Below, one piece after another: positions 1 through 64,000 of a DNA stretch of 64,000 nucleotides. Numbering within the stretch: the first letter of the stretch is position 1; each line of letters opens with the position of its first letter. The position numbers and the translations under genes are program-made. Source of the DNA: Thiocapsa marina 5811 (GTDB taxonomy: Bacteria > Pseudomonadota > Gammaproteobacteria > Chromatiales > Chromatiaceae); assembly GCF_000223985.1 (NCBI RefSeq), contig NZ_AFWV01000002.1, positions 382,501 through 446,500 of the forward strand, read 5' to 3'. The notes beneath the pieces were generated by a model that made no database searches, was not told where the DNA came from, and saw only the letters and a program-made list of their open reading frames with translations.

Positions 1-779
1 CCGGCCTGATCCATGTCTCGCTCGGCACCGAGGCCGCGGCGCAATTGAAGCTCGACCGCTTCAACAAGGAGACCACGGTCGCCGACAACAAGCGGGCGAT
101 CGGCCTGCTGCGCGATGCCGGCATCCTCACCGAGGCACAGTTCATCGTCGGGCTCGAGAACGAGACCGCCGAGACGCTCGAAGAGACCTACCAGATGGCG
201 CGCGACTGGAAGCCGGACCTCGCCAACTGGGCCATGTACACCCCCTGGCCGTTCACGGATCTCTTCCGCGAGCTGGGCGACAAGGTCGAGATCTTCGACT
301 ACGAGAAGTACAACTTCGTCACGCCCATCATCAAGCCGGCCGCCATGGATCGCGCCGAGCTGCTCGACCGCGTCATGCACAACTATCGCCGCTTCTACAT
401 GCACAAGGCGCTCTTTTCCTACCCCTGGGCGGGCAGCGGCGAGCGGCGGCGTTATCTGCTCGGCTGTCTGAAGGCGTTCCTCAAGGCCGGCTTCGAGCGC
501 AAGTTCTACGATCTGGGCAAGGTCAACTACTGGGGCCCGCAGTCCAAGAAAAAGGTCGACTTCCACTTCGACCCCAAGCGCACTCGCGTCGCCGAGGGCG
601 GCACAGACTGGAAGGCCAAGCACAGCCGCAAGATCAAGGGCGACGTCCAGGCGCAGATCATGGCCTGCGGCGGCGGCAAGGATCAGCTCGATCAGGCCGA
701 GATCGATGCACTGACGGTCGCGCCGCCGACGCTGCCGAACGCAACCGGCAAGGCGTCGGTCAGGGCGATGAACGAGTAG
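1..779 (+). CDS. bchE: BchE, anaerobic Mg-protoporphyrin IX monomethyl ester cyclase (C-terminal part)
   Basis: The reading frame is open from base 3, so the gene starts before the window. About 258 C-terminal residues are visible. They contain the end of the radical-SAM barrel ([16 protein letters not shown] near the start, then FIVGLENET) and the BchE-type tail with the [13 protein letters not shown] stretch. From family knowledge, BchE uses radical SAM and a cobalamin to build the isocyclic fifth ring of bacteriochlorophyll without oxygen. The CxxxCxxC cluster motif and the B12 domain lie upstream and cannot be checked. The gene converges on dabA, with a strong hairpin between them. The identification rests on recognising the family's conserved C-terminal region, and no close alternative fits as well. 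Confidence 0.88.
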
Positions 780-912
780 GGCCCGGAGGCCCGGAGCGTC
801 GGAATCACGGATCTCGTCGTCGGGATCGTCTCCGCAGTCAACCGCTTTACGCGGCAGATGGCCGCCATGGGCTCGCGTCGCACATGGCCCGGCCGATCCG
901 GCCGAGAGACAC

Positions 913-935
913 CGTTCCGGCATCCTGCCGGAACG
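913..935. terminator. Hairpin between converging bchE and dabA
   Basis: A perfect 10-bp stem (CGTTCCGGCA / TGCCGGAACG) with a 3-base TCC loop lies between the two convergent stop codons. There is no clear T-run on either side, so a bidirectional terminator or mRNA 3'-end stabiliser is inferred from position and stem strength. Confidence 0.5.
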
Positions 936-960
936 CTCTCGCACCGTTGCCTTGCTCGCT

Positions 961-3618
961 TCAGGCGTCGATGGCCTCGCCTTCGTCCGCTCCGCAGATC
1001 ACCCAGCCTTGCCCCGGCAAGCGCCGCTGGATGCCGCCGTCCCGATCCTCCATCCGGAAGAGATGCAGCCAGCCGTTGTCCAGAAGCTGACGCACCAAGT
1101 CGTTGCGGGCGATGATCTCGTCGATCGGCGTTTGGGGTGCCTGCAGGAAGACGCTGAGACGCAGCGGTTCGTGGATCCAGCGTCGGCCGTCGTGCAATGA
1201 CTGCATGGGCAGCCCGACGCGCAGGTCTCCGGCGTTGCCTTCGAGCACGCCGATGGCACCTCCGACTACGTTGTGCAGGACCTTGTTGCCGCTGCCGAAG
1301 CGCCGGTTGTCGACCGTGGAGCCGTAGTATTGAAGGTTGATCCAGGTCGCGACCACCATCGGTGCGGTCATGATCAGCTCCAGGGTTTTGAAGCCGGCAT
1401 CGGCGCGCCAGTCATAGTCGTGCAGGAAGGTCCGACCGCCGAGATCAAGGCCGTGTGTGCGTGTGCGCGGTGCGGCGATGAAGGCGGCGTTGCCGGCCAG
1501 GCCCCACTCGGGGCGAACCTGCGACCAATCTCGGCTGCGCTGGCGGATGCTGGCCTCGAGGCTTTGCCGGCGGCGGCCGCCGAGCCCCAGCAAGGTGGCC
1601 CGTTGCAGGCGCGTCAGCTCGCCGGCCTGCTTGAGCCAGCTCCTCAGCTCGGCCAACTCCTCGGCGTAACCCGCGGGAAGCACATCGGTGTCGAACAGGT
1701 GAACGTCGTCGACCGTGGTGTCGTGTAGACCGGGCAGGAACCAGGTGTCCGCGGGGACATCCAGACCACGCTCGAGCAAACCCCGGCGCACCGCCGGGTC
1801 GTTCAAGATCGCGGCGACGACACGGGCGCTGGCCTCGCCCGTTTGACCCGCGCAGGCGCCGCAGTCGAGCCCGGCGGCGTGCGGGTTGTTCACCGAGGTG
1901 CTGCCGTGACCGACCAGCAGCACCAAGCGGGCGAAGCCGTCGGTGAGCGACATGGCGCGGAGAATCCCTTCGGCGAGCGCGACACGATCCGCCTGCGGGA
2001 TGCCCGCGGTCGTGCCGTCGAGTAGACCTTTCGCGCCGCACGCGCCGGCGTGGTGATGGGCGTGTGCATGCGACGGTGCGTCCAGCGTCGGGCCGACCCG
2101 AGACGCCTCGGTCGCATCCAGGCGCAGATCGTCGGGGGCCGGGACGGGCCGGCTCCAGCCCAGGGTGTCGCCGATCAGTTTAGGCGCGTAGAGCCAGATG
2201 CCCGCCGATTCGACGAACGAGAAGCATGAGGAGGCGCCCATCTTGAATGCCTTCCAGGACTTGCTGATCCCGAACCGGCGGCGCTGGGTGGCCAGGGCAC
2301 GATCGGCCTCCTCGGGATCGGCGCCGTGGATCTCGGAGCAGACCCGGTAGGACGGCGTGAGCAGGACAGGCACATGCGTTCGCGCGGTGACGGCGCCGAG
2401 CGGGACATGCTCGATCGGCACGCCGAAGAAGCCGGCAAAACCGAGCGTGCGCGCCTGTGGGCAGACGGTCTCGAAGGCGCGGCGCACCACCTCGGAGCGC
2501 ACGTCGATGCAGAAGGCGGCCTGGACCGCGGGGCGGAACGCCGTGTCGCCGTTCGCCGCCGTACGCAACTGCCCGATCAGACCACGCTGATAGGCCAGCT
2601 CCGCCGCGCTCAGGAGCACCTGGTCGATCTCGCGATCGCCTGCGTCCTCGGAGGCGGTCGCGGCGGCGGTCGCGGGGCCCCCTTTCGACGTCCCGAGTTT
2701 GCCCAGATCCGCGCAGACCCGGCGCCAGCGCTGGCGTAGCTCCGGGCTGGTCTTGTGCTCGTAGACCAGCACGTCCCAGGCGAGGCGGATCGCGAGCAGC
2801 TCCTCGATGGTGTCGTCGCTGCCGCCGGCGAGCTCCGCCTGCCAACGCAGCAAACGGGTCCAGGCGGCCCAGCCGCCGATGTCCATCAGGGCCGCGTGCA
2901 TATAGTCGAGCGCGGCGGCGGAGGGGATGCCCAGACGGTTCAGCGCCGAGCGAATGCAGTCGCGCGGCGCGTCCGGCAGCGCCTTCACCCGAGCCCGCAT
3001 GCCGCCTTGCCCCATCATGGTGGCGCTGAAATCGAGCGCCGCGAAGCGCCGCCAGGAGGCGTACAGCGACAGACCCTGCCAGGGTTGCTTCCAGGTGGCC
3101 TGACCCATGTCGAAGAAGGCCGCGCAGTGATGGCTGATGCGGTCGACGACGAAGCTCGACCAGTCGTCGGCGTCCATCTCGTCGAGCACCGCGGTCAGCA
3201 GCGGAACGCGTCCGGCCGGTCGGGGCTCGACATCGACGGCGCGTTGGAGCGCGGCGGGGTCGAGCCCGCTTCCGCATAGCTCGGCGGCCCCGCGCAGATC
3301 ATCCGCCGTGATCCGGCCGTCGGCGATCTGCTCTCGATAATAGGCCCGCGGCATGTACATCTGGGCGCCCGCCACCCGCCGCATGATGGCGGCAGCCTCT
3401 TGGAACGGCGCATCGCGCAGTCCGTGGAAGGGGTTGACCGCCACGAAGCGATCCAGCGGCCAGAGTGGTGCGATGCGCTCGCAGGCTGCCGCGATCTGTT
3501 TGGCGAGGACAGCGTCCCCGGCCGCGCTGGACCACTTGGCCGCGGGTGCTCGATCGGTCGTCGGGGTGATCGCAGTGGCCGGCGTCTCTCGGAGCGTGTC
3601 GAGATCCTTCAGGTTCAT
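961..3618 (-). CDS. dabA: DabA-like inorganic carbon transporter subunit (DUF2309)
   Basis: This 885-residue protein matches the DUF2309/DabA family. DabA is the cytoplasmic, carbonic-anhydrase-like zinc subunit of the energy-coupled DAB pump that accumulates bicarbonate for CO2 fixation. The four residues expected at the zinc site are visible: Cys370 and Asp372 in AFCIDVRSE, His571 in LVGHGSTS and Cys586 in GLDCGAC. The 15-residue spacing of His and second Cys agrees with the characterised Halothiobacillus protein. The ATG is preceded by an AAGGGGG ribosome-binding site. It lies 13 bases after dabB, so the two are surely one transcript. A Calvin-cycle phototroph is a natural host. Function is inferred from family and gene pairing. 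Confidence 0.9.
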   Translation of the reverse strand: MNLKDLDTLRETPATAITPTTDRAPAAKWSSAAGDAVLAKQIAAACERIAPLWPLDRFVAVNPFHGLRDAPFQEAAAIMRRVAGAQMYMPRAYYREQIADGRITADDLRGAAELCGSGLDPAALQRAVDVEPRPAGRVPLLTAVLDEMDADDWSSFVVDRISHHCAAFFDMGQATWKQPWQGLSLYASWRRFAALDFSATMMGQGGMRARVKALPDAPRDCIRSALNRLGIPSAAALDYMHAALMDIGGWAAWTRLLRWQAELAGGSDDTIEELLAIRLAWDVLVYEHKTSPELRQRWRRVCADLGKLGTSKGGPATAAATASEDAGDREIDQVLLSAAELAYQRGLIGQLRTAANGDTAFRPAVQAAFCIDVRSEVVRRAFETVCPQARTLGFAGFFGVPIEHVPLGAVTARTHVPVLLTPSYRVCSEIHGADPEEADRALATQRRRFGISKSWKAFKMGASSCFSFVESAGIWLYAPKLIGDTLGWSRPVPAPDDLRLDATEASRVGPTLDAPSHAHAHHHAGACGAKGLLDGTTAGIPQADRVALAEGILRAMSLTDGFARLVLLVGHGSTSVNNPHAAGLDCGACAGQTGEASARVVAAILNDPAVRRGLLERGLDVPADTWFLPGLHDTTVDDVHLFDTDVLPAGYAEELAELRSWLKQAGELTRLQRATLLGLGGRRRQSLEASIRQRSRDWSQVRPEWGLAGNAAFIAAPRTRTHGLDLGGRTFLHDYDWRADAGFKTLELIMTAPMVVATWINLQYYGSTVDNRRFGSGNKVLHNVVGGAIGVLEGNAGDLRVGLPMQSLHDGRRWIHEPLRLSVFLQAPQTPIDEIIARNDLVRQLLDNGWLHLFRMEDRDGGIQRRLPGQGWVICGADEGEAIDA

Positions 3619-3631
3619 GGCTTCGTCCCCC

Positions 3632-5245
3632 TTATGAAACGGCGGGCGCCGGGCGCAGCGGCCACAGACGCGTGATCAAGCGGGTCACCAACACATCGAC
3701 GTAGAGTCCGTTGTAGAGATGCACCTGGATGGCTTGACGCAGCGGCGGCGCCACGCGCATGAACAGATGCTGCAACAGGATCAGTCCGATAAACACGGCG
3801 ACGATGGCGATGCTCAGGATGAGGTCGAAGGTGCCGCCGGACGGCGCCACCGCGCGCATGCTGTCCGCGACGGCGTGCTCGAAAGCCGCGTGCAGACCGA
3901 AATACCCGAAGCAGACCAGCGCGCCGATTGCGCTCGCCCGCAGGAGCAGAGCGGCGTTGTCTTCCAACTGCAAGGCTTGGAGCAGCAGTTGCGCGACCGC
4001 CACCGAGATGATGGCGCCGGTGACGATCAGTGCCGGTTGGTGAACCGGATCCACCCCGAACGCAAATCCTGCGACGATGGCCATCAGGATCGCGCCTTGG
4101 AAGGCCACCAACCAATGCCAGGGCTGCGGGCCCCCGTCCCGGAACTTCGGGGTCGCCGCGCGGAAACCGTCCACGCTGCTGCCCGAGGCAAGAAAGGCGT
4201 GCGCCTTGTACAGCGAATGGGCGACTAGGTGCAGCAGCGCCAGGCTGTAGAGTCCGAGACCCGCCTCCAGCAACATGAACCCCATCTGAGCCGAGGTCGA
4301 CCAGGCCAGCGACACCTTGATGCTGGTCTGCGTCATCATCACCAGCGACGCGACGGTGAGCGTCACCAGGCCGACCACGGCCAGGGCATCCATCGCCGAA
4401 CCGGACAAGGACATGATCGGAGCCATTCGAATCACCAGAAAGGCACCGGCGTTGACGATACCCGCGTGCAGCAAGGCCGAGACCGGTGTCGGTGCCTCCA
4501 TCACCTGCAGGAGCCAGCCGTGGAAAGGGAACTGCGCGCACTTGAGCGCCGCGCTCAGCACGATCAACCACGCCGCGGCCTGGAGCGTTGCCGGTAGCGG
4601 ACCCTCGAAGCCCTCCATGGCCATATAGACGCCGGCAAAGTCCAGCGTGTGCAGGGTTGCGCCGATCAAAAGAACCCCGATCAGCAGGCTTGCGTCACCG
4701 ATTCGGCTGAACACGAACTTCTTGTGCGCGGCCATCACGGCAGCGGGGCGCTCCGGATAGAACAGCAGGAGTCGGTGCAGGCTCAGGCTCGTCGCAATCC
4801 AGGCGAGTACGAACATGAGCAGGTTGCCCGAGACGATGAGCGTCAGGATGGAGGCCAGGGTCAGCAGCAACCACTTGTGGAAGTGCCCCTCGGCGGGGTC
4901 GCCGCTCATGTAGTTTCGCGCATAGGTCGAGACCAGCGCGCCGACGAAGGAGACCAGCGTGAGCATGATCACGGTGACGGCGTTCACATAGACGCTCACG
5001 GCGAAGGCGCCGATGTCGAACGGCAGGTCGATCGACAGCAGGGTCAGGGACTGGGTCGGCCCGAAGCCGTGCCCCGACAGCACCGCCAAGGCCAGCGCGA
5101 AGGCCGTCCAAGCCAGGACGTTCGCGAGACGCGCCATCCGCGGCCCCGAGCGGTTCCCGATCCGGCTCGGTATCGCCCCGGCCGACCATAAGACAACCGG
5201 CGCGGCAACCGCCGCGGCAGTGACAAGCGTGAGTGCTGACGACAT
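3632..5245 (-). CDS. dabB: DabB-like proton-conducting membrane subunit (NuoL/MrpA family)
   Basis: A 537-residue, very hydrophobic protein with the proton-channel domain of the NuoL/NuoM/MrpA family. Typical segments such as GWLLQVMEAPTPVSALLHAG and MMTQTSIKVSLAWSTSAQ are visible. In DAB complexes this subunit couples ion flow to bicarbonate capture by DabA, which follows directly downstream. I chose the ATG at 5245 because GGAGG sits 5-6 bases upstream. The frame is open for 30 more codons to a TTG, but that extension lacks a ribosome-binding site and looks like leader. There are no nuo genes nearby, which favours the DAB role over respiratory complex I. Confidence 0.87.
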   Translation of the reverse strand: MSSALTLVTAAAVAAPVVLWSAGAIPSRIGNRSGPRMARLANVLAWTAFALALAVLSGHGFGPTQSLTLLSIDLPFDIGAFAVSVYVNAVTVIMLTLVSFVGALVSTYARNYMSGDPAEGHFHKWLLLTLASILTLIVSGNLLMFVLAWIATSLSLHRLLLFYPERPAAVMAAHKKFVFSRIGDASLLIGVLLIGATLHTLDFAGVYMAMEGFEGPLPATLQAAAWLIVLSAALKCAQFPFHGWLLQVMEAPTPVSALLHAGIVNAGAFLVIRMAPIMSLSGSAMDALAVVGLVTLTVASLVMMTQTSIKVSLAWSTSAQMGFMLLEAGLGLYSLALLHLVAHSLYKAHAFLASGSSVDGFRAATPKFRDGGPQPWHWLVAFQGAILMAIVAGFAFGVDPVHQPALIVTGAIISVAVAQLLLQALQLEDNAALLLRASAIGALVCFGYFGLHAAFEHAVADSMRAVAPSGGTFDLILSIAIVAVFIGLILLQHLFMRVAPPLRQAIQVHLYNGLYVDVLVTRLITRLWPLRPAPAVS

Positions 5246-5441
5246 CGATGCCTCCCGGGCCTGAGCCCTGTGATTGGGTTCAACGAGATCCTGGGGGCGA
5301 ACGGATGCCGGTAAAAATCTATCTTTTCGATTCAACTCATCGACAATGCTCTAAGTGTGGTGGGTGACGTCTTGCGCGAGTAGGCGAAGGGACGGGACGT
5401 CTCGGGGGCCTGCGAACGTGTGCCGACCTCGACGTCCGCAC

Positions 5442-5708
5442 CGCTTCATCCGAGCGGAGGCGGCCTTCATCGACGCCGACAAGAGCAACTACAACCGGTA
5501 CTTCGATCGCTGCCTGACGCTGGTGCGCCCCGGTGGCCTCATCCTGTTCGACAACACGCTCCGGGACGGCCGCGTGGCCGATCCCGATGTCCGGGACGCG
5601 GATGCCCGGGCGATCCGCGCGCTCAACGACCGACTGGTGAGGGACCCGCGCGTGACCCTGAGTCTGGTGCCGATCGACGACGGACTGACCTTTGCGCGCA
5701 AGCGCTGA
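5442..5708 (+). pseudogene. O-methyltransferase remnant (caffeoyl-CoA OMT family), 3' end only
   Basis: About 85 residues match the C-terminal third of class I SAM-dependent O-methyltransferases (PF01596). They include AAFIDADKSNYNRYFDRCL, the RPGGLILFDNTL strand and a final DGLTFARKR. The N-terminal 120-140 residues with the SAM-binding glycine motif are missing: upstream sequence in the frame is not recognisable and runs toward the dabB promoter. The frame begins at base 5355 without a convincing start or ribosome-binding site. I read this as a 5'-deleted gene rather than a short functional one. Confidence 0.7.
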
Positions 5709-5797
5709 TCTGCGCGCGAGGGACCACCCGACTGCCCGATGCGGTCACTGCAGGCCGGGTCCCCTTCGATCCGCGCCATGCGCGTCTCGCCCCGCAG

Positions 5798-6334
5798 TCA
5801 CACCTCGTTCGCGCACGACGACGGACCGACCGCGCCGAATCCTTCGCGGAACGCGACAGTACCCCGCGGCAGCGTCCCGTCGAAGGACACGGCGAAGAAG
5901 ACCTCCGGCGGGACGCCCTCGAGGACGAGCTGCGGGCAGTTCTCGAACCCGAACCTTCGGTAGTACTCCGGGTGCCCCACCAGGCAGCAGCCGCGCGCCT
6001 GCATGCGCCTGAGCCGCGACAAGCCTTCGCGCACCAGGGCTTGACCGATCCCTCGGCGCTGCACCTGCGGCAAGACCGACACCGGGCCGAGTCCGTACCA
6101 ATCCCGTGTGCCGTCGGACAGGGTGACGGGCGAGAACGCGATGTGGCCGACGACACGGCCATCGACCACCGCGACGAGCGAGAGGGCGAGGGCCTCGGCG
6201 GCACGGAGCGCGTCGATGATGACGTGTTCGGTCTGGTTGCTGATCTCCAGGTCGCGAAACGCCGCGATCGTCACCGCGGCGATCGCGGCGATATCGTCGC
6301 TGGTCTCGTTTCTGATCTCGATGTCCGACGTCAT
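5798..6334 (-). CDS. GNAT family N-acetyltransferase (YhbS-like)
   Basis: The 178-residue protein has the GNAT fold signature. N-terminal IEIRNETSDDIAAI is the first strand, LGPVSVLPQVQRRGIGQALV is motif A with the acetyl-CoA pyrophosphate loop, and GHPEYYRRFGF is the YhbS-type motif. The ATG has GGAGA eight bases upstream. The substrate cannot be read from sequence; relatives acetylate small molecules or proteins. The gene stands alone between two decayed stretches. The fold is certain, the exact role unknown. Confidence 0.8.
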   Translation of the reverse strand: MTSDIEIRNETSDDIAAIAAVTIAAFRDLEISNQTEHVIIDALRAAEALALSLVAVVDGRVVGHIAFSPVTLSDGTRDWYGLGPVSVLPQVQRRGIGQALVREGLSRLRRMQARGCCLVGHPEYYRRFGFENCPQLVLEGVPPEVFFAVSFDGTLPRGTVAFREGFGAVGPSSCANEV

Positions 6335-6984
6335 GATCGCGTTCTCCGCTGCGCAGAAACCACCGGACGTCGTCCTACGCCAGCGCCCGCGATCCCGCTT
6401 ACGCGTTCGGTGGCGTCGCTTTGGTGGACCTGGTCGGCGGGTGGAATGCCTAAGTCTCGCAGTATCCGGTCAGGGTCTCGGGTTGTCGATTCGGGATGGC
6501 ATCCTTTGCGGCTTACGCTCTTCTGCACTCCCTTGAATGGGTAGATTGCCGGGGCGCGGACCGCCCGGTGATCGACACTGGTCATGATGGTCAAGCAGAC
6601 CGGGGCGGTGTCGGGTAGATCCTGTTTGTTGCTGACCAATCCTCCGCGTTGCGTGACTGAATTGGACGCATTGCGGCCCGACGCATTCAGCCCCGTTTGC
6701 GACTCTGCACGGCCAGAACGGGTTACGAGATCGAACCGAACGTTCGTCATGCCGCACAAACACAAAAAGCCCTCGCCGATCGGTACCGCATGATGGCCTA
6801 CTTCGAACTTTTCCAAGGCGGCGTCGAGGGCCAAGCGTCCGTCGGCTCGACGGCTGCGCACGTGGGCATTCATTACAACACCGTTTTCTGCATCCTCGCG
6901 CTTAGCCAACGCTCGCGTGTGACCGAGTTCAGCCAGGCATTAAAACGCATCGCCGTTCGGCTCAAGAATGCGGCTGATCTTGTG
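6335..6984. other. 650-bp stretch without a recognisable gene
   Basis: Open frames on both strands cross this stretch, but their translations show no domain, no ribosome-binding site and mutual overlap. I see no RNA gene or repeat. It separates the high-GC GNAT gene from the AT-richer accessory module and probably contains the module's left boundary. Confidence 0.4.
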
Positions 6985-7698
6985 CTAGAGCGCCCCCTGG
7001 AGCAGCGCCAGTATCATTGCCCGAATCTCTTTTCTATCCGTTGTATTAAACCACTCCCGCGCCCTTCCTACCTTTCCGTATCTCCGCGAGACTCTCGCGA
7101 GAATCCTATCCTCCACGGACTTGAGGCTCTCTTTGTTTACCTCGGCGATAGGCCAGAACTCTACTTCGCCGTCGAAGGTACCGACATACGACCGTTTACG
7201 TGCCTCAAAGCAATCACGCGCGATTCCTATTTTTGTGTGCTGGTCGTTGACTTTCGTTTTGTATCCGGCATAAATCGGCTTAAGTTCTGCTGACGTTGGG
7301 AACGCCAAATATACCCCCGGTCTCCCCCATCGGCAATCTGCGCTAAACTCTCGTTTTTTTTCCTTATTCGAGGCAAATATCGGCTTGCGTTCGTGTCTGG
7401 TTTCTAGGTCTACTGTATGGCTTTCGCCTCTACTCTCTGTCCTCGCGCCTAGCGCAGCTAACACAGATACTATTCTCTCAGATCTCCACTCCGGGTTGCC
7501 TTTTGAATCCGAGGATGTTCTTGCAATAATGTGTTCAACCTCCCGCAAGGCACCCGTGGCGCTGATGTAGTTCTCTTTTACATAAAGACTACCAGCACCC
7601 GTTTCTCCGACCATGCGCACATAACCGGAGGTCCTAGCGGCCACGTGATAGCCGGCGCGCTCTAGCGCCAAAGCAATAGTCTTCTTCGTCGTTGCCAT
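6985..7698 (-). CDS. Protein with GIY-YIG/T5orf172-like C-terminal domain, third gene of a low-GC module
   Basis: A 237-residue protein. The C-terminal half (about residues 125-230) resembles the GIY-YIG-like T5orf172/MUG113 nuclease domains: GVYLAF as the GIY strand, HTKIGIA as the KIGI motif, arginines after it, then a downstream Glu and REWFNTTDR near the end. The N-terminal half is not recognised. I start at the ATG at 7698 because GAGGGG sits six bases before it. An earlier ATG at 7725 would overlap the upstream stop but lacks that site. It is the last gene of a three-gene operon. GC content is well below the genome background. A nuclease role is inferred, and some T5orf172 domains are not proven catalytic. 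Confidence 0.55.
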   Translation of the reverse strand: MATTKKTIALALERAGYHVAARTSGYVRMVGETGAGSLYVKENYISATGALREVEHIIARTSSDSKGNPEWRSERIVSVLAALGARTESRGESHTVDLETRHERKPIFASNKEKKREFSADCRWGRPGVYLAFPTSAELKPIYAGYKTKVNDQHTKIGIARDCFEARKRSYVGTFDGEVEFWPIAEVNKESLKSVEDRILARVSRRYGKVGRAREWFNTTDRKEIRAMILALLQGAL

Positions 7699-7708
7699 AT
7701 TGCGCCCC

Positions 7709-9163
7709 TCAAACATTATGTTCATCTAAAGCGTTACCCCAATCGGCGATATACTTCATGCCCATATCCAACTTTCGATATCGCTTCAGCAATGGATGCT
7801 CTTCGATAAACAAGGCTGTTCGCTCAAGCTCTGAAATCACCTCGGGTACGGCCCTGCTGTCAGAGACCCATAGAATCTCCTCCAGCCTCTCCAGAATTGT
7901 CTTCCCTCCCAGTAGCGTCTGCCTCACAAAGCTCTCGGAGATCACGGCTTCGGCCTCCGCTACAACGAGCTCACCGTTCGCACCGGCACCGCCATAGTTT
8001 CCTACAATCACCGGAATCAGGTTGGTGACCCTCCCACCTTCGGACTGCCAGGACGGATACAGGCACAGCCATACAGCATGCTCACACACGACTTCCCCCT
8101 GATTCCGCCCCCAATCAGGCTGAAGACCGACCTCTTTAAAATACGCCATCATATGCTGCTGATTTATCGAAATATACTCTTCCTCTGGAAGATCGTTGAT
8201 CATGAGTCGCTCATTGTCCCATGAAATCCGTTGCACTGACGGATCGCCAACAAATCCCGCCAGGCGTTCACGATTGGATTGCTGAATGGTGTTTGCATGT
8301 TTGTGCTGGCTGAGCGTCGCCCCAAACAATCCTTTCACATCCCCATTCTGGATATCTTTCTCGGATATGGCCCAGTCAGAATCAAAGTTGGCATAAACAC
8401 CCAAGAGCAAATGCGGTATGTAGCGTACAAAGTGATGTAGCGACGTATCCTCGACCATCAGGTCTTCATTCCAAACCCCGATATCGTCTTCGCTAATTCG
8501 CCAGTAATTAAATTGAAACGGATCTTTCTCTCCATTCTCCGCGCGAAAACACGTTCCATTGGGCCAGCACGCAAACGGTTCCTCTTGGGAAAGCATGCGC
8601 TTTCTTGCGGACAATTTTGAGAAACGCTCTGAGAGCTCGAACTTAGTGTCGATTTTGTCTGTAATCTCGTAGAGCGTGTGGATGATCTGTTGCAGGCCAT
8701 CTTGATTTAGGCTGTTAACAGGATGGATGGATGTTCCGGTAGCGACGCGATGGGCGAGTATGTCTGGATCCATTTTCGTGACCTCGGCAATACCTAAGAT
8801 AACGGGCTGATATTTTCGAATGTCCGCGCGCAATCTGTCTGCGCGAACGATTCCTTCATCAGAAGGAATCACTAAGCGATAGAGTTCTTGCGGCGTTATT
8901 CCTGCATCCTTGCAAGTTTTTGTTTTGGATAGAGCTTTTCGGTCCACCTTTAGTCTTTCCATTTGAAGCCCAATATTACGGGCTAATCTCTCTCGATCTC
9001 TTACCGTAACTTTGTTAACGTTCCGCGCTTGCGCCGGGCTCTTCCTCTTGCCAATTTCGAGTATGTGTCGGCCATAGCGTTTTAGCCTTTCCCTTTCCTC
9101 CCGCTTTTCGTCGCGTTCATCTTGAGAAGAAGAAAGTGCTTCGCTCTTATTGCTCTCGCTCAT
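7709..9163 (-). CDS. Large protein of unknown function, second gene of a low-GC module
   Basis: A 484-residue soluble protein I do not recognise. The first 50 residues are highly charged (Glu/Lys/Arg-rich), likely a helix. Residues about 60-150 look like a helix-turn-helix region (RLARNIGLQMERLKVD, then DAGITPQELYRLVIPSDEG). The rest is mixed alpha/beta with conserved-looking aromatic patches such as FACWPNGTCF and FQFNYWRISEDDIGVW. The start overlaps the previous stop as ATGA with AGAGGA eight bases upstream, so translation is coupled. No transmembrane segment or nucleotide-binding loop is visible. The context is a short, low-GC operon with a putative nuclease, which suggests a mobile or defence role, but that is inference only. 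Confidence 0.6.
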   Translation of the reverse strand: MSESNKSEALSSSQDERDEKREERERLKRYGRHILEIGKRKSPAQARNVNKVTVRDRERLARNIGLQMERLKVDRKALSKTKTCKDAGITPQELYRLVIPSDEGIVRADRLRADIRKYQPVILGIAEVTKMDPDILAHRVATGTSIHPVNSLNQDGLQQIIHTLYEITDKIDTKFELSERFSKLSARKRMLSQEEPFACWPNGTCFRAENGEKDPFQFNYWRISEDDIGVWNEDLMVEDTSLHHFVRYIPHLLLGVYANFDSDWAISEKDIQNGDVKGLFGATLSQHKHANTIQQSNRERLAGFVGDPSVQRISWDNERLMINDLPEEEYISINQQHMMAYFKEVGLQPDWGRNQGEVVCEHAVWLCLYPSWQSEGGRVTNLIPVIVGNYGGAGANGELVVAEAEAVISESFVRQTLLGGKTILERLEEILWVSDSRAVPEVISELERTALFIEEHPLLKRYRKLDMGMKYIADWGNALDEHNV

Positions 9164-9543
9164 GCAGCATTCCTCTTTAGGTCATTCCAATAGGCTTTAA
9201 GGTTACGTCGACCGCCCTTATCTCGGCCGGTGGCTTGACGTCGCCAAGTTTTATTGGAACGAAAGATGGTTACAAGTTTGCCTGTCTGTTCAATGACAAC
9301 TGCACCGAGAAGCCGCTCAGCACGGGGACGTCCGATGGATGATTCAAGCATCTCGGGCAGATCCTCACGGGTGACCAGATAGCCGTCCGCGACCGGCGTT
9401 CCATACAGGCAGACCAGTGCAATATCACTGTTCGTGAAACCTCGTTGGCGGCTTCGCTCCTCACAGTGCCTTGTCAGGCCTGTCAAGGAACTGTCATAAA
9501 TTTCGTTTCCCACCATCTCCTTAGCCTCTTCTGGCCTGACCAC
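9160..9543 (-). CDS. Small DUF4258-like protein, first gene of a low-GC module
   Basis: A 127-residue protein resembling the DUF4258 family. HCEERSRQRGF is followed by a helix and GTPVADG, then LLGAVVIEQTGKLVTIF, giving the alpha-beta arrangement of RelE-like small proteins. The end is very basic (NKTWRRQATGRDKGGRRNLK), compatible with RNA or DNA binding. The start is uncertain: GTG at 9543, or ATG at 9516 inside AAGGAGATGG. The gene overlaps the next one by four bases (ATGA). Some DUF4258 proteins are toxin-like, but I see no antitoxin partner in the usual small size range. The two following genes are the only partners. Confidence 0.55.
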   Translation of the reverse strand: MVRPEEAKEMVGNEIYDSSLTGLTRHCEERSRQRGFTNSDIALVCLYGTPVADGYLVTREDLPEMLESSIGRPRAERLLGAVVIEQTGKLVTIFRSNKTWRRQATGRDKGGRRNLKAYWNDLKRNAA

Positions 9544-10824
9544 AGCTAAGATGCTAGCAGGGTATTTACTAGAAAAAATAACTATCTACTGCATCTCCAG
9601 GTATCTTTTTCGGAACGTTTCCGGGAAGGATCTGGGAAAAAACAGGGAATATTTTGAGAAGTTCTTTGGATTGGCGAAAGGGACTAGTCTTGGCGTTGCC
9701 CATGCCGGCGGCTCTTGACGTGGCTCCGTGGCCAATCGAGCCATCCCAAGTAGTGTGCATAAAGGAAAATACAATAGGTATCAGAGACCTAGGTTCAGCG
9801 GCGGCGCAGGCATAGTGAAGTTGGCCAGCCCCCGATGCTTAGTTCGATGAGCGAGAGCGGGCGGGTTCCGACTAGCGGAGACGGGTCGAGCGTGTCGCAC
9901 GCTAGCAAGGCATCGCGGCGATTTCGCTCTTGTTCGCTCTGGGTCGTAAGCACGCGCCTGCCTGGACTCCGGGTCGTGGGTGACCGCAACGCGCGTCGAG
10001 CGGTCACCTATGTCGGCCTGAGCGAATGACGTCCCTCGATCAAACCATTTCTCTCGAAAGCCACCCTTTTTGAGACGGAGTTAGGTCGTGGCGCCCGATC
10101 TCACCGCGGGCTACCGACGGTTTCGATCTTGAGGCGCTTGCCGGCGATGGCCGCCGGTTCAGGGTGCCGATCTGCACCTTGTCGTCAACCGACCCCAACG
10201 GCGGAAACCCTCGAGAACAACGATGACGAGCAGCTGTAGTATCCCCGGCGAGTTGTTCGCCGAGTTCCAGACCTCTTTCTACGCCGATCCTGTGGAGGCG
10301 GTGTTTAAGGCGTTGAGGATGGGGTATAGGGTAGGGGTGCGGGATACCGTTCGCCACAACCGAAGACAGTCCGACGCCTACGCCGTTCGTCAGATCCATG
10401 CCGCCACCGGACAGCGTTTGGACAACCAAGCGCTTGTTGGAATCGCCGGATTGCTGCTTTGCACCAAACAGCGACTTCCGCCACTCTCTGTCCAGACCTA
10501 TCCGGCTTGCGCTTGCCCAAGCGGTTACGGTTTGGCATAAAATCCGAGACATCCACAGAAGCTGGGGATAAGTCTGTGGATGAACCGAAGCTGCACTCTC
10601 TAGCGCAAGGATTTGTGACGATTCTGCTCGATTGGTTGAATTTTGACCGACCGACTTTTTTTGGTAATACAATTACATACGGGATATTAGCGTTTACTGA
10701 ATAATCCCGCGCCTGGTCCAGGGTTTCGGGGCAATGTCAAGCCGCTGCTGTGCAATGCGGCTTGCTCTGCGTCGGTCAAGCGATCGGGCCGGCGTTCGCG
10801 ATCCTTTTCAACGGAGAAGACACC
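9544..10824. other. 1.3-kb stretch without an intact gene
   Basis: No frame here has recognisable protein similarity plus a plausible start. At 10552-10583 there is an inverted repeat (TCCACAG ... CTGTGGA) around GGGGATAAG. The GC content changes from low (9544-9790) to high. I take it as eroded sequence between the accessory module and rsgA. Confidence 0.4.
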
Positions 10825-10923
10825 ATGGAGTTTTCGACAGGCGCCAACGGCCGAGAAGAGGACATCATCGACCTTTTCATCGCGACCTTCACCGCGTCCG
10901 AGGCTGGCTGGCACAGCCGTTGA
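10825..10923 (+). pseudogene. N-terminal fragment of a GNAT acetyltransferase
   Basis: A 32-codon frame with ATG and GGAGA seven bases upstream reads GREEDIIDLFIATFTASE. That is the usual beginning of YhbS-type acetyltransferases, but it ends after 32 codons where about 130 more residues are expected. The similarity is short, so the assignment is tentative. It is a different gene from the intact GNAT at 5798-6334. Confidence 0.4.
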
Positions 10924-11008
10924 ACGGTCATGAGACAACGCCGCTGCAAGGCCCGTCCCGCTGCGTCGAGGCGCTTAATGATCCCGTGTTCAGGTAAGCC
11001 CAACAGTG

Positions 11009-12097
11009 ATGGACTCTGACGACTCCAAACGCCCTCACTGCAGCGCAACTGCGGGGGCTGCCAGCGGCAATCCGGCGACGCTCGAAACGCTTGGCTGGGA
11101 CCCGTTCTTCGCACAACAGGCCAGCGTCGAGGCGCTCTCGGAAACGCCCCCGGTGCGCGTCGTCGCGGTGCACCGCAGCGGCCTGCAGATCGTCGGCGTC
11201 GACATCGACGAGCACCTCCCGCCGCGCGCCGACGCGACCGTAGGTGACTGGCTGCTGCTGGATCGCGCCCTGCCTCCGGCAAGCCGCCTCCTGTCGCGGA
11301 AAAGTCTGGTCAAGCGCCGCGCGCCGGGCACGAACCGGCAGATGCAACTGATCGCGGCGAATATCGACACGGCCTTCGTTGTCACCTCCTGCAATCAGGA
11401 TTTCAACCTGGCCCGGCTGGAGCGCTATGTCGCGCTGGCCTTCGAGGCGGAGATCCCACCCGTCATCGTGTTGACCAAGGCCGATCTCGCGACGGATCTG
11501 CAGTCCTGGATCGACGCGGCGCGCACCATCTCGGAGCGGGTGCCGGTCGTTGCGCTCGACGCCCGTGGGGACGAACCAGCGCAGGTGCTGTCGCCCTGGT
11601 GTAAGCCAGGCCGGACGGTCGCATTCCTTGGGTCGTCGGGTGTCGGGAAATCCACCCTGACCAACGCCCTGGCCGGCACCGATGCGATCGCGACCCGGGC
11701 CATCCGCGAAGACGACGCGAGAGGGCGCCATACGACGACGCGTCGCGAGCTACATCGAATCGCCGGCGGCTGCCTCGTCCTCGACACACCGGGTATGCGG
11801 GAACTGCAGTTGACAGATGCCGCGTCCGGCATCGCCGATACCTTCGAGGACATTCAGGCCCTGTCGGCTCAATGCCGGTTTGGCAATTGCCAGCACGAAG
11901 GCGAGCCCGGCTGCGCTGTCCGGGATGCGGTCGAGCATGGCCGACTCGACCCTGCGCGAGTAGCCCGCTGGCGCAAGCTCCTGGCGGAGGACAGCTTCAA
12001 CTCCGCGAGTCTCGCCGAGCGCCGGACAAAAGAACGCGCATTCGGAAAGATGGTCCGACGGGTGATGAAGGAGAGCACATCACGTCGACGACCTTGA
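11009..12097 (+). CDS. rsgA: RsgA-like ribosome small-subunit-dependent GTPase
   Basis: The 362-residue protein has the circularly permuted GTPase order typical of RsgA/YjeQ. An N-terminal OB-fold comes first, then G4 TKAD (residues 156-159), the P-loop GSSGVGKST (208-216), and DTPGMRELQL as G3. A C-terminal zinc-binding segment has cysteines and histidine in CRFGNCQHEGEPGC. RsgA binds the 30S subunit late in assembly and is activated by it. The ATG at 11009 follows an in-frame GTG at 11006; AGGTAAG lies upstream. The C-terminus is basic. This variant resembles the longer second RsgA paralogue found in many proteobacteria, so it may not be the only copy in the genome. Confidence 0.88.
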   Translation: MDSDDSKRPHCSATAGAASGNPATLETLGWDPFFAQQASVEALSETPPVRVVAVHRSGLQIVGVDIDEHLPPRADATVGDWLLLDRALPPASRLLSRKSLVKRRAPGTNRQMQLIAANIDTAFVVTSCNQDFNLARLERYVALAFEAEIPPVIVLTKADLATDLQSWIDAARTISERVPVVALDARGDEPAQVLSPWCKPGRTVAFLGSSGVGKSTLTNALAGTDAIATRAIREDDARGRHTTTRRELHRIAGGCLVLDTPGMRELQLTDAASGIADTFEDIQALSAQCRFGNCQHEGEPGCAVRDAVEHGRLDPARVARWRKLLAEDSFNSASLAERRTKERAFGKMVRRVMKESTSRRRP

Positions 12098-12124
12098 TCA
12101 AGGCCCGCTCTGCAACGTCGCGTG

Positions 12125-12268
12125 ATGGCTATGGCTGGACATCGCGCCGACCCACGCGGCAAAGACGGTGGTCTCAAGACCGGCGATCAGCGCTTAGACC
12201 TGCCTCGGCTGTTCGAGCGCATCGATGCGATGCCGATGCGGCGACGGGAGATGGAGGGCGGTGAATGA
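12125..12268 (+). CDS. Small hypothetical protein coupled to the next gene
   Basis: A 47-codon frame starts at one of two nearby ATGs (12125, 12131). It ends in TGA overlapping the next gene's ATG as ATGA (12265-12268). The predicted peptide is charged, with GLKTGDQRLDLPRLFERIDA as its core. I do not recognise it. The stop/start overlap with an apparently real gene is the main reason to list it; there is no clear ribosome-binding site. Confidence 0.35.
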   Translation: MAMAGHRADPRGKDGGLKTGDQRLDLPRLFERIDAMPMRRREMEGGE

Positions 12269-12633
12269 AAGACACGCGCCTGACCTTGACACGATCGGCC
12301 GCAACCTGGAACCGCCCCATGTTTCGCGCAACGCTGATCGACGAGATCCAAACGCTCGGTGCCGACCATCCGGCGCTGCAACCGCTCCTGCAAGAGGGCC
12401 TGCGGCAAACGAGCGCGGTGGCCGATGACGCACTCGCAGTCCACCTGCTCAGCAGCCGCGAGCATGAGGGCCACATCCTGGTGCAGTTCGGTATCTTCTA
12501 CGCCATCATCATCGCCGGCTGCAGCTGCGCCGATGATCCGTCACCGGTCGACACCATCACGGAGCACTGTGAGTTGCTGCTGGACATCGATCTCGCCACT
12601 GGCCAGGCACGGGCGGCCTTGTGCGACGGGTAA
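12265..12633 (+). CDS. Conserved hypothetical protein
   Basis: A 122-residue protein with no signal peptide or membrane segment. It has a helix-rich start, then a strand-rich core HILVQFGIFYAIIIAGCSCA followed by DDPSPVD and two more strands. The cysteines in AGCSC and EHCELLL could form a metal or redox site. I recall similar small proteins in other gammaproteobacteria but no assigned function. It begins inside the stop codon of the 47-codon frame upstream, suggesting co-translation. Confidence 0.5.
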   Translation: MKDTRLTLTRSAATWNRPMFRATLIDEIQTLGADHPALQPLLQEGLRQTSAVADDALAVHLLSSREHEGHILVQFGIFYAIIIAGCSCADDPSPVDTITEHCELLLDIDLATGQARAALCDG

Positions 12634-12715
12634 CCCAACCTCGGTCGTGCGTTGTCTGTTGACGCTCGTCGATCGAATCACCGGGAGAGCGATCTTGATC
12701 AGCACGCATCAGGTG

Positions 12716-13708
12716 ATGAAGGCGATCACCTACAGCGAATACGGCCCGCCAGAGGTGCTGCGGGTCGAGGATGTGCCCAAGCCTGCGTGTGGCGACGACG
12801 AGGTGCTGGTGCGGGTACGCGCGGCCGAGGCCACCAAGGCCGATTGCGAATTGCGCCGCTTTCGCTTCGCCGTGAACTGGTTCTGGTTGCCGCTGCGTTT
12901 GGCGCTGGGGGTGCGCCGCCCGCGTCAGCGCGTGTTGGGCGGATACTTCGCCGGTGAGGTCGCCGCGGTCGGCAAGGCCGTTACAGGGTTCTCGATTGGT
13001 GAGCGGGTCTACGGCGGGACCGGGCTACGCCTGGGCACTTATGCAGCCTATGTGGCCCTGCCGGCCCGTGGTCCGGTTGCTCCGATGCCGGCGACGATGG
13101 ACTTTACGGAGGCCGCCGCGGTGCCGCTGGGCGGTTTGAACGCGCTGCATTTTCTCGGCCGCGCGACCATTCAGCCGGGGGACGACGTGCTGGTCAATGG
13201 TGCGGGCGGCAGTATTGGCGCCCATGCGGTGCAGCTCGCCAAGTCCTCAGGCGCGCGCGTTACGGCGGTCGATCATGGCCGTAAGGAGGGGTTTCTGCGT
13301 CGCCTGGGCGCTGATGCCTTCGTCGACTATCGACAAACGGACTTCACCGCCGGCGGGCAGACCTACGACATCATCCTGAGCATGGTCGCCGGCGCACCCT
13401 ATGGTCGCTGTATCCGCGCGTTGCGGCCCGGCGGACGTTACCTGATCGCCAATCCCCGCCTGTCCGATATGTTGCGAGCATTGATCACCAACCGTTTCAC
13501 GCGCCGGCGCGTCGTCGTCGCCTTCGCCCCGGAGACCCGGGCCGGGTTGGACGCGCTGCGAGAACTGATCGAGCAGGGCAAGATCGGCCCGATCGTCGAT
13601 CGCGTGGAGCCCATGGAGCAGGCGTCCGAGGCCCATCGTCGCGTCGAGCGCGAGGAGCGCATGGGGGCGATTGTGCTGGCGATCGAGGATCGCCTCGAAG
13701 CGAGATAG
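12716..13708 (+). CDS. MDR-family NAD(P)-dependent alcohol dehydrogenase (zinc-free, quinone-oxidoreductase-like)
   Basis: A 330-residue medium-chain dehydrogenase/reductase. The GroES-like N-terminal domain begins MKAITYSEYGPPEVL. The Rossmann domain carries NGAGGSIGAHAVQLAK, the nucleotide-binding glycine motif. The catalytic zinc ligands and structural zinc cysteines of true alcohol dehydrogenases are absent, so a quinone or enone reductase activity is likelier. I chose the ATG at 12716. A TTG seven codons earlier (12695), preceded by GGGAGAG, is possible. The stop TAG is in the same frame as the following HdeA-like gene. Confidence 0.8.
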   Translation: MKAITYSEYGPPEVLRVEDVPKPACGDDEVLVRVRAAEATKADCELRRFRFAVNWFWLPLRLALGVRRPRQRVLGGYFAGEVAAVGKAVTGFSIGERVYGGTGLRLGTYAAYVALPARGPVAPMPATMDFTEAAAVPLGGLNALHFLGRATIQPGDDVLVNGAGGSIGAHAVQLAKSSGARVTAVDHGRKEGFLRRLGADAFVDYRQTDFTAGGQTYDIILSMVAGAPYGRCIRALRPGGRYLIANPRLSDMLRALITNRFTRRRVVVAFAPETRAGLDALRELIEQGKIGPIVDRVEPMEQASEAHRRVEREERMGAIVLAIEDRLEAR

Positions 13709-14035
13709 CGCGTCCGGCACGCGTTCGCGGCCGCCGCGATCACGTCGGCGCTGTTCGCCGGGGGCTTGGCCTTTGCTGTCGAGGAGGCGTCAACCCAGAA
13801 AGACCTCGAGGAGCTCGCGTGCAAGGACGTCATGCGCCTGTCCGGCAACCAGCGCGAGTACGCACTGGCATTTGTACACGGCGACCGGCTCGTTAAGATG
13901 AACACCACGCAGTATGAGATCGAGGTCTTGGCAGCGATGACCGATCAGTACATCGACCACTGCCTGGACAACCCCAAAGACAACGCGCTGGCGACATTCG
14001 AGAAGATCGGCAAGTCACAACGGGGCTGCCGTTGA
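13709..14035 (+). pseudogene. HdeA/HdeB-like periplasmic protein lacking a start codon
   Basis: The mature part reads like the HdeA/HdeB acid-chaperone family (PF06411). A cysteine lies in LEELACKDVMRLSG, a second in DHCLDNPKDNALATFEKI, and their spacing is right for the family disulfide. Upstream in the same frame is an intact signal-peptide core (HAFAAAAITSALFAGGLAFA). No ATG, GTG or usable TTG precedes it: the frame runs back directly into the TAG stop of the MDR gene. The TTG at 13766 would give a protein without its signal. Either the start was lost (GTC at 13712 may be a mutated GTG) or a rare start is used. I list it as a probable pseudogene. Confidence 0.5.
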
Positions 14036-14096
14036 GCGTACGTGATCGAACGGCAGGACCTCATCGGTGTTGACAAGGTGTCCGGGATTGCCCGCA

Positions 14097-14228
14097 ATCT
14101 ACCGTCAGACCAAGAACGTGCGTGCCGTCCAGCTGCTGCTTGGGTATCGCAAGATCGAAAGCACAGTGCGCTACTTGGGAGTGGAGGTTGACGACGCTCT
14201 CGACATCGCCGAGCACATCGAGTGCTGA
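14097..14228 (+). pseudogene. C-terminal remnant of a tyrosine recombinase (phage integrase family)
   Basis: 43 codons ending in TGA match the last part of tyrosine recombinases: IYRQTKNVRAVQLLLGY, then KIESTVRYLGVEVDDALDIA. The catalytic tyrosine is in TVRYLG. The conserved His/Trp that normally follows LLG is Tyr here. Nothing upstream in the frame continues the domain, so the gene was deleted from the 5' side. It marks the area as former mobile DNA. Confidence 0.7.
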
Positions 14229-14240
14229 AGGAGAGGCGGG

Positions 14241-14260
14241 TGCTCAGCCATCGGCTGGGC
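14241..14260. repeat. Stem-loop downstream of Rpn copy 1
   Basis: GCTCAGCC-ATC-GGCTGGGC forms a stem-loop. A related hairpin (GCTCAG ... CTGAGC) with similar flanks, including CGCTCGGGGAATC, lies at about 20291-20308 downstream of Rpn copy 2. It may be a shared 3'-end structure of the duplicated unit. Confidence 0.35.
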
Positions 14261-14305
14261 GCCACTCGGGGACTCTGCCCATAGGTCCCGGCGCAGAACC
14301 CGCTC

Positions 14306-14931
14306 TCAGCCCGGATCCTTGAGCACGTCTTCCAGCGTCCCGCACTCCAAAACGCGATCGGCCCAAACCTCGAGCTCCGCTTCGCCCGCCTGCTCGAGGC
14401 GTGCCTCGGCCCAGGTTGGCAGTGCTCCGAAGCGCCGAATCAAAACCGGCGCAGCAGCTTTGCCTGTCCCCGGGACAATCCTTCCTTGATACCTTCCTTG
14501 ATACCTTCCTTGATACCTTGCTCCAGTCCCTGTTGTTTCCATTCTTCGGTCCAGGTCTTCACCCGTTCGGCCAACATGGCGCGCATCTCCTGAAGAGTGT
14601 TGACGTTCGGTAGCTCGGCGCCCGGTACTCGAGCCGGCAGCAGCACGCGTTTGAGCCAGACGACAAAGGCACGGCGCAGACTGCCCTGCTCGGGTGCGGC
14701 GAGCCAATCAATCAGACTCGCCAGAACCCGCTCGATATCCTCGGGCCGGCGACTGTTCTCGAGCCGGAACAAGGCCGCGGCGGCATTGCGCTGTCCCGCC
14801 AGCTCGGTATCCGCAAGCCGCTGCTCGTCCAGCAGCAAATCCCAATCCTCGTGCACGAAGTCTCGGATCAAGTCCGCGACCAGATCGCGATGCGAGAACA
14901 GGAGCTTGTAGGAAGGATCGTGTTCAGCCAT
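14306..14931 (-). pseudogene. Rpn/PD-(D/E)XK (transposase_31, DUF4351) gene, copy 1, internally deleted and frameshifted
   Basis: The start MAEHDPSYKLLFSHRDLVAD and the C-terminal FGALPTWAEARLEQAGEAEL are typical of Rpn recombination-promoting nucleases, which are normally about 300 residues. Here FVHEDW is joined directly to LLLDEQRLADTEL, removing about 100 residues that include the nuclease core. The frame then breaks near 14440-14460: the first frame ends KLLRRF, and the DUF4351 tail continues in another frame to 14306. A 12-base tandem repeat encodes the GIKE units. A second copy lies at 20345-20891. Confidence 0.75.
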
Positions 14932-15110
14932 CAGGGAGCGCGGGATAATTCCGTCGTTTCGGAGACATACCCCAAACCGATCCGCATGACAGCGTTCGCG
15001 TAAGGCAGATGCCTCAAGAGCGTCGGCAAGCCGCCGCTCAGGACAGACCGCTGACGGACAGGTAGATCCTGACAGCGGAAAGTCCCTCGCGGCTCATCGA
15101 GTGACAAGTC
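14353..15110. repeat. Segmental duplication, copy 1 (partner 20401-21070)
   Basis: Bases 14353-15110 align with 20401-21070 almost base for base, including about 180 bases upstream of the Rpn start codon. The offset between copies is 5960 at the right end and 6049 at the left. The difference is a 77-base deletion in copy 2 and one extra 12-base repeat unit in copy 1. Similarity fades gradually at the right edge and breaks sharply at the left. Confidence 0.85.
14480..14521. repeat. 12-bp tandem repeat inside Rpn copy 1
   Basis: The unit ATACCTTCCTTG is repeated about three times plus partial units. On the coding strand each unit adds four residues (GIKE). Copy 2 has one unit fewer (20528-20557). 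Such charged tandem repeats near the Rpn tail are length-variable by slippage. Confidence 0.8.
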
Positions 15111-15283
15111 GCTACCCCAACCGGACGCAGGCGCTGCGAACCACAACGGCGGAAAGGTAAACCACAGCGGACGTTAGGGGGCCAGCTGCTGCCTACCAAG
15201 GAAAGCGAAGCGAAGGTCGGTAAGCCCCGGTAGGGCCGGCCACCGTTTCAGGGAGGTGCAGAGGATTGCTCCAAGCACCAGCC

Positions 15284-15370
15284 CTCGACGCGTCGTTCAG
15301 TCGACGCGTATCCGGACTTTCAGTCCGTAAGGCAAACCCACCGGCTTTAGCCGGTGGTTGTTTAGTAGGG
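15284..15370 (+). mobile_element. IS200/IS605-like right-end / omegaRNA-like structured remnant
   Basis: Three structures follow each other. There is a repeated TCGACGCGT pair around CGTTCAG, a hairpin CGGACT-TTC-AGTCCG (15313-15327), and the strong hairpin CCACCGGC-TTTA-GCCGGTGG (15338-15357) followed by TTGTTTAG. A GC-rich hairpin with a TTTA loop is typical of the right end of IS200/IS605 elements, where the TnpB guide RNA also ends. No tnpA or tnpB frame is present, so this would be an orphan end. The assignment rests on structure only. Confidence 0.4.
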
Positions 15371-15480
15371 AAGTCAGAGCAGAACCGGTCAATTATCGTC
15401 ATCGGCCTAGTCGCCGGCCGCCGTCGATGGAGCTCACAGGGTTAGCAGCGTTGCGCGGGTTGTATTGCCTGCCGGATCTG

Positions 15481-17196
15481 CTAGTCGGGCAGCCCTGCCG
15501 CACGCAGATCGTCCAGGAATGCCTGCTTGAGTTCCGGGTCGGCAATCGGAATCGCCTTGTCGGTATGCGAAATCGTCTCTTCCGGATTGACCATTTGAAG
15601 CTCTTCCGCCTGCCACTCGGCATCGCCTTCGCGGCCCGCCCGCATATAGCTGGCGATGAGAAACAACTTGATGGGGGCGGCATTCTCGTTGCGTTCCAGG
15701 GCCTTCTCCAACGCCGCAATCGCATCCTCGTAACGGCCCAACGTATAGTAGGCGCGCCCGAGATTGTAGGGATAGTCCCAGGTGAAATAGGGATTCAGCT
15801 GGACACCTTTGTTGATCTGCTCAATCGCCTTTTCCGGACGTCCGAGATTGTTGTTGATGAGCGCAAGCAACCCGTAGCCGTCCGCATAGTTCGGTGCGAC
15901 AGCAATCGATCGCATCGCCGCCGACTCTGCCTGCTCGAGCTCCTTGCGCATCAAATAGACATAGCCGAGTGCCCAATGCGTCTGTGGGATCGAGTCGTCC
16001 AGTGCGACCCCCCGTTTGGCCAGATCCAGTGCGCGAGCCATGATCTCGAGCGGGGTGTCTGTCCATCCCCGGCGGAAGGCGACCGCCATCGTGAACGCCA
16101 GGGCGCCATAGGCCCGCCCGTAGCCGGGATCGAGCTCGATTGCATGCAGATAGGCACGCTGCGCCTGCCGGTTGGACTCGATCGTGCCGAGCTTGGATAG
16201 GGCTTGTCCCTCCAGAAAGGCATCGTAGGCCTTGAGGTTGTCGGTGCTGCGTTGAGCCAAGCGTTCTCTCTCCTGGTCCGAAATCCGCAGCGCGAGTGCC
16301 TCCACGATGCGATCGGTCACTTCGTCCTGAACCTCGAATACCTGGCTGGTCGGCCGATCAAAGCTCGCGGCCCACTTCTGAAATCCGCTCCCGGCATCGA
16401 CGAGCCGTGCGTTGATCCTCATCACATCGCCCCGTCGTCGGACACTGCCATCCAGGACGAAATCCACTTCCAGCTCCGCTTTCAGCTCCTGCGGTTGGAC
16501 CTGCTTGTCCTTGTATGTAAATGACGTATTGGCGGCGATGACCTGCAGTCCGGAGAGTCTGGAGAGGTCTGTGATCATGTCATCCGTCATCCCGTCGACA
16601 AAAGACGCCTGATCGGGATCGCCGGTGAGGTTCGTAAACGGAAGCACCACGATCGACGGCGGTGTTGATGATGTTGAGGCGTTGCCGTCTTGTGCGTGCT
16701 TGTCTTGATAGGACAGTACGACCAGGCCGAGTAGCAGCATCATTACAAGCGCCCCCAGCAACCATCTCGATCGGCTGGCGTTTGATGCCGTTGGTCCGGA
16801 AGCGGAACCCCCGGCGCCGAGTGTCCTCTCGGCCCCGACCTCTGCGACACGCTCTCGCACCGCTGCGATCAGGCGGTAGCCCCGCTTGGGAATGGTGGCG
16901 ATATAGCGTGGCTGCCGCGCGTCGTCTGTCAGCGCCTTCCGTAGTTTGATCACCGCGGCCGTGATCGAATCATACCCGACCACGGCACCCTTCCAGACAT
17001 CGCGCTCCAGGTCCTCCCGTGTGACCAACTCCCCCTGCCGGAGGGCCAGGTAGCTCAGAACCTCCATGACCTTCGGCTCGAGCTTGACTGCGCGTCCGGC
17101 CCTGGCAATCAGTCCGGCTGCGGGGTCGACCAGCCATTCACCAACTTGAAATGACGTGGAGCTTGCTTTGGCTGCTGGGATTTCGGGTCTAATCAT
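15481..17196 (-). CDS. CadC-like regulator: winged-helix DNA-binding domain, one TM helix, TolB-like and TPR domains
   Basis: A 571-residue protein. Residues about 15-115 form an OmpR-type winged helix (LEPKVMEVLSYLALRQGELV, then PRYIATIPKRGYRLI). A single transmembrane helix lies at about 144-162 (LLGALVMMLLLGLVVLS). A TolB/adenylate-cyclase-associated segment follows at about 178-300 (IVVLPFTNLTGDPDQ), then TPR repeats to the end. The layout is that of membrane-bound one-component regulators that sense outside the cytoplasm. The gene is divergent from the secreted hydrolase at 17425 across about 230 bases of AT-richer DNA, so control of the hydrolase-soxYZ set is a fair inference. Confidence 0.8.
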   Translation of the reverse strand: MIRPEIPAAKASSTSFQVGEWLVDPAAGLIARAGRAVKLEPKVMEVLSYLALRQGELVTREDLERDVWKGAVVGYDSITAAVIKLRKALTDDARQPRYIATIPKRGYRLIAAVRERVAEVGAERTLGAGGSASGPTASNASRSRWLLGALVMMLLLGLVVLSYQDKHAQDGNASTSSTPPSIVVLPFTNLTGDPDQASFVDGMTDDMITDLSRLSGLQVIAANTSFTYKDKQVQPQELKAELEVDFVLDGSVRRRGDVMRINARLVDAGSGFQKWAASFDRPTSQVFEVQDEVTDRIVEALALRISDQERERLAQRSTDNLKAYDAFLEGQALSKLGTIESNRQAQRAYLHAIELDPGYGRAYGALAFTMAVAFRRGWTDTPLEIMARALDLAKRGVALDDSIPQTHWALGYVYLMRKELEQAESAAMRSIAVAPNYADGYGLLALINNNLGRPEKAIEQINKGVQLNPYFTWDYPYNLGRAYYTLGRYEDAIAALEKALERNENAAPIKLFLIASYMRAGREGDAEWQAEELQMVNPEETISHTDKAIPIADPELKQAFLDDLRAAGLPD

Positions 17197-17424
17197 GTCG
17201 GTGCACAGAGTTTCAGCGTCGGGGGAGATGGCCGCAAACTATGCCTTAAGCTTCTGAATAAATGAGTTCTTTTGTGTCCTTCTGTTTTCCTTCGTTGTTC
17301 GGTCGCCTTTCGTTCGAGACAGCAAATCCAGTATAGCCGAGCCTCGGTTCAAGGCCCCGGAGCTCGACGCCTCCGAGGTGCTGGACGAAGACCGTAACAA
17401 CAACCGACCTCGACGGAGGCTGTG
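17197..17424. promoter_or_regulatory. Divergent promoter region between the CadC-like regulator and the hydrolase-soxYZ genes
   Basis: This 228-base spacer is noticeably richer in T and A than its neighbours, especially 17245-17300, and holds the only room for both promoters. No clear palindromic operator or canonical -10/-35 pair was identified. Confidence 0.4.
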
Positions 17425-18510
17425 ATGGCGACTACCCACTCCTGCTGCAAGTCACCCTATCTGCAACTGGCTCTGCCCTTGTTGTGCCTGATGATCAGCA
17501 CTCAGACCCAGGCGACAGAAGAAGTTGGCCTGATCACTACAGACTACTTCCTCAGCCACGAGAGCAAAGAGCCCTTTTATCGGGAGCAGAATCTTGACCC
17601 AAACGTGGTCCTGCATGTGCGGGAGGTCGTCGCGGCCGGAACCGAACGGACGGCGGGCAAGGACAACAAAGTCTTGCTGTTTCTCCACGGAGGAACCTTT
17701 CCCGGCTACGTCGCCTTCGATTTGGACTATGAAAACGTCTCCATGATGCGTCACTTCGCGAAGCTCGGATGGGATACCTTCGCGTTGGACCTGGAGGGTT
17801 ATGGGCAATCGACTCGGCCACCCATCATGGATAAACCTGAGCAATATCCGGACAGTCAGGCGCCCATCGGCCTGGATGTGACGCTCGCCAATGTCGAACG
17901 CACCGTCGATTTCATTCGCGATCTTCGGGGCGTCGAAAAGGTGCATCTGCTGGGGTGGTCGAGTGCGGCGATGGCGGAGGCGCCGCTCTATGCCATTCAG
18001 CAGCCCGAGAAAGTGGCCAAGCTGATTCTGTACGCATCCAACTACCTGGGCAAGGGTAAGAGCGAGGAAGAGCGCCGACAACAAGATGCCAAGCGCGAGG
18101 CCGAAAAGAATCGCTACGGTACCCCCGGCGACCTGCAACGCTGGATCAAGTTGGGTACCAAGGAAGAGTACCTGATCCCCGGGGCTTTCGAGGCGTATGT
18201 CGAAGCCCATCTGGCGTCCGATCCAAAATCCGCTGATCTTGGCGGGCGGGTCCGCGCTCCCTGGGGGCGATTTATCGGCTGGCCGGAACCGCATTTTGAC
18301 GCCGGCAGCATCAAGGTGCCGACACTGGTGATTCGCGGCGAGTCGGATACGCTTGCCAGCCGCGATGATAATCAGCAACTCTTGGACGACCTGGGAAGCA
18401 CGGAAAAACAGTACGTCGAGATCGAACAGGCCGGCCACATGATCCAATTCGAGAAGAACAATACGGCGTTCTATCGTTCCATCGCCGAGTTTCTGGAACC
18501 GACGAAGTGA
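17425..18510 (+). CDS. Secreted alpha/beta hydrolase
   Basis: A 361-residue protein with a Sec signal peptide (LQLALPLLCLMISTQTQA, cleavage near residue 32). The alpha/beta hydrolase fold shows as LFLHGG (oxyanion strand), a nucleophile elbow GWSSAA with Ser in G-x-S-x-A, an acid in RGESDTL and the catalytic His in EQAGHMIQFE. The ATG follows GGAGG by five bases. The substrate is unknown. It is the first gene of a same-strand run leading through the small exported protein to soxY and soxZ, all exported except SoxZ. A periplasmic role linked to sulfur compound use is therefore possible, but that is inference. Confidence 0.75.
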   Translation: MATTHSCCKSPYLQLALPLLCLMISTQTQATEEVGLITTDYFLSHESKEPFYREQNLDPNVVLHVREVVAAGTERTAGKDNKVLLFLHGGTFPGYVAFDLDYENVSMMRHFAKLGWDTFALDLEGYGQSTRPPIMDKPEQYPDSQAPIGLDVTLANVERTVDFIRDLRGVEKVHLLGWSSAAMAEAPLYAIQQPEKVAKLILYASNYLGKGKSEEERRQQDAKREAEKNRYGTPGDLQRWIKLGTKEEYLIPGAFEAYVEAHLASDPKSADLGGRVRAPWGRFIGWPEPHFDAGSIKVPTLVIRGESDTLASRDDNQQLLDDLGSTEKQYVEIEQAGHMIQFEKNNTAFYRSIAEFLEPTK

Positions 18511-18545
18511 GCCGATGCAAGGCCAACCAATGGGAGCCGATTGCA

Positions 18546-18881
18546 ATGAAGAAATCCCGCGTCGTCGGCGCCCGCGCGCTGATCCATCCACTGCTTGGAA
18601 TCTGTTGTCTCGTGCCCGGGATGGCAGCGGCGGCAGACGTTTCCGAGATCGAGCTACGACGTCTCTTCGATCCGACCGAGGCCGAGATCGCGGCCGAGTC
18701 CGGCGGCCGGATCTATATCTACGAGGGATTGCGTGACATCGACGTGAAGCGTGCAATGGACGAAGAGTTCGATCGCGTCGACTACATGATGTTTATACGG
18801 ACCCAGAAGACGAAAGACACGGGCGAGCTTGCAAAAGATCCGGAAACCGGCGTGGTCGAGACGGAAGACGATGGCTGCTGA
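18546..18881 (+). CDS. Small exported protein ending in a single cysteine, upstream of soxY
   Basis: A 111-residue protein with a signal peptide (LIHPLLGICCLVPGMAAAA, cleavage near residue 30). The mature part is acidic. It contains GGRIYIYEGLRDIDVKRAM and DRVDYMMFIRTQKTKDTG, and ends TEDDGC. The terminal residue is the only cysteine of the predicted mature protein. The signal's cysteines do not form a good lipobox. It is 36 bases after the hydrolase stop and about 40 before soxY. I do not recognise a named family. SoxY, the next product, also carries its substrate on a cysteine near the C-terminus, so a carrier or partner role is worth testing. Confidence 0.6.
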   Translation: MKKSRVVGARALIHPLLGICCLVPGMAAAADVSEIELRRLFDPTEAEIAAESGGRIYIYEGLRDIDVKRAMDEEFDRVDYMMFIRTQKTKDTGELAKDPETGVVETEDDGC

Positions 18882-18922
18882 ACAGGGCGGAATCCCCGAT
18901 CTTACACAGCGCGACAGGGGCT

Positions 18923-19387
18923 ATGATGCAACGACGAAACTTCATTAAAAGCGGGCTCGCGACCGCCCCCTGGATCGCGATGGCCGCGACCGGCCTGCAA
19001 TTGAGAACGGCGATGGCGGCTTGGCCTAGTGCTGTCTTTCATCTGGAGGATCTCTCCGAGGCCGAGAGGCTGCTTTTCGCCGACACTCCCGTCGAGGATT
19101 CGGATCGGATCGCCGTGACCGCGCCGGACATCGCCGAAAACGGCCGCGTGGTTCCGGTTCAAGTCGTGATCGATCTCCCCGATCCGAAGACCCTCACATT
19201 GCTTTCCGACGGCAATCCTTTCCCCTTGTTGGCCAGGGCTCGATTTACACCTGATGTCGATCCGACCCTGTCGATCCGAGTCAAGTTGGGCCAGAGCGCC
19301 AATCTCATCGCGCTGGTCGAGGCCGATGGAAGGCTCTATCGGGCCACGCGTGCCGTCAAGGTCACCTCGGGTGGATGCGGTGGATAG
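18923..19387 (+). CDS. soxY: SoxY, thiosulfate-oxidation carrier protein
   Basis: The 154-residue protein starts with a Tat signal (RRNFIKSGLA) and ends in the family's swinging-arm motif GGCGG, with Cys152 as the sulfur carrier. The body has the SoxY beta-sandwich segments FADTPVEDSDRIAVTAPDIA and RARFTPDVDPTLSIRVKLG. SoxYZ holds intermediates covalently while SoxAX, SoxB and, where present, SoxCD act on them in the periplasm. Two adjacent ATGs (18923, 18926) are equivalent choices. soxZ follows after about 50 bases. No other sox catalytic gene is in the window, which fits purple sulfur bacteria whose sox genes are dispersed. Confidence 0.92.
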   Translation: MMQRRNFIKSGLATAPWIAMAATGLQLRTAMAAWPSAVFHLEDLSEAERLLFADTPVEDSDRIAVTAPDIAENGRVVPVQVVIDLPDPKTLTLLSDGNPFPLLARARFTPDVDPTLSIRVKLGQSANLIALVEADGRLYRATRAVKVTSGGCGG

Positions 19388-19439
19388 GGCAAACGCCAAC
19401 GTCGGAGAATGCGATGAAGAGCGATGGAGTTAGACGATC

Positions 19440-19757
19440 ATGAGTGCGGATCTCGGCAAGATTCGATTGAAACTCAAGGACGGCGCGATCCTGGTCAAGG
19501 TGATCCTGAATCACCCTATGGAGAGCGGAAGCCGCAAGGATCCCGTCACGGGCGAGCTCATTCCGCGCCATTTCATCCGCGAGGTGGTCTGCGAGCACGA
19601 CGGCAAGCCGGTGCTGACCCTCGACTGGGGCTGGGGCATTTCGGCGAATCCCTTCCTCTCCTTCGTCATCAAAGAGGGGGCGAAGGGCGATACCGTGACC
19701 GTTCGCTGGACGGACAGCCAGCAGATGACGGGCGTGCTGGAGGCCGTCGTCACTTGA
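19440..19757 (+). CDS. soxZ: SoxZ, sulfur-carrier partner of SoxY
   Basis: The 105-residue, signal-less protein matches SoxZ along its whole length: KIRLKLKDGAILVKVILNHP, then the RHFIREVVCEHDGKPVLTLD segment and FLSFVIKEGAKGD. SoxZ pairs with SoxY and is exported with it by the Tat system, using SoxY's signal. The size is as expected for the family. The start ATG has GGAG about ten bases upstream. Confidence 0.92.
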   Translation: MSADLGKIRLKLKDGAILVKVILNHPMESGSRKDPVTGELIPRHFIREVVCEHDGKPVLTLDWGWGISANPFLSFVIKEGAKGDTVTVRWTDSQQMTGVLEAVVT

Positions 19758-19797
19758 TCGCGACCCGCCGTTCGACGGGCCGATCCGGTATGATCGG

Positions 19798-19980
19798 AGC
19801 CTGCTCCGTCTCGCGCTTTTCATCATTCCCATCTGGCTCGCCGGCGTCACGGCGGGCCATGCCGGGGACTTCGAGGACGCGGCCCTGATGCACATCGACT
19901 ATCCGGATGGGTGCGAGGACAGTTTCCTGGCGATTCCAGGTACGGTGTACGCAACACACTGCCACACATCATCCTTGTAG
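19798..19980 (+). pseudogene. N-terminal remnant of a secreted (SoxW/thioredoxin-like?) protein
   Basis: Just after soxZ a frame reads LLRLALFIIPIWLAGVTAGHA, a clear signal peptide. It then gives GDFEDAALMHIDYPDGCED and ends at TAG 19978. Periplasmic thioredoxin-like proteins next to soxYZ often begin with such an 'M-H-x-x-Y-P-D' stretch, but the CxxC part is absent. There is no good start codon in frame either. I read it as a gene cut off at both ends; the family assignment is tentative. Confidence 0.4.
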
Positions 19981-20344
19981 GGACTGAAGTTGGCCGGGCC
20001 CGGTCCCTCCAGGCGCAGAAAGCTTCGCCCCGCGCGGTGGCGCGGCAGGCCTCGCCTCGATCCTCGGATGACTGTCCGTTTTCTGCTGGGCGGCCTGGCC
20101 GCTTACGCCGCCGATCGCTGACCGCTACGCGTCCAGAACCGCCGCTCGACAGGGTAGGATCGAGCGGCAGCTTCTGGCCGACTCGGGGCTGGCCCGATGA
20201 TCGAGCCCAGTGACCGGTCATGGGTCCGTGCTGCCGATGAGCAGTCAAACGGCGGTGTCTGCTTTCCGAGTGCTGAGGGAAGCATGGGCGCTCAGTCACG
20301 GCTGAGCACCGCTCGGGGAATCGGCGCGAGACCCTGCCCGCGGC
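19981..20344. other. Gene-free stretch between sox genes and Rpn copy 2
   Basis: No frame with recognisable similarity. The stem-loop at about 20291-20308 (GCTCAG ... CTGAGC) resembles the one downstream of Rpn copy 1. Confidence 0.4.
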
Positions 20345-20891
20345 AGGAGATCCGTTAGATTGGTTCCTTGACGACCGCTTCCAGGGTCGTGCCGTCCAGG
20401 ACGCGATCGGCCTAGACCTCGAGCTCCGCTTCGCCCGCCTGCTCGAGGCGTGCCTCGGCCCAGGTTGGCAGTGCTCCGAAGCGCCGAATCAAAACCGGCG
20501 CAGCAGCTTTGCCTGTCCCCGGGACAATCCTTCCTTGATACCTTCCTTGATACCTTGCTCCAGTCCCTGTTGTTTCCACTCCTCGGTCCAGGTCTTCACC
20601 CGTTCGGCCAACATGGCGCGCATCTCCTGAAGAGTGTTGACGTTCGGTAGCTCGGCGCCCGGTACTCGAGCCGGCAGCAGCACGCGTTTGAGCCAGACGA
20701 CGAAGGCACGGCGCAGACTGTCGCCGGAACAAGGCCGCGGCGACATTGCGCTGTCCCACCAGCTCGGTATCGGCAAGCCGCTGCTCGTCCAGCAGCAAAT
20801 CCCAATCCTCGTGCACGAAGCCTCGGATCAAGTCCGCGACCAGATCGCGATGCGAGAACAGGAGCTTGTAGGGCGGATCGTGTTCAGCCAT
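20345..20891 (-). pseudogene. Rpn/PD-(D/E)XK gene, copy 2, more degraded
   Basis: It starts MAEHDPPYKLLFSHRDLVAD and carries the same internal deletion as copy 1 (FVHEDW joined to LLLDEQRL). It also lacks 77 bases after NVAAALFR, which shifts the frame. In the DUF4351 tail a TAG replaces the Trp of LEVWADRV seen in copy 1. Past that stop the tail continues as ADRVLDGTTLEAVVKEPI to a natural stop near 20356, different from copy 1. The left ends thus differ by more than point changes, suggesting recombination between Rpn paralogues. Confidence 0.75.
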
Positions 20892-21070
20892 CAGGGAGCA
20901 CGGGGTAATTCCGTCGTTGCGGAGACATACCCCAAACCGATCCGCATGACAGCGTTCGCGTAAGGCAGATGCCTCAAGAGCGTCGGCAAGCCGCCGCTCA
21001 GGACAGACCGCTGACGGACAGGTAGATCCTGGAAGCGGAAAGACGATCGCGCTTCAACGAGTGATAAGTC
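20401..21070. repeat. Segmental duplication, copy 2 (partner 14353-15110)
   Basis: Near-identical to copy 1 apart from the 77-base deletion near 20720 and one 12-base unit fewer at 20528-20557. The homologous part includes the region upstream of the Rpn start, with the shared segment CCGCTCAGGACAGACCGCTG. Confidence 0.85.
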
Positions 21071-21738
21071 ACGACCCAAAGCCGACTGTGAAGCAAAGTT
21101 TCCAGTTAGGGAGAGAGTACTTTCCACTTGGCTCCGGAGAATCATCGCAGGCTGCCTCAGGTGAGCGCACGACGCCTGGTGCTCAGATTTTCGCTGAGTC
21201 CGAGTTACGGTCTTTCGGCGTGATCGGTGGAAGTGCCCGGTCTTCGATGGAGAGCGGACGCTGAGGACTATTCTGGCTGGGGTCGGGTATTTGCCAACGG
21301 ATTCGCCCATTGGCGTTCGTCCGGGAAGACTCCTGGATGCCGGGAGCCGCTTTCAAAGTGCTCTGATATCCGGCAACATCCAAGTGACCTTGATCTTGCT
21401 GCTGCGGATCAGCGGCCGACTCGTGACTAGCGACTCCCGCCCGGCGATTTTCTAGCCACGCGGATCGGACAGACTGTGGTGTTGCAGCTCATCCCAACTC
21501 ATCGGCGGTCGGAGCACAACCTTTGCCGACCCGCACGGTTGCCCCAAGCATGCCGCTCAATTCAGCGCCAGTCCGCCAGGAATCAGCATTCGAATCAGAA
21601 TCGATGGTCATCGGCAAGCACCTCTGTATGCGCCTTCGCGAGTTCAACGGGTATCGCGCCACGGGGTTGGTGCCTACCTGCGGCACTGCGGGCCGACGTG
21701 TTTGCTCATTGACGGGGGACCGATAGGCTGACTCATCA
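21071..21738. other. Gene-free stretch upstream of the sensor kinase
   Basis: No frame shows a recognisable domain or good start. The promoter of the sensor kinase-regulator operon should lie in its right part. No clear promoter motif was found. Confidence 0.4.
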
Positions 21739-23565
21739 ATGAGCTGGATCACCGTCATTTGGTCCATGGCGGCCGGCGTCTCCTTGACGCTGGCAGCCGT
21801 GAATCTGCTCGTCTGGCTTCGCGATCGTGATGCGGTTGCAAACGCCCTGTTCTCGGTCAGCGCCGTGGCGGCCGCGGTCCTCGCCATGCAGGAGCTCGCC
21901 GTGATGCGGGCGCAGACACCCGCCGAGTTCGGCGCCATCTTGCGCTGGATGCACGTCTCCGCGGCCACGATCGTCATCGCCACGGTCTGGTTCATTCGTC
22001 TGTATCTGGGTGCCGGACGGCGATGGCTGGCGTGGGCCATCACCGGTCTGCGTCTACTGGTGCTGATACCAAACTTCATGCTTTACCCCAACGCAACCTT
22101 TGCCGAGGTCCATGCGCTGAACCCCGTCTCTTTGCTCGGTGAGACGCTGTCGGCGCCGGTGGGCGAGATGAACCCCTGGCGTCACCTTATTCTTCTGAGC
22201 ACGGTGCTGTTGTGCATTTTCGTCGTGGATGCCGCCCTAGCCGCGCGGAAGCTGGGCAAAGGGCGGCAGGGTATGGTGTTGGGCGCGTCGCTTCTGATGA
22301 CCATCATCCTGGCCGCGCTCTTCTCGGCACTGATGGTGCGAGGGGTCTTGCCGAGCGCGTTTATTGCGTTGGTTTACTTGGTCTTCGTGCTCGCCATGGC
22401 CTTCGAGCTGAGCGTGGACATGATCCGGGCGAGACAGGTTGCCGGCGAGCTGCGGGACAGCCGCGAGCGCATGCGCCTGGCCGCCCGGGCGGCAGACCTG
22501 GGGTTGTGGGAATGGGACGTCGTGAGGGATGAGATCTGGTCCAACGATGTCGACCATACCAGTGCCGGAGTCTTTGGCGGCAAGCGGATCGGCCTGGCGG
22601 ATTACCTGGAGCTGGTCCATCCCGATGATCGTGACCGCCTTGAAACAACGATCCGCCGAACGATGGCGCAAGCGTGGGAGCTTCAGGTGGAGTACCGGAT
22701 GATCGGCGCGGATAGCACCGAGCGTTGGATCAGCGCGTGGGGGAAGGTCGAATACGGCGAGAGCCGGCAGCCGCTGCGCCTTCGCGGGGTGTCCGTGGAC
22801 ATCACGGCGCGCAAGCAGCTCGAAGCCGAGGCGCAACGACATTGCAGTCAACTTGCACGCGTCCAGCGTGGCTTCGTTCTGGGCCAGCTCTCCTCCGCAT
22901 TGGCACATGAGCTGAATCAACCGCTGGGGGCGATTCTGCGCAACGCCGAGGCGGGTGAAGCCTTTCTGCGACAGGATCCGCCAAACCTTGCGGAGGTCGG
23001 GGAGATCCTGGCCGATATTCAGAAAGACGATCAAAGGGCGGCGGCGGTGATCCAGCGGATGCGCTCGTTGCTCCAGCACGGAGAGCTGTGCTTCGGGGTG
23101 ATGAGGCCGCTGGAACTCGTCCAACAAGCCGCCGCGTTGCTCGAAGCGGAGATGGGGGCGCAGCATGTGGCACTGGGTATTGCGGTGCCGGCTGATCTGC
23201 CCGAAATTCGGGGAGATCGCATCCATCTCCAACAGGTCCTCGTCAACCTGTTGCTCAACAGCCTTGATGCCATCAATGCAGCGAAACACGGACAGCGTCA
23301 AATCGATTTGCACGCCGCCCGAGCCGGGGAGGCCATGGTCTCATTGGTCGTCGAGGATAGCGGGACCGGTTTCGCCCCAGCGCGACTTGCGGACCTGTTC
23401 GAGCCGCTTTACACCACCAAGCCCGATGGGATCGGCCTCGGATTATCGCTCTGCAAGACCATTATCGATGCACATGGCGGGCGCATCAGCGCGGTCAACC
23501 GGCCACGCGGCGGCGCTCGCATCGAGGTTTTGCTGCCGGTCGCGGCAGCGGACGAATCGGCGTGA
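21739..23565 (+). CDS. Membrane-bound PAS sensor histidine kinase (FixL-like architecture)
   Basis: A 608-residue protein. The first 230 residues contain about seven hydrophobic helices forming a membrane sensor. A PAS domain follows at about 250-365 (GLWEWDVVRDEIW, then WISAWGKVEYGESRQPLRL and GVSVDITARKQLE). The dimerisation domain has the phospho-acceptor His390 in LAHELNQPLGAIL. The ATPase domain shows N-box VNLLLNSLDAINA, DSGTGFAP and GIGLGLSLCKTIIDAHGG. The HELNQPL motif is that of the FixL/DctB group. Its stop overlaps the regulator's GTG start (GTGA), so both are co-translated. The signal sensed by the unusual membrane part is unknown. Confidence 0.85.
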   Translation: MSWITVIWSMAAGVSLTLAAVNLLVWLRDRDAVANALFSVSAVAAAVLAMQELAVMRAQTPAEFGAILRWMHVSAATIVIATVWFIRLYLGAGRRWLAWAITGLRLLVLIPNFMLYPNATFAEVHALNPVSLLGETLSAPVGEMNPWRHLILLSTVLLCIFVVDAALAARKLGKGRQGMVLGASLLMTIILAALFSALMVRGVLPSAFIALVYLVFVLAMAFELSVDMIRARQVAGELRDSRERMRLAARAADLGLWEWDVVRDEIWSNDVDHTSAGVFGGKRIGLADYLELVHPDDRDRLETTIRRTMAQAWELQVEYRMIGADSTERWISAWGKVEYGESRQPLRLRGVSVDITARKQLEAEAQRHCSQLARVQRGFVLGQLSSALAHELNQPLGAILRNAEAGEAFLRQDPPNLAEVGEILADIQKDDQRAAAVIQRMRSLLQHGELCFGVMRPLELVQQAAALLEAEMGAQHVALGIAVPADLPEIRGDRIHLQQVLVNLLLNSLDAINAAKHGQRQIDLHAARAGEAMVSLVVEDSGTGFAPARLADLFEPLYTTKPDGIGLGLSLCKTIIDAHGGRISAVNRPRGGARIEVLLPVAAADESA

Positions 23566-24203
23566 GTGATCGCTCGCCAATGGTTTTCATCGTGGACGAT
23601 GACGCCTCCTTTCTCAAAAGCATCGAACGTCTGCTGCGCAGCGCCGGCTTCGTGACCCAGTGTTACAGCTCCGCAGTCGATTTCATCGCGCAACAGGCAC
23701 CGGATCGCGTGGGCTGCGTGTTGGCCGACCTGCGCATGCCCGACATGGACGGCATCGCCTTGCAGGCGCACTTGGCGAGGTCTGGGAATCCGCTGCCGGT
23801 GGTTTTCCTCACCGGTCACGGCGACATTCCCACCAGCGTCGAGGCGATGCGGCAAGGGGCCGAGGATTTCCTGGTCAAGACCGCACCGAAAGAGGCCATC
23901 ATCGCCGCGGTGGAACGGGCGCTTGCCCGCGGCGCCAAGGAGCGTGTATTTCGTGCGCATCGCCGTGCGCTGCAAGCTCGCCTGAACACGCTGACACCCC
24001 GCGAAGAGCAGGTGCTGTCCCATGTCATGAATGGGAGCAAGAACAAACAGATTGCCGCGGCCCTGGGTATCGACGAGCGCTCGGTCAAGCGCCATCGCAG
24101 CCATCTGATGCGCAAGCTCGAGGTCACCTCCATAGCCGAATTAGCGCAACTGGTCTTCGAGGCAGGAGCACGCGAAGACGACTCGTACAGGACGGCCAAG
24201 TGA
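23562..24203 (+). CDS. FixJ-family response regulator
   Basis: A 213-residue regulator. The receiver domain has the acidic pocket VDDD (residues 11-14), phospho-acceptor Asp56 in LADLRMPDMDG and Thr/Lys switch residues in FLTGHGD and FLVKTAP. The C-terminal LuxR-type HTH (about 140-200) includes LTPREEQVLSHVMNGSKNKQ and SVKRHRSHLMRKL. It is encoded by a GTG overlapping the kinase stop by four bases, so it is the kinase's cognate partner. Targets are not evident; the nearest downstream genes are on the other strand. Confidence 0.88.
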   Translation: MSDRSPMVFIVDDDASFLKSIERLLRSAGFVTQCYSSAVDFIAQQAPDRVGCVLADLRMPDMDGIALQAHLARSGNPLPVVFLTGHGDIPTSVEAMRQGAEDFLVKTAPKEAIIAAVERALARGAKERVFRAHRRALQARLNTLTPREEQVLSHVMNGSKNKQIAAALGIDERSVKRHRSHLMRKLEVTSIAELAQLVFEAGAREDDSYRTAK

Positions 24204-24311
24204 ACGTCAGTGATCGTTTGAAATGAGCTTCCTGGCGAACCGCAGGCACACTGGCTGAGGCCATCCAATCGCCGTTTGCAGGCTCGATGCCCCCTGAGCT
24301 GCGAACGCGAC

Positions 24312-26039
24312 CTAAGCCCTTGCGTCTTCGGTATAGGCCGCGCGGATCAGGGCGTAATCGTCGCGTCGCAGTGTACTCAGCAGTTCGCCGACATCGGCTT
24401 CCGAGACGCCGAGATCCTTCAGCAACATCCCACCGCGCGCCAGCGTGCTCTCGATGTAGCCCGTGCCCGCGTGCTTGATGCCCTTGGCAACAAGCGCGTC
24501 CTGATCGGCGATGGTGCGCACGCGCACGTAAACGTCCAACTGCGGATAGAGGCGATGCAACGTCAGGGCCAGCGCCTTGGCGGCCTCCGAATCGCGCGAG
24601 GTCACGAACACCGCGGCGGCCTTGGCGAGCTTGGCGGCTTCTTGGGTACTGACGCTGTACAGGTCGCCGAAATAGACCTCGCGCCCGGCCCGCTTGGCTT
24701 TCTGCACCACGCCGATGTCCCGCTCCACGGCAACGTGGGGGATGTTCGCCCGTTCCAGTATCAGGTCCATGAGCTGACCCACCTCGTCGTAGCCGACGAT
24801 GACCACATGCCGTTTCAGGTCGGCGGACGGTTCCGACTTTGTGGGGGCAGTGGCGGGGACGGGGGCCGACCCGAGGCGGCCGGCGAGCGCGGCGCCCGCT
24901 TTGACCATCAGTGGTGTCGCGATCATGCTCACCGCCACCACCAGCATCGCCAGGGTGTGCCCGTCGCCGCCGAGCAGTCCGGCAACGGTCGCCGCGCCCA
25001 AGAGAACGAAGGCGAACTCGCCGACCTGCGACAGATAGAACCCGGTACGGATGGCCGCCGACCGGCCGATGCCGAACGCCAGCGCGAGCCCGGTCAACAC
25101 CGCAAGCTTGAGCACCAGCAGGATCGGGACCTGGATCAGCAGTGTGTCCCAATCGACCAGCAGGGCGCCGACGTCGATGGACATGCCCACCGCGATGAAG
25201 AACAGGCCCATCAGGGACTGCTTAAAGGGTGCTACGGTCGCTTCGATCTGATACCGAAGGTCCGAGGCCGAGAGCAGCATACCGAGCAGGAAGGCACCCA
25301 GGGTCATCGAGATGCCCACCTGCTCAACCGCCCAAGCCGCAAAGAGTACGGCGAGAAACAGCACCAGACCGAAGGCGTCCATCTGACGTCGGCTTGCGCA
25401 ATAGCCGAGCGCGGCCGGCAACAACCAGCGTCCGATCACGAGGATGCCGGCGATCACGCCGACCACGATCGCCAGCGTCTGCCAGAGAGGTGTCGGCGCG
25501 CCCTCAGAGGTGGTGTGGGCGAGGATCGGGACCAGTGCCATGATCGGCACGATCCACATGTCCTGCGCCATCAGGACGGCGAAGGTCGTCCGCCCATGCT
25601 CGGTCGCCAGTTCACCGCGCTCGCCCAGCGTCCCCATGACGATGGCCGTCGAAGACATGGCGAAGGCCAAGCCGAGGATAGTCGCGGATTCCCATGGCGC
25701 TTGCAGCACCAGAATCATGTACGCGGCAAGCACAGCCGCGGTCAGCAGCATCTGCGCGGAGCCCAGACCGAAGATCAGGCGGCGCATCTGCCAGACCTTC
25801 TCGGGGCGCATCTCCAGACCGACGCTGAACATGAACAGGACCACGCCGAGCTCGGCGATGCTCTGCAACTCATCGACCGCATGCACGGGGACCGGGCCCC
25901 GCGTATGCGGCCCGATGAGCACACCGGCGACGATGAAGCCCAGGATCGAACCGAAGCCGAGTCGCTGGAACAGGATGACGCAGGCCGCCGTCGCGGCAAG
26001 AAAGACGACGATCGCGAGAAGGACTGCCGAGATGTCCAT
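24312..26039 (-). CDS. KefB/KefC-type monovalent cation:proton antiporter (CPA2) with TrkA-N domain
   Basis: A 575-residue protein. About 12 hydrophobic helices fill residues 1-385, with the CPA2 signature region GFIVAGVLIGPHTRGPV and ELGVVLFMFSVGLEMRPEK. A TrkA-N Rossmann domain follows at about 405-520 (HVVIVGYDEVGQLMDLIL, then VYFGDLYS). The second glycine of the usual GxGxxG is replaced by Asp in GYDEVG. The family exchanges K+ or Na+ for H+ and is often gated through the Rossmann domain. The ATG has CGGAG six bases upstream. No KefF-like ancillary gene is adjacent. Confidence 0.85.
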   Translation of the reverse strand: MDISAVLLAIVVFLAATAACVILFQRLGFGSILGFIVAGVLIGPHTRGPVPVHAVDELQSIAELGVVLFMFSVGLEMRPEKVWQMRRLIFGLGSAQMLLTAAVLAAYMILVLQAPWESATILGLAFAMSSTAIVMGTLGERGELATEHGRTTFAVLMAQDMWIVPIMALVPILAHTTSEGAPTPLWQTLAIVVGVIAGILVIGRWLLPAALGYCASRRQMDAFGLVLFLAVLFAAWAVEQVGISMTLGAFLLGMLLSASDLRYQIEATVAPFKQSLMGLFFIAVGMSIDVGALLVDWDTLLIQVPILLVLKLAVLTGLALAFGIGRSAAIRTGFYLSQVGEFAFVLLGAATVAGLLGGDGHTLAMLVVAVSMIATPLMVKAGAALAGRLGSAPVPATAPTKSEPSADLKRHVVIVGYDEVGQLMDLILERANIPHVAVERDIGVVQKAKRAGREVYFGDLYSVSTQEAAKLAKAAAVFVTSRDSEAAKALALTLHRLYPQLDVYVRVRTIADQDALVAKGIKHAGTGYIESTLARGGMLLKDLGVSEADVGELLSTLRRDDYALIRAAYTEDARA

Positions 26040-26057
26040 GGTGACTCCGGTTCAGGG

Positions 26058-26173
26058 AAAGTCCGATGCATCAGCGTATTCCCTGATTAACTTCCGAAGC
26101 GTACTGCACTCCCCTGACGCGCGCCACCGTCCCGAAAGGGACTCTAGTCACCCGTGTCGCAGCAGGTTAGCGT
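26058..26173. repeat. 116-bp dispersed repeat, copy A
   Basis: Aligns without gaps to 52650-52765 with roughly 80-85% identity by eye. Conserved blocks include ATCAGCGTATTCCCTG and TCCCGAAAGGGACTCTAGTC. It contains the hairpin GTCCC-GAAA-GGGAC. It lies just upstream of the antiporter gene and next to a truncated gene start. Confidence 0.8.
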
Positions 26174-26365
26174 TCGGCCCTGTTGAGCCGTCGGTCGAAG
26201 TCGGGCACGTCTGAGGCGGTAGCCTTTTTCGGCACCGCTCTCTGATGCCGGTCGTGCTTGGTTCATCAAAATCCCGTAAGAGCGATTGAAGTACCGCTTG
26301 GCCACTAGCCGGACGGGCTAGCGCAGCAGCTCTTGCGCCTTAGGGGAAAAACCTTGGCGGATGAG

Positions 26366-26419
26366 ATGATCGATTGGTTTGTAGAAACGCTGCGGGCCTA
26401 TCCGCAGCTTGCCGAAGTG
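26366..26419 (+). pseudogene. Possible N-terminal scrap of an AspT-family transporter
   Basis: The frame beginning MIDWFVETLRAYPQLA looks like the start of aspartate:alanine exchanger-type permeases, then loses all similarity. Only about 18 residues support this, so it is a weak call. Confidence 0.3.
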
Positions 26420-26635
26420 GTCGCCTCATCAGCGGCGACGCCGGGTGAGACGAATGCGTACTCGTGCCGTGAACTCGTCCTTTCACGCGGTTCCAGAACA
26501 GTATCCGATCAGAAAGGATCGCCAGAGGAGCAAAGCCAGACCATTCGACAAGCATGGGCAGCGCCCGACCGTCCACCCGAACGGGCGCTTGTCGGCGGCA
26601 GCAACCCACTAGAGCCTCGTCTAAGCCTTGCTGCC

Positions 26636-28090
26636 ATGAAACGCAAGGCTCGATGGTCACGCAGCGTCCGTCTAGGGTTGGTCGCTGCCCTCAGCACGAT
26701 GCGCAGACGCCTCGACCAGGTCGGCTGTTGCTCTTGTCTGAGAGCCGAGCGAAACGCCCAGCACCTCCCTGCGCACCGTTACTGTGCGGCAGACGCCCTG
26801 TTGTCACCAAGGCTGACAGTCGCGCCACTGGCTGTGCTCTCGTTCTTTATGTGCTGGCAACCTGCCTTCGCGGAGAACGCAGAGCAGGGCGCCTCCCGCA
26901 CCGGGGCGCCGGTGCAAAATGCTTTTGACCTTGACCCTTTCAGCGGCCCTCGAGCGGTGTCCACGATCCTGCGCGATGATCGCGAGGAGAAGGCGGATCT
27001 TCTCAATCTCAATGTCCTCAAAGCGTGGGAAGGATGGAAGGCCGGTATCGCCGAGAGCACAGGGCTCAGCTTCGGCGGCGATTACTTCGCAGTGGGTTTC
27101 GCCGCGACCGACAGCCTCGGCGACGACACATCGGCCTCTGGGGTCGCGCGCTTCTTTGGCTCCTGGGCGTTGCTGAACCGCGGCGCGGCGAACACCGGCA
27201 GCCTTGAGTTCAAGATCGAAAACCGGCACGCCTACACCGACATCCCGCCGTCTGCCTTCGGCGTCGAAGTCGGGTTTGTCGGTACGCCAGAACCCGTCTT
27301 CAACAACGACGGCTTTCGCGCGACCACTTTCTATTGGAAGCAGGACTTCGCCGACGACCGCGCTGTCTTGCGTGTCGGCTTTCTGGATATGAAGGAATAT
27401 TTTGATGGTTACGCGTTGGCTAGTCCTTGGACCGGCTTTCTCAATCTCGCCTTTACGGTCGGCTCAAACACGATGATCGTGTTGCCGGACGCCGCGCTTG
27501 GCGCGATGTTCGGCGGCTATCTGACCGACAACATTTATGCGGCAGCCAGCATCATGGACGCCGGTTACCAGCCGACAAACATGTTCGACGGCTTCGATAC
27601 CTTCTTCGGTGACTTCAACACCTTCAAGACCGCGGAGATCGGGATCACCGGAGGTGGCAAGCGATTTTTGTTCGACAATGCGCATATCGCGGTCTGGCAG
27701 ACCGATGAGAGTGACGTTAGCGGCGTGCAGAGCGGATGGGGCGTCAATGTCTCTGTCTCCCGTGTTGTGGCCGACCACTGGTTGCCGTTCTTGCGTGCCG
27801 CTTGGGCCCATGAAGGCGGGGGCCTTTACGAAAGGTCGGTGAGCGGCGGTTTTGGATACCAGAACAAGCCCGGCGGCAACCAGCTCGGCGTCGGCCTCAA
27901 CTGGGGCCGCCCTAATTCGGATACGTTTGGGGTCGACCTCAACGACCAGTGGATAAGCGAGGTCTACTACAGGGTCCAGCTTACCGAGAACATTCAGATC
28001 ACGCCCAACCTGCAAATCGTTGTGAATCCGGCTTTGAACCCCGCAGATGCTCTCGCCTTGTTCGGATTGCGAGCCCGAGTGACGTTCTGA
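26636..28090 (+). CDS. OprB-like carbohydrate porin
   Basis: The frame ends in a typical outer-membrane barrel with a C-terminal Phe (FGLRARVTF). OprB-family segments are visible: WEGWKAGIAESTGLSFGGDY, FYWKQDFADDRAVLRVGFLD and LNLAFTVGSNTM. The signal peptide appears to be LTVAPLAVLSFFMCWQPAFA, ending near base 26870. The start is unclear. ATGs at 26636 and 26699 would put 40-60 unusual residues before the signal, and a TTG at 26801 would start right at it. None has a good ribosome-binding site. The 5' end may have been replaced. Substrate specificity cannot be read. Confidence 0.7.
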   Translation: MKRKARWSRSVRLGLVAALSTMRRRLDQVGCCSCLRAERNAQHLPAHRYCAADALLSPRLTVAPLAVLSFFMCWQPAFAENAEQGASRTGAPVQNAFDLDPFSGPRAVSTILRDDREEKADLLNLNVLKAWEGWKAGIAESTGLSFGGDYFAVGFAATDSLGDDTSASGVARFFGSWALLNRGAANTGSLEFKIENRHAYTDIPPSAFGVEVGFVGTPEPVFNNDGFRATTFYWKQDFADDRAVLRVGFLDMKEYFDGYALASPWTGFLNLAFTVGSNTMIVLPDAALGAMFGGYLTDNIYAAASIMDAGYQPTNMFDGFDTFFGDFNTFKTAEIGITGGGKRFLFDNAHIAVWQTDESDVSGVQSGWGVNVSVSRVVADHWLPFLRAAWAHEGGGLYERSVSGGFGYQNKPGGNQLGVGLNWGRPNSDTFGVDLNDQWISEVYYRVQLTENIQITPNLQIVVNPALNPADALALFGLRARVTF

Positions 28091-28379
28091 TCCCGACAGG
28101 GGCACGGATGCGCTCAAATTCTCCCAGGGGCCGAGTGATGGCGACGCGTGAGACGGGTCACCGCCGTGGCGATTCAGACCTGCGCGAAGTGGGCCGACCG
28201 TCGCTATCTCAACATGGTCTCGCTTGAGCAAAAGGAGCCGAAGGCCGCCGCTTAGCATGCAACCCGCACAAGAGGCTTTCCGTCAAACTACATACACATA
28301 GGTCGGGACTTAACCCCCGGTGAAAGCTGATTTACTGTCGGCGGCGAAAGTTAATTAAACTAAAAAATAGGAAAACAAC

Positions 28380-28841
28380 ATGAACAAAATCGTACCTAAA
28401 GATGAACTCGTCAATTTTGTAGGGACGAAGGTTGAACCAACCGGATGGTATGAAGTTACGCAGGAACGCATCAACATGTTTGCCGAGTGCACAGGCGATA
28501 ACTACTTTATGCATGTTGATGTCGAAAAAGCGAAAAAAACTGATTTGGGTGGAACCATTGCTCACGGCTTGTTGACGCTGTCGTTGACACCTTATCTGAT
28601 GGATAACTTTCCAGTACCTGAGAATATGCCACATGGTCTGAACTATGGGTATGATAAGGTTCGTTTCCTGGCCCCGGTACGCACAGGTAAGCGGGTACGC
28701 ATGCACGGCGAGGTTCTGGATGTCCATTGGAAGGATGAGCACAACTGCAAGTTCAAGGTTGGTGTGACCGTTGAAATTGAAGGTGAGGAAAAGCCAGCAC
28801 TGTACGCCGAATGGATACTTTACTACGAAACCGAAGCCTAA
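28380..28841 (+). CDS. MaoC-like (R)-specific enoyl-CoA hydratase
   Basis: A 153-residue hot-dog protein. The catalytic hydratase-2 motif is present: FAECTGDNYFMHVD supplies the Asp and His, and GGTIAHGLLTLSL follows. KVRFLAPVRTGKRVR is the usual beta segment. Such enzymes hydrate trans-2-enoyl-CoA to the (R)-3-hydroxy form, or act on related acyl-CoAs. AGGAAAA precedes the ATG. It is the first gene of an AT-rich acyl-CoA cluster. Base composition is clearly below the genome background, a sign of transfer. Confidence 0.82.
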   Translation: MNKIVPKDELVNFVGTKVEPTGWYEVTQERINMFAECTGDNYFMHVDVEKAKKTDLGGTIAHGLLTLSLTPYLMDNFPVPENMPHGLNYGYDKVRFLAPVRTGKRVRMHGEVLDVHWKDEHNCKFKVGVTVEIEGEEKPALYAEWILYYETEA

Positions 28842-28861
28842 GATTACCGCCGAATCTGTTC

Positions 28862-28886
28862 GCTCACCCGATACTATAGGGTGAGC
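28862..28886 (+). promoter_or_regulatory. Stem-loop between the MaoC and CoA-transferase genes
   Basis: A perfect 8-bp stem GCTCACCC / GGGTGAGC with a 9-base loop lies in the 80-base spacer, upstream of the AAGGAG site of the CoA-transferase. It may be an mRNA processing or stability element; there is no T-run for termination. Confidence 0.45.
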
Positions 28887-28921
28887 AAGCCATCATCTAA
28901 CCATCTTCTAAGGAGATGACC

Positions 28922-30085
28922 ATGACAGATACTACAAACCTTCCGTTAGACGGAATTCGCGTTATAGATTTCACGCAGGCCGAGCAGGGCCCCATCGCCA
29001 CTCTACAGCTCGCTGATTTTGGTGCCGATGTCATCAAGATCGAGCGCCCGGGCGTGGGTGACCTGAGTCGGCATACTGTTGGTGGGACTTCTATAGAGGC
29101 GACGAACAATCCGACGTATGTAGCCATGAACCGCAACAAGCGTTCGATGGAACTTGATACGAAAAGCGAAGCCGGAAAACAGGTTATTTATGAGCTCGTT
29201 AAAGTGTCGGATGTGGTCGTAAACAATTTTCGCCCTGGTGTGATGGATAAGCTCGGCTTCAGCTATGAGAAGCTTAAAGAGATTAATCCACGCATTGTTT
29301 TTGCGTCCGCAACCGGCTACGGACCTGTCGGGCCATATGCCAAAAGACCTGGGCAGGACATGGTGGCCCAAGCTGTAACGGGCTTTATGTATGAGACCGC
29401 GGACCCGTCAGTTCCACAATCGATAGTTCCAACAGCTATCTGCGATTATACCGGCGGAATGCATCTCTGTCAGGGCATTATGGCCGCGTTGATTGGACGG
29501 GAAAAAACCGGTCTTGGTCGAAAAGTGGATGTGTGTCTTTATGATTCGATGATTCATACGCAACTGCAGGAAGTGGCCTACTGGAGCAAATACAAACAGG
29601 TTCTGAACTGGGCGGCAATGCCACTCGCTATTCACTCCGAGGCCAAGGATGGACCAATTGTGGTGATTGGTGCGTTTATGCCTAACCCATTAAAGGCTAT
29701 GTGCGCTGCAATGGAAATAGATGATCTTACCATACCCTACCCAGACATGGCTTCTCAGATTAAAAACAAAAAGATTATACAGGACACACTGCGCAAGGAA
29801 ATTGCCAAATACACTATGGAGGAAGCTTTGGCACGTTTTGAAGGGCAGGATGTACTTTGTTCCCCGGTCCGCAAATTAAGTGAAGTAATGGATGACCCAC
29901 AAACGAAGATTAACAATATGATAATAGATTTAGATCACCCGATTCTTGGCAAAATTAAGACCCTCGGTTGCCCCGTTCATATCAGTGACGCCCCTGTTAC
30001 TGTGAGAATAATGCCGCCACAGCTCGGTGAGCACACCGAAGAGATCCTTCGCGAACTTGGTTTGGCCGCGGGTGACGGTAAGTAA
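28922..30085 (+). CDS. Class III CoA-transferase (CaiB/BaiF family)
   Basis: A 387-residue protein. The start has GVRVIDFTQAEQGPIATL-like family sequence, with GADVIKIERPGVGDLSR and YVAMNRNKRSMELD after it. The catalytic aspartate is expected in AICDYTGGMHL, as in formyl-CoA transferase. These enzymes move CoA between carboxylic acids. I start at the ATG at 28922, seven bases after AAGGAG; the ATG at 28916 abuts that site. It sits between a MaoC hydratase and two crotonases, so it probably activates the pathway acid from an acyl-CoA donor. The specific substrate is unknown. Codon use is AT-richer than the genome. Confidence 0.85.
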   Translation: MTDTTNLPLDGIRVIDFTQAEQGPIATLQLADFGADVIKIERPGVGDLSRHTVGGTSIEATNNPTYVAMNRNKRSMELDTKSEAGKQVIYELVKVSDVVVNNFRPGVMDKLGFSYEKLKEINPRIVFASATGYGPVGPYAKRPGQDMVAQAVTGFMYETADPSVPQSIVPTAICDYTGGMHLCQGIMAALIGREKTGLGRKVDVCLYDSMIHTQLQEVAYWSKYKQVLNWAAMPLAIHSEAKDGPIVVIGAFMPNPLKAMCAAMEIDDLTIPYPDMASQIKNKKIIQDTLRKEIAKYTMEEALARFEGQDVLCSPVRKLSEVMDDPQTKINNMIIDLDHPILGKIKTLGCPVHISDAPVTVRIMPPQLGEHTEEILRELGLAAGDGK

Positions 30086-30173
30086 GAGCGCCGGATGAGT
30101 GTCTTGTTTGGCGCAAGTGACGGCGTACTCGGGTTACGATTGATCATCCAGCGAAGATGAATGCAATTGATAA

Positions 30174-30197
30174 CTCCAGCCGCAGACGCGGCTGGAG
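30174..30197 (+). promoter_or_regulatory. Strong stem-loop upstream of the first crotonase
   Basis: CTCCAGCCGC-AGAC-GCGGCTGGAG forms a 10-bp stem with a 4-base loop, about 60 bases before the crotonase ATG. No T-run follows. It may limit read-through or separate expression levels within the cluster. Confidence 0.5.
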
Positions 30198-30257
30198 GAA
30201 ATCCGGGATCAGATTAAGCCAGCAGAAACGCAAACACTAAAAGAGAGCGATGAAGAC

Positions 30258-31046
30258 ATGACTACTACTTATGAAACGATCAATACATTTGAAAAAGACA
30301 GCATTTTCTATTTAGAAGTAAACAGGCCCGACAAGCTGAATGCTTTGAACAAAACGGTTTTAGATGAGATGTTGGATGCGATAAATAATATCGATGTTTC
30401 AAAATATAAAGGCGTTATTCTAACAAGTGTTGGAGAAAAAGCTTTTATGGCAGGTGCGGATATAGCTGCCATGTCTGAAATGACTCCGCAAGAAACCCAA
30501 GTCTTTGCCGAAACAGGACAGGCCGTCACCTTGGCCATGGAAGATCTGGCCCTGCCTATGATTGCCTGTGTTCATGGCTTTGCACTTGGCGGTGGATGTG
30601 AAATGGCAATGTCTTGCGATTTCATTTTTGCTTCGAAGCAAGCAGTTTTTGGACAGCCTGAGGTTAAATGGGGTGTGTTACCTGCTTTTGGTGGAACCCA
30701 AAGACTTCCGAAGTACATTGGTCGAAACCGAGCAAAAGAGCTGATCTATTCGGGCACTTTTATAGATGTTGATAAAGCCTATGAGTGGGGATTGGTGAAT
30801 AAAGTAACAGATGACAAAGCAAGCTGCCTGGAAGCAGCAGTTGAGTGTTTGAAAGTTATTGGAAGAAATGGCCCACTTGCCGTCGCAAGCGCAAAACAGG
30901 TCATGAATGCCGGAAATGACATGTCAAATAGAGATGGCATCCACCAGGAAGCATCAGTCTTTGGCGTAGTTGCCAACTCCAATGACAAGGCGGAAGGAAC
31001 CAAGGCATTTGTAGAGAAAAGACACCCGGTCTTCACAAGAAGCTGA
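30258..31046 (+). CDS. Enoyl-CoA hydratase (crotonase)
   Basis: A 262-residue crotonase. The oxyanion-hole segments are AFMAGADI and HGFALGGGCEMAMSCD. Both catalytic glutamates of true hydratases are present: one in GGGCEM, the other in FGQPEVKWGV. The reaction is addition of water to 2-enoyl-CoA giving the (S)-3-hydroxy product. It is the most AT-rich gene of the window and differs strongly from the second crotonase 40 bases downstream, so the two have different origins rather than arising by a recent duplication. Confidence 0.87.
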   Translation: MTTTYETINTFEKDSIFYLEVNRPDKLNALNKTVLDEMLDAINNIDVSKYKGVILTSVGEKAFMAGADIAAMSEMTPQETQVFAETGQAVTLAMEDLALPMIACVHGFALGGGCEMAMSCDFIFASKQAVFGQPEVKWGVLPAFGGTQRLPKYIGRNRAKELIYSGTFIDVDKAYEWGLVNKVTDDKASCLEAAVECLKVIGRNGPLAVASAKQVMNAGNDMSNRDGIHQEASVFGVVANSNDKAEGTKAFVEKRHPVFTRS

Positions 31047-31099
31047 AATGATCAGCGTGTAACGCACATACGACACATAGCTACTTGAGGAAGAATAAA

Positions 31100-31924
31100 A
31101 TGAGTGACCAAAAAGTACGCGTGGAGATCGATGGCGGCGTGGCGACCGTGTTCCTGGTCAACCCGCCGATGAACGTCATGACACTGGATATGAGGCGCGA
31201 GTTGGACGCGGCCCTGACCACCCTTGAGGCTGACGCGGCGATAGGAGCGATTGTACTCACAGGCGACGGTGACCGCGCTTTCGGCACCGGCTCCGACATC
31301 AAGGAATTTCCCGGACTCTTGGCGGACGGTTCCGTCGTGTCTCGCAAGCTCGCTCCTGAGAACGAAACATTCACCAAATTCGCCAATATCCCGAAACCCA
31401 CAGTTGTGGCCATTGAAGGCTATGCGCTGGGCGGCGGCATGGAACTCGCAGCCGGCGCCGACATCATCGTGGTCGCCGAAAATTCAAAATTCGGCGTACC
31501 CGAAATAAACCTTGGCGCCATACCCGGCAGTGGAGGCACAGTGCGTATAACACGGCGTATCGGTATTGGCCGCGCCAGTGAGTTGTTTTTGCTGGGTGAT
31601 ATGATCGATGCGCAGCAAGCGCTCGCGTGGGGCTACGCCAATCACATTAAGCCTAAGGGCGAGGTGCTCGCACACGCGCAAAAACTTGCTGCAAGGCTTG
31701 CAAGCGCTCCGAAGCAGGCCATTTGTGCCGCCAAGCAGGCGTTGCGGTATGGCATTTACTTGCCCGAGGAGCAGGCAATCGCGAAGCTGCTTAACGTGCT
31801 CGATGTGCTACAGCGTACGCAGGACCTCCGCGAGGGAGCCGACGCCTTCATGAATAAGCGCAAAGCGAATTTTCAAGACCCGCTGGACACATCAAAATTC
31901 GTTGGCTGCATTTTTCCAAAATAA
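31100..31924 (+). CDS. Crotonase-family protein (enoyl-CoA hydratase/isomerase)
   Basis: A 274-residue crotonase starting at an ATG with GAGGAAG seven bases upstream. The fold motifs are GTGSDIKEFPG and EGYALGGGMELAAGADI. FGVPEINLGAIPGSGGT carries the second catalytic Glu, and the first Glu is in GGGMEL. Isomerase, hydratase or hydrolase activity cannot be separated by motif. The gene is richer in GC than the preceding crotonase. The C-terminus (DTSKFVGCIFPK) is longer than usual. It is probably co-transcribed with the upstream genes. Confidence 0.83.
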   Translation: MSDQKVRVEIDGGVATVFLVNPPMNVMTLDMRRELDAALTTLEADAAIGAIVLTGDGDRAFGTGSDIKEFPGLLADGSVVSRKLAPENETFTKFANIPKPTVVAIEGYALGGGMELAAGADIIVVAENSKFGVPEINLGAIPGSGGTVRITRRIGIGRASELFLLGDMIDAQQALAWGYANHIKPKGEVLAHAQKLAARLASAPKQAICAAKQALRYGIYLPEEQAIAKLLNVLDVLQRTQDLREGADAFMNKRKANFQDPLDTSKFVGCIFPK

Positions 31925-31953
31925 ACTCGCCCCGTACGAAACGGGGTTCGAAG

Positions 31954-32038
31954 TGACTCAGGTGGTGAGGCCCGAGCTGGAGAACGAATTGCACAAGAAG
32001 GCCGAGGATCTCGGCCTTCTTGCTTTGGGTTTGCAATG
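31954..32038 (+). pseudogene. Short remnant of an acyl-CoA dehydrogenase N-terminus
   Basis: A frame ending in the TGA that overlaps the thioesterase ATG reads VRPELENELHKKAEDLGLLA. That is the usual first helix of acyl-CoA dehydrogenases, where a G-L-P-x-x-x-G-G turn should come next. It stops after LGLQ. About 25 residues support the call. It suggests that a dehydrogenase once completed this cluster. Confidence 0.4.
31995..32026 (+). terminator. Terminator-like hairpin after the second crotonase
   Basis: A 12-bp perfect stem AAGAAGGCCGAG / CTCGGCCTTCTT with a 3-base loop, followed by GCTTT, lies between the crotonase stop and the thioesterase start. It is good in shape, with a short T-run. 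It overlaps the dehydrogenase-like remnant, so the symmetry may partly be coincidental. Confidence 0.5.
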
Positions 32039-32485
32039 AACCAATCAATGAAGAATGACGAGGAGCATGCTTCCGGAACTGCCGGACCACACGGCGAATT
32101 GCTCTTGCGCACGTTGGCCATGCCGGCGGATACCAATCCGAGCGGAGATATTTTTGGGGGCTGGCTGATGTCGCAGATGGACATGGGCGGGGCCATCCTG
32201 GTGCGGGAGCTCACCCGCGGACGCTGTGTCACCGTGGCGGTGGACGCATTCAAGTTTCATCAACCGGTCAAGGTGGGGGATGTGGTGTGTTGCCATGGGC
32301 GGGTGATTCGGATTGGAACCACGTCCGTGACCCTGAAGCTGGAGGTTTGGGTCAAGCCGCGCACACCAACGGGCGAGCCCCAGAAGCCGACGTTTCAGGT
32401 GACCGAGGCCAACTTCACCTACGTGGCGGTGGATGAAGCCGGAAAAAAACGACCGGTGCCGGACTCGGCGCGTGCGGCCGGGTAA
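32036..32485 (+). CDS. Acyl-CoA thioesterase (YciA/BACH hot-dog family)
   Basis: A 149-residue single hot-dog thioesterase. The signature NPSGDIFGGWLMSQMD includes the catalytic Asp, followed by FKFHQPVKVGDVV and the strand TSVTLKLEVWV. The family hydrolyses short to long acyl-CoAs to free CoA. The GC content is near the genome background, unlike the genes before it. It begins inside the stop codon of the dehydrogenase-like remnant. It is convergent with the AMP-forming ligase. Confidence 0.85.
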   Translation: MNQSMKNDEEHASGTAGPHGELLLRTLAMPADTNPSGDIFGGWLMSQMDMGGAILVRELTRGRCVTVAVDAFKFHQPVKVGDVVCCHGRVIRIGTTSVTLKLEVWVKPRTPTGEPQKPTFQVTEANFTYVAVDEAGKKRPVPDSARAAG

Positions 32486-32625
32486 CCGAAACGGCGATAC
32501 TCCTTTCGTCCGGTATCGAGACTCTGGCACCCGGTCAGGCTGCATTTCATTTGGCGATTATCTTTCTGCCCTGGCCAAGCGGGTCAGCGAGAAGGTCTTC
32601 GTGATAGTGCCGATGTCCTGATCGA

Positions 32626-34206
32626 TTATCTTCCTGGGCCTGGCTCTTCAGCCGGCCTTTCAAGTGCCTGCCTTTCAAGAGCCTTCAGGTCGGTTTTCCC
32701 GGTCCCCAAGAGCGGCATCTCGTCAATGAAGTAGATATGGCGCGGATGGGAATACGCGGGTCCGCGCTCTATGTAGTAGTCGGTGAGTTCCTTCTCGCCG
32801 AGGTTCGACCCGACGTTGCGCACGACGAAGGCCACCGGAACCTGGCCCTTCACCTCGTGGGGGACAGGAACGACACAGACGTCCCGCACTTCCGGATGAG
32901 TGGCGAGGATGTTCTCGACTTCGGCCGGGAAGACGTTCTCGCCTCCCACTTGCATCTGGTCATCGACGCGCCCCCTGAAGGTGAACCAGCCGTCGGGGTC
33001 GCAGACCACGATATCCCCGGTATACACCCAGCCGTCCCGGAAGCGCTCCGCCTGGGCGTCCGGCCGGTTGTAATAGCCGAGGGCGTTGCACTCGCTCCGC
33101 ACGACAAGTTCGCCCGCCTCTCCCTGTGGCAAAATGTTCCCGTCGGAGTCGATGACCTTGCACTCGAAGCCCGGAAGAGCGGGACCGATCGTGCCCAGCT
33201 TGTGTCGGCCGCGTGGGTTGAGGGTGATGATGGGCCCACACTCCGTCAGCCCGTACCCTTCGATCACATCGACACCAGGCAAGGTCTGGACCAGTTCGTC
33301 GAGAAGCGCGCGTGTCATGGGAGCAGACCCCACTGCGATGAACTCGAGGCTGGAGACATCCACGTGCGTTCTTTGTCGCGCGGCATTCAGAATCAGCTTG
33401 TACGTGGCCGGTACACCAGTGGTGTACGTGCAGCCGTGCGTCTCGATCGCATCGATCACGCGCTCCGCGTCGAACTCCTTGAGAATGACCACCGAGCCGC
33501 CCTGGCTCAGGCACGGGAGGAGTCCCGAGCCAGTGGCGTTCATGTGGAAGAGCGGCGTCGACAACAAGACCCGTGAGTTCTCGTCGATCCGGTTGGACTC
33601 CGCTTGGAGCTGAACGTTACGCAGTAGGCCACGGTGCGCGAGAAGAACCCCCTTGGGCCGTCCGGTCGAGCCCGAGGTGTACGCCTGGATGCAGACGTCG
33701 CTGCCGGCCGACCCATGATCGCAGCGTTCGGGCGAAGATGAGGCCAGCCAGTCGTCATAGCTTCGAAGCGGACTCCGGTCGGCATCGACGACGATACCGA
33801 CCTCGGCACCCCCGTCGGCCAGGCAGGCGAGGACGGATTCGGCCATCCCGGCGCTGCCGAAGACGATGCGACTCCCACAGTCTCGAGCCAGATCGATGTG
33901 CTGCGGCGGCGGGAACTTGAAGTTGACCGGGACCGCTACGGCGCCGGCCCTGACGATACCGAGCAGGACTTCGGGGAAGCGGATGTCGTTCTCGAAGATG
34001 ACGAGGACGCGCTCGAACCGCTCGACTCCGAGCGAGATCAGCCCATTGGCGACCCGATTGATGCGCTGCTCAAGCTCTGCATACGTCATCGACCGCTTGC
34101 CCTGGATGAGGGCGACTCGCTGCGGGTCTAGGGATAGGCCGGTGTCGCACAGCCGCGCGAGGCTGGACGCGTCGTCATCGAACATATTCGTCATCTCCAA
34201 TTTCAC
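32626..34206 (-). CDS. AMP-forming acyl-CoA ligase (acyl-CoA synthetase)
   Basis: A 526-residue ANL-superfamily enzyme with all core motifs. AYTSGSTGRPKGVLLAHRG is the P-loop, GYGLTECG binds AMP, YTGDI carries the ribose-binding Asp, GRVDDQMQVGGENVFPAEVE is the hinge region, and GTGKTDLKAL has the catalytic Lys. It activates a carboxylic acid to acyl-AMP and then acyl-CoA. Its place opposite the acyl-CoA cluster suggests it feeds that pathway. The start may be GTG at 34206 or the ATG at 34185, nine bases after TTGGAG. The substrate is not evident. Confidence 0.85.
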   Translation of the reverse strand: MKLEMTNMFDDDASSLARLCDTGLSLDPQRVALIQGKRSMTYAELEQRINRVANGLISLGVERFERVLVIFENDIRFPEVLLGIVRAGAVAVPVNFKFPPPQHIDLARDCGSRIVFGSAGMAESVLACLADGGAEVGIVVDADRSPLRSYDDWLASSSPERCDHGSAGSDVCIQAYTSGSTGRPKGVLLAHRGLLRNVQLQAESNRIDENSRVLLSTPLFHMNATGSGLLPCLSQGGSVVILKEFDAERVIDAIETHGCTYTTGVPATYKLILNAARQRTHVDVSSLEFIAVGSAPMTRALLDELVQTLPGVDVIEGYGLTECGPIITLNPRGRHKLGTIGPALPGFECKVIDSDGNILPQGEAGELVVRSECNALGYYNRPDAQAERFRDGWVYTGDIVVCDPDGWFTFRGRVDDQMQVGGENVFPAEVENILATHPEVRDVCVVPVPHEVKGQVPVAFVVRNVGSNLGEKELTDYYIERGPAYSHPRHIYFIDEMPLLGTGKTDLKALERQALERPAEEPGPGR

Positions 34207-34330
34207 TCGCCCAAAACCACGCCGAGGCCTTCTGCGGCAAGCCGAGACTACGCAATAAGTGATAATGACTTCAACCTCATATTTTCCGCTGCCCCGCTGC
34301 CCGCTGCCGGTCCCTCGTTCTGAACGGTCG

Positions 34331-35024
34331 GGATGATTTGATGAAGCGCCTCGGACAGCGGTATGTCCAGCACGTTAAACCGCGCCCAGAACGGTATGCG
34401 ATGTTTTCCAGATTGGATCGGTTGCGGCAGACTCAACGATTGTCGGCGCTGACGCGGTTTAAAGTATTAAAAAATATAAAAGATTAAACCGCGTCGACGC
34501 CGACGCCAAAGATGAGCGCCAACCTGGTTGATCACCTGAAACTACGCATACCGTCATAGACGCGGTTTAACCGCACTTACCGACGCACCGGCGGCTTGTT
34601 CGAAGGCCGGTTCCGCTCGTCGCTGATTGAGGCCGACGCCTACCTCCTCGCCTGCCAGCGCTACATTGAGCTGAACCCAGTCCGCGCGTCGATGGTCCCT
34701 GCGCCGGGGGCGTATCCTTGGTCGAGTTACCGGGCCAATGCTTTGGGCGGAACGGATCCCGTGGTGACGCCACACGCGCTCTACCGGGAACTGGCGGGCT
34801 CCGACGAGACGCGTCTCGCCGCGTATCGTCGGATGTTCGAGGACGTGCTCAGTGCCGAATTGCTGCGGCGCCTGCGCGATTGCACCAACGGCGGATTCGT
34901 GATCGGCAGCCCGAGGTTCGAGCGGCAGGTGGCCGCCATGGTCGGACGACGGACCTGGAAGGGCTCGCCTGGACGACCGCGAAAGGAGTCGGATGTCGGA
35001 GAGCAAGGGACGCTCGGTTTGTAG
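34331..35024 (-). other. Note: interrupted RAYT locus (coding direction is +; see next entry)
   Basis: Nothing was recognised on the minus strand here. The region is listed to show the full extent of the disrupted transposase locus described in the following entries. Confidence 0.3.
34331..35024 (+). pseudogene. REP-associated tyrosine transposase (RAYT, Y1_Tnp family), 5'-truncated and split by a small insertion
   Basis: The part before the insertion reads DDLMKRLGQRYVQHV. After it comes NRTYRRTGGLFEGRFRSSLI, then YIELNPVRASMV and YPWSSYRANALGG, the characteristic RAYT sequence. Joining base 34374 to 34567 restores one continuous frame (V-Q-H-V-N-R-T-Y). The N-terminal region with the HUH motif is missing upstream of 34331. 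The frame ends at TAG 35022. RAYTs are single-copy domesticated relatives of IS200 transposases that mobilise REP palindromes. Confidence 0.8.
34375..34570. mobile_element. 188-bp MITE-like element with TTAA target duplication
   Basis: The element (34379-34566) begins ACCGCGCC and ends GACGCGGT as inverted ends. It is flanked by TTAA at 34375-34378 and 34567-34570. Removing it plus one TTAA repairs the transposase frame. Inside are a direct copy of the end motif GACGCGGTTTAA (34451-34462) and an inverted copy TTAAACCGCGTC (34484-34495) around an AT-rich core. It has no coding capacity. Confidence 0.75.
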
Positions 35025-35047
35025 AAAACGTGGTCTGTCCCTGTTTT

Positions 35048-35404
35048 ACTGGGATCGCGGGGGCGAGCGTAGCGACCTTCTTCACCTTCCTGCCGTCGTT
35101 CCTCTTCATCCTGATCGGTGCCCCTGCAATCGAAGCGACGCGGCATGATCTGACGTTCACCGCGCCCTTGACCGGCATCACCGCGGCCGTCGTCGGGGTC
35201 ATCGTCAATCTGGCGGTGTTCTTTGCGTGGCATGTCCTCTGGCCCGGCGCGACCAAGGAAGCGCCTTTCTCCGGCCCCTTCGAATGGTTCTCTCTCGTGC
35301 TCACGATTGGAGCCTTGGTCGCACTGTGGCGCTTCAACGTCGGCATCATACCGGTGATCGCCGCGTGTGCGCTGGCCGGGCTGGGCTACTCTTTCATGGC
35401 GTAA
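35048..35404 (+). pseudogene. chrA: 3' remnant of a chromate transporter gene (ChrA family)
   Basis: About 118 residues match the end of ChrA: FTFLPSFLFILIGAPAIEA, then LTGITAAVVGVIVNLAVFFA and the final GIIPVIAACALAGLGY. The preceding 250-300 residues are absent; upstream is the transposase remnant. The RAYT-bearing segment therefore probably replaced the 5' part. The repeat-like GTGGTCTGTCCCT at the junction may be the element's edge. Confidence 0.7.
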
Positions 35405-35887
35405 CTTGGCCCGTGTTGTTTCCAACAGGATTTCGTCACGAACGTTTAGAATTGTCGGACCTCGCCACCGGCCATCTATCCCACAATGCGACAACGCCCA
35501 GAGGGTGTTCGCAAGGCCTGACGAGTCAGACCAGTCGCTCGGTGACAGGTCCGGAGTGATCGCTCAGGACGCTATGCCGTCACTGAACGCCGGAGCGAAG
35601 ATCGCGTAAAGGTTTCCCAAAGCGGTCGCTGTGCGGCGATCTCCCGCAAACGGTGTCACTCTGTGACGCTCCAGGAATCCGCGCTGGGGCAACAGGCCGT
35701 TCCCGACCCAGAGCGGACTGTCCGCCCGTTCGGGCAAACTGTTCGATCGCCGCAACATCCGACGGTATCGTGCCGCCGTGCGAATCTACGTCTGGTTGAT
35801 CCAGTCCTCCTACCAGGCGTGCCCTCGGGGCGGGACCGGATTGTTCCAGCCAAGATTGCCCCCGCGTTTCCGGCCCTGCGCTTTCAC
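35405..35887. other. Gene-free stretch between the chrA remnant and the sulfatase operon
   Basis: No recognisable coding frame, repeat or RNA gene. It holds the 3' side of the sulfatase transcript; no clear terminator hairpin was found. Confidence 0.4.
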
Positions 35888-38263
35888 CTATTTGAGGTGC
35901 ACTTGCACCGAGTTGATCCGCCCGTCGAACGGGAACGGCCGCCGGTCGAAGTAGTCCAGCGACACCGGTGAGCCCAGATCGACCCCGACGTCGAAGGTCT
36001 CGCTGGCGGTAAAGGCCGCCGGCACGGTGCGCGCCACCTCGGTGCGGGTGACCTCGGCGCCGTCGACGCGCAGGATCACCTCTGCCGCCGCGCCCGGCTT
36101 GGCGATGGTCGTGTCCACCTCGATGCGGTGTCGGCCCGCCGGGATCTTCTCGGCGCTGGCGACGCCGTAGCGCTCGATGACCAGCATGTTGTACTCGTAG
36201 ACGAGCCGGCCCTGGTCCATGTACAGACTCAAGCCCCCGGAGGCGCCACCCAAGGCGTAGAGCACGCCCGAGGCGTTCTCCGGCAGGTCCGCGTCGATGA
36301 CCACATGGGTGCTCTCGCGGCCGAGGCCGGGCGCGGTGAATTCAGGCATGCGCGTGGTGGTCGCGTCGAACTGCCAGCTGGTGTAGGGGGTCTTGATGCG
36401 GTCCTCCGGGTGGATGCGAAGCCAGATGCCGGCACCGATGGGGAAGGCCTTGTTCGCTTCCGCAACCTCGAGGAACTCCGCCTTCATCGCGGCAAGGCGC
36501 TGCGGTTCGCGGTCTGCCAGGTTCTCGGCTTGGGAGAAGTCTTTGCCCAGGTCATAGAGCTCCCAGACGTCCTCGCTCGAATCCCAGGTCGCAAGCCCCG
36601 GGCTGACCGTGAGCCAGGGCGTCAGGGGGCCGAAGGTGCCCGCGAACCAGCCGTCCTTGTAGAGACCACGGCTGCCGTTGTTGTCGAAGTACTGCTTGGT
36701 CTTGCGCCCCGGCGCGTCGGCATCGCTGAAGGTGTAGGCGAGGCTCACGCCGTCGATGGGGTCCTGCGCGAAGCCGTCGACGACCTCGGGCGGCGTGATT
36801 TCGAGGATGTCGTAGATGGTCGGGACGATGTCGTTGACATGGTGAAACTGGGAGCGCGGCGTCTTGTCCGCGGCGATACTGGCAGGCCAAGACACAGCCA
36901 TGGGGTTGCGCGTGCCGCCAAAGTGGGAGGCGATCAGCTTGGTGTGTTGGAACGGCGTGCCTCCCGCCCAGGCCCAGCCAGCGTGGTACATGTTGTCGAC
37001 CTTGGGTCCGCCGAGCGCGTCCAGGCCTCCGAGCTGATCGAGCGCGGCCAGGTGCTGGTCCAAGGTGTTGGGTATGTTGTTCTGCGCCAGCAGCTCGCTG
37101 ATCGTGCCGTTCTGGCCCTCGGCGCTGGAGCCGTTGTCGCCGAAGATGTAGAAGACCAGGGTGTTGTCGCGGACACCGAGCCGGTCGAGCTCGTCGATGA
37201 CCTTGCCGACCTGGACGTCCACATGCTCCACGAAGCCGGCGAAGACCTCCATCAGCCGTGTCTGGAAGGCGCGCTGGGACTCGGGGATGCTGTCCCAGCC
37301 CGGCATGCTCTCGGCGCGCGGCGTCAGTTGTGTGTCGGGCGGAATCCAGCCCAGAGCCTTCTGACGCTCGAAGGAGCGCTCGCGAAGCGCGTCCCAGCCG
37401 TCGTCGAATTGGCCCTTGTACTTGTCCGCCCATTCGCTGAAGACATGATGCGGCCCGTGCGCCGCGCCCGGCGCCCAGTACATGAAGAAGGGCTTGTCCG
37501 GGGCAAAGGCGCGGTGCTTGCGCAGCCAGGTGACGGCCTTCTCCGCCAGGTCTTCGCTTAGATGATAGGTCGCGTCGTGGGGCGGCTCGACGGGGTTGAA
37601 GTTCTCGACCAGCCGCGGCTCCCATTGCGAGGTCTCGCCGGCGAGGAAGCCGTAGAAGTAGTCAAAGCCGATGCCCTCGCCGGACGGCCAGAGGGTGAAA
37701 GGCCCCATGGCGGTCGTCTGGGTAGCCGGGGTGTTGTGCCACTTGCCGAAGGCCGCGGTCTTGTAGCCGTACTCGCCCAGCACCTTGGCCAGGGTCGCGG
37801 AGGTGCGCGGGATGACGCCGGTGTAGCCGTCCCAGTCCACCGCACGCTCGGCGATGGTGCCCGAGCCGACCCGCTGGTGATTGCGGCCGGTCAGCAGCGC
37901 GGCGCGCGTCGGCGAGCAGATGGCCGTGGTGTGGAAGGCATTGTAGCTGATGCCTTCGTTGGCCAAGCGGGAGAGTGTCGGCGTGTGGATGGGGCCGCCG
38001 TAGGTGTCCGGCAGGCCGAAACCGACGTCATCGAGCAGGATGATGAGGATGTTGGGCGCGTCCTCGGGCAGATGGCTCTGCTCGACTCGGCGCTGGTGCT
38101 TGCTCTCTTGCAGCGTCGGCCCGGCGATGCTAGCCGAGGGCGTCGGCGGGAAGGGCAGGACCGAGCCGTCGTCCGGCATGGACGCCGGATCGGCGGCCCT
38201 GGCGATCCCACCCGGTAGGGCAAGCGCGAGGGTCATGGCGAGGGAAGGCAACACGCGTTTCAT
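35888..38263 (-). CDS. Secreted arylsulfatase (type I, Cys-type), third gene of the sulfatase operon
   Basis: A 791-residue protein with a signal peptide (MKRVLPSLAMTLALALPGG). ILLDDVGFGLPDTYGG begins the alkaline-phosphatase-like fold with metal-binding Asp residues. Cys116 lies in CSPTRAALLTG, the C-x-P-x-R signature converted to formylglycine. FGKWH and GDNG are further active-site segments. The C-terminal 200 residues form a beta-rich domain. It would release sulfate from sulfate esters in the periplasm. GGAGA stands eight bases before the ATG, 53 bases after the neighbouring sulfatase. The maturation enzyme gene is not in the window. Confidence 0.87.
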   Translation of the reverse strand: MKRVLPSLAMTLALALPGGIARAADPASMPDDGSVLPFPPTPSASIAGPTLQESKHQRRVEQSHLPEDAPNILIILLDDVGFGLPDTYGGPIHTPTLSRLANEGISYNAFHTTAICSPTRAALLTGRNHQRVGSGTIAERAVDWDGYTGVIPRTSATLAKVLGEYGYKTAAFGKWHNTPATQTTAMGPFTLWPSGEGIGFDYFYGFLAGETSQWEPRLVENFNPVEPPHDATYHLSEDLAEKAVTWLRKHRAFAPDKPFFMYWAPGAAHGPHHVFSEWADKYKGQFDDGWDALRERSFERQKALGWIPPDTQLTPRAESMPGWDSIPESQRAFQTRLMEVFAGFVEHVDVQVGKVIDELDRLGVRDNTLVFYIFGDNGSSAEGQNGTISELLAQNNIPNTLDQHLAALDQLGGLDALGGPKVDNMYHAGWAWAGGTPFQHTKLIASHFGGTRNPMAVSWPASIAADKTPRSQFHHVNDIVPTIYDILEITPPEVVDGFAQDPIDGVSLAYTFSDADAPGRKTKQYFDNNGSRGLYKDGWFAGTFGPLTPWLTVSPGLATWDSSEDVWELYDLGKDFSQAENLADREPQRLAAMKAEFLEVAEANKAFPIGAGIWLRIHPEDRIKTPYTSWQFDATTTRMPEFTAPGLGRESTHVVIDADLPENASGVLYALGGASGGLSLYMDQGRLVYEYNMLVIERYGVASAEKIPAGRHRIEVDTTIAKPGAAAEVILRVDGAEVTRTEVARTVPAAFTASETFDVGVDLGSPVSLDYFDRRPFPFDGRINSVQVHLK

Positions 38264-38316
38264 GAATCGATTCTCCAATGAATGCAATACCGGCCAACGG
38301 CCGTGCGAGCGGGTGC

Positions 38317-39912
38317 CTATTGCCCGAGACCGATGTCCTTGGGCGGGTACTTCTTGAAGGTCGCCGCGTGCGCCTTCAGCTCGGCGGCCATGGAGGCGAG
38401 CCAGGCGTTCATGCGGTGCCCGACGGGATACTCCTCCTTGGGATCGATGTAGAGATTGAACAGCCAGGGGGCGATGCCGACGTCGCTGACCGTGGTCATG
38501 TCGATGTCGAGCCATTGCGCCTGGGTCTGCACCACCTTGAGGTGGATCTTGTACTCGTACATGCGCATGGCCATCAGATCCTGCTCGGACCAGATGTAGA
38601 CCTTCTCGCGCCGTGAACGGCCGTCGTCGGCGAGCAGGAACGCGGTCTGGTCGATGCCGTCGATGTAGCGGTCCGTCGGGATGCTGTCACTGGCACCGGC
38701 GAGGGCCAGCGCGGTGTTGAATAGGTCCATCAGGTCGAACAGCTCATCGCTCTGCCGTCCGGGGGCGATGGTGCCCTGCCAATAGGCGATGCCGGGCACG
38801 CGCACGCCGCCCTCCCAGGCCGACGCCTTGGCGCCGCGAAAGGGGGTGTAACCGCTGTCCGGCCAAGCGTCGAGCTGGGGGCCGTTATCGGATGTGATGA
38901 AGACGAAGGTGTTCTCCAGCACCCCGGCATCGGCGAGCGCCTGCACGATCTCGCCGATGTAGGCATCGACCTCGACCACCGCGTCCTTGTAGGCATACTT
39001 GCTGCCGCTCTTGCCCTCGAACGCCTTCGACGGGAAGTTGTCGGCGTGGACCTTCATGAAGGCGTGCTCCAGGAAGAAGGGTTTGTCGGCCTTGGCCAGC
39101 TCCGCGATCTTGGCGACCGTGAAGTCCGTCAGGACCCGATCGGCCTCGGCCATGTCCTCGATGCTCCGGATCTGCGACACCTCCGTGGTCTCACCGCCCT
39201 TGAAGCCGTGGATCAGGGCCTCGCTGGCACCGGTCGCGCGCAGCATCGCAAGCCGCTCGGGGTTCAGCACCAGGTCCGGGTAGCGACGCTTGTCGAAGGC
39301 CTGAGAGAGCTCCTTCTGCGCCGGGTAGTAGCCGTAGTACTCATCGAAGCCGATATCCTGCGGCCGCATGCCCTCGGCCTCGCCGACGTGCCACTTGCCG
39401 GTGAGGACCGTCGTATAGCCGGCCTCGCCGAGCAGCTTGGGTAAGGAGATCTCGTCCGCCCAGGGATTCTTGGCCAGGGTGTCGCCGGCGAGGATCGGGC
39501 GGGTGAGTCCCGTGCGCACCGGCAGCCGCCCGGTGAGGATCGCCGAGCGGGTCGGGGTGCAGGTGGGCTGGGAATAGGTCGAGGTCAGCGTCAGCCCCTC
39601 TCCGGCCAGCCGGTCGATGTTGGGCGTCGCCGCGCCGATGGCCGCACCGCCCCCGTAGACACCGGGGTCGCCCCAGCCCATGTCGTCGATCACCAGCCAG
39701 ACAATGTTGGGCGGCTGGCCGAAACGGGTGCGCAGGTCGGCGAGCTTCTTGGCGGTGGCCTGCTCCTGCTCCGGGAAGGACAGCGCCGGCTCCATGCTCT
39801 CGCTGGTGCGCACGGCCTTGCTCAGCGTGCTCGCGTGCGTCAGTGTCGCGGCGGCCGGCAGGAGCAGGCAGGCGGCCAGCAGGAAGCGTCTAATCAAGGG
39901 GGTCGGGTTCAT
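38317..39912 (-). CDS. Second secreted sulfatase (type I, Cys-type)
   Basis: A 531-residue sulfatase with a signal peptide (FLLAACLLLPAAATLTHA). The metal-site strand is IVWLVIDDMGWGDPGVYGG. Cys118 is in CTPTRSAILTGR, the formylglycine signature. LTGKWHVGE and ITSDNGPQLD supply further ligands. It lacks the long C-terminal domain of its neighbour and belongs to a different arylsulfatase subgroup, so the two likely act on different esters. GAGGAC precedes the ATG. It sits between the outer-membrane protein gene and the larger sulfatase, with 53-base gaps on both sides. Confidence 0.87.
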   Translation of the reverse strand: MNPTPLIRRFLLAACLLLPAAATLTHASTLSKAVRTSESMEPALSFPEQEQATAKKLADLRTRFGQPPNIVWLVIDDMGWGDPGVYGGGAAIGAATPNIDRLAGEGLTLTSTYSQPTCTPTRSAILTGRLPVRTGLTRPILAGDTLAKNPWADEISLPKLLGEAGYTTVLTGKWHVGEAEGMRPQDIGFDEYYGYYPAQKELSQAFDKRRYPDLVLNPERLAMLRATGASEALIHGFKGGETTEVSQIRSIEDMAEADRVLTDFTVAKIAELAKADKPFFLEHAFMKVHADNFPSKAFEGKSGSKYAYKDAVVEVDAYIGEIVQALADAGVLENTFVFITSDNGPQLDAWPDSGYTPFRGAKASAWEGGVRVPGIAYWQGTIAPGRQSDELFDLMDLFNTALALAGASDSIPTDRYIDGIDQTAFLLADDGRSRREKVYIWSEQDLMAMRMYEYKIHLKVVQTQAQWLDIDMTTVSDVGIAPWLFNLYIDPKEEYPVGHRMNAWLASMAAELKAHAATFKKYPPKDIGLGQ

Positions 39913-39965
39913 CTTATGTCCTCGTTGATGGGTGAGATCGGGTGCCGTCGTGCGCCCTGCTCTGC

Positions 39966-40952
39966 TTATCGCGCGCCTGCGCCCGCGCTGTCCCGCTGCA
40001 GTGGGAGCGATAGCGTCAGAAAAACGGCGTCGCCTTCGACGCGATTCTGCGCCGCAAACTCGTGATACCAGCGCAGGTCCAGGCCCATGGTCCGGCCGGC
40101 GGCCTGGAACTGATAGCTGATCTCGGGCCCGAGCGCGGCGACGCGCCCCTTGAAGTCGCCCAGCAGATTGGAGCCGCTGTCGGCGGTGAGCTGCTGGTAG
40201 TAGTAGCCGGCCAGTCCGATCGCGAAACCCTTGGGCAGGTGCTGGCGGGCGCTCAGCTCCAGGTGCAGGTCGGTGCCGCTGCGGTAACCGGTGTCCGGGT
40301 TCTCGCCGTTGAAGGTCACCCCGAGCACCCCTGAGACCTCGCGGCCGGTCCCGAAGTTGGCCATGCTGAAGGCGCTGCCGACATCGAGCCCCCAACGGTT
40401 CGCGCCGATGTTGCTGATGCGCCCCACCTCGTAGGAGCCCGCCGGGATGAACAGCGAGCTGTAGAGGTTCCAGGCGCGGAACAGGTCGCCGTTGCGATGC
40501 TTCCAGCCCAGCGATGCCGCGAGGACCGGGTCGCCGAAATCGGTCACCCGGTCGGACTTGCCGAGGGCGTTCGGCAGCCCGGGCGGCGTCAGCGCCGACG
40601 CCGTCGCCTCGATCTCCACCCGGCCGTAGGGGATCAGGGCGCCGAGGGCGAGGCGCCCGCCGATCAGATCGAGATCGGTGATCCAGGTGAGCTGCAGGAG
40701 GTTGATCAGGGCCTCGGCCGAGACCCCTTGATTCACTCGGCCGCTGATCGGAACCAGCTCGCTGGAGCTCGCCGAATAGTCGTAGAGATCGTTGGTGACA
40801 TACCAGCCGGGCTTCGGAATCAGGCCCGCGAGCGGCCCGCGCTTGCCGAGCAGGTACAGGGACTTGCCGCCCTCGGCGGCGCTGGCGCAAGCCCCCGCGA
40901 GGGCAAAGAGCAGGCCGGCGACGAGCGCGGAGGTGGGATGGGGCTTGGGCAC
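39966..40952 (-). CDS. Outer-membrane protein of the 'meta-pathway phenol degradation' (SphA-like) family, first gene of the sulfatase operon
   Basis: A 328-residue protein with a signal peptide (LVAGLLFALAGACASA) and a barrel-like alternation of aromatic strands: WKHRNGDLFRAWNLYSSLFI and AIGLAGYYYQQLTADSG. It matches the transporter/phenol MetA-pathway family, which is linked to uptake of hydrophobic compounds. The start is GTG with GGGAG eight bases upstream. As first gene of the operon with two sulfatases it probably imports a sulfated or aromatic substrate; that link is inferred from context. Confidence 0.75.
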   Translation of the reverse strand: MPKPHPTSALVAGLLFALAGACASAAEGGKSLYLLGKRGPLAGLIPKPGWYVTNDLYDYSASSSELVPISGRVNQGVSAEALINLLQLTWITDLDLIGGRLALGALIPYGRVEIEATASALTPPGLPNALGKSDRVTDFGDPVLAASLGWKHRNGDLFRAWNLYSSLFIPAGSYEVGRISNIGANRWGLDVGSAFSMANFGTGREVSGVLGVTFNGENPDTGYRSGTDLHLELSARQHLPKGFAIGLAGYYYQQLTADSGSNLLGDFKGRVAALGPEISYQFQAAGRTMGLDLRWYHEFAAQNRVEGDAVFLTLSLPLQRDSAGAGAR

Positions 40953-41010
40953 GTAGGCGCTCCCGAAGGCCGGTTAATGAGCATGATCAATCAGCTCGCG
41001 GAGGCTAGGG

Positions 41011-41016
41011 TATAAT
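41011..41016 (+). promoter_or_regulatory. Candidate -10 box of the AraC-type regulator gene
   Basis: A perfect TATAAT lies about 42 bases before the regulator's ATG, within the 105-base divergent spacer. The -35 region is not obvious, as expected if an activator is needed. Confidence 0.4.
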
Positions 41017-41057
41017 TGCCGGTCTTCGCTATTCACTTTGCGCAAAGGTGGGCCGGC

Positions 41058-42134
41058 ATGAGCGCAGCAGACAAGATCCCGGCGTCCCCGCCGTCCGGAA
41101 AGATCAGCGGATACACCGGGCTCGGCATCGTGGGCATCCAGGAGTGCGCGGACCCCTGCCACTGGGAACGGATCTCACAGCCCTGGGAACTGTTGGCCAC
41201 ACCGCTCGGCGCAGGCCCCTTCCACAACCGCAAGACCTTCCTCGCCACCCCCGACTGCATCCTGTATCACGAGTCCTTCGCCAGCCGGGTGAAGGCGCAG
41301 GCGCTCTCGCCTGAGGGGATGGTCGCCTTCGCGGTGGTGGTCCGCCCCGGCGCGCGGACCTCATGGTTCGGCCGGCCACTGCATGAGCGCGGCGTGCCCG
41401 TGACCTTGCCGGGCGGGGTCGAGGTGCTCCTGGAAGCCGGCCAGGAGCACATCATGCTGCTGATCCGCAAGACGCTGCTGCGCCGGCACCTGTCGGCGGA
41501 GGGTTACGCGGCGCTGGAGGCCGCCGCATTTGGCCGTCTGCTCCCGGCCGATGCCGAGACCCTGGGTGCACTGGCGGCCCGGCTCACGGGTCTGCTGACG
41601 CGCACCCATGGCGCGCCCGAGATGCTGCGTCATCCGGCTGTCATCGCCACCTTGGAGACCGAGCTGGTCACCGGACTCGCGCAGGTGCTGAGCCTGAGCG
41701 GGGGCGAGCCCCGTGCGCCCCTGTCGCTGCGCCGACGCGGATTCGATCGCGCCATCGCGTGCATCCGTCACGCGGATCTCGCCACGCTGGACACGGCGGC
41801 GCTCTGCGCCGCAGCTGCCGTCAGCGCGCGAACCCTGGAATACGCCTTTCGGGAGGAATTGGGCCTGTCGCCCGCGGCCTTCATCCGCAGGCTGCGCCTG
41901 CATGCGCTGCGCCGCGCCCTACTCGCTAGCGCCCTGGGTGAATCGACCGTCACCGAGCTGGCCTATCATCTCGGTTTCACGCAGCTCGGCCGCCTCGCCG
42001 GGACCTACCGGCGCACATTCGGAGAGGGCCCGTCAGCGACACTCGCCCGCCCCAATCGCGACGAAGCGCCACGACTGTGGGCGACACAGCCTGTGCAGAC
42101 CGCCGATGGCACAGGCATCGCCGCCCGAGGATGA
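41058..42134 (+). CDS. AraC-family transcriptional regulator (AraC-binding-like-domain type)
   Basis: A 358-residue regulator. The C-terminal AraC double helix-turn-helix (about residues 235-335) has LDTAALCAAAAVSARTLEYA as the first helix pair. The family hallmark FREELGLSPAAFIRRLRLH and TELAYHLGFTQLGRLAGTYR follow. The N-terminal effector domain is of the type found in regulators of aromatic-compound genes. The ATG at 41058 is preceded by AGGTGG. It is divergent from the outer-membrane protein and sulfatase operon and is the obvious regulator of it. Confidence 0.85.
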   Translation: MSAADKIPASPPSGKISGYTGLGIVGIQECADPCHWERISQPWELLATPLGAGPFHNRKTFLATPDCILYHESFASRVKAQALSPEGMVAFAVVVRPGARTSWFGRPLHERGVPVTLPGGVEVLLEAGQEHIMLLIRKTLLRRHLSAEGYAALEAAAFGRLLPADAETLGALAARLTGLLTRTHGAPEMLRHPAVIATLETELVTGLAQVLSLSGGEPRAPLSLRRRGFDRAIACIRHADLATLDTAALCAAAAVSARTLEYAFREELGLSPAAFIRRLRLHALRRALLASALGESTVTELAYHLGFTQLGRLAGTYRRTFGEGPSATLARPNRDEAPRLWATQPVQTADGTGIAARG

Positions 42135-42648
42135 ACGACTGCTGTTCATCTCGCCGCGGCGACTCGGGCGACGGCGCCTAGTCCTCGCTTCGGACGGGCC
42201 GCCGGCTTCTGAAGCCACGGGATCGACGTTCCGCTCCCGTCGTCGAACCCCTGTTCGGGATCAGTAAGCAGCGTTCGAGAGCGTTCGGTGGACGCTTGCG
42301 GTCCATGAGTGATACGTAGGCTTGTCACCTTTTAACCATAGTAAGGATCGCCGATGCGCTCTCATTTGATCCGCTCTTGGCCGACAGCGGACGCCAGGGC
42401 AGACATCCGGCATGGCCAGCCCGGATCAGCCTGAGAAATGTTCGCAGAATAAAGCGAGCGACAACAGCTGGCCCGGACGAAGCCGGCCTACATCGCAAAT
42501 GCAGCCGGACGTCCTTCCGCAGACCCCGGTGGATCGGCTTCCGTGACCCACGCCGTTCGACTTGTGCTGGCGCGCAGTGATGACGACCGAGCCAACCGGC
42601 CACAACGGGCCGGTCCGGCTCGGCGTCACGTTCACAGACGCGGCCAGC
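42135..42648. other. Gene-free stretch between the AraC regulator and the phosphoketolase remnant
   Basis: Translations in all frames show no domain. No repeat, hairpin with T-run or RNA gene was seen. Confidence 0.4.
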
Positions 42649-44270
42649 TCAATAGGGCCACACCCAATCGTCGATCTCGGGCTTGTCGATGCCGTGCTCG
42701 TAGGCGTAGTTGCGGCACTCGATCTGCATATCACGGAGCTTCTCCTTGACATGCGCCCCGGCGACCTGGAGGCGCGGGACCCGGTTGATCACGTCGATGG
42801 CCAGGCTGAAGCGGTCGATCTCATTCTGGATCGCGAGCTCCATCGGGGTGTTGATGTTGCCCTTCTCCTTGTAGCCGCGCACGTGCAGGTTCCTGTGATT
42901 GGTGCGCCGGTAGGCGAGCCGGTGGATTAGCCAGGGATAGCCGTGGAAGTTGAAGATGATCGGCCGATCCTTGGTGAACAGGCTGTCGAAGTCGGCATCC
43001 GAGAGCCCGTGGGGGTGCTCGCCCGCGGGCTGGAGCTTGAAGAGGTCCACCACGTTGATGAACCGGATCTTGATGTCGTCGAAGTGCTCGCGCAGGAGCG
43101 CGGCGGCGGCCAGGGCCTCCTTGGTCGGGATGTCGCCGCAGCCCACCAGCACCGCGTCGGGCTCGCTGCCCTGGTCGTTGCTGGCCCATTCCCAGGTGCC
43201 GATGCCCTTGGTGCAGTGCTTGATGGCGGCGTCCATGTCCAGGTACTGCAGGTGGTTCTGCTTGTCGGCCACGATCACGTTGATGTCGTCGCGGCTCGGC
43301 AGGCAGTGGTTCACCGTCGAGAGCAGGGTGTTGACGTCCGGCGGCAGATAGATGCGCGTGACCTCCGGGTTCTTGTTCACCACCGCAGAGCCAGAGCTTC
43401 TTGCTGACCTCGTAGACCGCGTCGAGCTTGGTCGAAGTGTTCTCGTCCGGGCCGAAGATCCGGAAGTTGCCCATGTTCTTCGCCATGATGTCGCGCAGCA
43501 GCGCGCCGGATGGCTTGGTGTTCATGGCTCGGCTCTTGGCCGGCTCGGGCACCTCGAGCGCATAGTCCCGGAAGTCGGGCATGCGCAGGGCCCGGCGCAG
43601 AAGTCCGCCGTTGGTGTGGGGGTTGGCGCCCATGCGCAGGATGCCCTTGGGCGCCAGTGCCTTGAGCTCCGGGATCAGCCGGCCCGACTGGTCGAAGAGC
43701 TCCTCGGGTTTGTAGCTCCGCATCCAGTCCTCGAGCTGCCTGATGTGGGCTGGGTTGTTGCGCATCCCTGACAGGGATACCTGATGGGCACGCCAGAAGC
43801 CCTCGACCTTGTGGCCGTCGACCTCCTTCGGCCCGGTCCAACCCTAGGGGGTTCGCAGCACGATCATGGGCCAGTGGCAGCGGGTCGCCTTGCCGGAGCT
43901 GCGCGCCTCGTCCTGGAAGGCGCGGATCTCCGCGTAGCAGGCGTCCATGGTTGCCGCCATCTGCTGATGCATGGTCATCGGGTCGTCGCCCTCGACGCAG
44001 TGGGGGGTCCACCCGTAGCCGCGCATCAGCTCCGCCAGCTCCTCCTGAGGGATGCGCGAGAGCAGCGTCGGGTTGTTGATCTTGTAGCCGTTGAGATGAA
44101 GGATCGGCCAGGAAGATCGCCTCCTGCTCGTGGGCGTTGATGATCCGGTTGAGATGCACGCACATGAACGACAGGCCGGGGCTCGCGCCCCAGTGGCCGA
44201 GGAGCCGCTTCTTGATGTGCGCTTCCTTGAGGGGCTCGCGCAGCAGCGGATTGTCGAGCAGATAGATCAT
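42649..44270 (-). pseudogene. Phosphoketolase (Xfp family) pseudogene
   Basis: Pieces of a roughly 790-residue phosphoketolase appear in order but broken. The N-terminal part [20 protein letters not shown] runs to AIFLA and then jumps to [12 protein letters not shown], losing about 100 residues of the thiamine-diphosphate domain. An in-frame TAG at 43844-43846 splits RTP*GWTGP. After EVSKKLW about 150 residues are missing and the frame changes, with the last domain from NKNPEVTRIYLPP to the natural end WVWPY. The start overlaps the SulP gene's stop by four bases (ATGA), so both were once one operon. It cannot make an active enzyme. Confidence 0.88.
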
Positions 44271-45988
44271 GCCCGCCGTTGCTCGAATGCGCGTATCGCC
44301 GATTTGACGGTCGGGTAGACGCGATCGGCAGTTAACTCACGACGCGCGTCGACCCAAGCGCCTTGAAAGGGTCGGTCCAGGCTGCGCTTGACGTTCGCGC
44401 TCGCGAGCACGACGCCGCGGGCGGCCAACTCTTCGCTCAGCCGATCGATGGCATCGATGGCCGTGCCGTCGACCACGTTGATGGAGCTCGCATCGATCAC
44501 GACCCATTCCACGGGCGTCTTGGATGCGGCGATCAGCGCCAGCACCCGCTCGCGGAAGTAGTCGACGTTGTAGAACACCAGACTGGCCTCGAAGCGATAC
44601 AGCAGCAGGCCGGGGATGGTCTTCGCCTCCGGGTAGTCGTCGATGTCGTGGAAGCCCTTCAGCCCCGGCACGCGGCCCAGCACGGCATCCACCGGCCGCG
44701 AGCTTTGCGCGAGCAGCTGCAGCAGGCTCAGGATCACGGCCAGCAGGACGCCGGGCAAGGCGCCGAGCACCAGCACGCCCAGGGTGGTGCCGACGGAGAA
44801 GGCCAGCTCGACGCGGCTGATCGAATAGAGCTTGCGCAGCATCGCACCATCGAACAGCCCCGCCGCGGCGACGATGATCACCGCCGCCAGCGCGGTCATC
44901 GGCACGAAGGCGAGCGGCGCGGTCAGAAAGAACAGCACCGCGAGCATGGCGCCGCCGGCGACGATGCCGACCAGCTGGGTCTTGCCGCCCATGGCGTCGT
45001 TGACCGCGGTGCGCGAATCCGCGCCGGTGACCGGGAAGCCCTGGGCCAGTGCGGAGGCGAGGTTGGCCGCGCCGAAGCCGAACAACTCGCGGTTGGGGTC
45101 GATCGGGTAGTGATTGCGCTGGGCGAAGCCCTTCGCGGTCAAGATACCGCTGGTGAAGCTCACCAAGACCAGGCCGGCCGCATCACGCAGGATCAGCGGG
45201 TAGTCCGTGGCCGGCAGCAGCGGGATGTGGAAGAATTCCGGCAGGCCCGCGGGCACCGCGCCGAGCACGGCGACGCCGTGCTGCTCCAGGCCGAGCGCCG
45301 CGGCCAGTGCGATGCCGACGACGACCACGACCAAGGCCCCCGGCAGCCGCGGCGCGAAACGGCGCAGTGCCAGCAGCCCGACCAGCGAGCCGAGCCCCAG
45401 GAGCAGCGTCGGCAGATGGGCCGTGGGCAGGCGTTCGACGTGCTCGGCCAGCTTGCCGAGGAAGTCCGGCGCCTGGACCGAATAGCCGAACAGCTTGTCG
45501 AGCTGACCGACGATGATGAGCACAGCGATCCCGTTCATGAAGCCGACCAGGATCGGCTGCGACAGGAAGCGTGCGATGAAGCCGAGCCGCGCCGTGCCCG
45601 CCAGCAGATAGATGATGCCGGCGCCCAGGGTCATGGCGGTCACCAGCGCCAAGTAGCGCTCTGTGTCGCCGCCGGCGAGCGGTGCGAGAGCGGCGGCCAT
45701 CAGCATGCAGGTGGCGGCGTCCGGCCCGGTCATCAGCTGTCGCGATGAGCCGAACAGGGCGTAGGCGAACAGCGGGAAGATCGCCGAGTACATGCCGATC
45801 ACCGCCGGCACGCCGGCGATGTCGGCATAGGCGATCCCCACCGGCAGCGCGACGGCCGCCACCGACAGGCCCGCCGCGATGTCGCCGGGCAGCCAGGCGA
45901 CGCGGTAGCGGGACAAGCTCTCGACGCCGGGAGCGACCCGGCCGACGACACGGCGAATCCGACCCGGCGGCTGCTCGGCGTCAGTCAT
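44267..45988 (-). CDS. SulP/SLC26 family anion transporter with STAS domain
   Basis: A 573-residue protein. About 12 membrane helices fill residues 30-435, with the SulP signature GLSVAAVALPVGIAYADIAG and TGPDAATCMLMAA. A cytoplasmic STAS domain (about 455-560) contains VVIDASSINVVDGTAIDAID. Members carry sulfate, bicarbonate or other anions. In this organism sulfate or bicarbonate is plausible, but specificity cannot be read. GGAGA is seven bases upstream of the ATG. It is flanked by the PPK2 fragment upstream and overlaps the phosphoketolase pseudogene downstream. The gene itself looks intact. Confidence 0.87.
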   Translation of the reverse strand: MTDAEQPPGRIRRVVGRVAPGVESLSRYRVAWLPGDIAAGLSVAAVALPVGIAYADIAGVPAVIGMYSAIFPLFAYALFGSSRQLMTGPDAATCMLMAAALAPLAGGDTERYLALVTAMTLGAGIIYLLAGTARLGFIARFLSQPILVGFMNGIAVLIIVGQLDKLFGYSVQAPDFLGKLAEHVERLPTAHLPTLLLGLGSLVGLLALRRFAPRLPGALVVVVVGIALAAALGLEQHGVAVLGAVPAGLPEFFHIPLLPATDYPLILRDAAGLVLVSFTSGILTAKGFAQRNHYPIDPNRELFGFGAANLASALAQGFPVTGADSRTAVNDAMGGKTQLVGIVAGGAMLAVLFFLTAPLAFVPMTALAAVIIVAAAGLFDGAMLRKLYSISRVELAFSVGTTLGVLVLGALPGVLLAVILSLLQLLAQSSRPVDAVLGRVPGLKGFHDIDDYPEAKTIPGLLLYRFEASLVFYNVDYFRERVLALIAASKTPVEWVVIDASSINVVDGTAIDAIDRLSEELAARGVVLASANVKRSLDRPFQGAWVDARRELTADRVYPTVKSAIRAFEQRRA

Positions 45989-46030
45989 GTTTCGGTCTCC
46001 GGGATGTCTGCAAGGATGATCAAAGGTTTC

Positions 46031-46290
46031 TCAACCGGCCGCGCCGGGGCGCTTGCCCGCCTGCTCGTTATCCAGCGCCTTTTTCGTGATGCTTTGAATC
46101 ACCAGGTTGAAGATGGCCACCTGCCCCTTGCTTGGCGTGTGCTGGTGATAGCGCCACAGGAAATCGCGGGCCGCCTCGTCCTTGCTGGGCACCTTGAAGC
46201 CGGTGACCGTGCAGCCCTGCGGGTTCATCGCGCCGAGCACATGGTTGATGGTCTGCGTTTGTGGAGGTGACAGGTGCGATGGTTGCCTTG
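46031..46290 (-). pseudogene. Polyphosphate kinase 2 (PPK2) fragment
   Basis: The stretch TINHVLGAMNPQGCTVTGFK followed by VPSKDEAARDFLWRYHQHTP and GQVAIFN is the characteristic middle of PPK2-type kinases, which transfer phosphate between polyphosphate and nucleotides. Both the preceding Walker A part and the following HYEDVL part are missing. After AIFN the frame continues with unrelated residues and stops. It lies just upstream of the SulP gene on the same strand. A fragment of about 60 residues cannot be functional. Confidence 0.7.
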
Positions 46291-46417
46291 CTCGCCCGGA
46301 AGTCGGAGCGCCGATCCGGGCAGCAGCGATGCGCGGGTTAGGCGGCGACCTTGGCGGCCTGGGCAACGCCGTGCGCCGCATGCCACCCCTTAGAGAAACC
46401 GCTGATACCAAACACAT

Positions 46418-46962
46418 ATCAAGCCTTCCACAATCCGGTCGGTGGTGAAATCCAGGTAAGAGGTCTTCTGCATGTCACCCGGTAACGGCGAAAAAGTAGA
46501 GTGGCGCTTGGCATCACACAACCGTCCCGAAAGGGACTCTACCTTTCCGTCTCGATCCGACTTACGCTCGCCTGTTTAAGCAGATTTCCGGAGATCACCC
46601 CGTCTACGGGGGACGATTCGGGTCGAGGAATGCAGCGCGCCTCTGCGCGTGCTGAGGCAATGAGGTCGTGCAGCAGGGCGCGCCGCCAGCCGGGTGCAAC
46701 ACCGGCGATGCCGGCTAAGATCTCCAACGAATTGCAACGAGCGACGCCCGCTGGGGGTCGGACGGTATCGACAGCAACGGGCTCCTAGCCCGGCGCGAAC
46801 AGATCCGCCGAGATTCGCCGGCTGCGCGCGCGCGGTGGTCGATGACCCGGATGGTCGGCGTATGCGCTTGCCCGGGTACGTCGCCCTCGGCTTTATCGAC
46901 CTCCATCGTCTGGCACTTCCTGAATGACAACCCTGGAAATCAGATTGTGAGGAGACCCGGGT
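46418..46962. other. Gene-free stretch before the Mla-like operon, with partial dispersed repeat
   Basis: No coding frame was recognised. At 46521-46541 the sequence ACCGTCCCGAAAGGGACTCTA repeats the core of the 116-bp dispersed repeat, but flanks differ. The right end should hold the promoter of the lipid-transport operon. Confidence 0.45.
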
Positions 46963-48069
46963 TTGGCCGCCATGAGCGATGATTCGATCAAGACTGAAGA
47001 TCTCTCGTTCGCGCTGGAGGGTCGCCTCACGGCGTCGAACATCGGTCCGATTTGGGCCGAAGCGGCGCAAACCCTGGAACGCAACCCGGATCGGCGGGTT
47101 GTCGTGGATGCGTCGCGCTTGGACTACGTCGACAATACCGGCATCGCACTGCTGTTCGATCTGAAGCGACGGCGGCGACCGAAAGGTGCCGAGATCGAAA
47201 TACAGGGCCTGGCGCCGAACCTCGCGACACTGGTTCCCGACGATGACCCGGAGGACCTCAGCGGCGCGGCGCCGCAGGCGCCGTCTGTCGGTCTGTTCGA
47301 GCAGATCGGTCGCGCGACGGAGCAGCAGATCACCTATACGCAGCGGATGCTCGCGTTCCTCGGCGACTGCGGCGCGGCCTTTCTGCTGGCAACCCGTCGC
47401 CGCGGTGTCGTCCGCTGGAGCGAGACGCTGAGCGTGGCCACCGAGGCCGGTGCCAACGCGGTGCCCATCGTGCTCCTGATTGGTTTCCTGATGGGGGTGA
47501 TCATCGCCTTCGAGATCGGGCTGGTCGCACGGCAATTCGGCGCGGTCATCTTCGTCGTCGATGGTGTGGGCGTTGCCATGTTGCGCGAACTCGGGCCGCT
47601 GATGACCGCCATCGTCTTCGCCGGGCGCACCGGGGCCGCCTTCGCCGCCCAGATCGGCACCCAGAAGGTCAACGAGGAGATCAACGCCATTCTCACCTTC
47701 GGTCTCGACCCGATCCATTTCCTGGTCTTGCCGCGACTGCTGGCGGCGGTGCTCGTGGTGCCGCTGCTGACGGTGTTCGCCGATGTCGTCGGGTTGTTCG
47801 GCGGCGCGCTTGTGTTGGTCAGCTTCGACATCGGCTTCGTCCAGTTCTACAACCACCTGCTCGGCGCCGTCGGCATGAACGATCTCCTGGTGGGTCTTCT
47901 GAAGGCCGCGGTGTTCGGGTTTGCGATCGCTGCCATCGGCTGCGAGCGCGGGCTGTCCACGGGTGCCGGAGCGACCTCGGTGGGCCTCTCGGCAACGAGC
48001 GCGGTCGTGACCAGCATCGTGTGGGTCGTCGTGCTCGACGGCCTGTTCACCGTGCTGCTGTCCGGTTGA
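46963..48069 (+). CDS. MlaE-like ABC permease with fused N-terminal STAS domain
   Basis: A 368-residue protein. Residues 1-110 form a STAS (MlaB-like) domain with VVVDASRLDYVDNTGIALLF. The MlaE/YrbE permease follows with LIGFLMGVIIAFEIGLVARQ, then LGPLMTAIVFAGRTGAAFAA and the EINAILTFGLDPIHFLVLPR segment. In E. coli, MlaB and MlaE are separate; here they are one chain. The start is TTG at 46963 with GAGGAG eight bases upstream; the ATG at 46972 is the alternative. It is the first gene of a four-gene MCE-type operon moving lipids between the membranes. Confidence 0.88.
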   Translation: MAAMSDDSIKTEDLSFALEGRLTASNIGPIWAEAAQTLERNPDRRVVVDASRLDYVDNTGIALLFDLKRRRRPKGAEIEIQGLAPNLATLVPDDDPEDLSGAAPQAPSVGLFEQIGRATEQQITYTQRMLAFLGDCGAAFLLATRRRGVVRWSETLSVATEAGANAVPIVLLIGFLMGVIIAFEIGLVARQFGAVIFVVDGVGVAMLRELGPLMTAIVFAGRTGAAFAAQIGTQKVNEEINAILTFGLDPIHFLVLPRLLAAVLVVPLLTVFADVVGLFGGALVLVSFDIGFVQFYNHLLGAVGMNDLLVGLLKAAVFGFAIAAIGCERGLSTGAGATSVGLSATSAVVTSIVWVVVLDGLFTVLLSG

Positions 48070-48076
48070 CCGGCAG

Positions 48077-48910
48077 ATGATGACGGCAGGTCAAGCAACG
48101 ATGGCGCCGGCTGAAGCCGCCACCGCGGTCCACGCCGAGCCGGCAATCAGCGTGCGCAACCTGCGCATGGGCTACGGCACCAAGGTGCTGCTGGATAAAG
48201 CATCCTTCGATGTGCAGCGGGGGGAGATCGTGGTGATCCTCGGCGGCTCGGGTTGCGGCAAGTCGAGCCTGATGAAGAACATCATCGGCCTCTACCCACC
48301 CATGGCGGGTGATGTGCTGATCGCCGGGGACAGTATCGTCAGCGCGCGCCCAGCGGATAAGGCGCGTATCCAGCGCAAGCTCGGGATCATGTACCAGAGC
48401 GGCGCACTGTTCGGGTCGCTGACGGTGCTGGAGAACGTCCGCTTCCCCCTGGACGAGTTCACCGACATCGGCCCGTCGCAGAAAGACCTTGTCGCGCGCC
48501 TGCTGCTGCGTACCGTGGAGATGGGGTATGCCGAGTCGCTGATGCCGGGCGAGCTCTCCGGCGGGATGCTCAAGCGCGCCGGCATCGCCCGCGCCATGGC
48601 GCTCGGTTGCGATATCCTGCTGCTCGACGAGCCCTCCGCCGGGTTGGACCCGATCACTGCAGCGAACCTCGACCGCACCATCCTTCGGCTGCGCGAAAAC
48701 CTCGGCTTCACCTTTGTCGTCGTCACCCACGAGCTCTCGAGCATCTTCACCATCGCCGACCGGGCTGTGATGCTCGACCCCGTTTCGCGTCGTATCATCG
48801 CGCAGGGCAAGCCCTCGGAGCTGCGCGATCAGAGCAAGGATCCGCGGGTGCGGCAGTTCTTCAACCGCGAGCCGGATGCGCTGCCCGACGCCGGCACCAA
48901 GAGGACATGA
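48077..48910 (+). CDS. MlaF-like ABC ATPase
   Basis: A 277-residue ABC ATPase with Walker A GGSGCGKSS, signature LSGGMLKRAGIARAMALGCD and Walker B ILLLDEPSAGLDP, then the H-loop in VVVTHELSS. The 'GGMLKR' form of the signature is typical of MlaF. The stop codon overlaps the next gene's first ATG (ATGA at 48907). It supplies energy to the permease encoded seven bases upstream. Confidence 0.9.
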   Translation: MMTAGQATMAPAEAATAVHAEPAISVRNLRMGYGTKVLLDKASFDVQRGEIVVILGGSGCGKSSLMKNIIGLYPPMAGDVLIAGDSIVSARPADKARIQRKLGIMYQSGALFGSLTVLENVRFPLDEFTDIGPSQKDLVARLLLRTVEMGYAESLMPGELSGGMLKRAGIARAMALGCDILLLDEPSAGLDPITAANLDRTILRLRENLGFTFVVVTHELSSIFTIADRAVMLDPVSRRIIAQGKPSELRDQSKDPRVRQFFNREPDALPDAGTKRT

Positions 48911-48927
48911 GCCCAGAGGACATCAGC

Positions 48928-49986
48928 ATGGCCGAGAAGCAACGCTATCGCCGGCTCGGGTTGTTCGTGGTCCTGGCGCTGACCATTTTGGCCGGCCTGC
49001 TGTTCGTGCTGGGCGGTCGCTCGCTGTTCGCCCCGACACTGGTGTTCGAGACCTACTTCGACAAGTCGGTCTCCGGGCTGGGTGTCGGCGCCCAGGTGAG
49101 CTTCCGCGGGGTTCCGCTGGGGCAGGTCAGCGAGATCGTCATGTCGACCGTCGCCTACGAGAACGGTGTGCCGTTCGAGCAGCGAGCCGCCTTCATTGTC
49201 GTTAGAACGAAGCTCAGCGCAACGTCGGCGCAGGTCGAACAGTGGCAGGCCGAGCTCCCCGAGTATGTTCGACGGGGGCTACGGGCACAGACCCAGCTCG
49301 CCGGGATCACCGGCCAGCAGTACCTGGCGCTCGACTACTTCGATCCGGAGAAGTACCCGGAACCCACCGTTGCCTGGACGCCGGACTATCCCGTCGTGCC
49401 TTCGGCGCCCAGCATGACCGGTGAGATCATCGGATCGGCCCAGCAGTTTCTGGCCAGCCTGAACGAGGCGGACATCGGTTCCCTCGGCCAGAACCTCGAT
49501 CGTCTTGTGCTGACCCTTGACGACAAGATCGGGCGCGTGCCGGTGGACGCGCTTTCCGCCGATGCCGACAGCTTGATCAAGGAAGCGCGCACCCTGGTCG
49601 AACACCTGGACGAGGTGATCACCCAGGCGCCGATCGACGAGGCCGTCGGCGACATCGCGTCTGCCTCTGCCCGGTTGAACGCGCTGCTGGCGTTGCCGGC
49701 CTTGGAGCAGACCCTCGACAACACCGCCGCGCTGACGAACCGTCTGCGCACCTTGGCCGCGCGCGAGGAGCTCGACACCATGATTGCGAGTCTCGCGCGC
49801 GCCGTGCAGCGTATCGATGCCCTCGTCGGCGACAACCAGTACGACGTGCGCGTGGTCGTTGAAGACCTCCGCGCGACAGCCGACAACCTGCGAACGCTTT
49901 CGGAGACCGCGAAGCGCTATCCGGCGGGCGTCCTGTTCGGCGCTCCGCCCAAAAAGGCCGACTTTCCATGGAATCGAACCAAATGA
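48928..49986 (+). CDS. MlaD-like MCE-domain protein
   Basis: A 352-residue protein with one N-terminal anchor helix (LGLFVVLALTILAGLLFVLG). A single MCE domain follows (VFETYFDKSVSGLGVGAQVS, then FRGVPLGQVSEI and LRAQTQLAGITGQQYLALDY). A long helical C-terminal part continues to residue 352. MCE domains assemble as rings that conduct lipids across the periplasm. I prefer the ATG at 48928, seven bases after AGAGGA. The ATG at 48907 overlaps the ATPase stop and would add seven residues. The long helical tail resembles PqiB/LetB-group and actinobacterial MCE proteins more than short MlaD. Confidence 0.87.
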   Translation: MAEKQRYRRLGLFVVLALTILAGLLFVLGGRSLFAPTLVFETYFDKSVSGLGVGAQVSFRGVPLGQVSEIVMSTVAYENGVPFEQRAAFIVVRTKLSATSAQVEQWQAELPEYVRRGLRAQTQLAGITGQQYLALDYFDPEKYPEPTVAWTPDYPVVPSAPSMTGEIIGSAQQFLASLNEADIGSLGQNLDRLVLTLDDKIGRVPVDALSADADSLIKEARTLVEHLDEVITQAPIDEAVGDIASASARLNALLALPALEQTLDNTAALTNRLRTLAAREELDTMIASLARAVQRIDALVGDNQYDVRVVVEDLRATADNLRTLSETAKRYPAGVLFGAPPKKADFPWNRTK

Positions 49987-50624
49987 AACGGCAGTGCACG
50001 GCTTTCCGGTTGCCGGCGATCCTGACGGGCGCCCTGTTCGCCGGGACGCTGATCCCGGTGTGGCTGCTTGGCGGCTGCGCCATCGGCAAGCCGGTGCCCG
50101 AGGCCGCTCTCTACGCGATCGAACCAACACCACCAACATCGAGCCTGCCGCGCAAACCGCAAACCCTGACCATGGGCCGGGTGCGCGTTGCCCCGGTCTA
50201 CGCCGGCAAATCTTTGGTGTTTCGGGTCGATGACGTTCGCTATGCCAGCGACTTTTACAATGCGTTCATCGCCGAGCCAGACGACATGCTCGCCTCGCGC
50301 ATCGCGGCGTGGCTTGATCGGGCGGGCCCGTTCCAGTCCGTCGCTCAGCCGGGTAACCGCCACGGTTCGAGCTATGTGCTCGACGCCGTGGTCAACGAGC
50401 TGTACGGCGACTTCCGGGCCGGTCGGGCGCCGGAAGCCGTGATCACGATCCAGTTTCGGTTGATGGACCTGACCGGAATCAGCCCCAGCCCCATTCTGGA
50501 GCGGACCATCGGCCGGCGAGTGCGCTTGCCCGAGCAGAGTCCCGAGGCCCTGATCCGCGGGTATGGGGAGGCACTCGGCGAGATCCTGGCTGAACTGGCA
50601 ATCGCCCTTGCCGATGCGCTTTGA
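49983..50624 (+). CDS. ABC-transport auxiliary lipoprotein (PqiC/YmbA-like)
   Basis: A 213-residue lipoprotein: signal AILTGALFAGTLIPVWLLGG followed by the lipobox Cys in LLGGC. The body is PqiC-like, with LYAIEPTPP, the YAGKSLVFRVDDVRYASDFY segment and LDAVVNELYGDF. Such lipoproteins serve as outer-membrane partners of MCE systems. The ATG at 49983 overlaps the MCE gene's stop (ATGA), with an alternative ATG at 49968. It is the last gene of the operon. The HlyD remnant begins right after its stop on the other strand. Confidence 0.85.
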   Translation: MKRQCTAFRLPAILTGALFAGTLIPVWLLGGCAIGKPVPEAALYAIEPTPPTSSLPRKPQTLTMGRVRVAPVYAGKSLVFRVDDVRYASDFYNAFIAEPDDMLASRIAAWLDRAGPFQSVAQPGNRHGSSYVLDAVVNELYGDFRAGRAPEAVITIQFRLMDLTGISPSPILERTIGRRVRLPEQSPEALIRGYGEALGEILAELAIALADAL

Positions 50625-50628
50625 TCGT

Positions 50629-51531
50629 GGCCTTGCAGGGGCTGGTCGGGATAGGTCATCAGGGTGATGACGGCAGGGTCGCCGGCGCGCATGTCGCCGA
50701 CCAGGCTCTCGCGGAAGTAGCCGTGCACCCGTGCACCCAGAAGCTCGCTGCGTCAACCAGCGCCAGCGCCGGCTGGTTGGAGACCGCCTGGCTGCCGAGG
50801 CGCAGGTTGAGGTTGGTGACATAGCCGTCCACCGAGGCGCGCACCTGCGTGAATTCCAGGTCCATCTGCGCCGTCTCCAGCGCGGCCTTGGCGGCACGTA
50901 GTTGGGCGTTGTCCTCGCCCGGGGCGCCCAACTCGGCCCTGGCCCGCGCCAGTTGGGCCTGGGACTGGAGCTTCGCCGAGTCGGCCTGGGTGAGCTGCGC
51001 CTGGGCCTTGGCGAGGTCGGCCTGGGCCACGTCGTTGGCGGCCACGGCCTCATCATAGGTGCGCTTGGCGACGTCACCCTTCGCCACCAGTTTAGTTGCG
51101 CGCTCGAAGTCGGCCTTGGTCTTGACCACGGTGACCTCGGCGCTGTTCACGGCGAATTCGGCCTGCTTGATACCGGACTCCGCCTGTTCCAGGGCCGCCT
51201 CGGCGGACTTGACCTGCGTCTCCAGGTCCTTGATGCGATCGCGGGTCTGGTCGAGGTTGGCCTTGGCCTGGTCAAGGGCCGCCTGATAGGTGCGCGGGTC
51301 GATCTCGAACAGCAGATCGCCCGCCTTGACGAACTGGTTGTCCTTGATCGGCAGGGCAACGATCGGCGCCGACACCCGCGGCGCGATCTGGATGACGTTG
51401 GCACGCACCTGACCGTCGCGGGTCCAGGGGTTGGTGACATAGACCCAGTATTTCCAGAAGACCAGCCCGACGGCGACCAGGACCACGACGCCGGTCAGGA
51501 CGTATCTCAGCAGTGCGGGGATTTTGCTCAT
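50629..51531 (-). pseudogene. HlyD/EmrA-family membrane fusion protein gene, frameshifted and 3'-truncated
   Basis: The first 265 residues look normal. An anchor helix precedes DGQVRANVIQIAPRVSAPIV, the coiled-coil hairpin is rich in Ala/Gln/Lys, and the barrel part reads FTQVRASVDGYVTNLNLRLG. At ASFWVHG an 8-base direct duplication (CCGTGCAC at 50721-50728 and 50729-50736) shifts the frame. In the other frame the family continues as YFRESLVGDMRAGDPAVI and YPDQPLQG, then ends abruptly at the lipoprotein gene. It was the periplasmic adaptor of an efflux pump with the FUSC protein upstream. Confidence 0.82.
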
Positions 51532-51576
51532 GACGGGATGACGAGGCTTCCGATGATCACGGTATAGATCACCGGG

Positions 51577-52569
51577 TTAAAAACGTGCCTCGCGCAGGCG
51601 CTGCCAGTCGATCACGGCCGTTTGTTTCGCGAACGCGATGACCGCCTCGGAGAGGCCCCGGTGGGTGCCGAGGAGGCCGTAGGCGCGCTCGGCCTTCGCT
51701 GCCGGGATGCTGATGGTGTCTGCTTTGTTCAGCGCCGCTTCGATGTGCGCCTCCAGGCGCTCGAGCTTGGCGTCCAGCAGGGCGCGGAAGCCGGCATGAT
51801 CCGCCGCATCGGGATCGAGCGATAGGCGCCGGAAAATCTCTTTCAGACCGGTGCGCCAGGTGTCGATCTCATTTTGCACCTCCGGCCCCGTGGACACGGA
51901 GCGGACCGCGGCGCGCGCTTCGAGGGTTTCCTGCATCCGGTAGCCGAGCGCCTGGATATCGGTGGCGAGGGCCTGTAGCTGCTCAGGCGTGGTGCCGGCC
52001 AGCAGCTTGGGGTCGATGGACTTGCCCCAGAGCGAAATCGTTTGTGGCAAGGTCGCGATCTGTCCGGCATGGTAGGACCGGCGCCAGCGCTGCAGCCGTG
52101 TCGGACGGCGGGCTGAATCCGAATCCGGGTCCCAGCCCAGGGTCGAGACCAGGTACTCGCAACTGCGGAAGAAGCGGCGCAGGAGGCGAACAAACGCCTT
52201 CTCCGGTTGCGGCGAGAACGGCACATAGGCCGCGAGGGCGAGGATCATGAAGACCAGCACAAACATCAGGGCCGTGTTGGCGAGGGACAGAAAGCTGTAG
52301 CTCTGCGCATTGGAGATGCCCGCCATGGTGAAAAAGATCGCCAACCCGGCCACCCGCCCGAGGATCTGCTGCGGTTTGTAAAACAGGTAGCCGATGGCGA
52401 AGGTCACGGCGAAGATCAGCCACCCGAGCTCGGTGAAGCTCGACAGCCGCGGCATGACGAAGATGTACAGGATGCTCGCGAAGGCGATGGACAGGGCAAC
52501 GGGCTTGAAGGCGAGGCGCATGGGCAACTGCGGGTTCGTGGCCAGGGTCACTCCCAGGGAGCCCGTCAT
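51577..52569 (-). pseudogene. FUSC/AaeB-like efflux membrane protein, C-terminal half only
   Basis: A 330-residue frame starts in the middle of a family whose members are about 650-700 residues. It has five or so helices (LSIAFASILYIFVMP, then GWLIFAVTFAIGYLFYKP and ALMFVLVFMILALAAYVPF) followed by a soluble domain. This corresponds to the second membrane block and cytoplasmic tail of aromatic-acid/p-hydroxybenzoate exporters. The frame continues slightly upstream of the ATG at 52569 (ARVIMTGSLG), then loses similarity near the dispersed repeat. The missing first half and the broken HlyD partner argue against function. Confidence 0.65.
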
Positions 52570-52649
52570 AATGACGCGAGCCTGGCTGTTGCTTGGGCGC
52601 TGGTGCTTAACAGGACTGCCGAAAGGACTATGGCTACCCTGGCGCAGAG

Positions 52650-52765
52650 AAATTCCGATTTATCAGCGTATTCCCTGGGTAAACTTCGGAGCCTACTGCA
52701 CCCTCCTTGCGCGCGCCACTGTCCCGAAAGGGACTCTAGTCAGCCGTGTCGCAGCACGGTAGCGT
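52650..52765. repeat. 116-bp dispersed repeat, copy B
   Basis: Gap-free partner of 26058-26173. It contains the same hairpin GTCCC-GAAA-GGGAC and flank CTCTAGTCAGCCGTGTCGCA. It separates the truncated FUSC gene from the amidohydrolase gene and ends about 30 bases before the latter's ATG, so it may contribute to its promoter region. Confidence 0.8.
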
Positions 52766-52796
52766 GAGGCGCCGCGCCAGCCAAAGGAGCATCCAG

Positions 52797-54467
52797 ATGC
52801 AACGAACATCAAGCCTATTGAGACGCCTTGGCAAGGCCAGCCTCGTCTGCGGGCTCCTCGCGGCCGCGCAGGTTGCCGCAGCCCAGGACTACGACCTGGT
52901 CATTGTCAACGGTCGGGTCATGGACCCGGAGACGATGTACGACGCCCTCGCCAACGTCGGCATCAAGGATGGCCGAATCAGTGTTATCACCAACGACGAC
53001 ATCACCGGCGCCGAGACGATCGACGCCACAGGTCATGTGGTTGCGCCTGGGTTCATCGACACCCACTGGCACTCCGACCGGCCCTGGACCAACAAGTTGG
53101 CCCTGCGCGACGGCCGGACCACCGCGCTGGATCTGGAGCTCGGTACCCATGGGCCGTTCATCGCGCAGTGGTACAAGGAGCGTGAAGGCAAGAACCAGCT
53201 GAACTACGGTCAGGCGGTGGCGCATGAGTTCGCCCGCGCCGAGGTGCTCGACGGCTTCCAGGGTGCACAGGATATCTACAGCGCCATCGAGAGCCGTAAG
53301 GCGGATGGCTGGTGCTGCCGCAAGCCCACCCTGGAGGAGGGCAATCGGATCCTTGCGCTGTTGGACGAGGGGTTGCAGGCCGGCGGTCTCGGCCTCGGCT
53401 CGACCCTCGGTTACATGCGCACCGGCGTTTCCGCGCGCGAGTTTTTCGAGCTACAGCGCCTTGCCGGACACTATGGTCGGCAAACCGGCGCCCACTTTCG
53501 CTATACCCCGGGTGACGAGGTCACCGAGAGCAACGGGATTCAGGAATTGCTGGCCAACGCGGCGGCCCTGGGCGCTCCGGCGTTGGCCTGCCACTTCAAC
53601 AACCCCGGCTACAACCTGGTGCACGAGCTGCTGGTGCGGATGCGCGAGCGCGGCATGAATGTCTGGGGCGAGATCTACCCCTATGCCGCCGGCTCCACAG
53701 CCCTGAACGCCGTCTTCCTTGAGCCGGAGGTCTGGGTCAATCAGCTCGGCTACAGGTACGAGGACACCATTCAGGATGTCGCGACCGGGGAGTGGTACAC
53801 CCAGCAGAGCCGCGAAGAGATGCTCAAACAGGAGCCGACGCGGGCGGTGCTCGTGTTCAAGATGCCCGAGTCGGCGATTCTCGATTGGCTCAGGCTGCCG
53901 GACGTGGCACTGATCACGGACGGCATGCCGCTGATTCCCTATGACGGTCTGAGCTGGGACACCCCCTACGATCAGCTGCCCAACACCCATCCGCGGACGG
54001 CCGGCACCTATGCCAAGGCGCTGCGGCTGGCCAGGGAGAACAACATCCCGCTCATGCAGATCGTTGCGATGTCCAGTTACAACTCCGCCCGGCCGCTGGG
54101 CAAGATGGGCCTGAAGGCCATGCAGGAGCGGGGCCGCCTGCAAGCAGGCATGGTCGCGGACATCACCATCTTCGACCCGGAGACGGTCACCGACAATGCG
54201 ACCTACGAACAGGGCGCACAGCCATCCACGGGCATTCCACATGTCATCGTCAATGGCCAAATCGTGGTCAAGGACTCGACGGTGCTCAAAGGCGTCAATC
54301 CCGGGCAACCGATTCGCTATGAGCCAGAAAAGAGCCGATTTGAGCCGCTCACCCTTGAGCACTGGACGCAGCAATTTTACACCTCACCGGTGGACTTCGG
54401 CGGCGGCTTGCCCGGTGATCAGCCGCGCAAAGTCGGAGTGCCTGAGGTAGAGCCGCACATCCATTGA
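52797..54467 (+). CDS. Secreted D-aminoacylase / N-acyl-D-amino-acid deacylase-type amidohydrolase
   Basis: A 556-residue amidohydrolase. The signal peptide is LGKASLVCGLLAAAQVAAAQ. The metal motif H-x-H is in APGFIDTHWHSDRPW. Further metal-site candidates are HFRYTPGDE and CHFNNPGYN, and an Asp near the end is in ALITDGMPL. The C-terminal strand domain has AGMVADITIFDPETV. The family removes acyl groups from D-amino acids or related amides. AAGGAG lies eight bases before the ATG. It stands alone. The exact substrate is not known, and dihydroorotase-like or other cyclic amidase activity cannot be excluded. Confidence 0.75.
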   Translation: MQRTSSLLRRLGKASLVCGLLAAAQVAAAQDYDLVIVNGRVMDPETMYDALANVGIKDGRISVITNDDITGAETIDATGHVVAPGFIDTHWHSDRPWTNKLALRDGRTTALDLELGTHGPFIAQWYKEREGKNQLNYGQAVAHEFARAEVLDGFQGAQDIYSAIESRKADGWCCRKPTLEEGNRILALLDEGLQAGGLGLGSTLGYMRTGVSAREFFELQRLAGHYGRQTGAHFRYTPGDEVTESNGIQELLANAAALGAPALACHFNNPGYNLVHELLVRMRERGMNVWGEIYPYAAGSTALNAVFLEPEVWVNQLGYRYEDTIQDVATGEWYTQQSREEMLKQEPTRAVLVFKMPESAILDWLRLPDVALITDGMPLIPYDGLSWDTPYDQLPNTHPRTAGTYAKALRLARENNIPLMQIVAMSSYNSARPLGKMGLKAMQERGRLQAGMVADITIFDPETVTDNATYEQGAQPSTGIPHVIVNGQIVVKDSTVLKGVNPGQPIRYEPEKSRFEPLTLEHWTQQFYTSPVDFGGGLPGDQPRKVGVPEVEPHIH

Positions 54468-55215
54468 GGTGCTGGCCAGCGGCTTCGCCCTCGCAATGGA
54501 TTGGCCCAAGCCGATGTGAGCCGGCATGGCGGCAGCTTTGTGCGGTCTGAGCGCGGCTGGGGAATCCTTCAACAAAGGGACTCTGCCGCGTTGTGGGGAC
54601 CTGGCTCACAGTACCCCTGGCTGGTGCTGCTTCTGATCGGATTGTTCGCCTAGGATCGTTGTGGGCATGCTTGAACGCATCCAGTGTCGGCAATGCGACG
54701 AATCCTGGCTTCCAAAATCTAGGCGTCGATGACCAGATTCACCGTTCAGGAGAGGGTCGAGGATTTCCCGCGGATTGGAAAAACTACCGACCACACGTCT
54801 TCCGCTGCGGACCCAAATAGCTGGAAACAAAGGTTGCAGTGGTGAGCCACAGTCCGCCTCCTGAATGTCTCTTATTGGCCGACAACGACCTTTCAGGACG
54901 GCAAGACTGAACGGCCGCGACTGACCGCTGATGGGGCCCAGCCGCCGCCTGCACCGGCGACTCGACTGACAGGAATCCGTGCATCGGTCGCCGGATTTTC
55001 CAGTGTCGAGATCCGGTCTTTGCGGAGGCCTATCTGTTGCAGCAGGTTCCGAGGCCTCGGCGTTTTGCGGGTAATCAAGGCGCGCACCGTTTCTTGAAGG
55101 CTCAAGCGGCGTGTGGACACCCTCACGAGAAGCGAAGTCATCCGACGGAATTGGTCAGCGGCACCCAATCTGCGGACCTTTCATCGAAGCCCCGAATCAA
55201 CGCCATCACGAGATG
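54468..55215. other. Gene-free stretch before the M48 remnant
   Basis: No frame has recognisable similarity. Part of the dispersed-repeat core (AAAGGGACTCTGCCGCG) appears at 54576-54592 without the rest. No RNA gene was seen. Confidence 0.4.
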
Positions 55216-55760
55216 CACACTCGACGCCCCCATCCGTTGCGCTCCCTTTTTTTGCCCGTCCTGCCGCCGGCCGCCCCTGTTCGGTACCGGATGCGAGGAG
55301 TCCCCCACGGGCCGCAAACAGGTCGCGCCGGTGCCGGAGGCGCAGATGACTGCGCTCGGTGAACGCGGCTTCGAGGAGCTGCTTCGGACCCCGCCGCTAA
55401 ACGCCGATCCGCGTGCGTGCCGACGTGGGTCGCGTCGCCGAGGCGTTGGTGGAGGCCCTGCCGCAGCCGTATGGGCGTTGGTCCATCGCCGTCTTCGACG
55501 ACCCCACGCCCAACGCCTTCGCACTGCCCGGCGGGAAGATCGGCGTGCATGCCGGCATGCTGGCTGTCGTCCGCACGCCGGATCAGCTCGCCGCCGTCAT
55601 CGCCCATGAGATCGGGCATGTGCTGGCGGACCACTCGAACGAGCGCTTGACTCAGGAGCTCGCGGTCCAAGGCGGGCTGATGCTGGTGGATCTGTTCGCG
55701 GATGAACCGGGGATACGGCGTTTGGCGGTAGTGGCTTCCAGTCGAGATATCGACGTCTAG
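55216..55760 (+). pseudogene. M48-family zinc metallopeptidase, frameshifted and truncated
   Basis: A start MHTRRPHPLRSLFLPVLPP is followed in another frame by the lipoprotein-like TGCEESPTGRKQVAPVPEAQ, which begins LoiP/Oma1-type M48 peptidases. After NADPR a second shift (near 55407-55425) leads to RADVGRVAEALVEALPQPY. Then come the active site AVIAHEIGHVLADHSNERL (HExxH) and VQGGLMLVDLFADEPG. The last 80-100 residues with the third zinc ligand are missing. The zinc motif is intact, but two frameshifts and a missing end make it a pseudogene unless there are sequencing errors. Confidence 0.75.
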
Positions 55761-56113
55761 CTATCCGGCAGATCCCCTTTATCCGCTTTTCCCGGTTCCT
55801 CGTCCAAGGTCCTGATCCGATCGATGATGTCCACCAGCTTCCGACCCTTATCGGTGAGTCTGTACTCCGTCCGGGGCGGCGACTCGGCGAAGATCTGCTT
55901 CGACAGCAACTCGTATTGGGTCAGCTTGCGCAGTCGTTCCGACAGGACCTTGGTTGAGATTCCGTCGATATGGCGTTCCAAGGCGCCGGGCCGTGCGATG
56001 CCGGCACCGACGGCTTGCAGAACCGAGACCGACCACTTGCAGCCGACCACGTCTTCGAGTTTTTTGTAGGTCGATCGAAGCGGCGGCGATGATTTTTTTA
56101 TTCGTTTTTGCAT
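55757..56113 (-). CDS. HxlR-family transcriptional regulator
   Basis: A 118-residue winged-helix protein of the HxlR (DUF24) type: KWSVSVLQAVGAGIARPGAL, then the recognition region GISTKVLSERLRKLTQYELL and the wing PPRTEYRLTDKGRKLVDIID. HxlR regulators often respond to thiols or aldehydes through a cysteine at the N-terminal 'GCKW' position. Here VVGCKWSV has that cysteine. The start MQKRIKKS is at 56113. It is divergent from the CPVC thiol protein at 56242, which it probably controls. Confidence 0.82.
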   Translation of the reverse strand: MQKRIKKSSPPLRSTYKKLEDVVGCKWSVSVLQAVGAGIARPGALERHIDGISTKVLSERLRKLTQYELLSKQIFAESPPRTEYRLTDKGRKLVDIIDRIRTLDEEPGKADKGDLPDS

Positions 56114-56241
56114 CAGTAAATTACACCAAAAAGTGCTCCGCTCACCGAAAAGTGCCCGCTGTTCGATCCAGCCTGATGCGCCCAACATCCATATCAGGCT
56201 TCTGCAGCATGCCGAGGCCATCCATCCAAACGGAGACCAAG

Positions 56242-56478
56242 ATGAAGAGCAAAGCGATCTTCTATCATGCCGGTTGCCCTGTCTGCATCGCGGCCGAGCA
56301 AAATCTCGCCAGTGCGATCGACCCTGCGAGGTATGAGGTCGAGGTCGTCCATCTCGGCAGCGATCGTTCGCGCCTGGAGGAGGCGGAGGGATTCGGAGTC
56401 AAATCGGTGCCGGCCCTGGTCTTGGACGGGGCCGCATTTCATATCAATTTCGGAGCCGGGATCGACGCGCTGAGATGA
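56242..56478 (+). CDS. Small thioredoxin/glutaredoxin-like protein with CPVC motif
   Basis: A 78-residue protein with a thioredoxin-fold start (AIFYHAGCPVCIAAEQNL) carrying the redox pair CPVC. The cis-proline segment is KSVPALVLDGAAFHINFG. GGAGA lies seven bases before the ATG. It is likely a cytoplasmic thiol-disulfide or thiol-transfer protein. Its neighbour on the other strand is an HxlR-type regulator with a sensor-like cysteine, so thiol or electrophile stress is a plausible inducer. Confidence 0.75.
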   Translation: MKSKAIFYHAGCPVCIAAEQNLASAIDPARYEVEVVHLGSDRSRLEEAEGFGVKSVPALVLDGAAFHINFGAGIDALR

Positions 56479-56570
56479 TCCTTGCGACGGATCTCGTGTC
56501 CGGAGGGCACGGAGACGCCGGCAACCCCGGCACCGGCAATGCCGTCGCCGGGGATCCGGCCCGCACCGCG

Positions 56571-57440
56571 TCAGTCCGATCCGGTCGCCACCGATCGCTC
56601 GGGGGACCGGATCCATTCGCTCCATGAGCCTGCATAGAGTCGTGATCCATGCAGCCCTGCGAGCTCCATCGCCAAGAGGTTGTGGCAGGCATTCACGCCG
56701 GAGCCGCAGCTGTGGACGATGGATGACGGCGGAGCCTGGCCGATCGATCGCGTGAAGCGTTCGCGAAGACGGTCCGCGGAGAGGAACCGGCCGTCCGCGT
56801 CCAGGTTCTCCGTCAGCGGCAGATTGATCGCGCCGGGGATGTGGCCCGCCACCGGATCGATGGGCTCTTGTTCACCGCGGAAACGCTCGGGTGCACGGGC
56901 GTCGATCAGGGTCAGCCGGCCCCCGGTCGGATCGGCGGCCAGCTCGGCGGCGAGCGCCTCGGTGGTGATCCATCGGGTGTCCTCGGGCCTTGCGATCAGC
57001 TCCGCCGGCTCGTGACGATGGACCGCACGCGTCAGTGTGCCGCCCGCGGCGATCCAAGCTTGAAGCCCGCCGTCGAGCAGGGCGACCCGATCGTGCCCGA
57101 TCCACCGCAGTAGCCACCACAGCCTGACGGCGAATCCGCCCCCTGCATCGTCGTAGACGACCACGCGCGTGGTCGCCGAGACGCCGCACTTGCCCAGCCA
57201 GTCGGCAAGGCTCGCCGGATCGGGCAGGGGATGGCGCCCGGTGTTCGCACCGATCGGGGAGGACAGATGCGCGTCCAGATCGGCGTAAGCGGCCCCCGGT
57301 AGATGGCCCTCCGCATAGGCTCGACGTCCCGCATCGGGATCGGCCAAGGAGAAGCGACAATCGAAGAGTCGCAGATCCGGATCGACGATCCCGGCGAGCA
57401 AGGTCGAGGCGTCGACGAGGTTCTCTCGGGCGCGGTTCAA
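56571..57440 (-). CDS. Rhodanese/3-mercaptopyruvate-type sulfurtransferase (two rhodanese domains)
   Basis: A 289-residue protein with two rhodanese domains. The N-terminal inactive domain has [16 protein letters not shown], and [20 protein letters not shown] carries Asp in the cysteine position. The C-terminal active domain has [13 protein letters not shown] and the catalytic Cys in [11 protein letters not shown]. It moves sulfane sulfur from thiosulfate or mercaptopyruvate to acceptors. The start is a TTG whose bases overlap the stop of the methyltransferase gene upstream (TTGA at 57437-57440), so translation is coupled. No other start exists in frame nearby. Confidence 0.87.
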
Positions 57441-58489
57441 GCGTTGAATGCCTCGAGTCCGGACAGGCGCATCCGGTGATCTTCCTTCACCGGGCTGCGC
57501 GGTCTTTTCCCGTCCACGGCATGCGCGATGGCGCGGATATGATCGGGCGTGCTCCCGCAGCAGCCGCCGATGATGTTGAGGAACCCCGACTGTGCCCACT
57601 CCTCGATCTGCTCGGCCATCTGATCCGGCGTCATGTCGTAACCGCCCATCTCGTTGGGCAATCCGGCGTTCGGATGAAAGGTGGTATAGGACTCGGCCAC
57701 GCGCGCCATATCCTCGACATGCGGTCTGAGCAGATCCGGGCCCAAGGCGCAGTTGAGTCCGATGGCGAAGGGTTTGACGTGGCGCAGGCTGTTGTAGAAG
57801 GCCTCGACGGTCTGGCCGGAGAGGGTGCGCCCCGAGGCGTCCGTGATGGTGCCCGAGATCATGACGGGCAGGATGACGCCGTCTTCCTCGAAGACCTGTT
57901 CCACCGCGAACGCGGCGGCCTTGGCGTTGAGCGTGTCGAAGATGGTCTCGATCAGGATGATGTCGACATCCGCTGCAATGAGCGCCCGGGTCGCCTCGGC
58001 ATAGACCGCGACGAGCTCGTCGAAGTTGGTGTTGCGTGCGCCCGGGTCGTTGACGTCCGGCGAGATGCTCGCGGTCTTGCTGGTCGGGCCTAGGACACCG
58101 GCGACGAAGCGCGGCTTGTCGGGGGTCTTGGCGGTCCAGGCGTCGGCCACCTCGCGCGCGAGTCGTGCCGCGGCGGTGACGATCTCTGCGGTATAGTCCT
58201 GCAGACCGTAGTCGGCCTGGGACAGACGATTGCCGTTGAAGGTGTTGGTCTCCAGGATGTCGGCGCCGGCCTCCAGATACTGGTCGTGGATCGCGCGAAT
58301 CACCTCGGGCTTGGTCAGCGAGAGCAGATCGTTGTTGCCCTTCAGATCCGAGGGCCAATCCTTGAAGCGCTCGCCGCGATAATCGGCCTCGTCGAGCTGG
58401 TGACGTTGGATCATGGTCCCCATGGCGCCGTCGAGGATGAGGATGCGTCGGTCTGCAAGTTCGGTGAGTCGGGTGCGTGAGTCTGGCAT
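57437..58489 (-). CDS. metH: Stand-alone homocysteine S-methyltransferase domain of MetH
   Basis: A 350-residue protein equal to the first domain of cobalamin-dependent methionine synthase. It has [37 protein letters not shown] and the three zinc cysteines Cys247, Cys310 and Cys311 (GLNCALG and GGCCGS), at the same numbers as in E. coli MetH. It ends [11 protein letters not shown], exactly where the folate domain would begin. The folate, B12 and activation domains are therefore encoded elsewhere, as known in organisms with a split MetH. The ATG is divergent from rlmH. Coupled downstream is the sulfurtransferase. Confidence 0.88.
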
Positions 58490-58561
58490 GATGGCGATCG
58501 TTCGAGAATCGATGAAGATGGCGTTCGAGTATAACGGCTCGTTCCGAGCGGTCGCGAGCCG

Positions 58562-59035
58562 ATGCGCATTCGTCTGATCGCTGTCGGGCGGCGAATGCCC
58601 GTTTGGGTGGAGTCCGGTTACGCGGAGTATGCCAAGCGTCTCCCCTCCGAGTGTGCGTTGTCGTTGGCCGAGATCGAGCCGGGCCAGCGCGGCAAGGGCA
58701 GCGGGGCGGAGCGTGCACGCGCCGACGAAGGCGCCCGCATCCTGAAGGCGATCCCGAAAGGCGCGCGGGTCGTGGCGCTCGACGGTGCAGGCGAGCCTTG
58801 GAGCACCGAGGCACTGTCCGAGCAGTTGCGAAACTGGCTGGCGGGCGGGCGCGATCTGGCCTTGCTGGTCGGCGGTCCGGACGGTTTGGCCACGCCCTGC
58901 CTGGCTCGGGCCGATCAGCGTTGGTCCCTGTCCCGGCTGACCTTCCCGCACCCGCTGGTGCGTGTCATCGTCGCCGAGCAGCTCTACCGCGCCTGGACGC
59001 TGGTGCAGGGGCATCCGTACCATCGCGGAGATTGA
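58562..59035 (+). CDS. rlmH: RlmH, 23S rRNA (pseudouridine1915-N3)-methyltransferase
   Basis: The 157-residue SPOUT methyltransferase shows the full RlmH pattern. It starts [19 protein letters not shown], has the AdoMet-binding knot [11 protein letters not shown], and ends in [20 protein letters not shown] with the C-terminal HPYHRGD. It methylates Psi1915 in helix 69 of 23S rRNA on assembled ribosomes. Size is as expected. It heads the rlmH-maf-rng-yhdP order common in gammaproteobacteria. Confidence 0.95.
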
Positions 59036-59036
59036 A

Positions 59037-59062
59037 GCCGCCAGCCGCCAGCCGCCAGCTTT
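59037..59062. repeat. 7-bp tandem repeat between rlmH and maf
   Basis: About three units of CCGCCAG follow rlmH. The nearby GGGAGGCAGGACGCAGGACGC is also internally repetitive. Likely simple-sequence variation in the spacer. Confidence 0.6.
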
Positions 59063-59132
59063 ACATTGGCTGAGAACACGAGGCGGGAGGCAGGACGCAG
59101 GACGCCAACCGCAACCCTTGAACGGAACCACC

Positions 59133-59786
59133 ATGCCCCAAACCCGAGCCGACGTCGGAGCCGATCACCACCTCTATCTCGCCTCGCGCTCGCCGCGGCG
59201 GCTTGCGCTCTTGGGGCAGATCGGCGTGCGGGTGGCCCTCGTGGAGGCCGAGACGGACGAGACGCGGCGGCCGGGCGAGTCGCCCGAGACCTATGTTCGG
59301 CGTGTCGCCTTGGAGAAGGCGCGCGCCGGTCGCGCCGCGGTTCCCGAGGATCGACGGCGGCCGGTGTTGGCGGCGGACACCGCGGTCGTCCTCGGAGACG
59401 TGACACTCGGGAAGCCCACGGACCGGGCGTCCGCGGCGCGTATGCTGGGCAGCTTGTCCGGTCGCTCGCATCGGGTCCTGACGGCGGTGGCGCTGATCAC
59501 CGGCGAGCGCGAGCTCACCGAGCTGAGCGAGAGCCTGGTGACCTTTCGCGTCTTGGAGCAGTCCGAGATCCTGAGCTACTGGGAAACCGGCGAGCCATGC
59601 GACAAGGCCGGCGCCTACGGCATTCAGGGCATCGGAGCGCTCTTTGTCTCGAACCTGCAGGGCAGCTACTCGGGTGTGATGGGGCTGCCGCTGTTCGAGA
59701 CGGGTCGACTGCTCGACGCGGCCGGGATCCAGGTGATCGGGGCGGCGTCCGGCGTCGTCATGAGCGACGTCTCCCCGCGCGTCTGA
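59133..59786 (+). CDS. maf: Maf-type nucleoside triphosphate pyrophosphatase (dTTP/UTP class)
   Basis: The 217-residue Maf protein has [19 protein letters not shown], the catalytic region [19 protein letters not shown] and the end motif [20 protein letters not shown]. The latter contains the conserved Asp/Lys/Gly of YhdE-type members. It hydrolyses non-canonical or certain canonical NTPs to NMP and pyrophosphate and can slow septation when overproduced. The ATG at 59133 gives a normal length. It precedes rng, as in E. coli. Confidence 0.9.
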
Positions 59787-59867
59787 AAAACCACCGCCGC
59801 CTGTCTTTCCGCGACGAACGCAGGTAGGCTCGATTCGAATCAAGACAGGCCAACGAGCGATGTTCCC

Positions 59868-61322
59868 GTGAGCGAAGAGATCCTGATCAATGTCACGCCG
59901 CCGGAAACCCGGGTCGCCGTGGTCGAGAACGGCGTGGTGCAGGAGATCATCATCGAGCGCGCCGAGCGTTGCGGTCTGGTCGGCAACATCTACAAAGGCC
60001 GGGTCTGTCGAGTCCTGCCGGGGATGCAGGCGGCATTCGTGGACATCGGCCTTGATCGGGCCGCCTTCCTCCACGCCTCCGACATCATGGGACCGCACGG
60101 CGAGCCGCGCAGCGATCAGATCCACGAGCTGGTGCACGAGGGCGATCGGCTCGTGGTGCAGGTCGTGAAGGATCCCTTGGGCTCGAAGGGCGCACGGCTG
60201 ACGACGAACATCTCGGTGGCCTCGCGCTACCTGGTCTGCATGCCCGCTCTGGCGAGCACCGGGGTCTCGCAGAAGATCGAGGACGAGGACGAGCGGCGCC
60301 GTCTGCGCGACATCCTGCAACGTTATGTCGATGCGCACGAGGGCGAGGGCGGTTTCATCGCGCGCACCGCGGCGGACGGGGTGTCCGAGGAATCGCTGTT
60401 TCGGGATATGGCCTTCCTCGCCAAGCTCTGGCGCGGGATCCGCGAGCGCTGTGCCGCGGCGAAGGAGATCGGACTGGTCCACGACGATCTGCCGCTGGCC
60501 ATGCGTGCGCTGCGCGATCTCGTGACGCCGGAGGTGGAGCGCGTGCGGATCGACTCGCGTGCGATGGTCGACAAGGCCATGGCCTTCGCCACTAAATACA
60601 TCCCCGAGATCAAGGAGCGCATCGACTACTACCAGGGCGAGCGCCCGCTGTTCGATCTCTACGGGGTGGAGGAGGAGATCCGCAAGGCGCTGCAGCGCAA
60701 GGTCCAGCTCAAGTCCGGTGGTCATCTGGTGATCGACCAGACCGAGGCCATGACCACCATCGACATCAATACCGGCGCCTTCGTCGGCCACCGCAATCTC
60801 GAAGAGACGATCTTCAAGACCAACCTGGAGGCGGCCCAGGCCATCTGTCGACAGCTGAGGCTGCGCAACCTCGGCGGCATCATCATCATCGATTTCATCG
60901 ATATGTCCGAGGACGAGCACAAGCGCCAGGTGCTGCGTGCCTTGGAGAAGTGTCTCGCACGCGATCACGCCAAGACCCACATCACCGAGGTCTCCTCGCT
61001 GGGTCTGGTGGAGATGACCCGCAAGCGCACGCGCGAGTCGCTCGAGCATGTGCTCTCCGAGCCTTGCCCTTATTGCGGCGGCCGCGGCTCCGTCAAAACC
61101 GCTCAGACGACCTGCTACGAGATCTTCCGAGAGATCCTGCGCGAGTCGCGCCAATTCGATGTCGAAACCCTGCTGGTGCTGGCCTCGCAAGAGGTCATCG
61201 ACCGTCTCCTCGACGAGGAATCGGCCCATCTCGCCGAGCTCGAGGCCTTCATCGGCCGTCCGATCCGCCTCCAGGCCGAGGCGCTCTACACTCAAGAGCA
61301 ATACGACGTGGTTCTGATCTGA
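59868..61322 (+). CDS. rng: RNase G
   Basis: A 484-residue RNase E/G-family endoribonuclease. The N-terminal S1 region is LVGNIYKGRVCRVLPGMQAA. The catalytic Mg2+ aspartates are Asp299 (TTIDINTGAFVG) and Asp342 (IIIDFIDM). The zinc-link cysteines are Cys400 and Cys403 in CPYCGGRG. The C-terminal scaffold of RNase E is absent, so this is RNase G. It starts at GTG. RNase G processes the 5' end of 16S rRNA and cleaves some mRNAs. It lies between maf and yhdP. Confidence 0.95.
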   Translation: MSEEILINVTPPETRVAVVENGVVQEIIIERAERCGLVGNIYKGRVCRVLPGMQAAFVDIGLDRAAFLHASDIMGPHGEPRSDQIHELVHEGDRLVVQVVKDPLGSKGARLTTNISVASRYLVCMPALASTGVSQKIEDEDERRRLRDILQRYVDAHEGEGGFIARTAADGVSEESLFRDMAFLAKLWRGIRERCAAAKEIGLVHDDLPLAMRALRDLVTPEVERVRIDSRAMVDKAMAFATKYIPEIKERIDYYQGERPLFDLYGVEEEIRKALQRKVQLKSGGHLVIDQTEAMTTIDINTGAFVGHRNLEETIFKTNLEAAQAICRQLRLRNLGGIIIIDFIDMSEDEHKRQVLRALEKCLARDHAKTHITEVSSLGLVEMTRKRTRESLEHVLSEPCPYCGGRGSVKTAQTTCYEIFREILRESRQFDVETLLVLASQEVIDRLLDEESAHLAELEAFIGRPIRLQAEALYTQEQYDVVLI

Positions 61323-61344
61323 GGTCCGTCATCGACCGTTCGGC

Positions 61345-64000
61345 ATGTCTGTCTTGAAATCCCGCACAATCCGTCTAGTTCGACGTCTCGTCTGGGTTGC
61401 CGTCTTGCTTGCAACGGCGGGGTTGGTGCTGTCCGCACTTGCTGTCACGGCCGCGCGCTATGCCCTTCCTCTGACCGAGGCTGACAACCGCTGGGTCGCC
61501 GCGATGCTGGGGGAGCGGCTTGGCTATCGGGTGGAGTTGGGTTCGGCATCCCTGCGTCTCTCGGGGCTCGGTCCGCGCCTGAGCGTGCGCGACATCCGCC
61601 TCTCGGATCCCCGCAGCGACAAGGATGTCCTGGTCCTCGATGGCCTGGAGATCGGGATCGATCCTCTCGCATCCCTGCGTACGGGCGTGCCGCAGATCAC
61701 CACCCTGACCCTGGTCGGCTCGCGCCTTGCCGCGCGTTTGGATCCGGATGGTCGTCTGCAGCTCGATGGTCTGGAGCTGCTGAGCGGCGGCGACCCGCGG
61801 GCGCTGGAGTTTCTGCTCACGCAAGCGCAGGTCGAGCTGGTCCTGGGCGAGATCCCGATGCGCGACGATCGACCCGAGACGATGCTCGAGGGCGTGCGTC
61901 TGACGAACGCCAGGCTGCGTCTCGTCAACGACGGCGATCGCCACACCTTGAGTGCAAGCGCACGAATCCACGCGCTCGGTTCCGCCGTGGACCCGAAGCA
62001 CGCAGATCCAGGCCGGAACCGTCTGAGCCTGATCGCGGAGCTGTCCGGTCCCGCGGCCGATCCGCTCTCCTGGAGCGGACGCCTCTATGCCGACCTCGAT
62101 GCCGGTGACCTGGGCGGAATCCTGCGCGGCAACGGTTTCTCGGCGGTCGATGTGCGCAGTGACCGTGTCGCGCTCGAGGGCTGGTCGCAGATCGGCTTCG
62201 GGCGTTTGGAGCAGGCCGTGATTCGGGCTCATCTGGCCGGCGTGCGTCTCGGGCCGCCGGGGCGGATCGACGCGCCTGCGCTGCACATCGAGCATCTGGA
62301 GGCGATGGTTCGCGTTCAGCCGAGCGGCGATGGCTGGTTCCTGCAACTCGGCGGCCTGCGCGGGCGTACGGCGGACGGCGATCTGCCGCGGCTCGATCTG
62401 GACCTTATCTTGGACGCGGACCTACGGCCCGAGCGATTGGCCCTCGCGAGCGCGCCGCTGGACCTGGCCGCCCTGGCGTCCATGCTCGCGGTGTCGCCTT
62501 GGACGCTGCCCAAGCCATTGTCCGACCTGCTGGTCCTTGAGCCGCGGGGGCGTGTCGAGGATCCGATGCTGCGGGTCGACCGGGCTCCCGGGTTACCGCC
62601 GCGCTGGCAGGCAAGCGCGGCGGTAACCGAGCTCGGCTGGGATCGCTCCGGGTCACTTCCGGGGGTCGACGGGCTTGCCCTGCGCGTGCGCGCCGATCGC
62701 GAGGGGGGGGAGGCCCTTGTGGGCTCGGCCGGGCTCACGCTGGATCTGCGTCCGCTCTTCAGCGAGCCGCTCGGGCTCGACCGGCTGTCCACTCGTCTCG
62801 ACTGGCGGATCGACGCGACGGGTGCGGCTCGGATCTCGGCGCGAAATTTAACCTTCGAGAATGCGGATCTGGCCGGCCGGGCGAGGCTCGCGTTGGACCT
62901 CCCGGCGGACCGATCCGGTCCGAAGATGGATCTTCGCGCAAGTTTTTACGACGGCGATGGCTCGCGCGTGCGCCCTTATCTGCCGGTCGGCATCATGCAC
63001 CCGGATCTGGTGAGCTGGCTGGAGCGCGCCGTGGTTTCGGGGCGTGTGCCGCAGGCCGATCTGATCTTTCGTGGTCCGCTCGCGGCCTATCCGTTCAGAG
63101 GGCATGACGGGCGCTTCGAGCTGCTGATCGAGATCGAGGATGCGGTCCTCGACTATCTGCCCGACTGGCCGGAGATCCGAGAGGCGGCGGGGCGGCTTCG
63201 GTTTGTCGACCAATCGCTCGCCATCGAGCTCGACCACGGTCGCATCCTCGACAGTCGACTCGTCCGTGCGCGTGCCGAGATTCCGGAGCTCTGGGGCGTG
63301 CAGGGCATGGCGATCGTCGGCGAGACCGAGGGCCCCTTCTCCGACGGTCTACGCACCTTGACCGAGACCCCCTTGGCGAAGGATCTGGGTCAGCTCGCCG
63401 GGAGTCTCCAGGTGAGCGGCAACTCACGGCTGCGGCTCGCGATCGATCTGCCCTTCATCAAGGGCAGAGAAGTCGGGGTCGAGGGTCTTCTGTCTTGGCC
63501 GAAGCCGGCGACCCTGGCGATTCGAGGCACCCCGGTCGAGCTTTCACGCCTCGGCGGCGAGGTGACCTTCACCGAGAAGAGCCTTGCCTCGGAGGGGCTC
63601 GAAGCAGTGCTCTGGGAGCGGCCTCTGAGCCTCTCGATTACGACCCTGGAGCCGGGCGTTGCGGACGCCTCGGCCACATTGATCAAGGCGCGGGCTCGGA
63701 CCGGTGCGACGCAGCTCGAGCGGCTCTTTCCGAGCCCGTCTTGGAGGCTCGCGAGCGGCGAGATCGACTGGACTCTCGACGTGACCATCCGTAACCGCGA
63801 TGTCCGCTCCGCGGCAATGCCGCTCGAGTATCGTCTGGCCTCGCGTCTGAAGGGGTTTGCGATCGACCTGCCGTCGCCTTTGGGCAAGCCTGCCGCGGCG
63901 AGCCGCGATCTCGACCTCTCCGGTACGCTGGTGCCGGGGCGCGACCTGCGCGTCGCCGGTCACTTGGGCGCGGTGGCCGGCGATCTGGCGCTCGATCTCG
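61345..64000 (+). CDS. yhdP: YhdP-family AsmA-like protein (5' part; runs off the window)
   Basis: An open frame of 885 codons from the ATG at 61345 continues past the window end. It starts with an anchor helix (LVWVAVLLATAGLVLSALAV), then LTEADNRWVAAMLGERLGYR and repeated beta-strand segments typical of AsmA/TAM/YhdP bridge proteins. YhdP forms a long beta groove that carries phospholipids across the periplasm to the outer membrane. Position directly after rng is conserved in gammaproteobacteria and supports the name. Full-length members are about 1,270 residues. Confidence 0.88.
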   Translation, partial: MSVLKSRTIRLVRRLVWVAVLLATAGLVLSALAVTAARYALPLTEADNRWVAAMLGERLGYRVELGSASLRLSGLGPRLSVRDIRLSDPRSDKDVLVLDGLEIGIDPLASLRTGVPQITTLTLVGSRLAARLDPDGRLQLDGLELLSGGDPRALEFLLTQAQVELVLGEIPMRDDRPETMLEGVRLTNARLRLVNDGDRHTLSASARIHALGSAVDPKHADPGRNRLSLIAELSGPAADPLSWSGRLYADLDAGDLGGILRGNGFSAVDVRSDRVALEGWSQIGFGRLEQAVIRAHLAGVRLGPPGRIDAPALHIEHLEAMVRVQPSGDGWFLQLGGLRGRTADGDLPRLDLDLILDADLRPERLALASAPLDLAALASMLAVSPWTLPKPLSDLLVLEPRGRVEDPMLRVDRAPGLPPRWQASAAVTELGWDRSGSLPGVDGLALRVRADREGGEALVGSAGLTLDLRPLFSEPLGLDRLSTRLDWRIDATGAARISARNLTFENADLAGRARLALDLPADRSGPKMDLRASFYDGDGSRVRPYLPVGIMHPDLVSWLERAVVSGRVPQADLIFRGPLAAYPFRGHDGRFELLIEIEDAVLDYLPDWPEIREAAGRLRFVDQSLAIELDHGRILDSRLVRARAEIPELWGVQGMAIVGETEGPFSDGLRTLTETPLAKDLGQLAGSLQVSGNSRLRLAIDLPFIKGREVGVEGLLSWPKPATLAIRGTPVELSRLGGEVTFTEKSLASEGLEAVLWERPLSLSITTLEPGVADASATLIKARARTGATQLERLFPSPSWRLASGEIDWTLDVTIRNRDVRSAAMPLEYRLASRLKGFAIDLPSPLGKPAAASRDLDLSGTLVPGRDLRVAGHLGAVAGDLALDL

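What the first reader, a model, noticed from the sequence alone, without database searches (positions are those of the whole stretch)
6985..9543. Low-GC three-gene operon of unknown function with a putative GIY-YIG-type nuclease
Three genes overlap or nearly touch (ATGA overlap, then a 10-base gap). They encode a DUF4258-like small basic protein, a 484-residue protein I cannot assign that has a helix-turn-helix-like part, and a protein with a T5orf172/GIY-YIG-like domain. The base composition is clearly below the high-GC background, and both flanks are eroded former mobile DNA. A compact, transferred unit with a nuclease and a large unknown protein is what an undescribed defence or mobile-element maintenance system would look like. 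The function is inference.
Basis: partly seen in the sequence, partly recalled or inferred. Interest (0 to 1): 0.72.

Follow-up and report, generated by a model that had tools for sequence, protein, structure and literature searches.

The report
Toxin-like pair with swappable DNA-acting gene
A bacterium has picked up a three-gene cassette in which two tightly coupled genes, perhaps a toxin-like protein and its controller, sit with a probable DNA-cutting enzyme, and in other bacteria related pairs have different genes in the third position, often DNA-acting ones, as one might expect of a modular defence system.

Summary
The operon is real: A (127 aa, DUF4258-like), B (484 aa, no confident match in four libraries), C (T5orf172 GIY-YIG), with the stated overlaps and low GC. 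None of ten congeners has B; one (G109) has both flanks at separate places. B has two detected relatives (Thiohalocapsa, Sedimenticola). Both sit beside A, but each has a different third gene, by motif HNH-like and PD-(D/E)XK-like. The recurring unit is A plus a coupled partner: 12 of 15 core A loci have an open adjacent partner, from four families without BLAST similarity. Third genes vary: GIY-YIG, SeqA-C-like, uracil-DNA glycosylase, others. DUF4258 is listed in print as a RelE/ParE (BECR) toxin family. Best reading: a toxin-antitoxin-like A-B pair coupled to an exchangeable, often DNA-acting gene, probably defence. Against it: no significant fold match for A; a helix-turn-helix is above cut-off in only one partner family; three core A genes lack an intact B; 13 of 18 weaker A loci have no such partner; no activity is shown; the exact trio occurs in one genome. 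Defence is inference. New variant of a known kind.

The parts
9160..9543 (-). gene A, DUF4258-like small basic protein (127 aa; start uncertain, GTG 9543 or ATG 9516)
   Evidence: relatives annotated as DUF4258 domain-containing
7709..9163 (-). gene B (partner family B1), 484 aa, no confident library match; overlaps A by ATGA
8729..9010 (-). helical, HTH-like region of B (residues about 52-145)
   Evidence: AlphaFold2, moderate confidence there; whole model mean pLDDT 44
6985..7698 (-). gene C, 237 aa (246 aa from ATG 7725), GIY-YIG nuclease candidate
7012..7275 (-). T5orf172 (GIY-YIG) domain of C
   Evidence: residues 151-238 of the 246-aa form, above the Pfam cut-off
6630..10757 (.). approximate foreign block carrying the operon; its flanks match congener G109 at separate places

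Best explanation
A horizontally acquired three-gene cassette. A is a small DUF4258-like protein, probably a BECR-fold (RelE/ParE-type) toxin. B is its translationally coupled, antitoxin-like controller. C is an exchangeable partner, here a GIY-YIG endonuclease. In the mechanism I think most likely, B represses the operon and holds A in check; invasion by phage or plasmid DNA disturbs B; C then cuts the invading DNA, and A, if freed, stops growth as a back-up. Shown here: the operon, the recurring A-plus-partner pair, and the change of both partner family and third gene between loci. Inferred: toxicity of A, DNA binding and antitoxin role of B, cleavage by C, the trigger, and defence.
For: 12 of 15 core A loci have an open, adjacent, same-strand partner: B1 in 3, B2 in 2, B3 in 6, B4 in 1, four families with no mutual BLAST match at E 0.01 (13 of the 15 were rows of the A profile, the 'core' label is mine, and B4 is known from its own locus only). 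A 4-nt overlap is seen in 5 of 12 by longest frames and in 8 of 12 with inner starts in L004, L044 and L047. Coupling and exchange of partners are typical of type II toxin-antitoxin modules (established knowledge). DUF4258 is listed among BECR-fold toxin families, activity unknown, with DUF4258-MqsA fusions (PMC11980606, passages); as a toxin in P. syringae TA modules (PMC8790059, passage); and as a CdiA toxin domain, 'tRNase (?)' (PMC11630599, passage). The first PDB match of the A model is the MqsR-MqsA entry 3hi2, with colicin E5 and HigB entries in the 50 rows shown (which chain is the toxin was not checked). Helix-turn-helix: B3 above the Pfam cut-off, B4 below it (E 0.0034). Third genes: T5orf172 in the window, GIY-YIG by annotation in L010, SeqA C-terminal-like in 6 of 6 of L041-L046, UDG in L082.
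Against: No fold match of A is significant (PDB best E 1.7, TM 0.36/0.46; BFVD best E 0.18), and A is below the DUF4258 cut-off. Three core A genes lack an intact B: L046 (B3 matched at residues 188-336 only), L079 and L011 (none), awkward if A is a toxin that needs B. Of 18 weaker A loci, 13 match no partner. Ruegeria L014 has B2 and GIY-YIG-like pieces without A. No HTH family was found in B1 or B2. PMC11980606 gives the order antitoxin first; B is first in 9 of 12 core loci, but A is first in the window, L004 and L008. PMC8790059 ascribes DNA breaks to DUF4258, PMC11630599 suggests a tRNase: the activity is unsettled. Of 17 A-plus-B loci the third gene is unassigned in 2, an integron-cassette-type protein with no DNA role known to me in 1 (L047), and absent or truncated in 3. 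HNH-like and PD-(D/E)XK-like are motifs read by eye; no library confirmed them.
Confidence: 0.42

Rival explanations
1. A restriction-like (type IV or control-protein-like) system: C and its substitutes attack or read foreign or modified DNA, B is a regulator or targeting subunit, and A is a non-toxic accessory subunit. No toxin-antitoxin action is involved.
For: The third gene is DNA-acting by library model, similarity or annotation in 8 of 17 A-plus-B loci (2 above a cut-off, 5 SeqA-like below it or by similarity to such a protein, 1 by annotation). Ensifer L009 has a methyl-directed restriction enzyme about 1.7 kb downstream (mREase_II, E 6.5e-163). GIY-YIG is a known type IV nuclease domain (CMoRE, PMC12923530, abstract and outline). 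A without an intact B is tolerated in 3 core loci.
Against: DUF4258 is a described toxin family. The pairing of A with coupled partners looks like a TA module. L047's third gene is not DNA-acting by Pfam.
Confidence: 0.28
2. An addiction or maintenance module of mobile elements: A-B stabilises a plasmid or integrative element and C is passenger cargo.
For: Relatives lie on plasmids and among what I read as conjugation genes in Sedimenticola L005. IS-type genes flank or interrupt L012, L013 and L079. The third gene of L047 is an integron-cassette-type protein.
Against: C is close to the pair in the window (10 nt), L041 and L008 (overlapping), and a SeqA-like C is kept in 6 of 6 of L041-L046, though these are close relatives. 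I recognised no mobile-element gene beside the window operon.
Confidence: 0.2
3. A chance cluster: acquired genes without a joint function.
For: The exact trio is found in one genome. B1 is rare: 3 of 210 genomes of the order, own included; the own genome only in 369 of the class and 398 of the phylum.
Against: A and B stay open and adjacent in two other genera, with B at 38-42 and about 20 percent identity; overlapping frames and short gaps; the domain of C is above the Pfam cut-off.
Confidence: 0.1

Closest known systems
DUF4258 (PF14076) toxins of type II toxin-antitoxin modules (PMC11980606, passages only)
   Same: A is like this family and is coupled to a partner gene
   Different: Partners here are 271-484 aa and a third gene is often close by; window A is below the Pfam cut-off; published activity is unknown
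ptuXYZ tripartite locus (PMC11980606, passages only)
   Same: Three-gene putative defence operon joining a BECR-type domain with a nuclease-like protein
   Different: ptuXYZ has a DUF262 protein, a PtuA-like ATPase and a PIN-BECR fusion; no ATPase was found here, and the third gene changes between loci
CMoRE GIY-YIG type IV restriction enzyme (PMC12923530, abstract and outline only)
   Same: GIY-YIG catalytic domain
   Different: CMoRE is a single gene with the GIY-YIG domain at the N-terminus; in window C the domain is C-terminal, of T5orf172 type, and comes with A and B
T5orf172 domain proteins (PF10544)
   Same: Domain of C, above the Pfam cut-off
   Different: About 140 N-terminal residues of C are unassigned; operon with A and B

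Membership tests
T5orf172 / GIY-YIG nuclease | Match to the family model above its curated cut-off | tested here: met
   PF10544 21.5 bits vs 20, residues 151-238
T5orf172 / GIY-YIG nuclease | Catalytic motif residues (GIY/YIG elements, Arg, Glu) | tested here: inconclusive
   By eye GVY, KIG, Arg and Glu are present in C and similarly in L010 C; the motif is recalled, no profile alignment was printed; no PDB relative by sequence at E 1
DUF4258 (PF14076) | Match above the Pfam cut-off | tested here: not met
   15.1 vs 25 bits in window A; 21.0 and 18.2 bits in relatives L002 and L041. The records label relatives L008 and L011 DUF4258. Hence 'DUF4258-like'
BECR fold (RelE/ParE superfamily) | Fold similarity to MqsR, RelE, colicin E5 or HigB | tested here: inconclusive
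   Best PDB match 3hi2 (MqsR-MqsA), E 1.7, TM 0.36/0.46; colicin E5 and HigB entries among the 50 rows shown of 77; none at E <= 0.001; model mean pLDDT 62.8
Type II toxin-antitoxin module | Coupled pair of toxin-like gene and DNA-binding partner | tested here: inconclusive
   Coupled partner in 12 of 15 core loci; HTH above cut-off only in B3, below it in B4, none found in B1 and B2; three core loci lack an intact partner
Type II toxin-antitoxin module | Toxicity of A relieved by B | not testable with these tools
   needs expression tests
Known anti-phage systems (PADLOC-DB 2023) | Match to a catalogued defence protein | tested here: not met
   A, B, C: no family. Of 10 proteins from related loci two matched: the L009 restriction enzyme and the HTH part of L041 B3
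Restriction-modification system | Methyltransferase partner in the operon | tested here: not met
   No methylase among A, B, C by Pfam, PHROGs, PADLOC or NCBIfam; a partner elsewhere in the genome was not sought

The most novel reading that the evidence does not exclude
A new modular defence class: a DUF4258-like protein and one of several unrelated partner proteins form a common control core onto which different DNA-acting enzymes or readers (GIY-YIG, HNH-like, PD-(D/E)XK-like, SeqA-like, uracil-DNA glycosylase) are plugged, so that one core serves many ways of attacking or reading foreign DNA.
Probability: 0.3. Interest if true: 0.72.

Novelty: new variant of a known kind. Interest (0 to 1): 0.5.

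Why it matters
If the reading holds, one control core has been combined with several kinds of DNA-acting protein. That would give DUF4258, a family listed as a toxin with unsettled activity, a biological setting, and would offer a search handle (the A profile) for putative defence cassettes whose A, B and C proteins match nothing in the defence catalogue searched here. It is directly testable with one small operon.

Tried and rejected
Same trio elsewhere: not found by B searches in the order (210 genomes), class (369), phylum (398), genome contigs (58 pattern matches, 2 relatives; only two short patterns were used), plasmids, phages or viral contigs. Metagenomes could not be scanned. C was searched as a query only on plasmids (no match). 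Virus origin: A and B2 scans of viral contigs and A in phages were negative. Structure of B: poor (mean pLDDT 44); no significant Foldseek hit. I first took B3 of L044 for broken because of my own gene caller; tblastn and translation showed it open. UDG for L089 and L090: Pfam gives none and hhalign to L082 is weak; counted as motif-only for L089. Promoter and terminator scans were at chance level; no operator-like repeat stood out. Weaker DUF4258 genes in sigma54-activator operons (L050, L052-L054, my reading) were treated as another subfamily and kept out of the core count. Of the 26 matches I looked at the neighbourhoods of 17; nine weak ones were left (L028, L030, L032, L033, L036-L040). 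Of the plasmid A hits I looked at one record per organism and strain and not at the twin records of Rhizobium and Ensifer.

Full report
The observation. A (9160-9543) and B (7709-9163) share ATGA; C starts at 7698, ten bases after B ends, or at 7725 inside B. The operon has GC 0.507 against a window mean of 0.628; 5 of 123 windows of its size are as low or lower. A second low-GC block lies at 27-31 kb, and two genes there have the same low GC3 as the operon, so low GC alone is not special.

Libraries. C has a T5orf172 domain just above Pfam's cut-off; A matches DUF4258 below the cut-off; B has no match in Pfam, NCBIfam or PADLOC and only a chance-level one in PHROGs (E 0.45). Searches of solved structures by sequence gave nothing convincing for C, B or A (best E none, 0.43 and 0.07).

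Transfer. The genome has one copy of B. A B profile found 3 of 210 genomes of the order, own included; of the 11 genomes of the genus only the window's own has B. Congener G109 matches the right flank from 10757 to about 14100 at 94-96 percent, and the left flank, up to about 6630, at other places. A and B are absent from G109 by profile; C was not sought there. The operon thus lies in a block of about 4.1 kb at a junction that is arranged differently in G109. I identified no transposase beside it.

Relatives of B. Two were found: Thiohalocapsa marina (38-42 percent, L002/L004) and Sedimenticola hydrogenitrophicus (about 20 percent, L003/L005). Both have A beside B. In Thiohalocapsa the next gene is a 154-aa protein with an HNH-like motif; in Sedimenticola a 373-aa protein with a PD-(D/E)XK-like motif, among what I read as conjugation genes. 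Both motif assignments are mine by eye; no library matched, and neither protein had a plasmid relative.

Relatives of A. Searches with A and its profiles led to other partners. I call the partners B1 (window type), B2 (about 330-400 aa; Rhizobium, Azospirillum, Skermanella, Roseomonas and others), B3 (about 315-350 aa; Ensifer and an unnamed group in the window's family) and B4 (271 aa, L047 only). They show no similarity to each other by BLAST at E 0.01. A helix-turn-helix is above Pfam's cut-off in B3, below it in B4, suggested by a model in B1, and not found in B2. Of 15 core A loci 12 have an open adjacent partner on the same strand: B1 in 3, B2 in 2, B3 in 6, B4 in 1; B comes first in 9 and A first in 3. 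L046 has a B3 match at residues 188-336 only; L079 and L011 have none. The core is my choice of the strongest A matches, 13 of the 15 being rows of the profile itself. Three of the 15 came through B; of the 12 found through A, 9 have an open partner. Of 18 weaker A loci examined, 5 are next to a B2 (L012, L013, L082, L084, L089) and 13 match none of the partner queries. Three stretches of that script had no A (L014, L092, L093), so it could not report a partner there; they had been fetched for their B2 matches.

Third genes. In the 17 loci with A and an open B, the next gene is DNA-acting by model, similarity or annotation in 8: T5orf172 in the window and UDG in L082, both above cut-off; GIY-YIG in L010 by the record's annotation alone (Pfam, PADLOC and NCBIfam gave none); and SeqA C-terminal-like in L041-L045, of which L041 and L045 match Pfam below the cut-off and the others match L041. 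It is motif-only in 3 (L004, L005, L089), unassigned in 2 (L008, L009), an integron-cassette-type protein in L047, and missing or truncated in 3 (L012, L013, L084). L041-L046 are close relatives and count as about one event. Ruegeria L014 has B2 next to two short reading frames that look like pieces of a GIY-YIG gene, without A.

Setting. The five plasmid loci with A and a partner sit near restriction-modification methylases and TcmP (Rhizobium), a methyl-directed restriction enzyme (Ensifer), a cysteine desulfurase and a DUF4007 gene (Azospirillum; their link to DNA phosphorothioation is recalled), and RES-Xre and PIN-AbrB toxin-antitoxin pairs. No control rate was computed, and the chromosomal loci were not checked in this way.

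What A may be. Held papers list DUF4258 as a BECR-fold toxin family of unknown activity, usually with the antitoxin first; as a CDI toxin domain marked 'tRNase (?)'; as a toxin in P. syringae, there tied to DNA breaks; and in E. coli with partners strictly downstream (PMC10790755). I saw passages only. The A model (mean pLDDT 62.8) matches the MqsR-MqsA entry first and has colicin E5 and HigB entries among the 50 rows shown, but none of 77 matches is significant, nor any in the viral library. I treat the fold as likely, not shown.

Mechanism. I think A-B is a toxin-antitoxin-like core and C the exchangeable arm, at 0.42. The restriction-like rival (0.28) is close, because A persists without an intact B in some loci and many third genes are enzymes or readers of DNA. 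Defence itself is inference throughout.

Novelty. Searches of the held open-access library for DUF4258 (8 papers), PF14076 (8 papers, two of them relevant), T5orf172 with defense (13 papers) and two wider term sets (63 papers, 20 listed; 3 papers) showed no description of this cassette in the listings. I read passages of five papers (PMC11980606, PMC10790755, PMC8790059, PMC11630599, PMC10688885) and the abstract and outline of PMC12923530; four of the eight DUF4258 papers were not opened. Most subscription papers and bioRxiv preprints are not covered.

Noticed in passing
L052, L053, L054 (and in part L050): A different DUF4258 subfamily sits after a sigma54-type activator and before von Willebrand-like, phosphatase-like and kinase-like genes in three genomes; L050 shows the activator and a phosphatase-like gene (read by eye).
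   Followed up: no
L094 3614-4354, L095 2729-4228, L097 3785-4249: The C-terminal part of partner B2 recurs under annotations ASCH domain protein, exonuclease domain protein and helix-turn-helix regulator; 45 of the 62 plasmid records matched are Escherichia. A portable domain of unknown role.
   Followed up: partly
L041-L046: A small SeqA C-terminal-like gene overlaps the end of the DUF4258-like gene in these six stretches of related genomes; by analogy with SeqA it may read hemimethylated DNA.
   Followed up: partly
window 27000-31000: A second low-GC block (down to 0.473) with MaoC-like and CoA-transferase-like genes (names by eye).
   Followed up: no
window 14440-14931 and 20412-20891: Two reading frames with nearly the same first 50 residues, in a stretch that is present twice in the window and matched in congener stretch L063.
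   Followed up: no
L092 3500-6535: A B2 gene without A lies next to a DUF262 domain gene on a Roseomonas plasmid.
   Followed up: no
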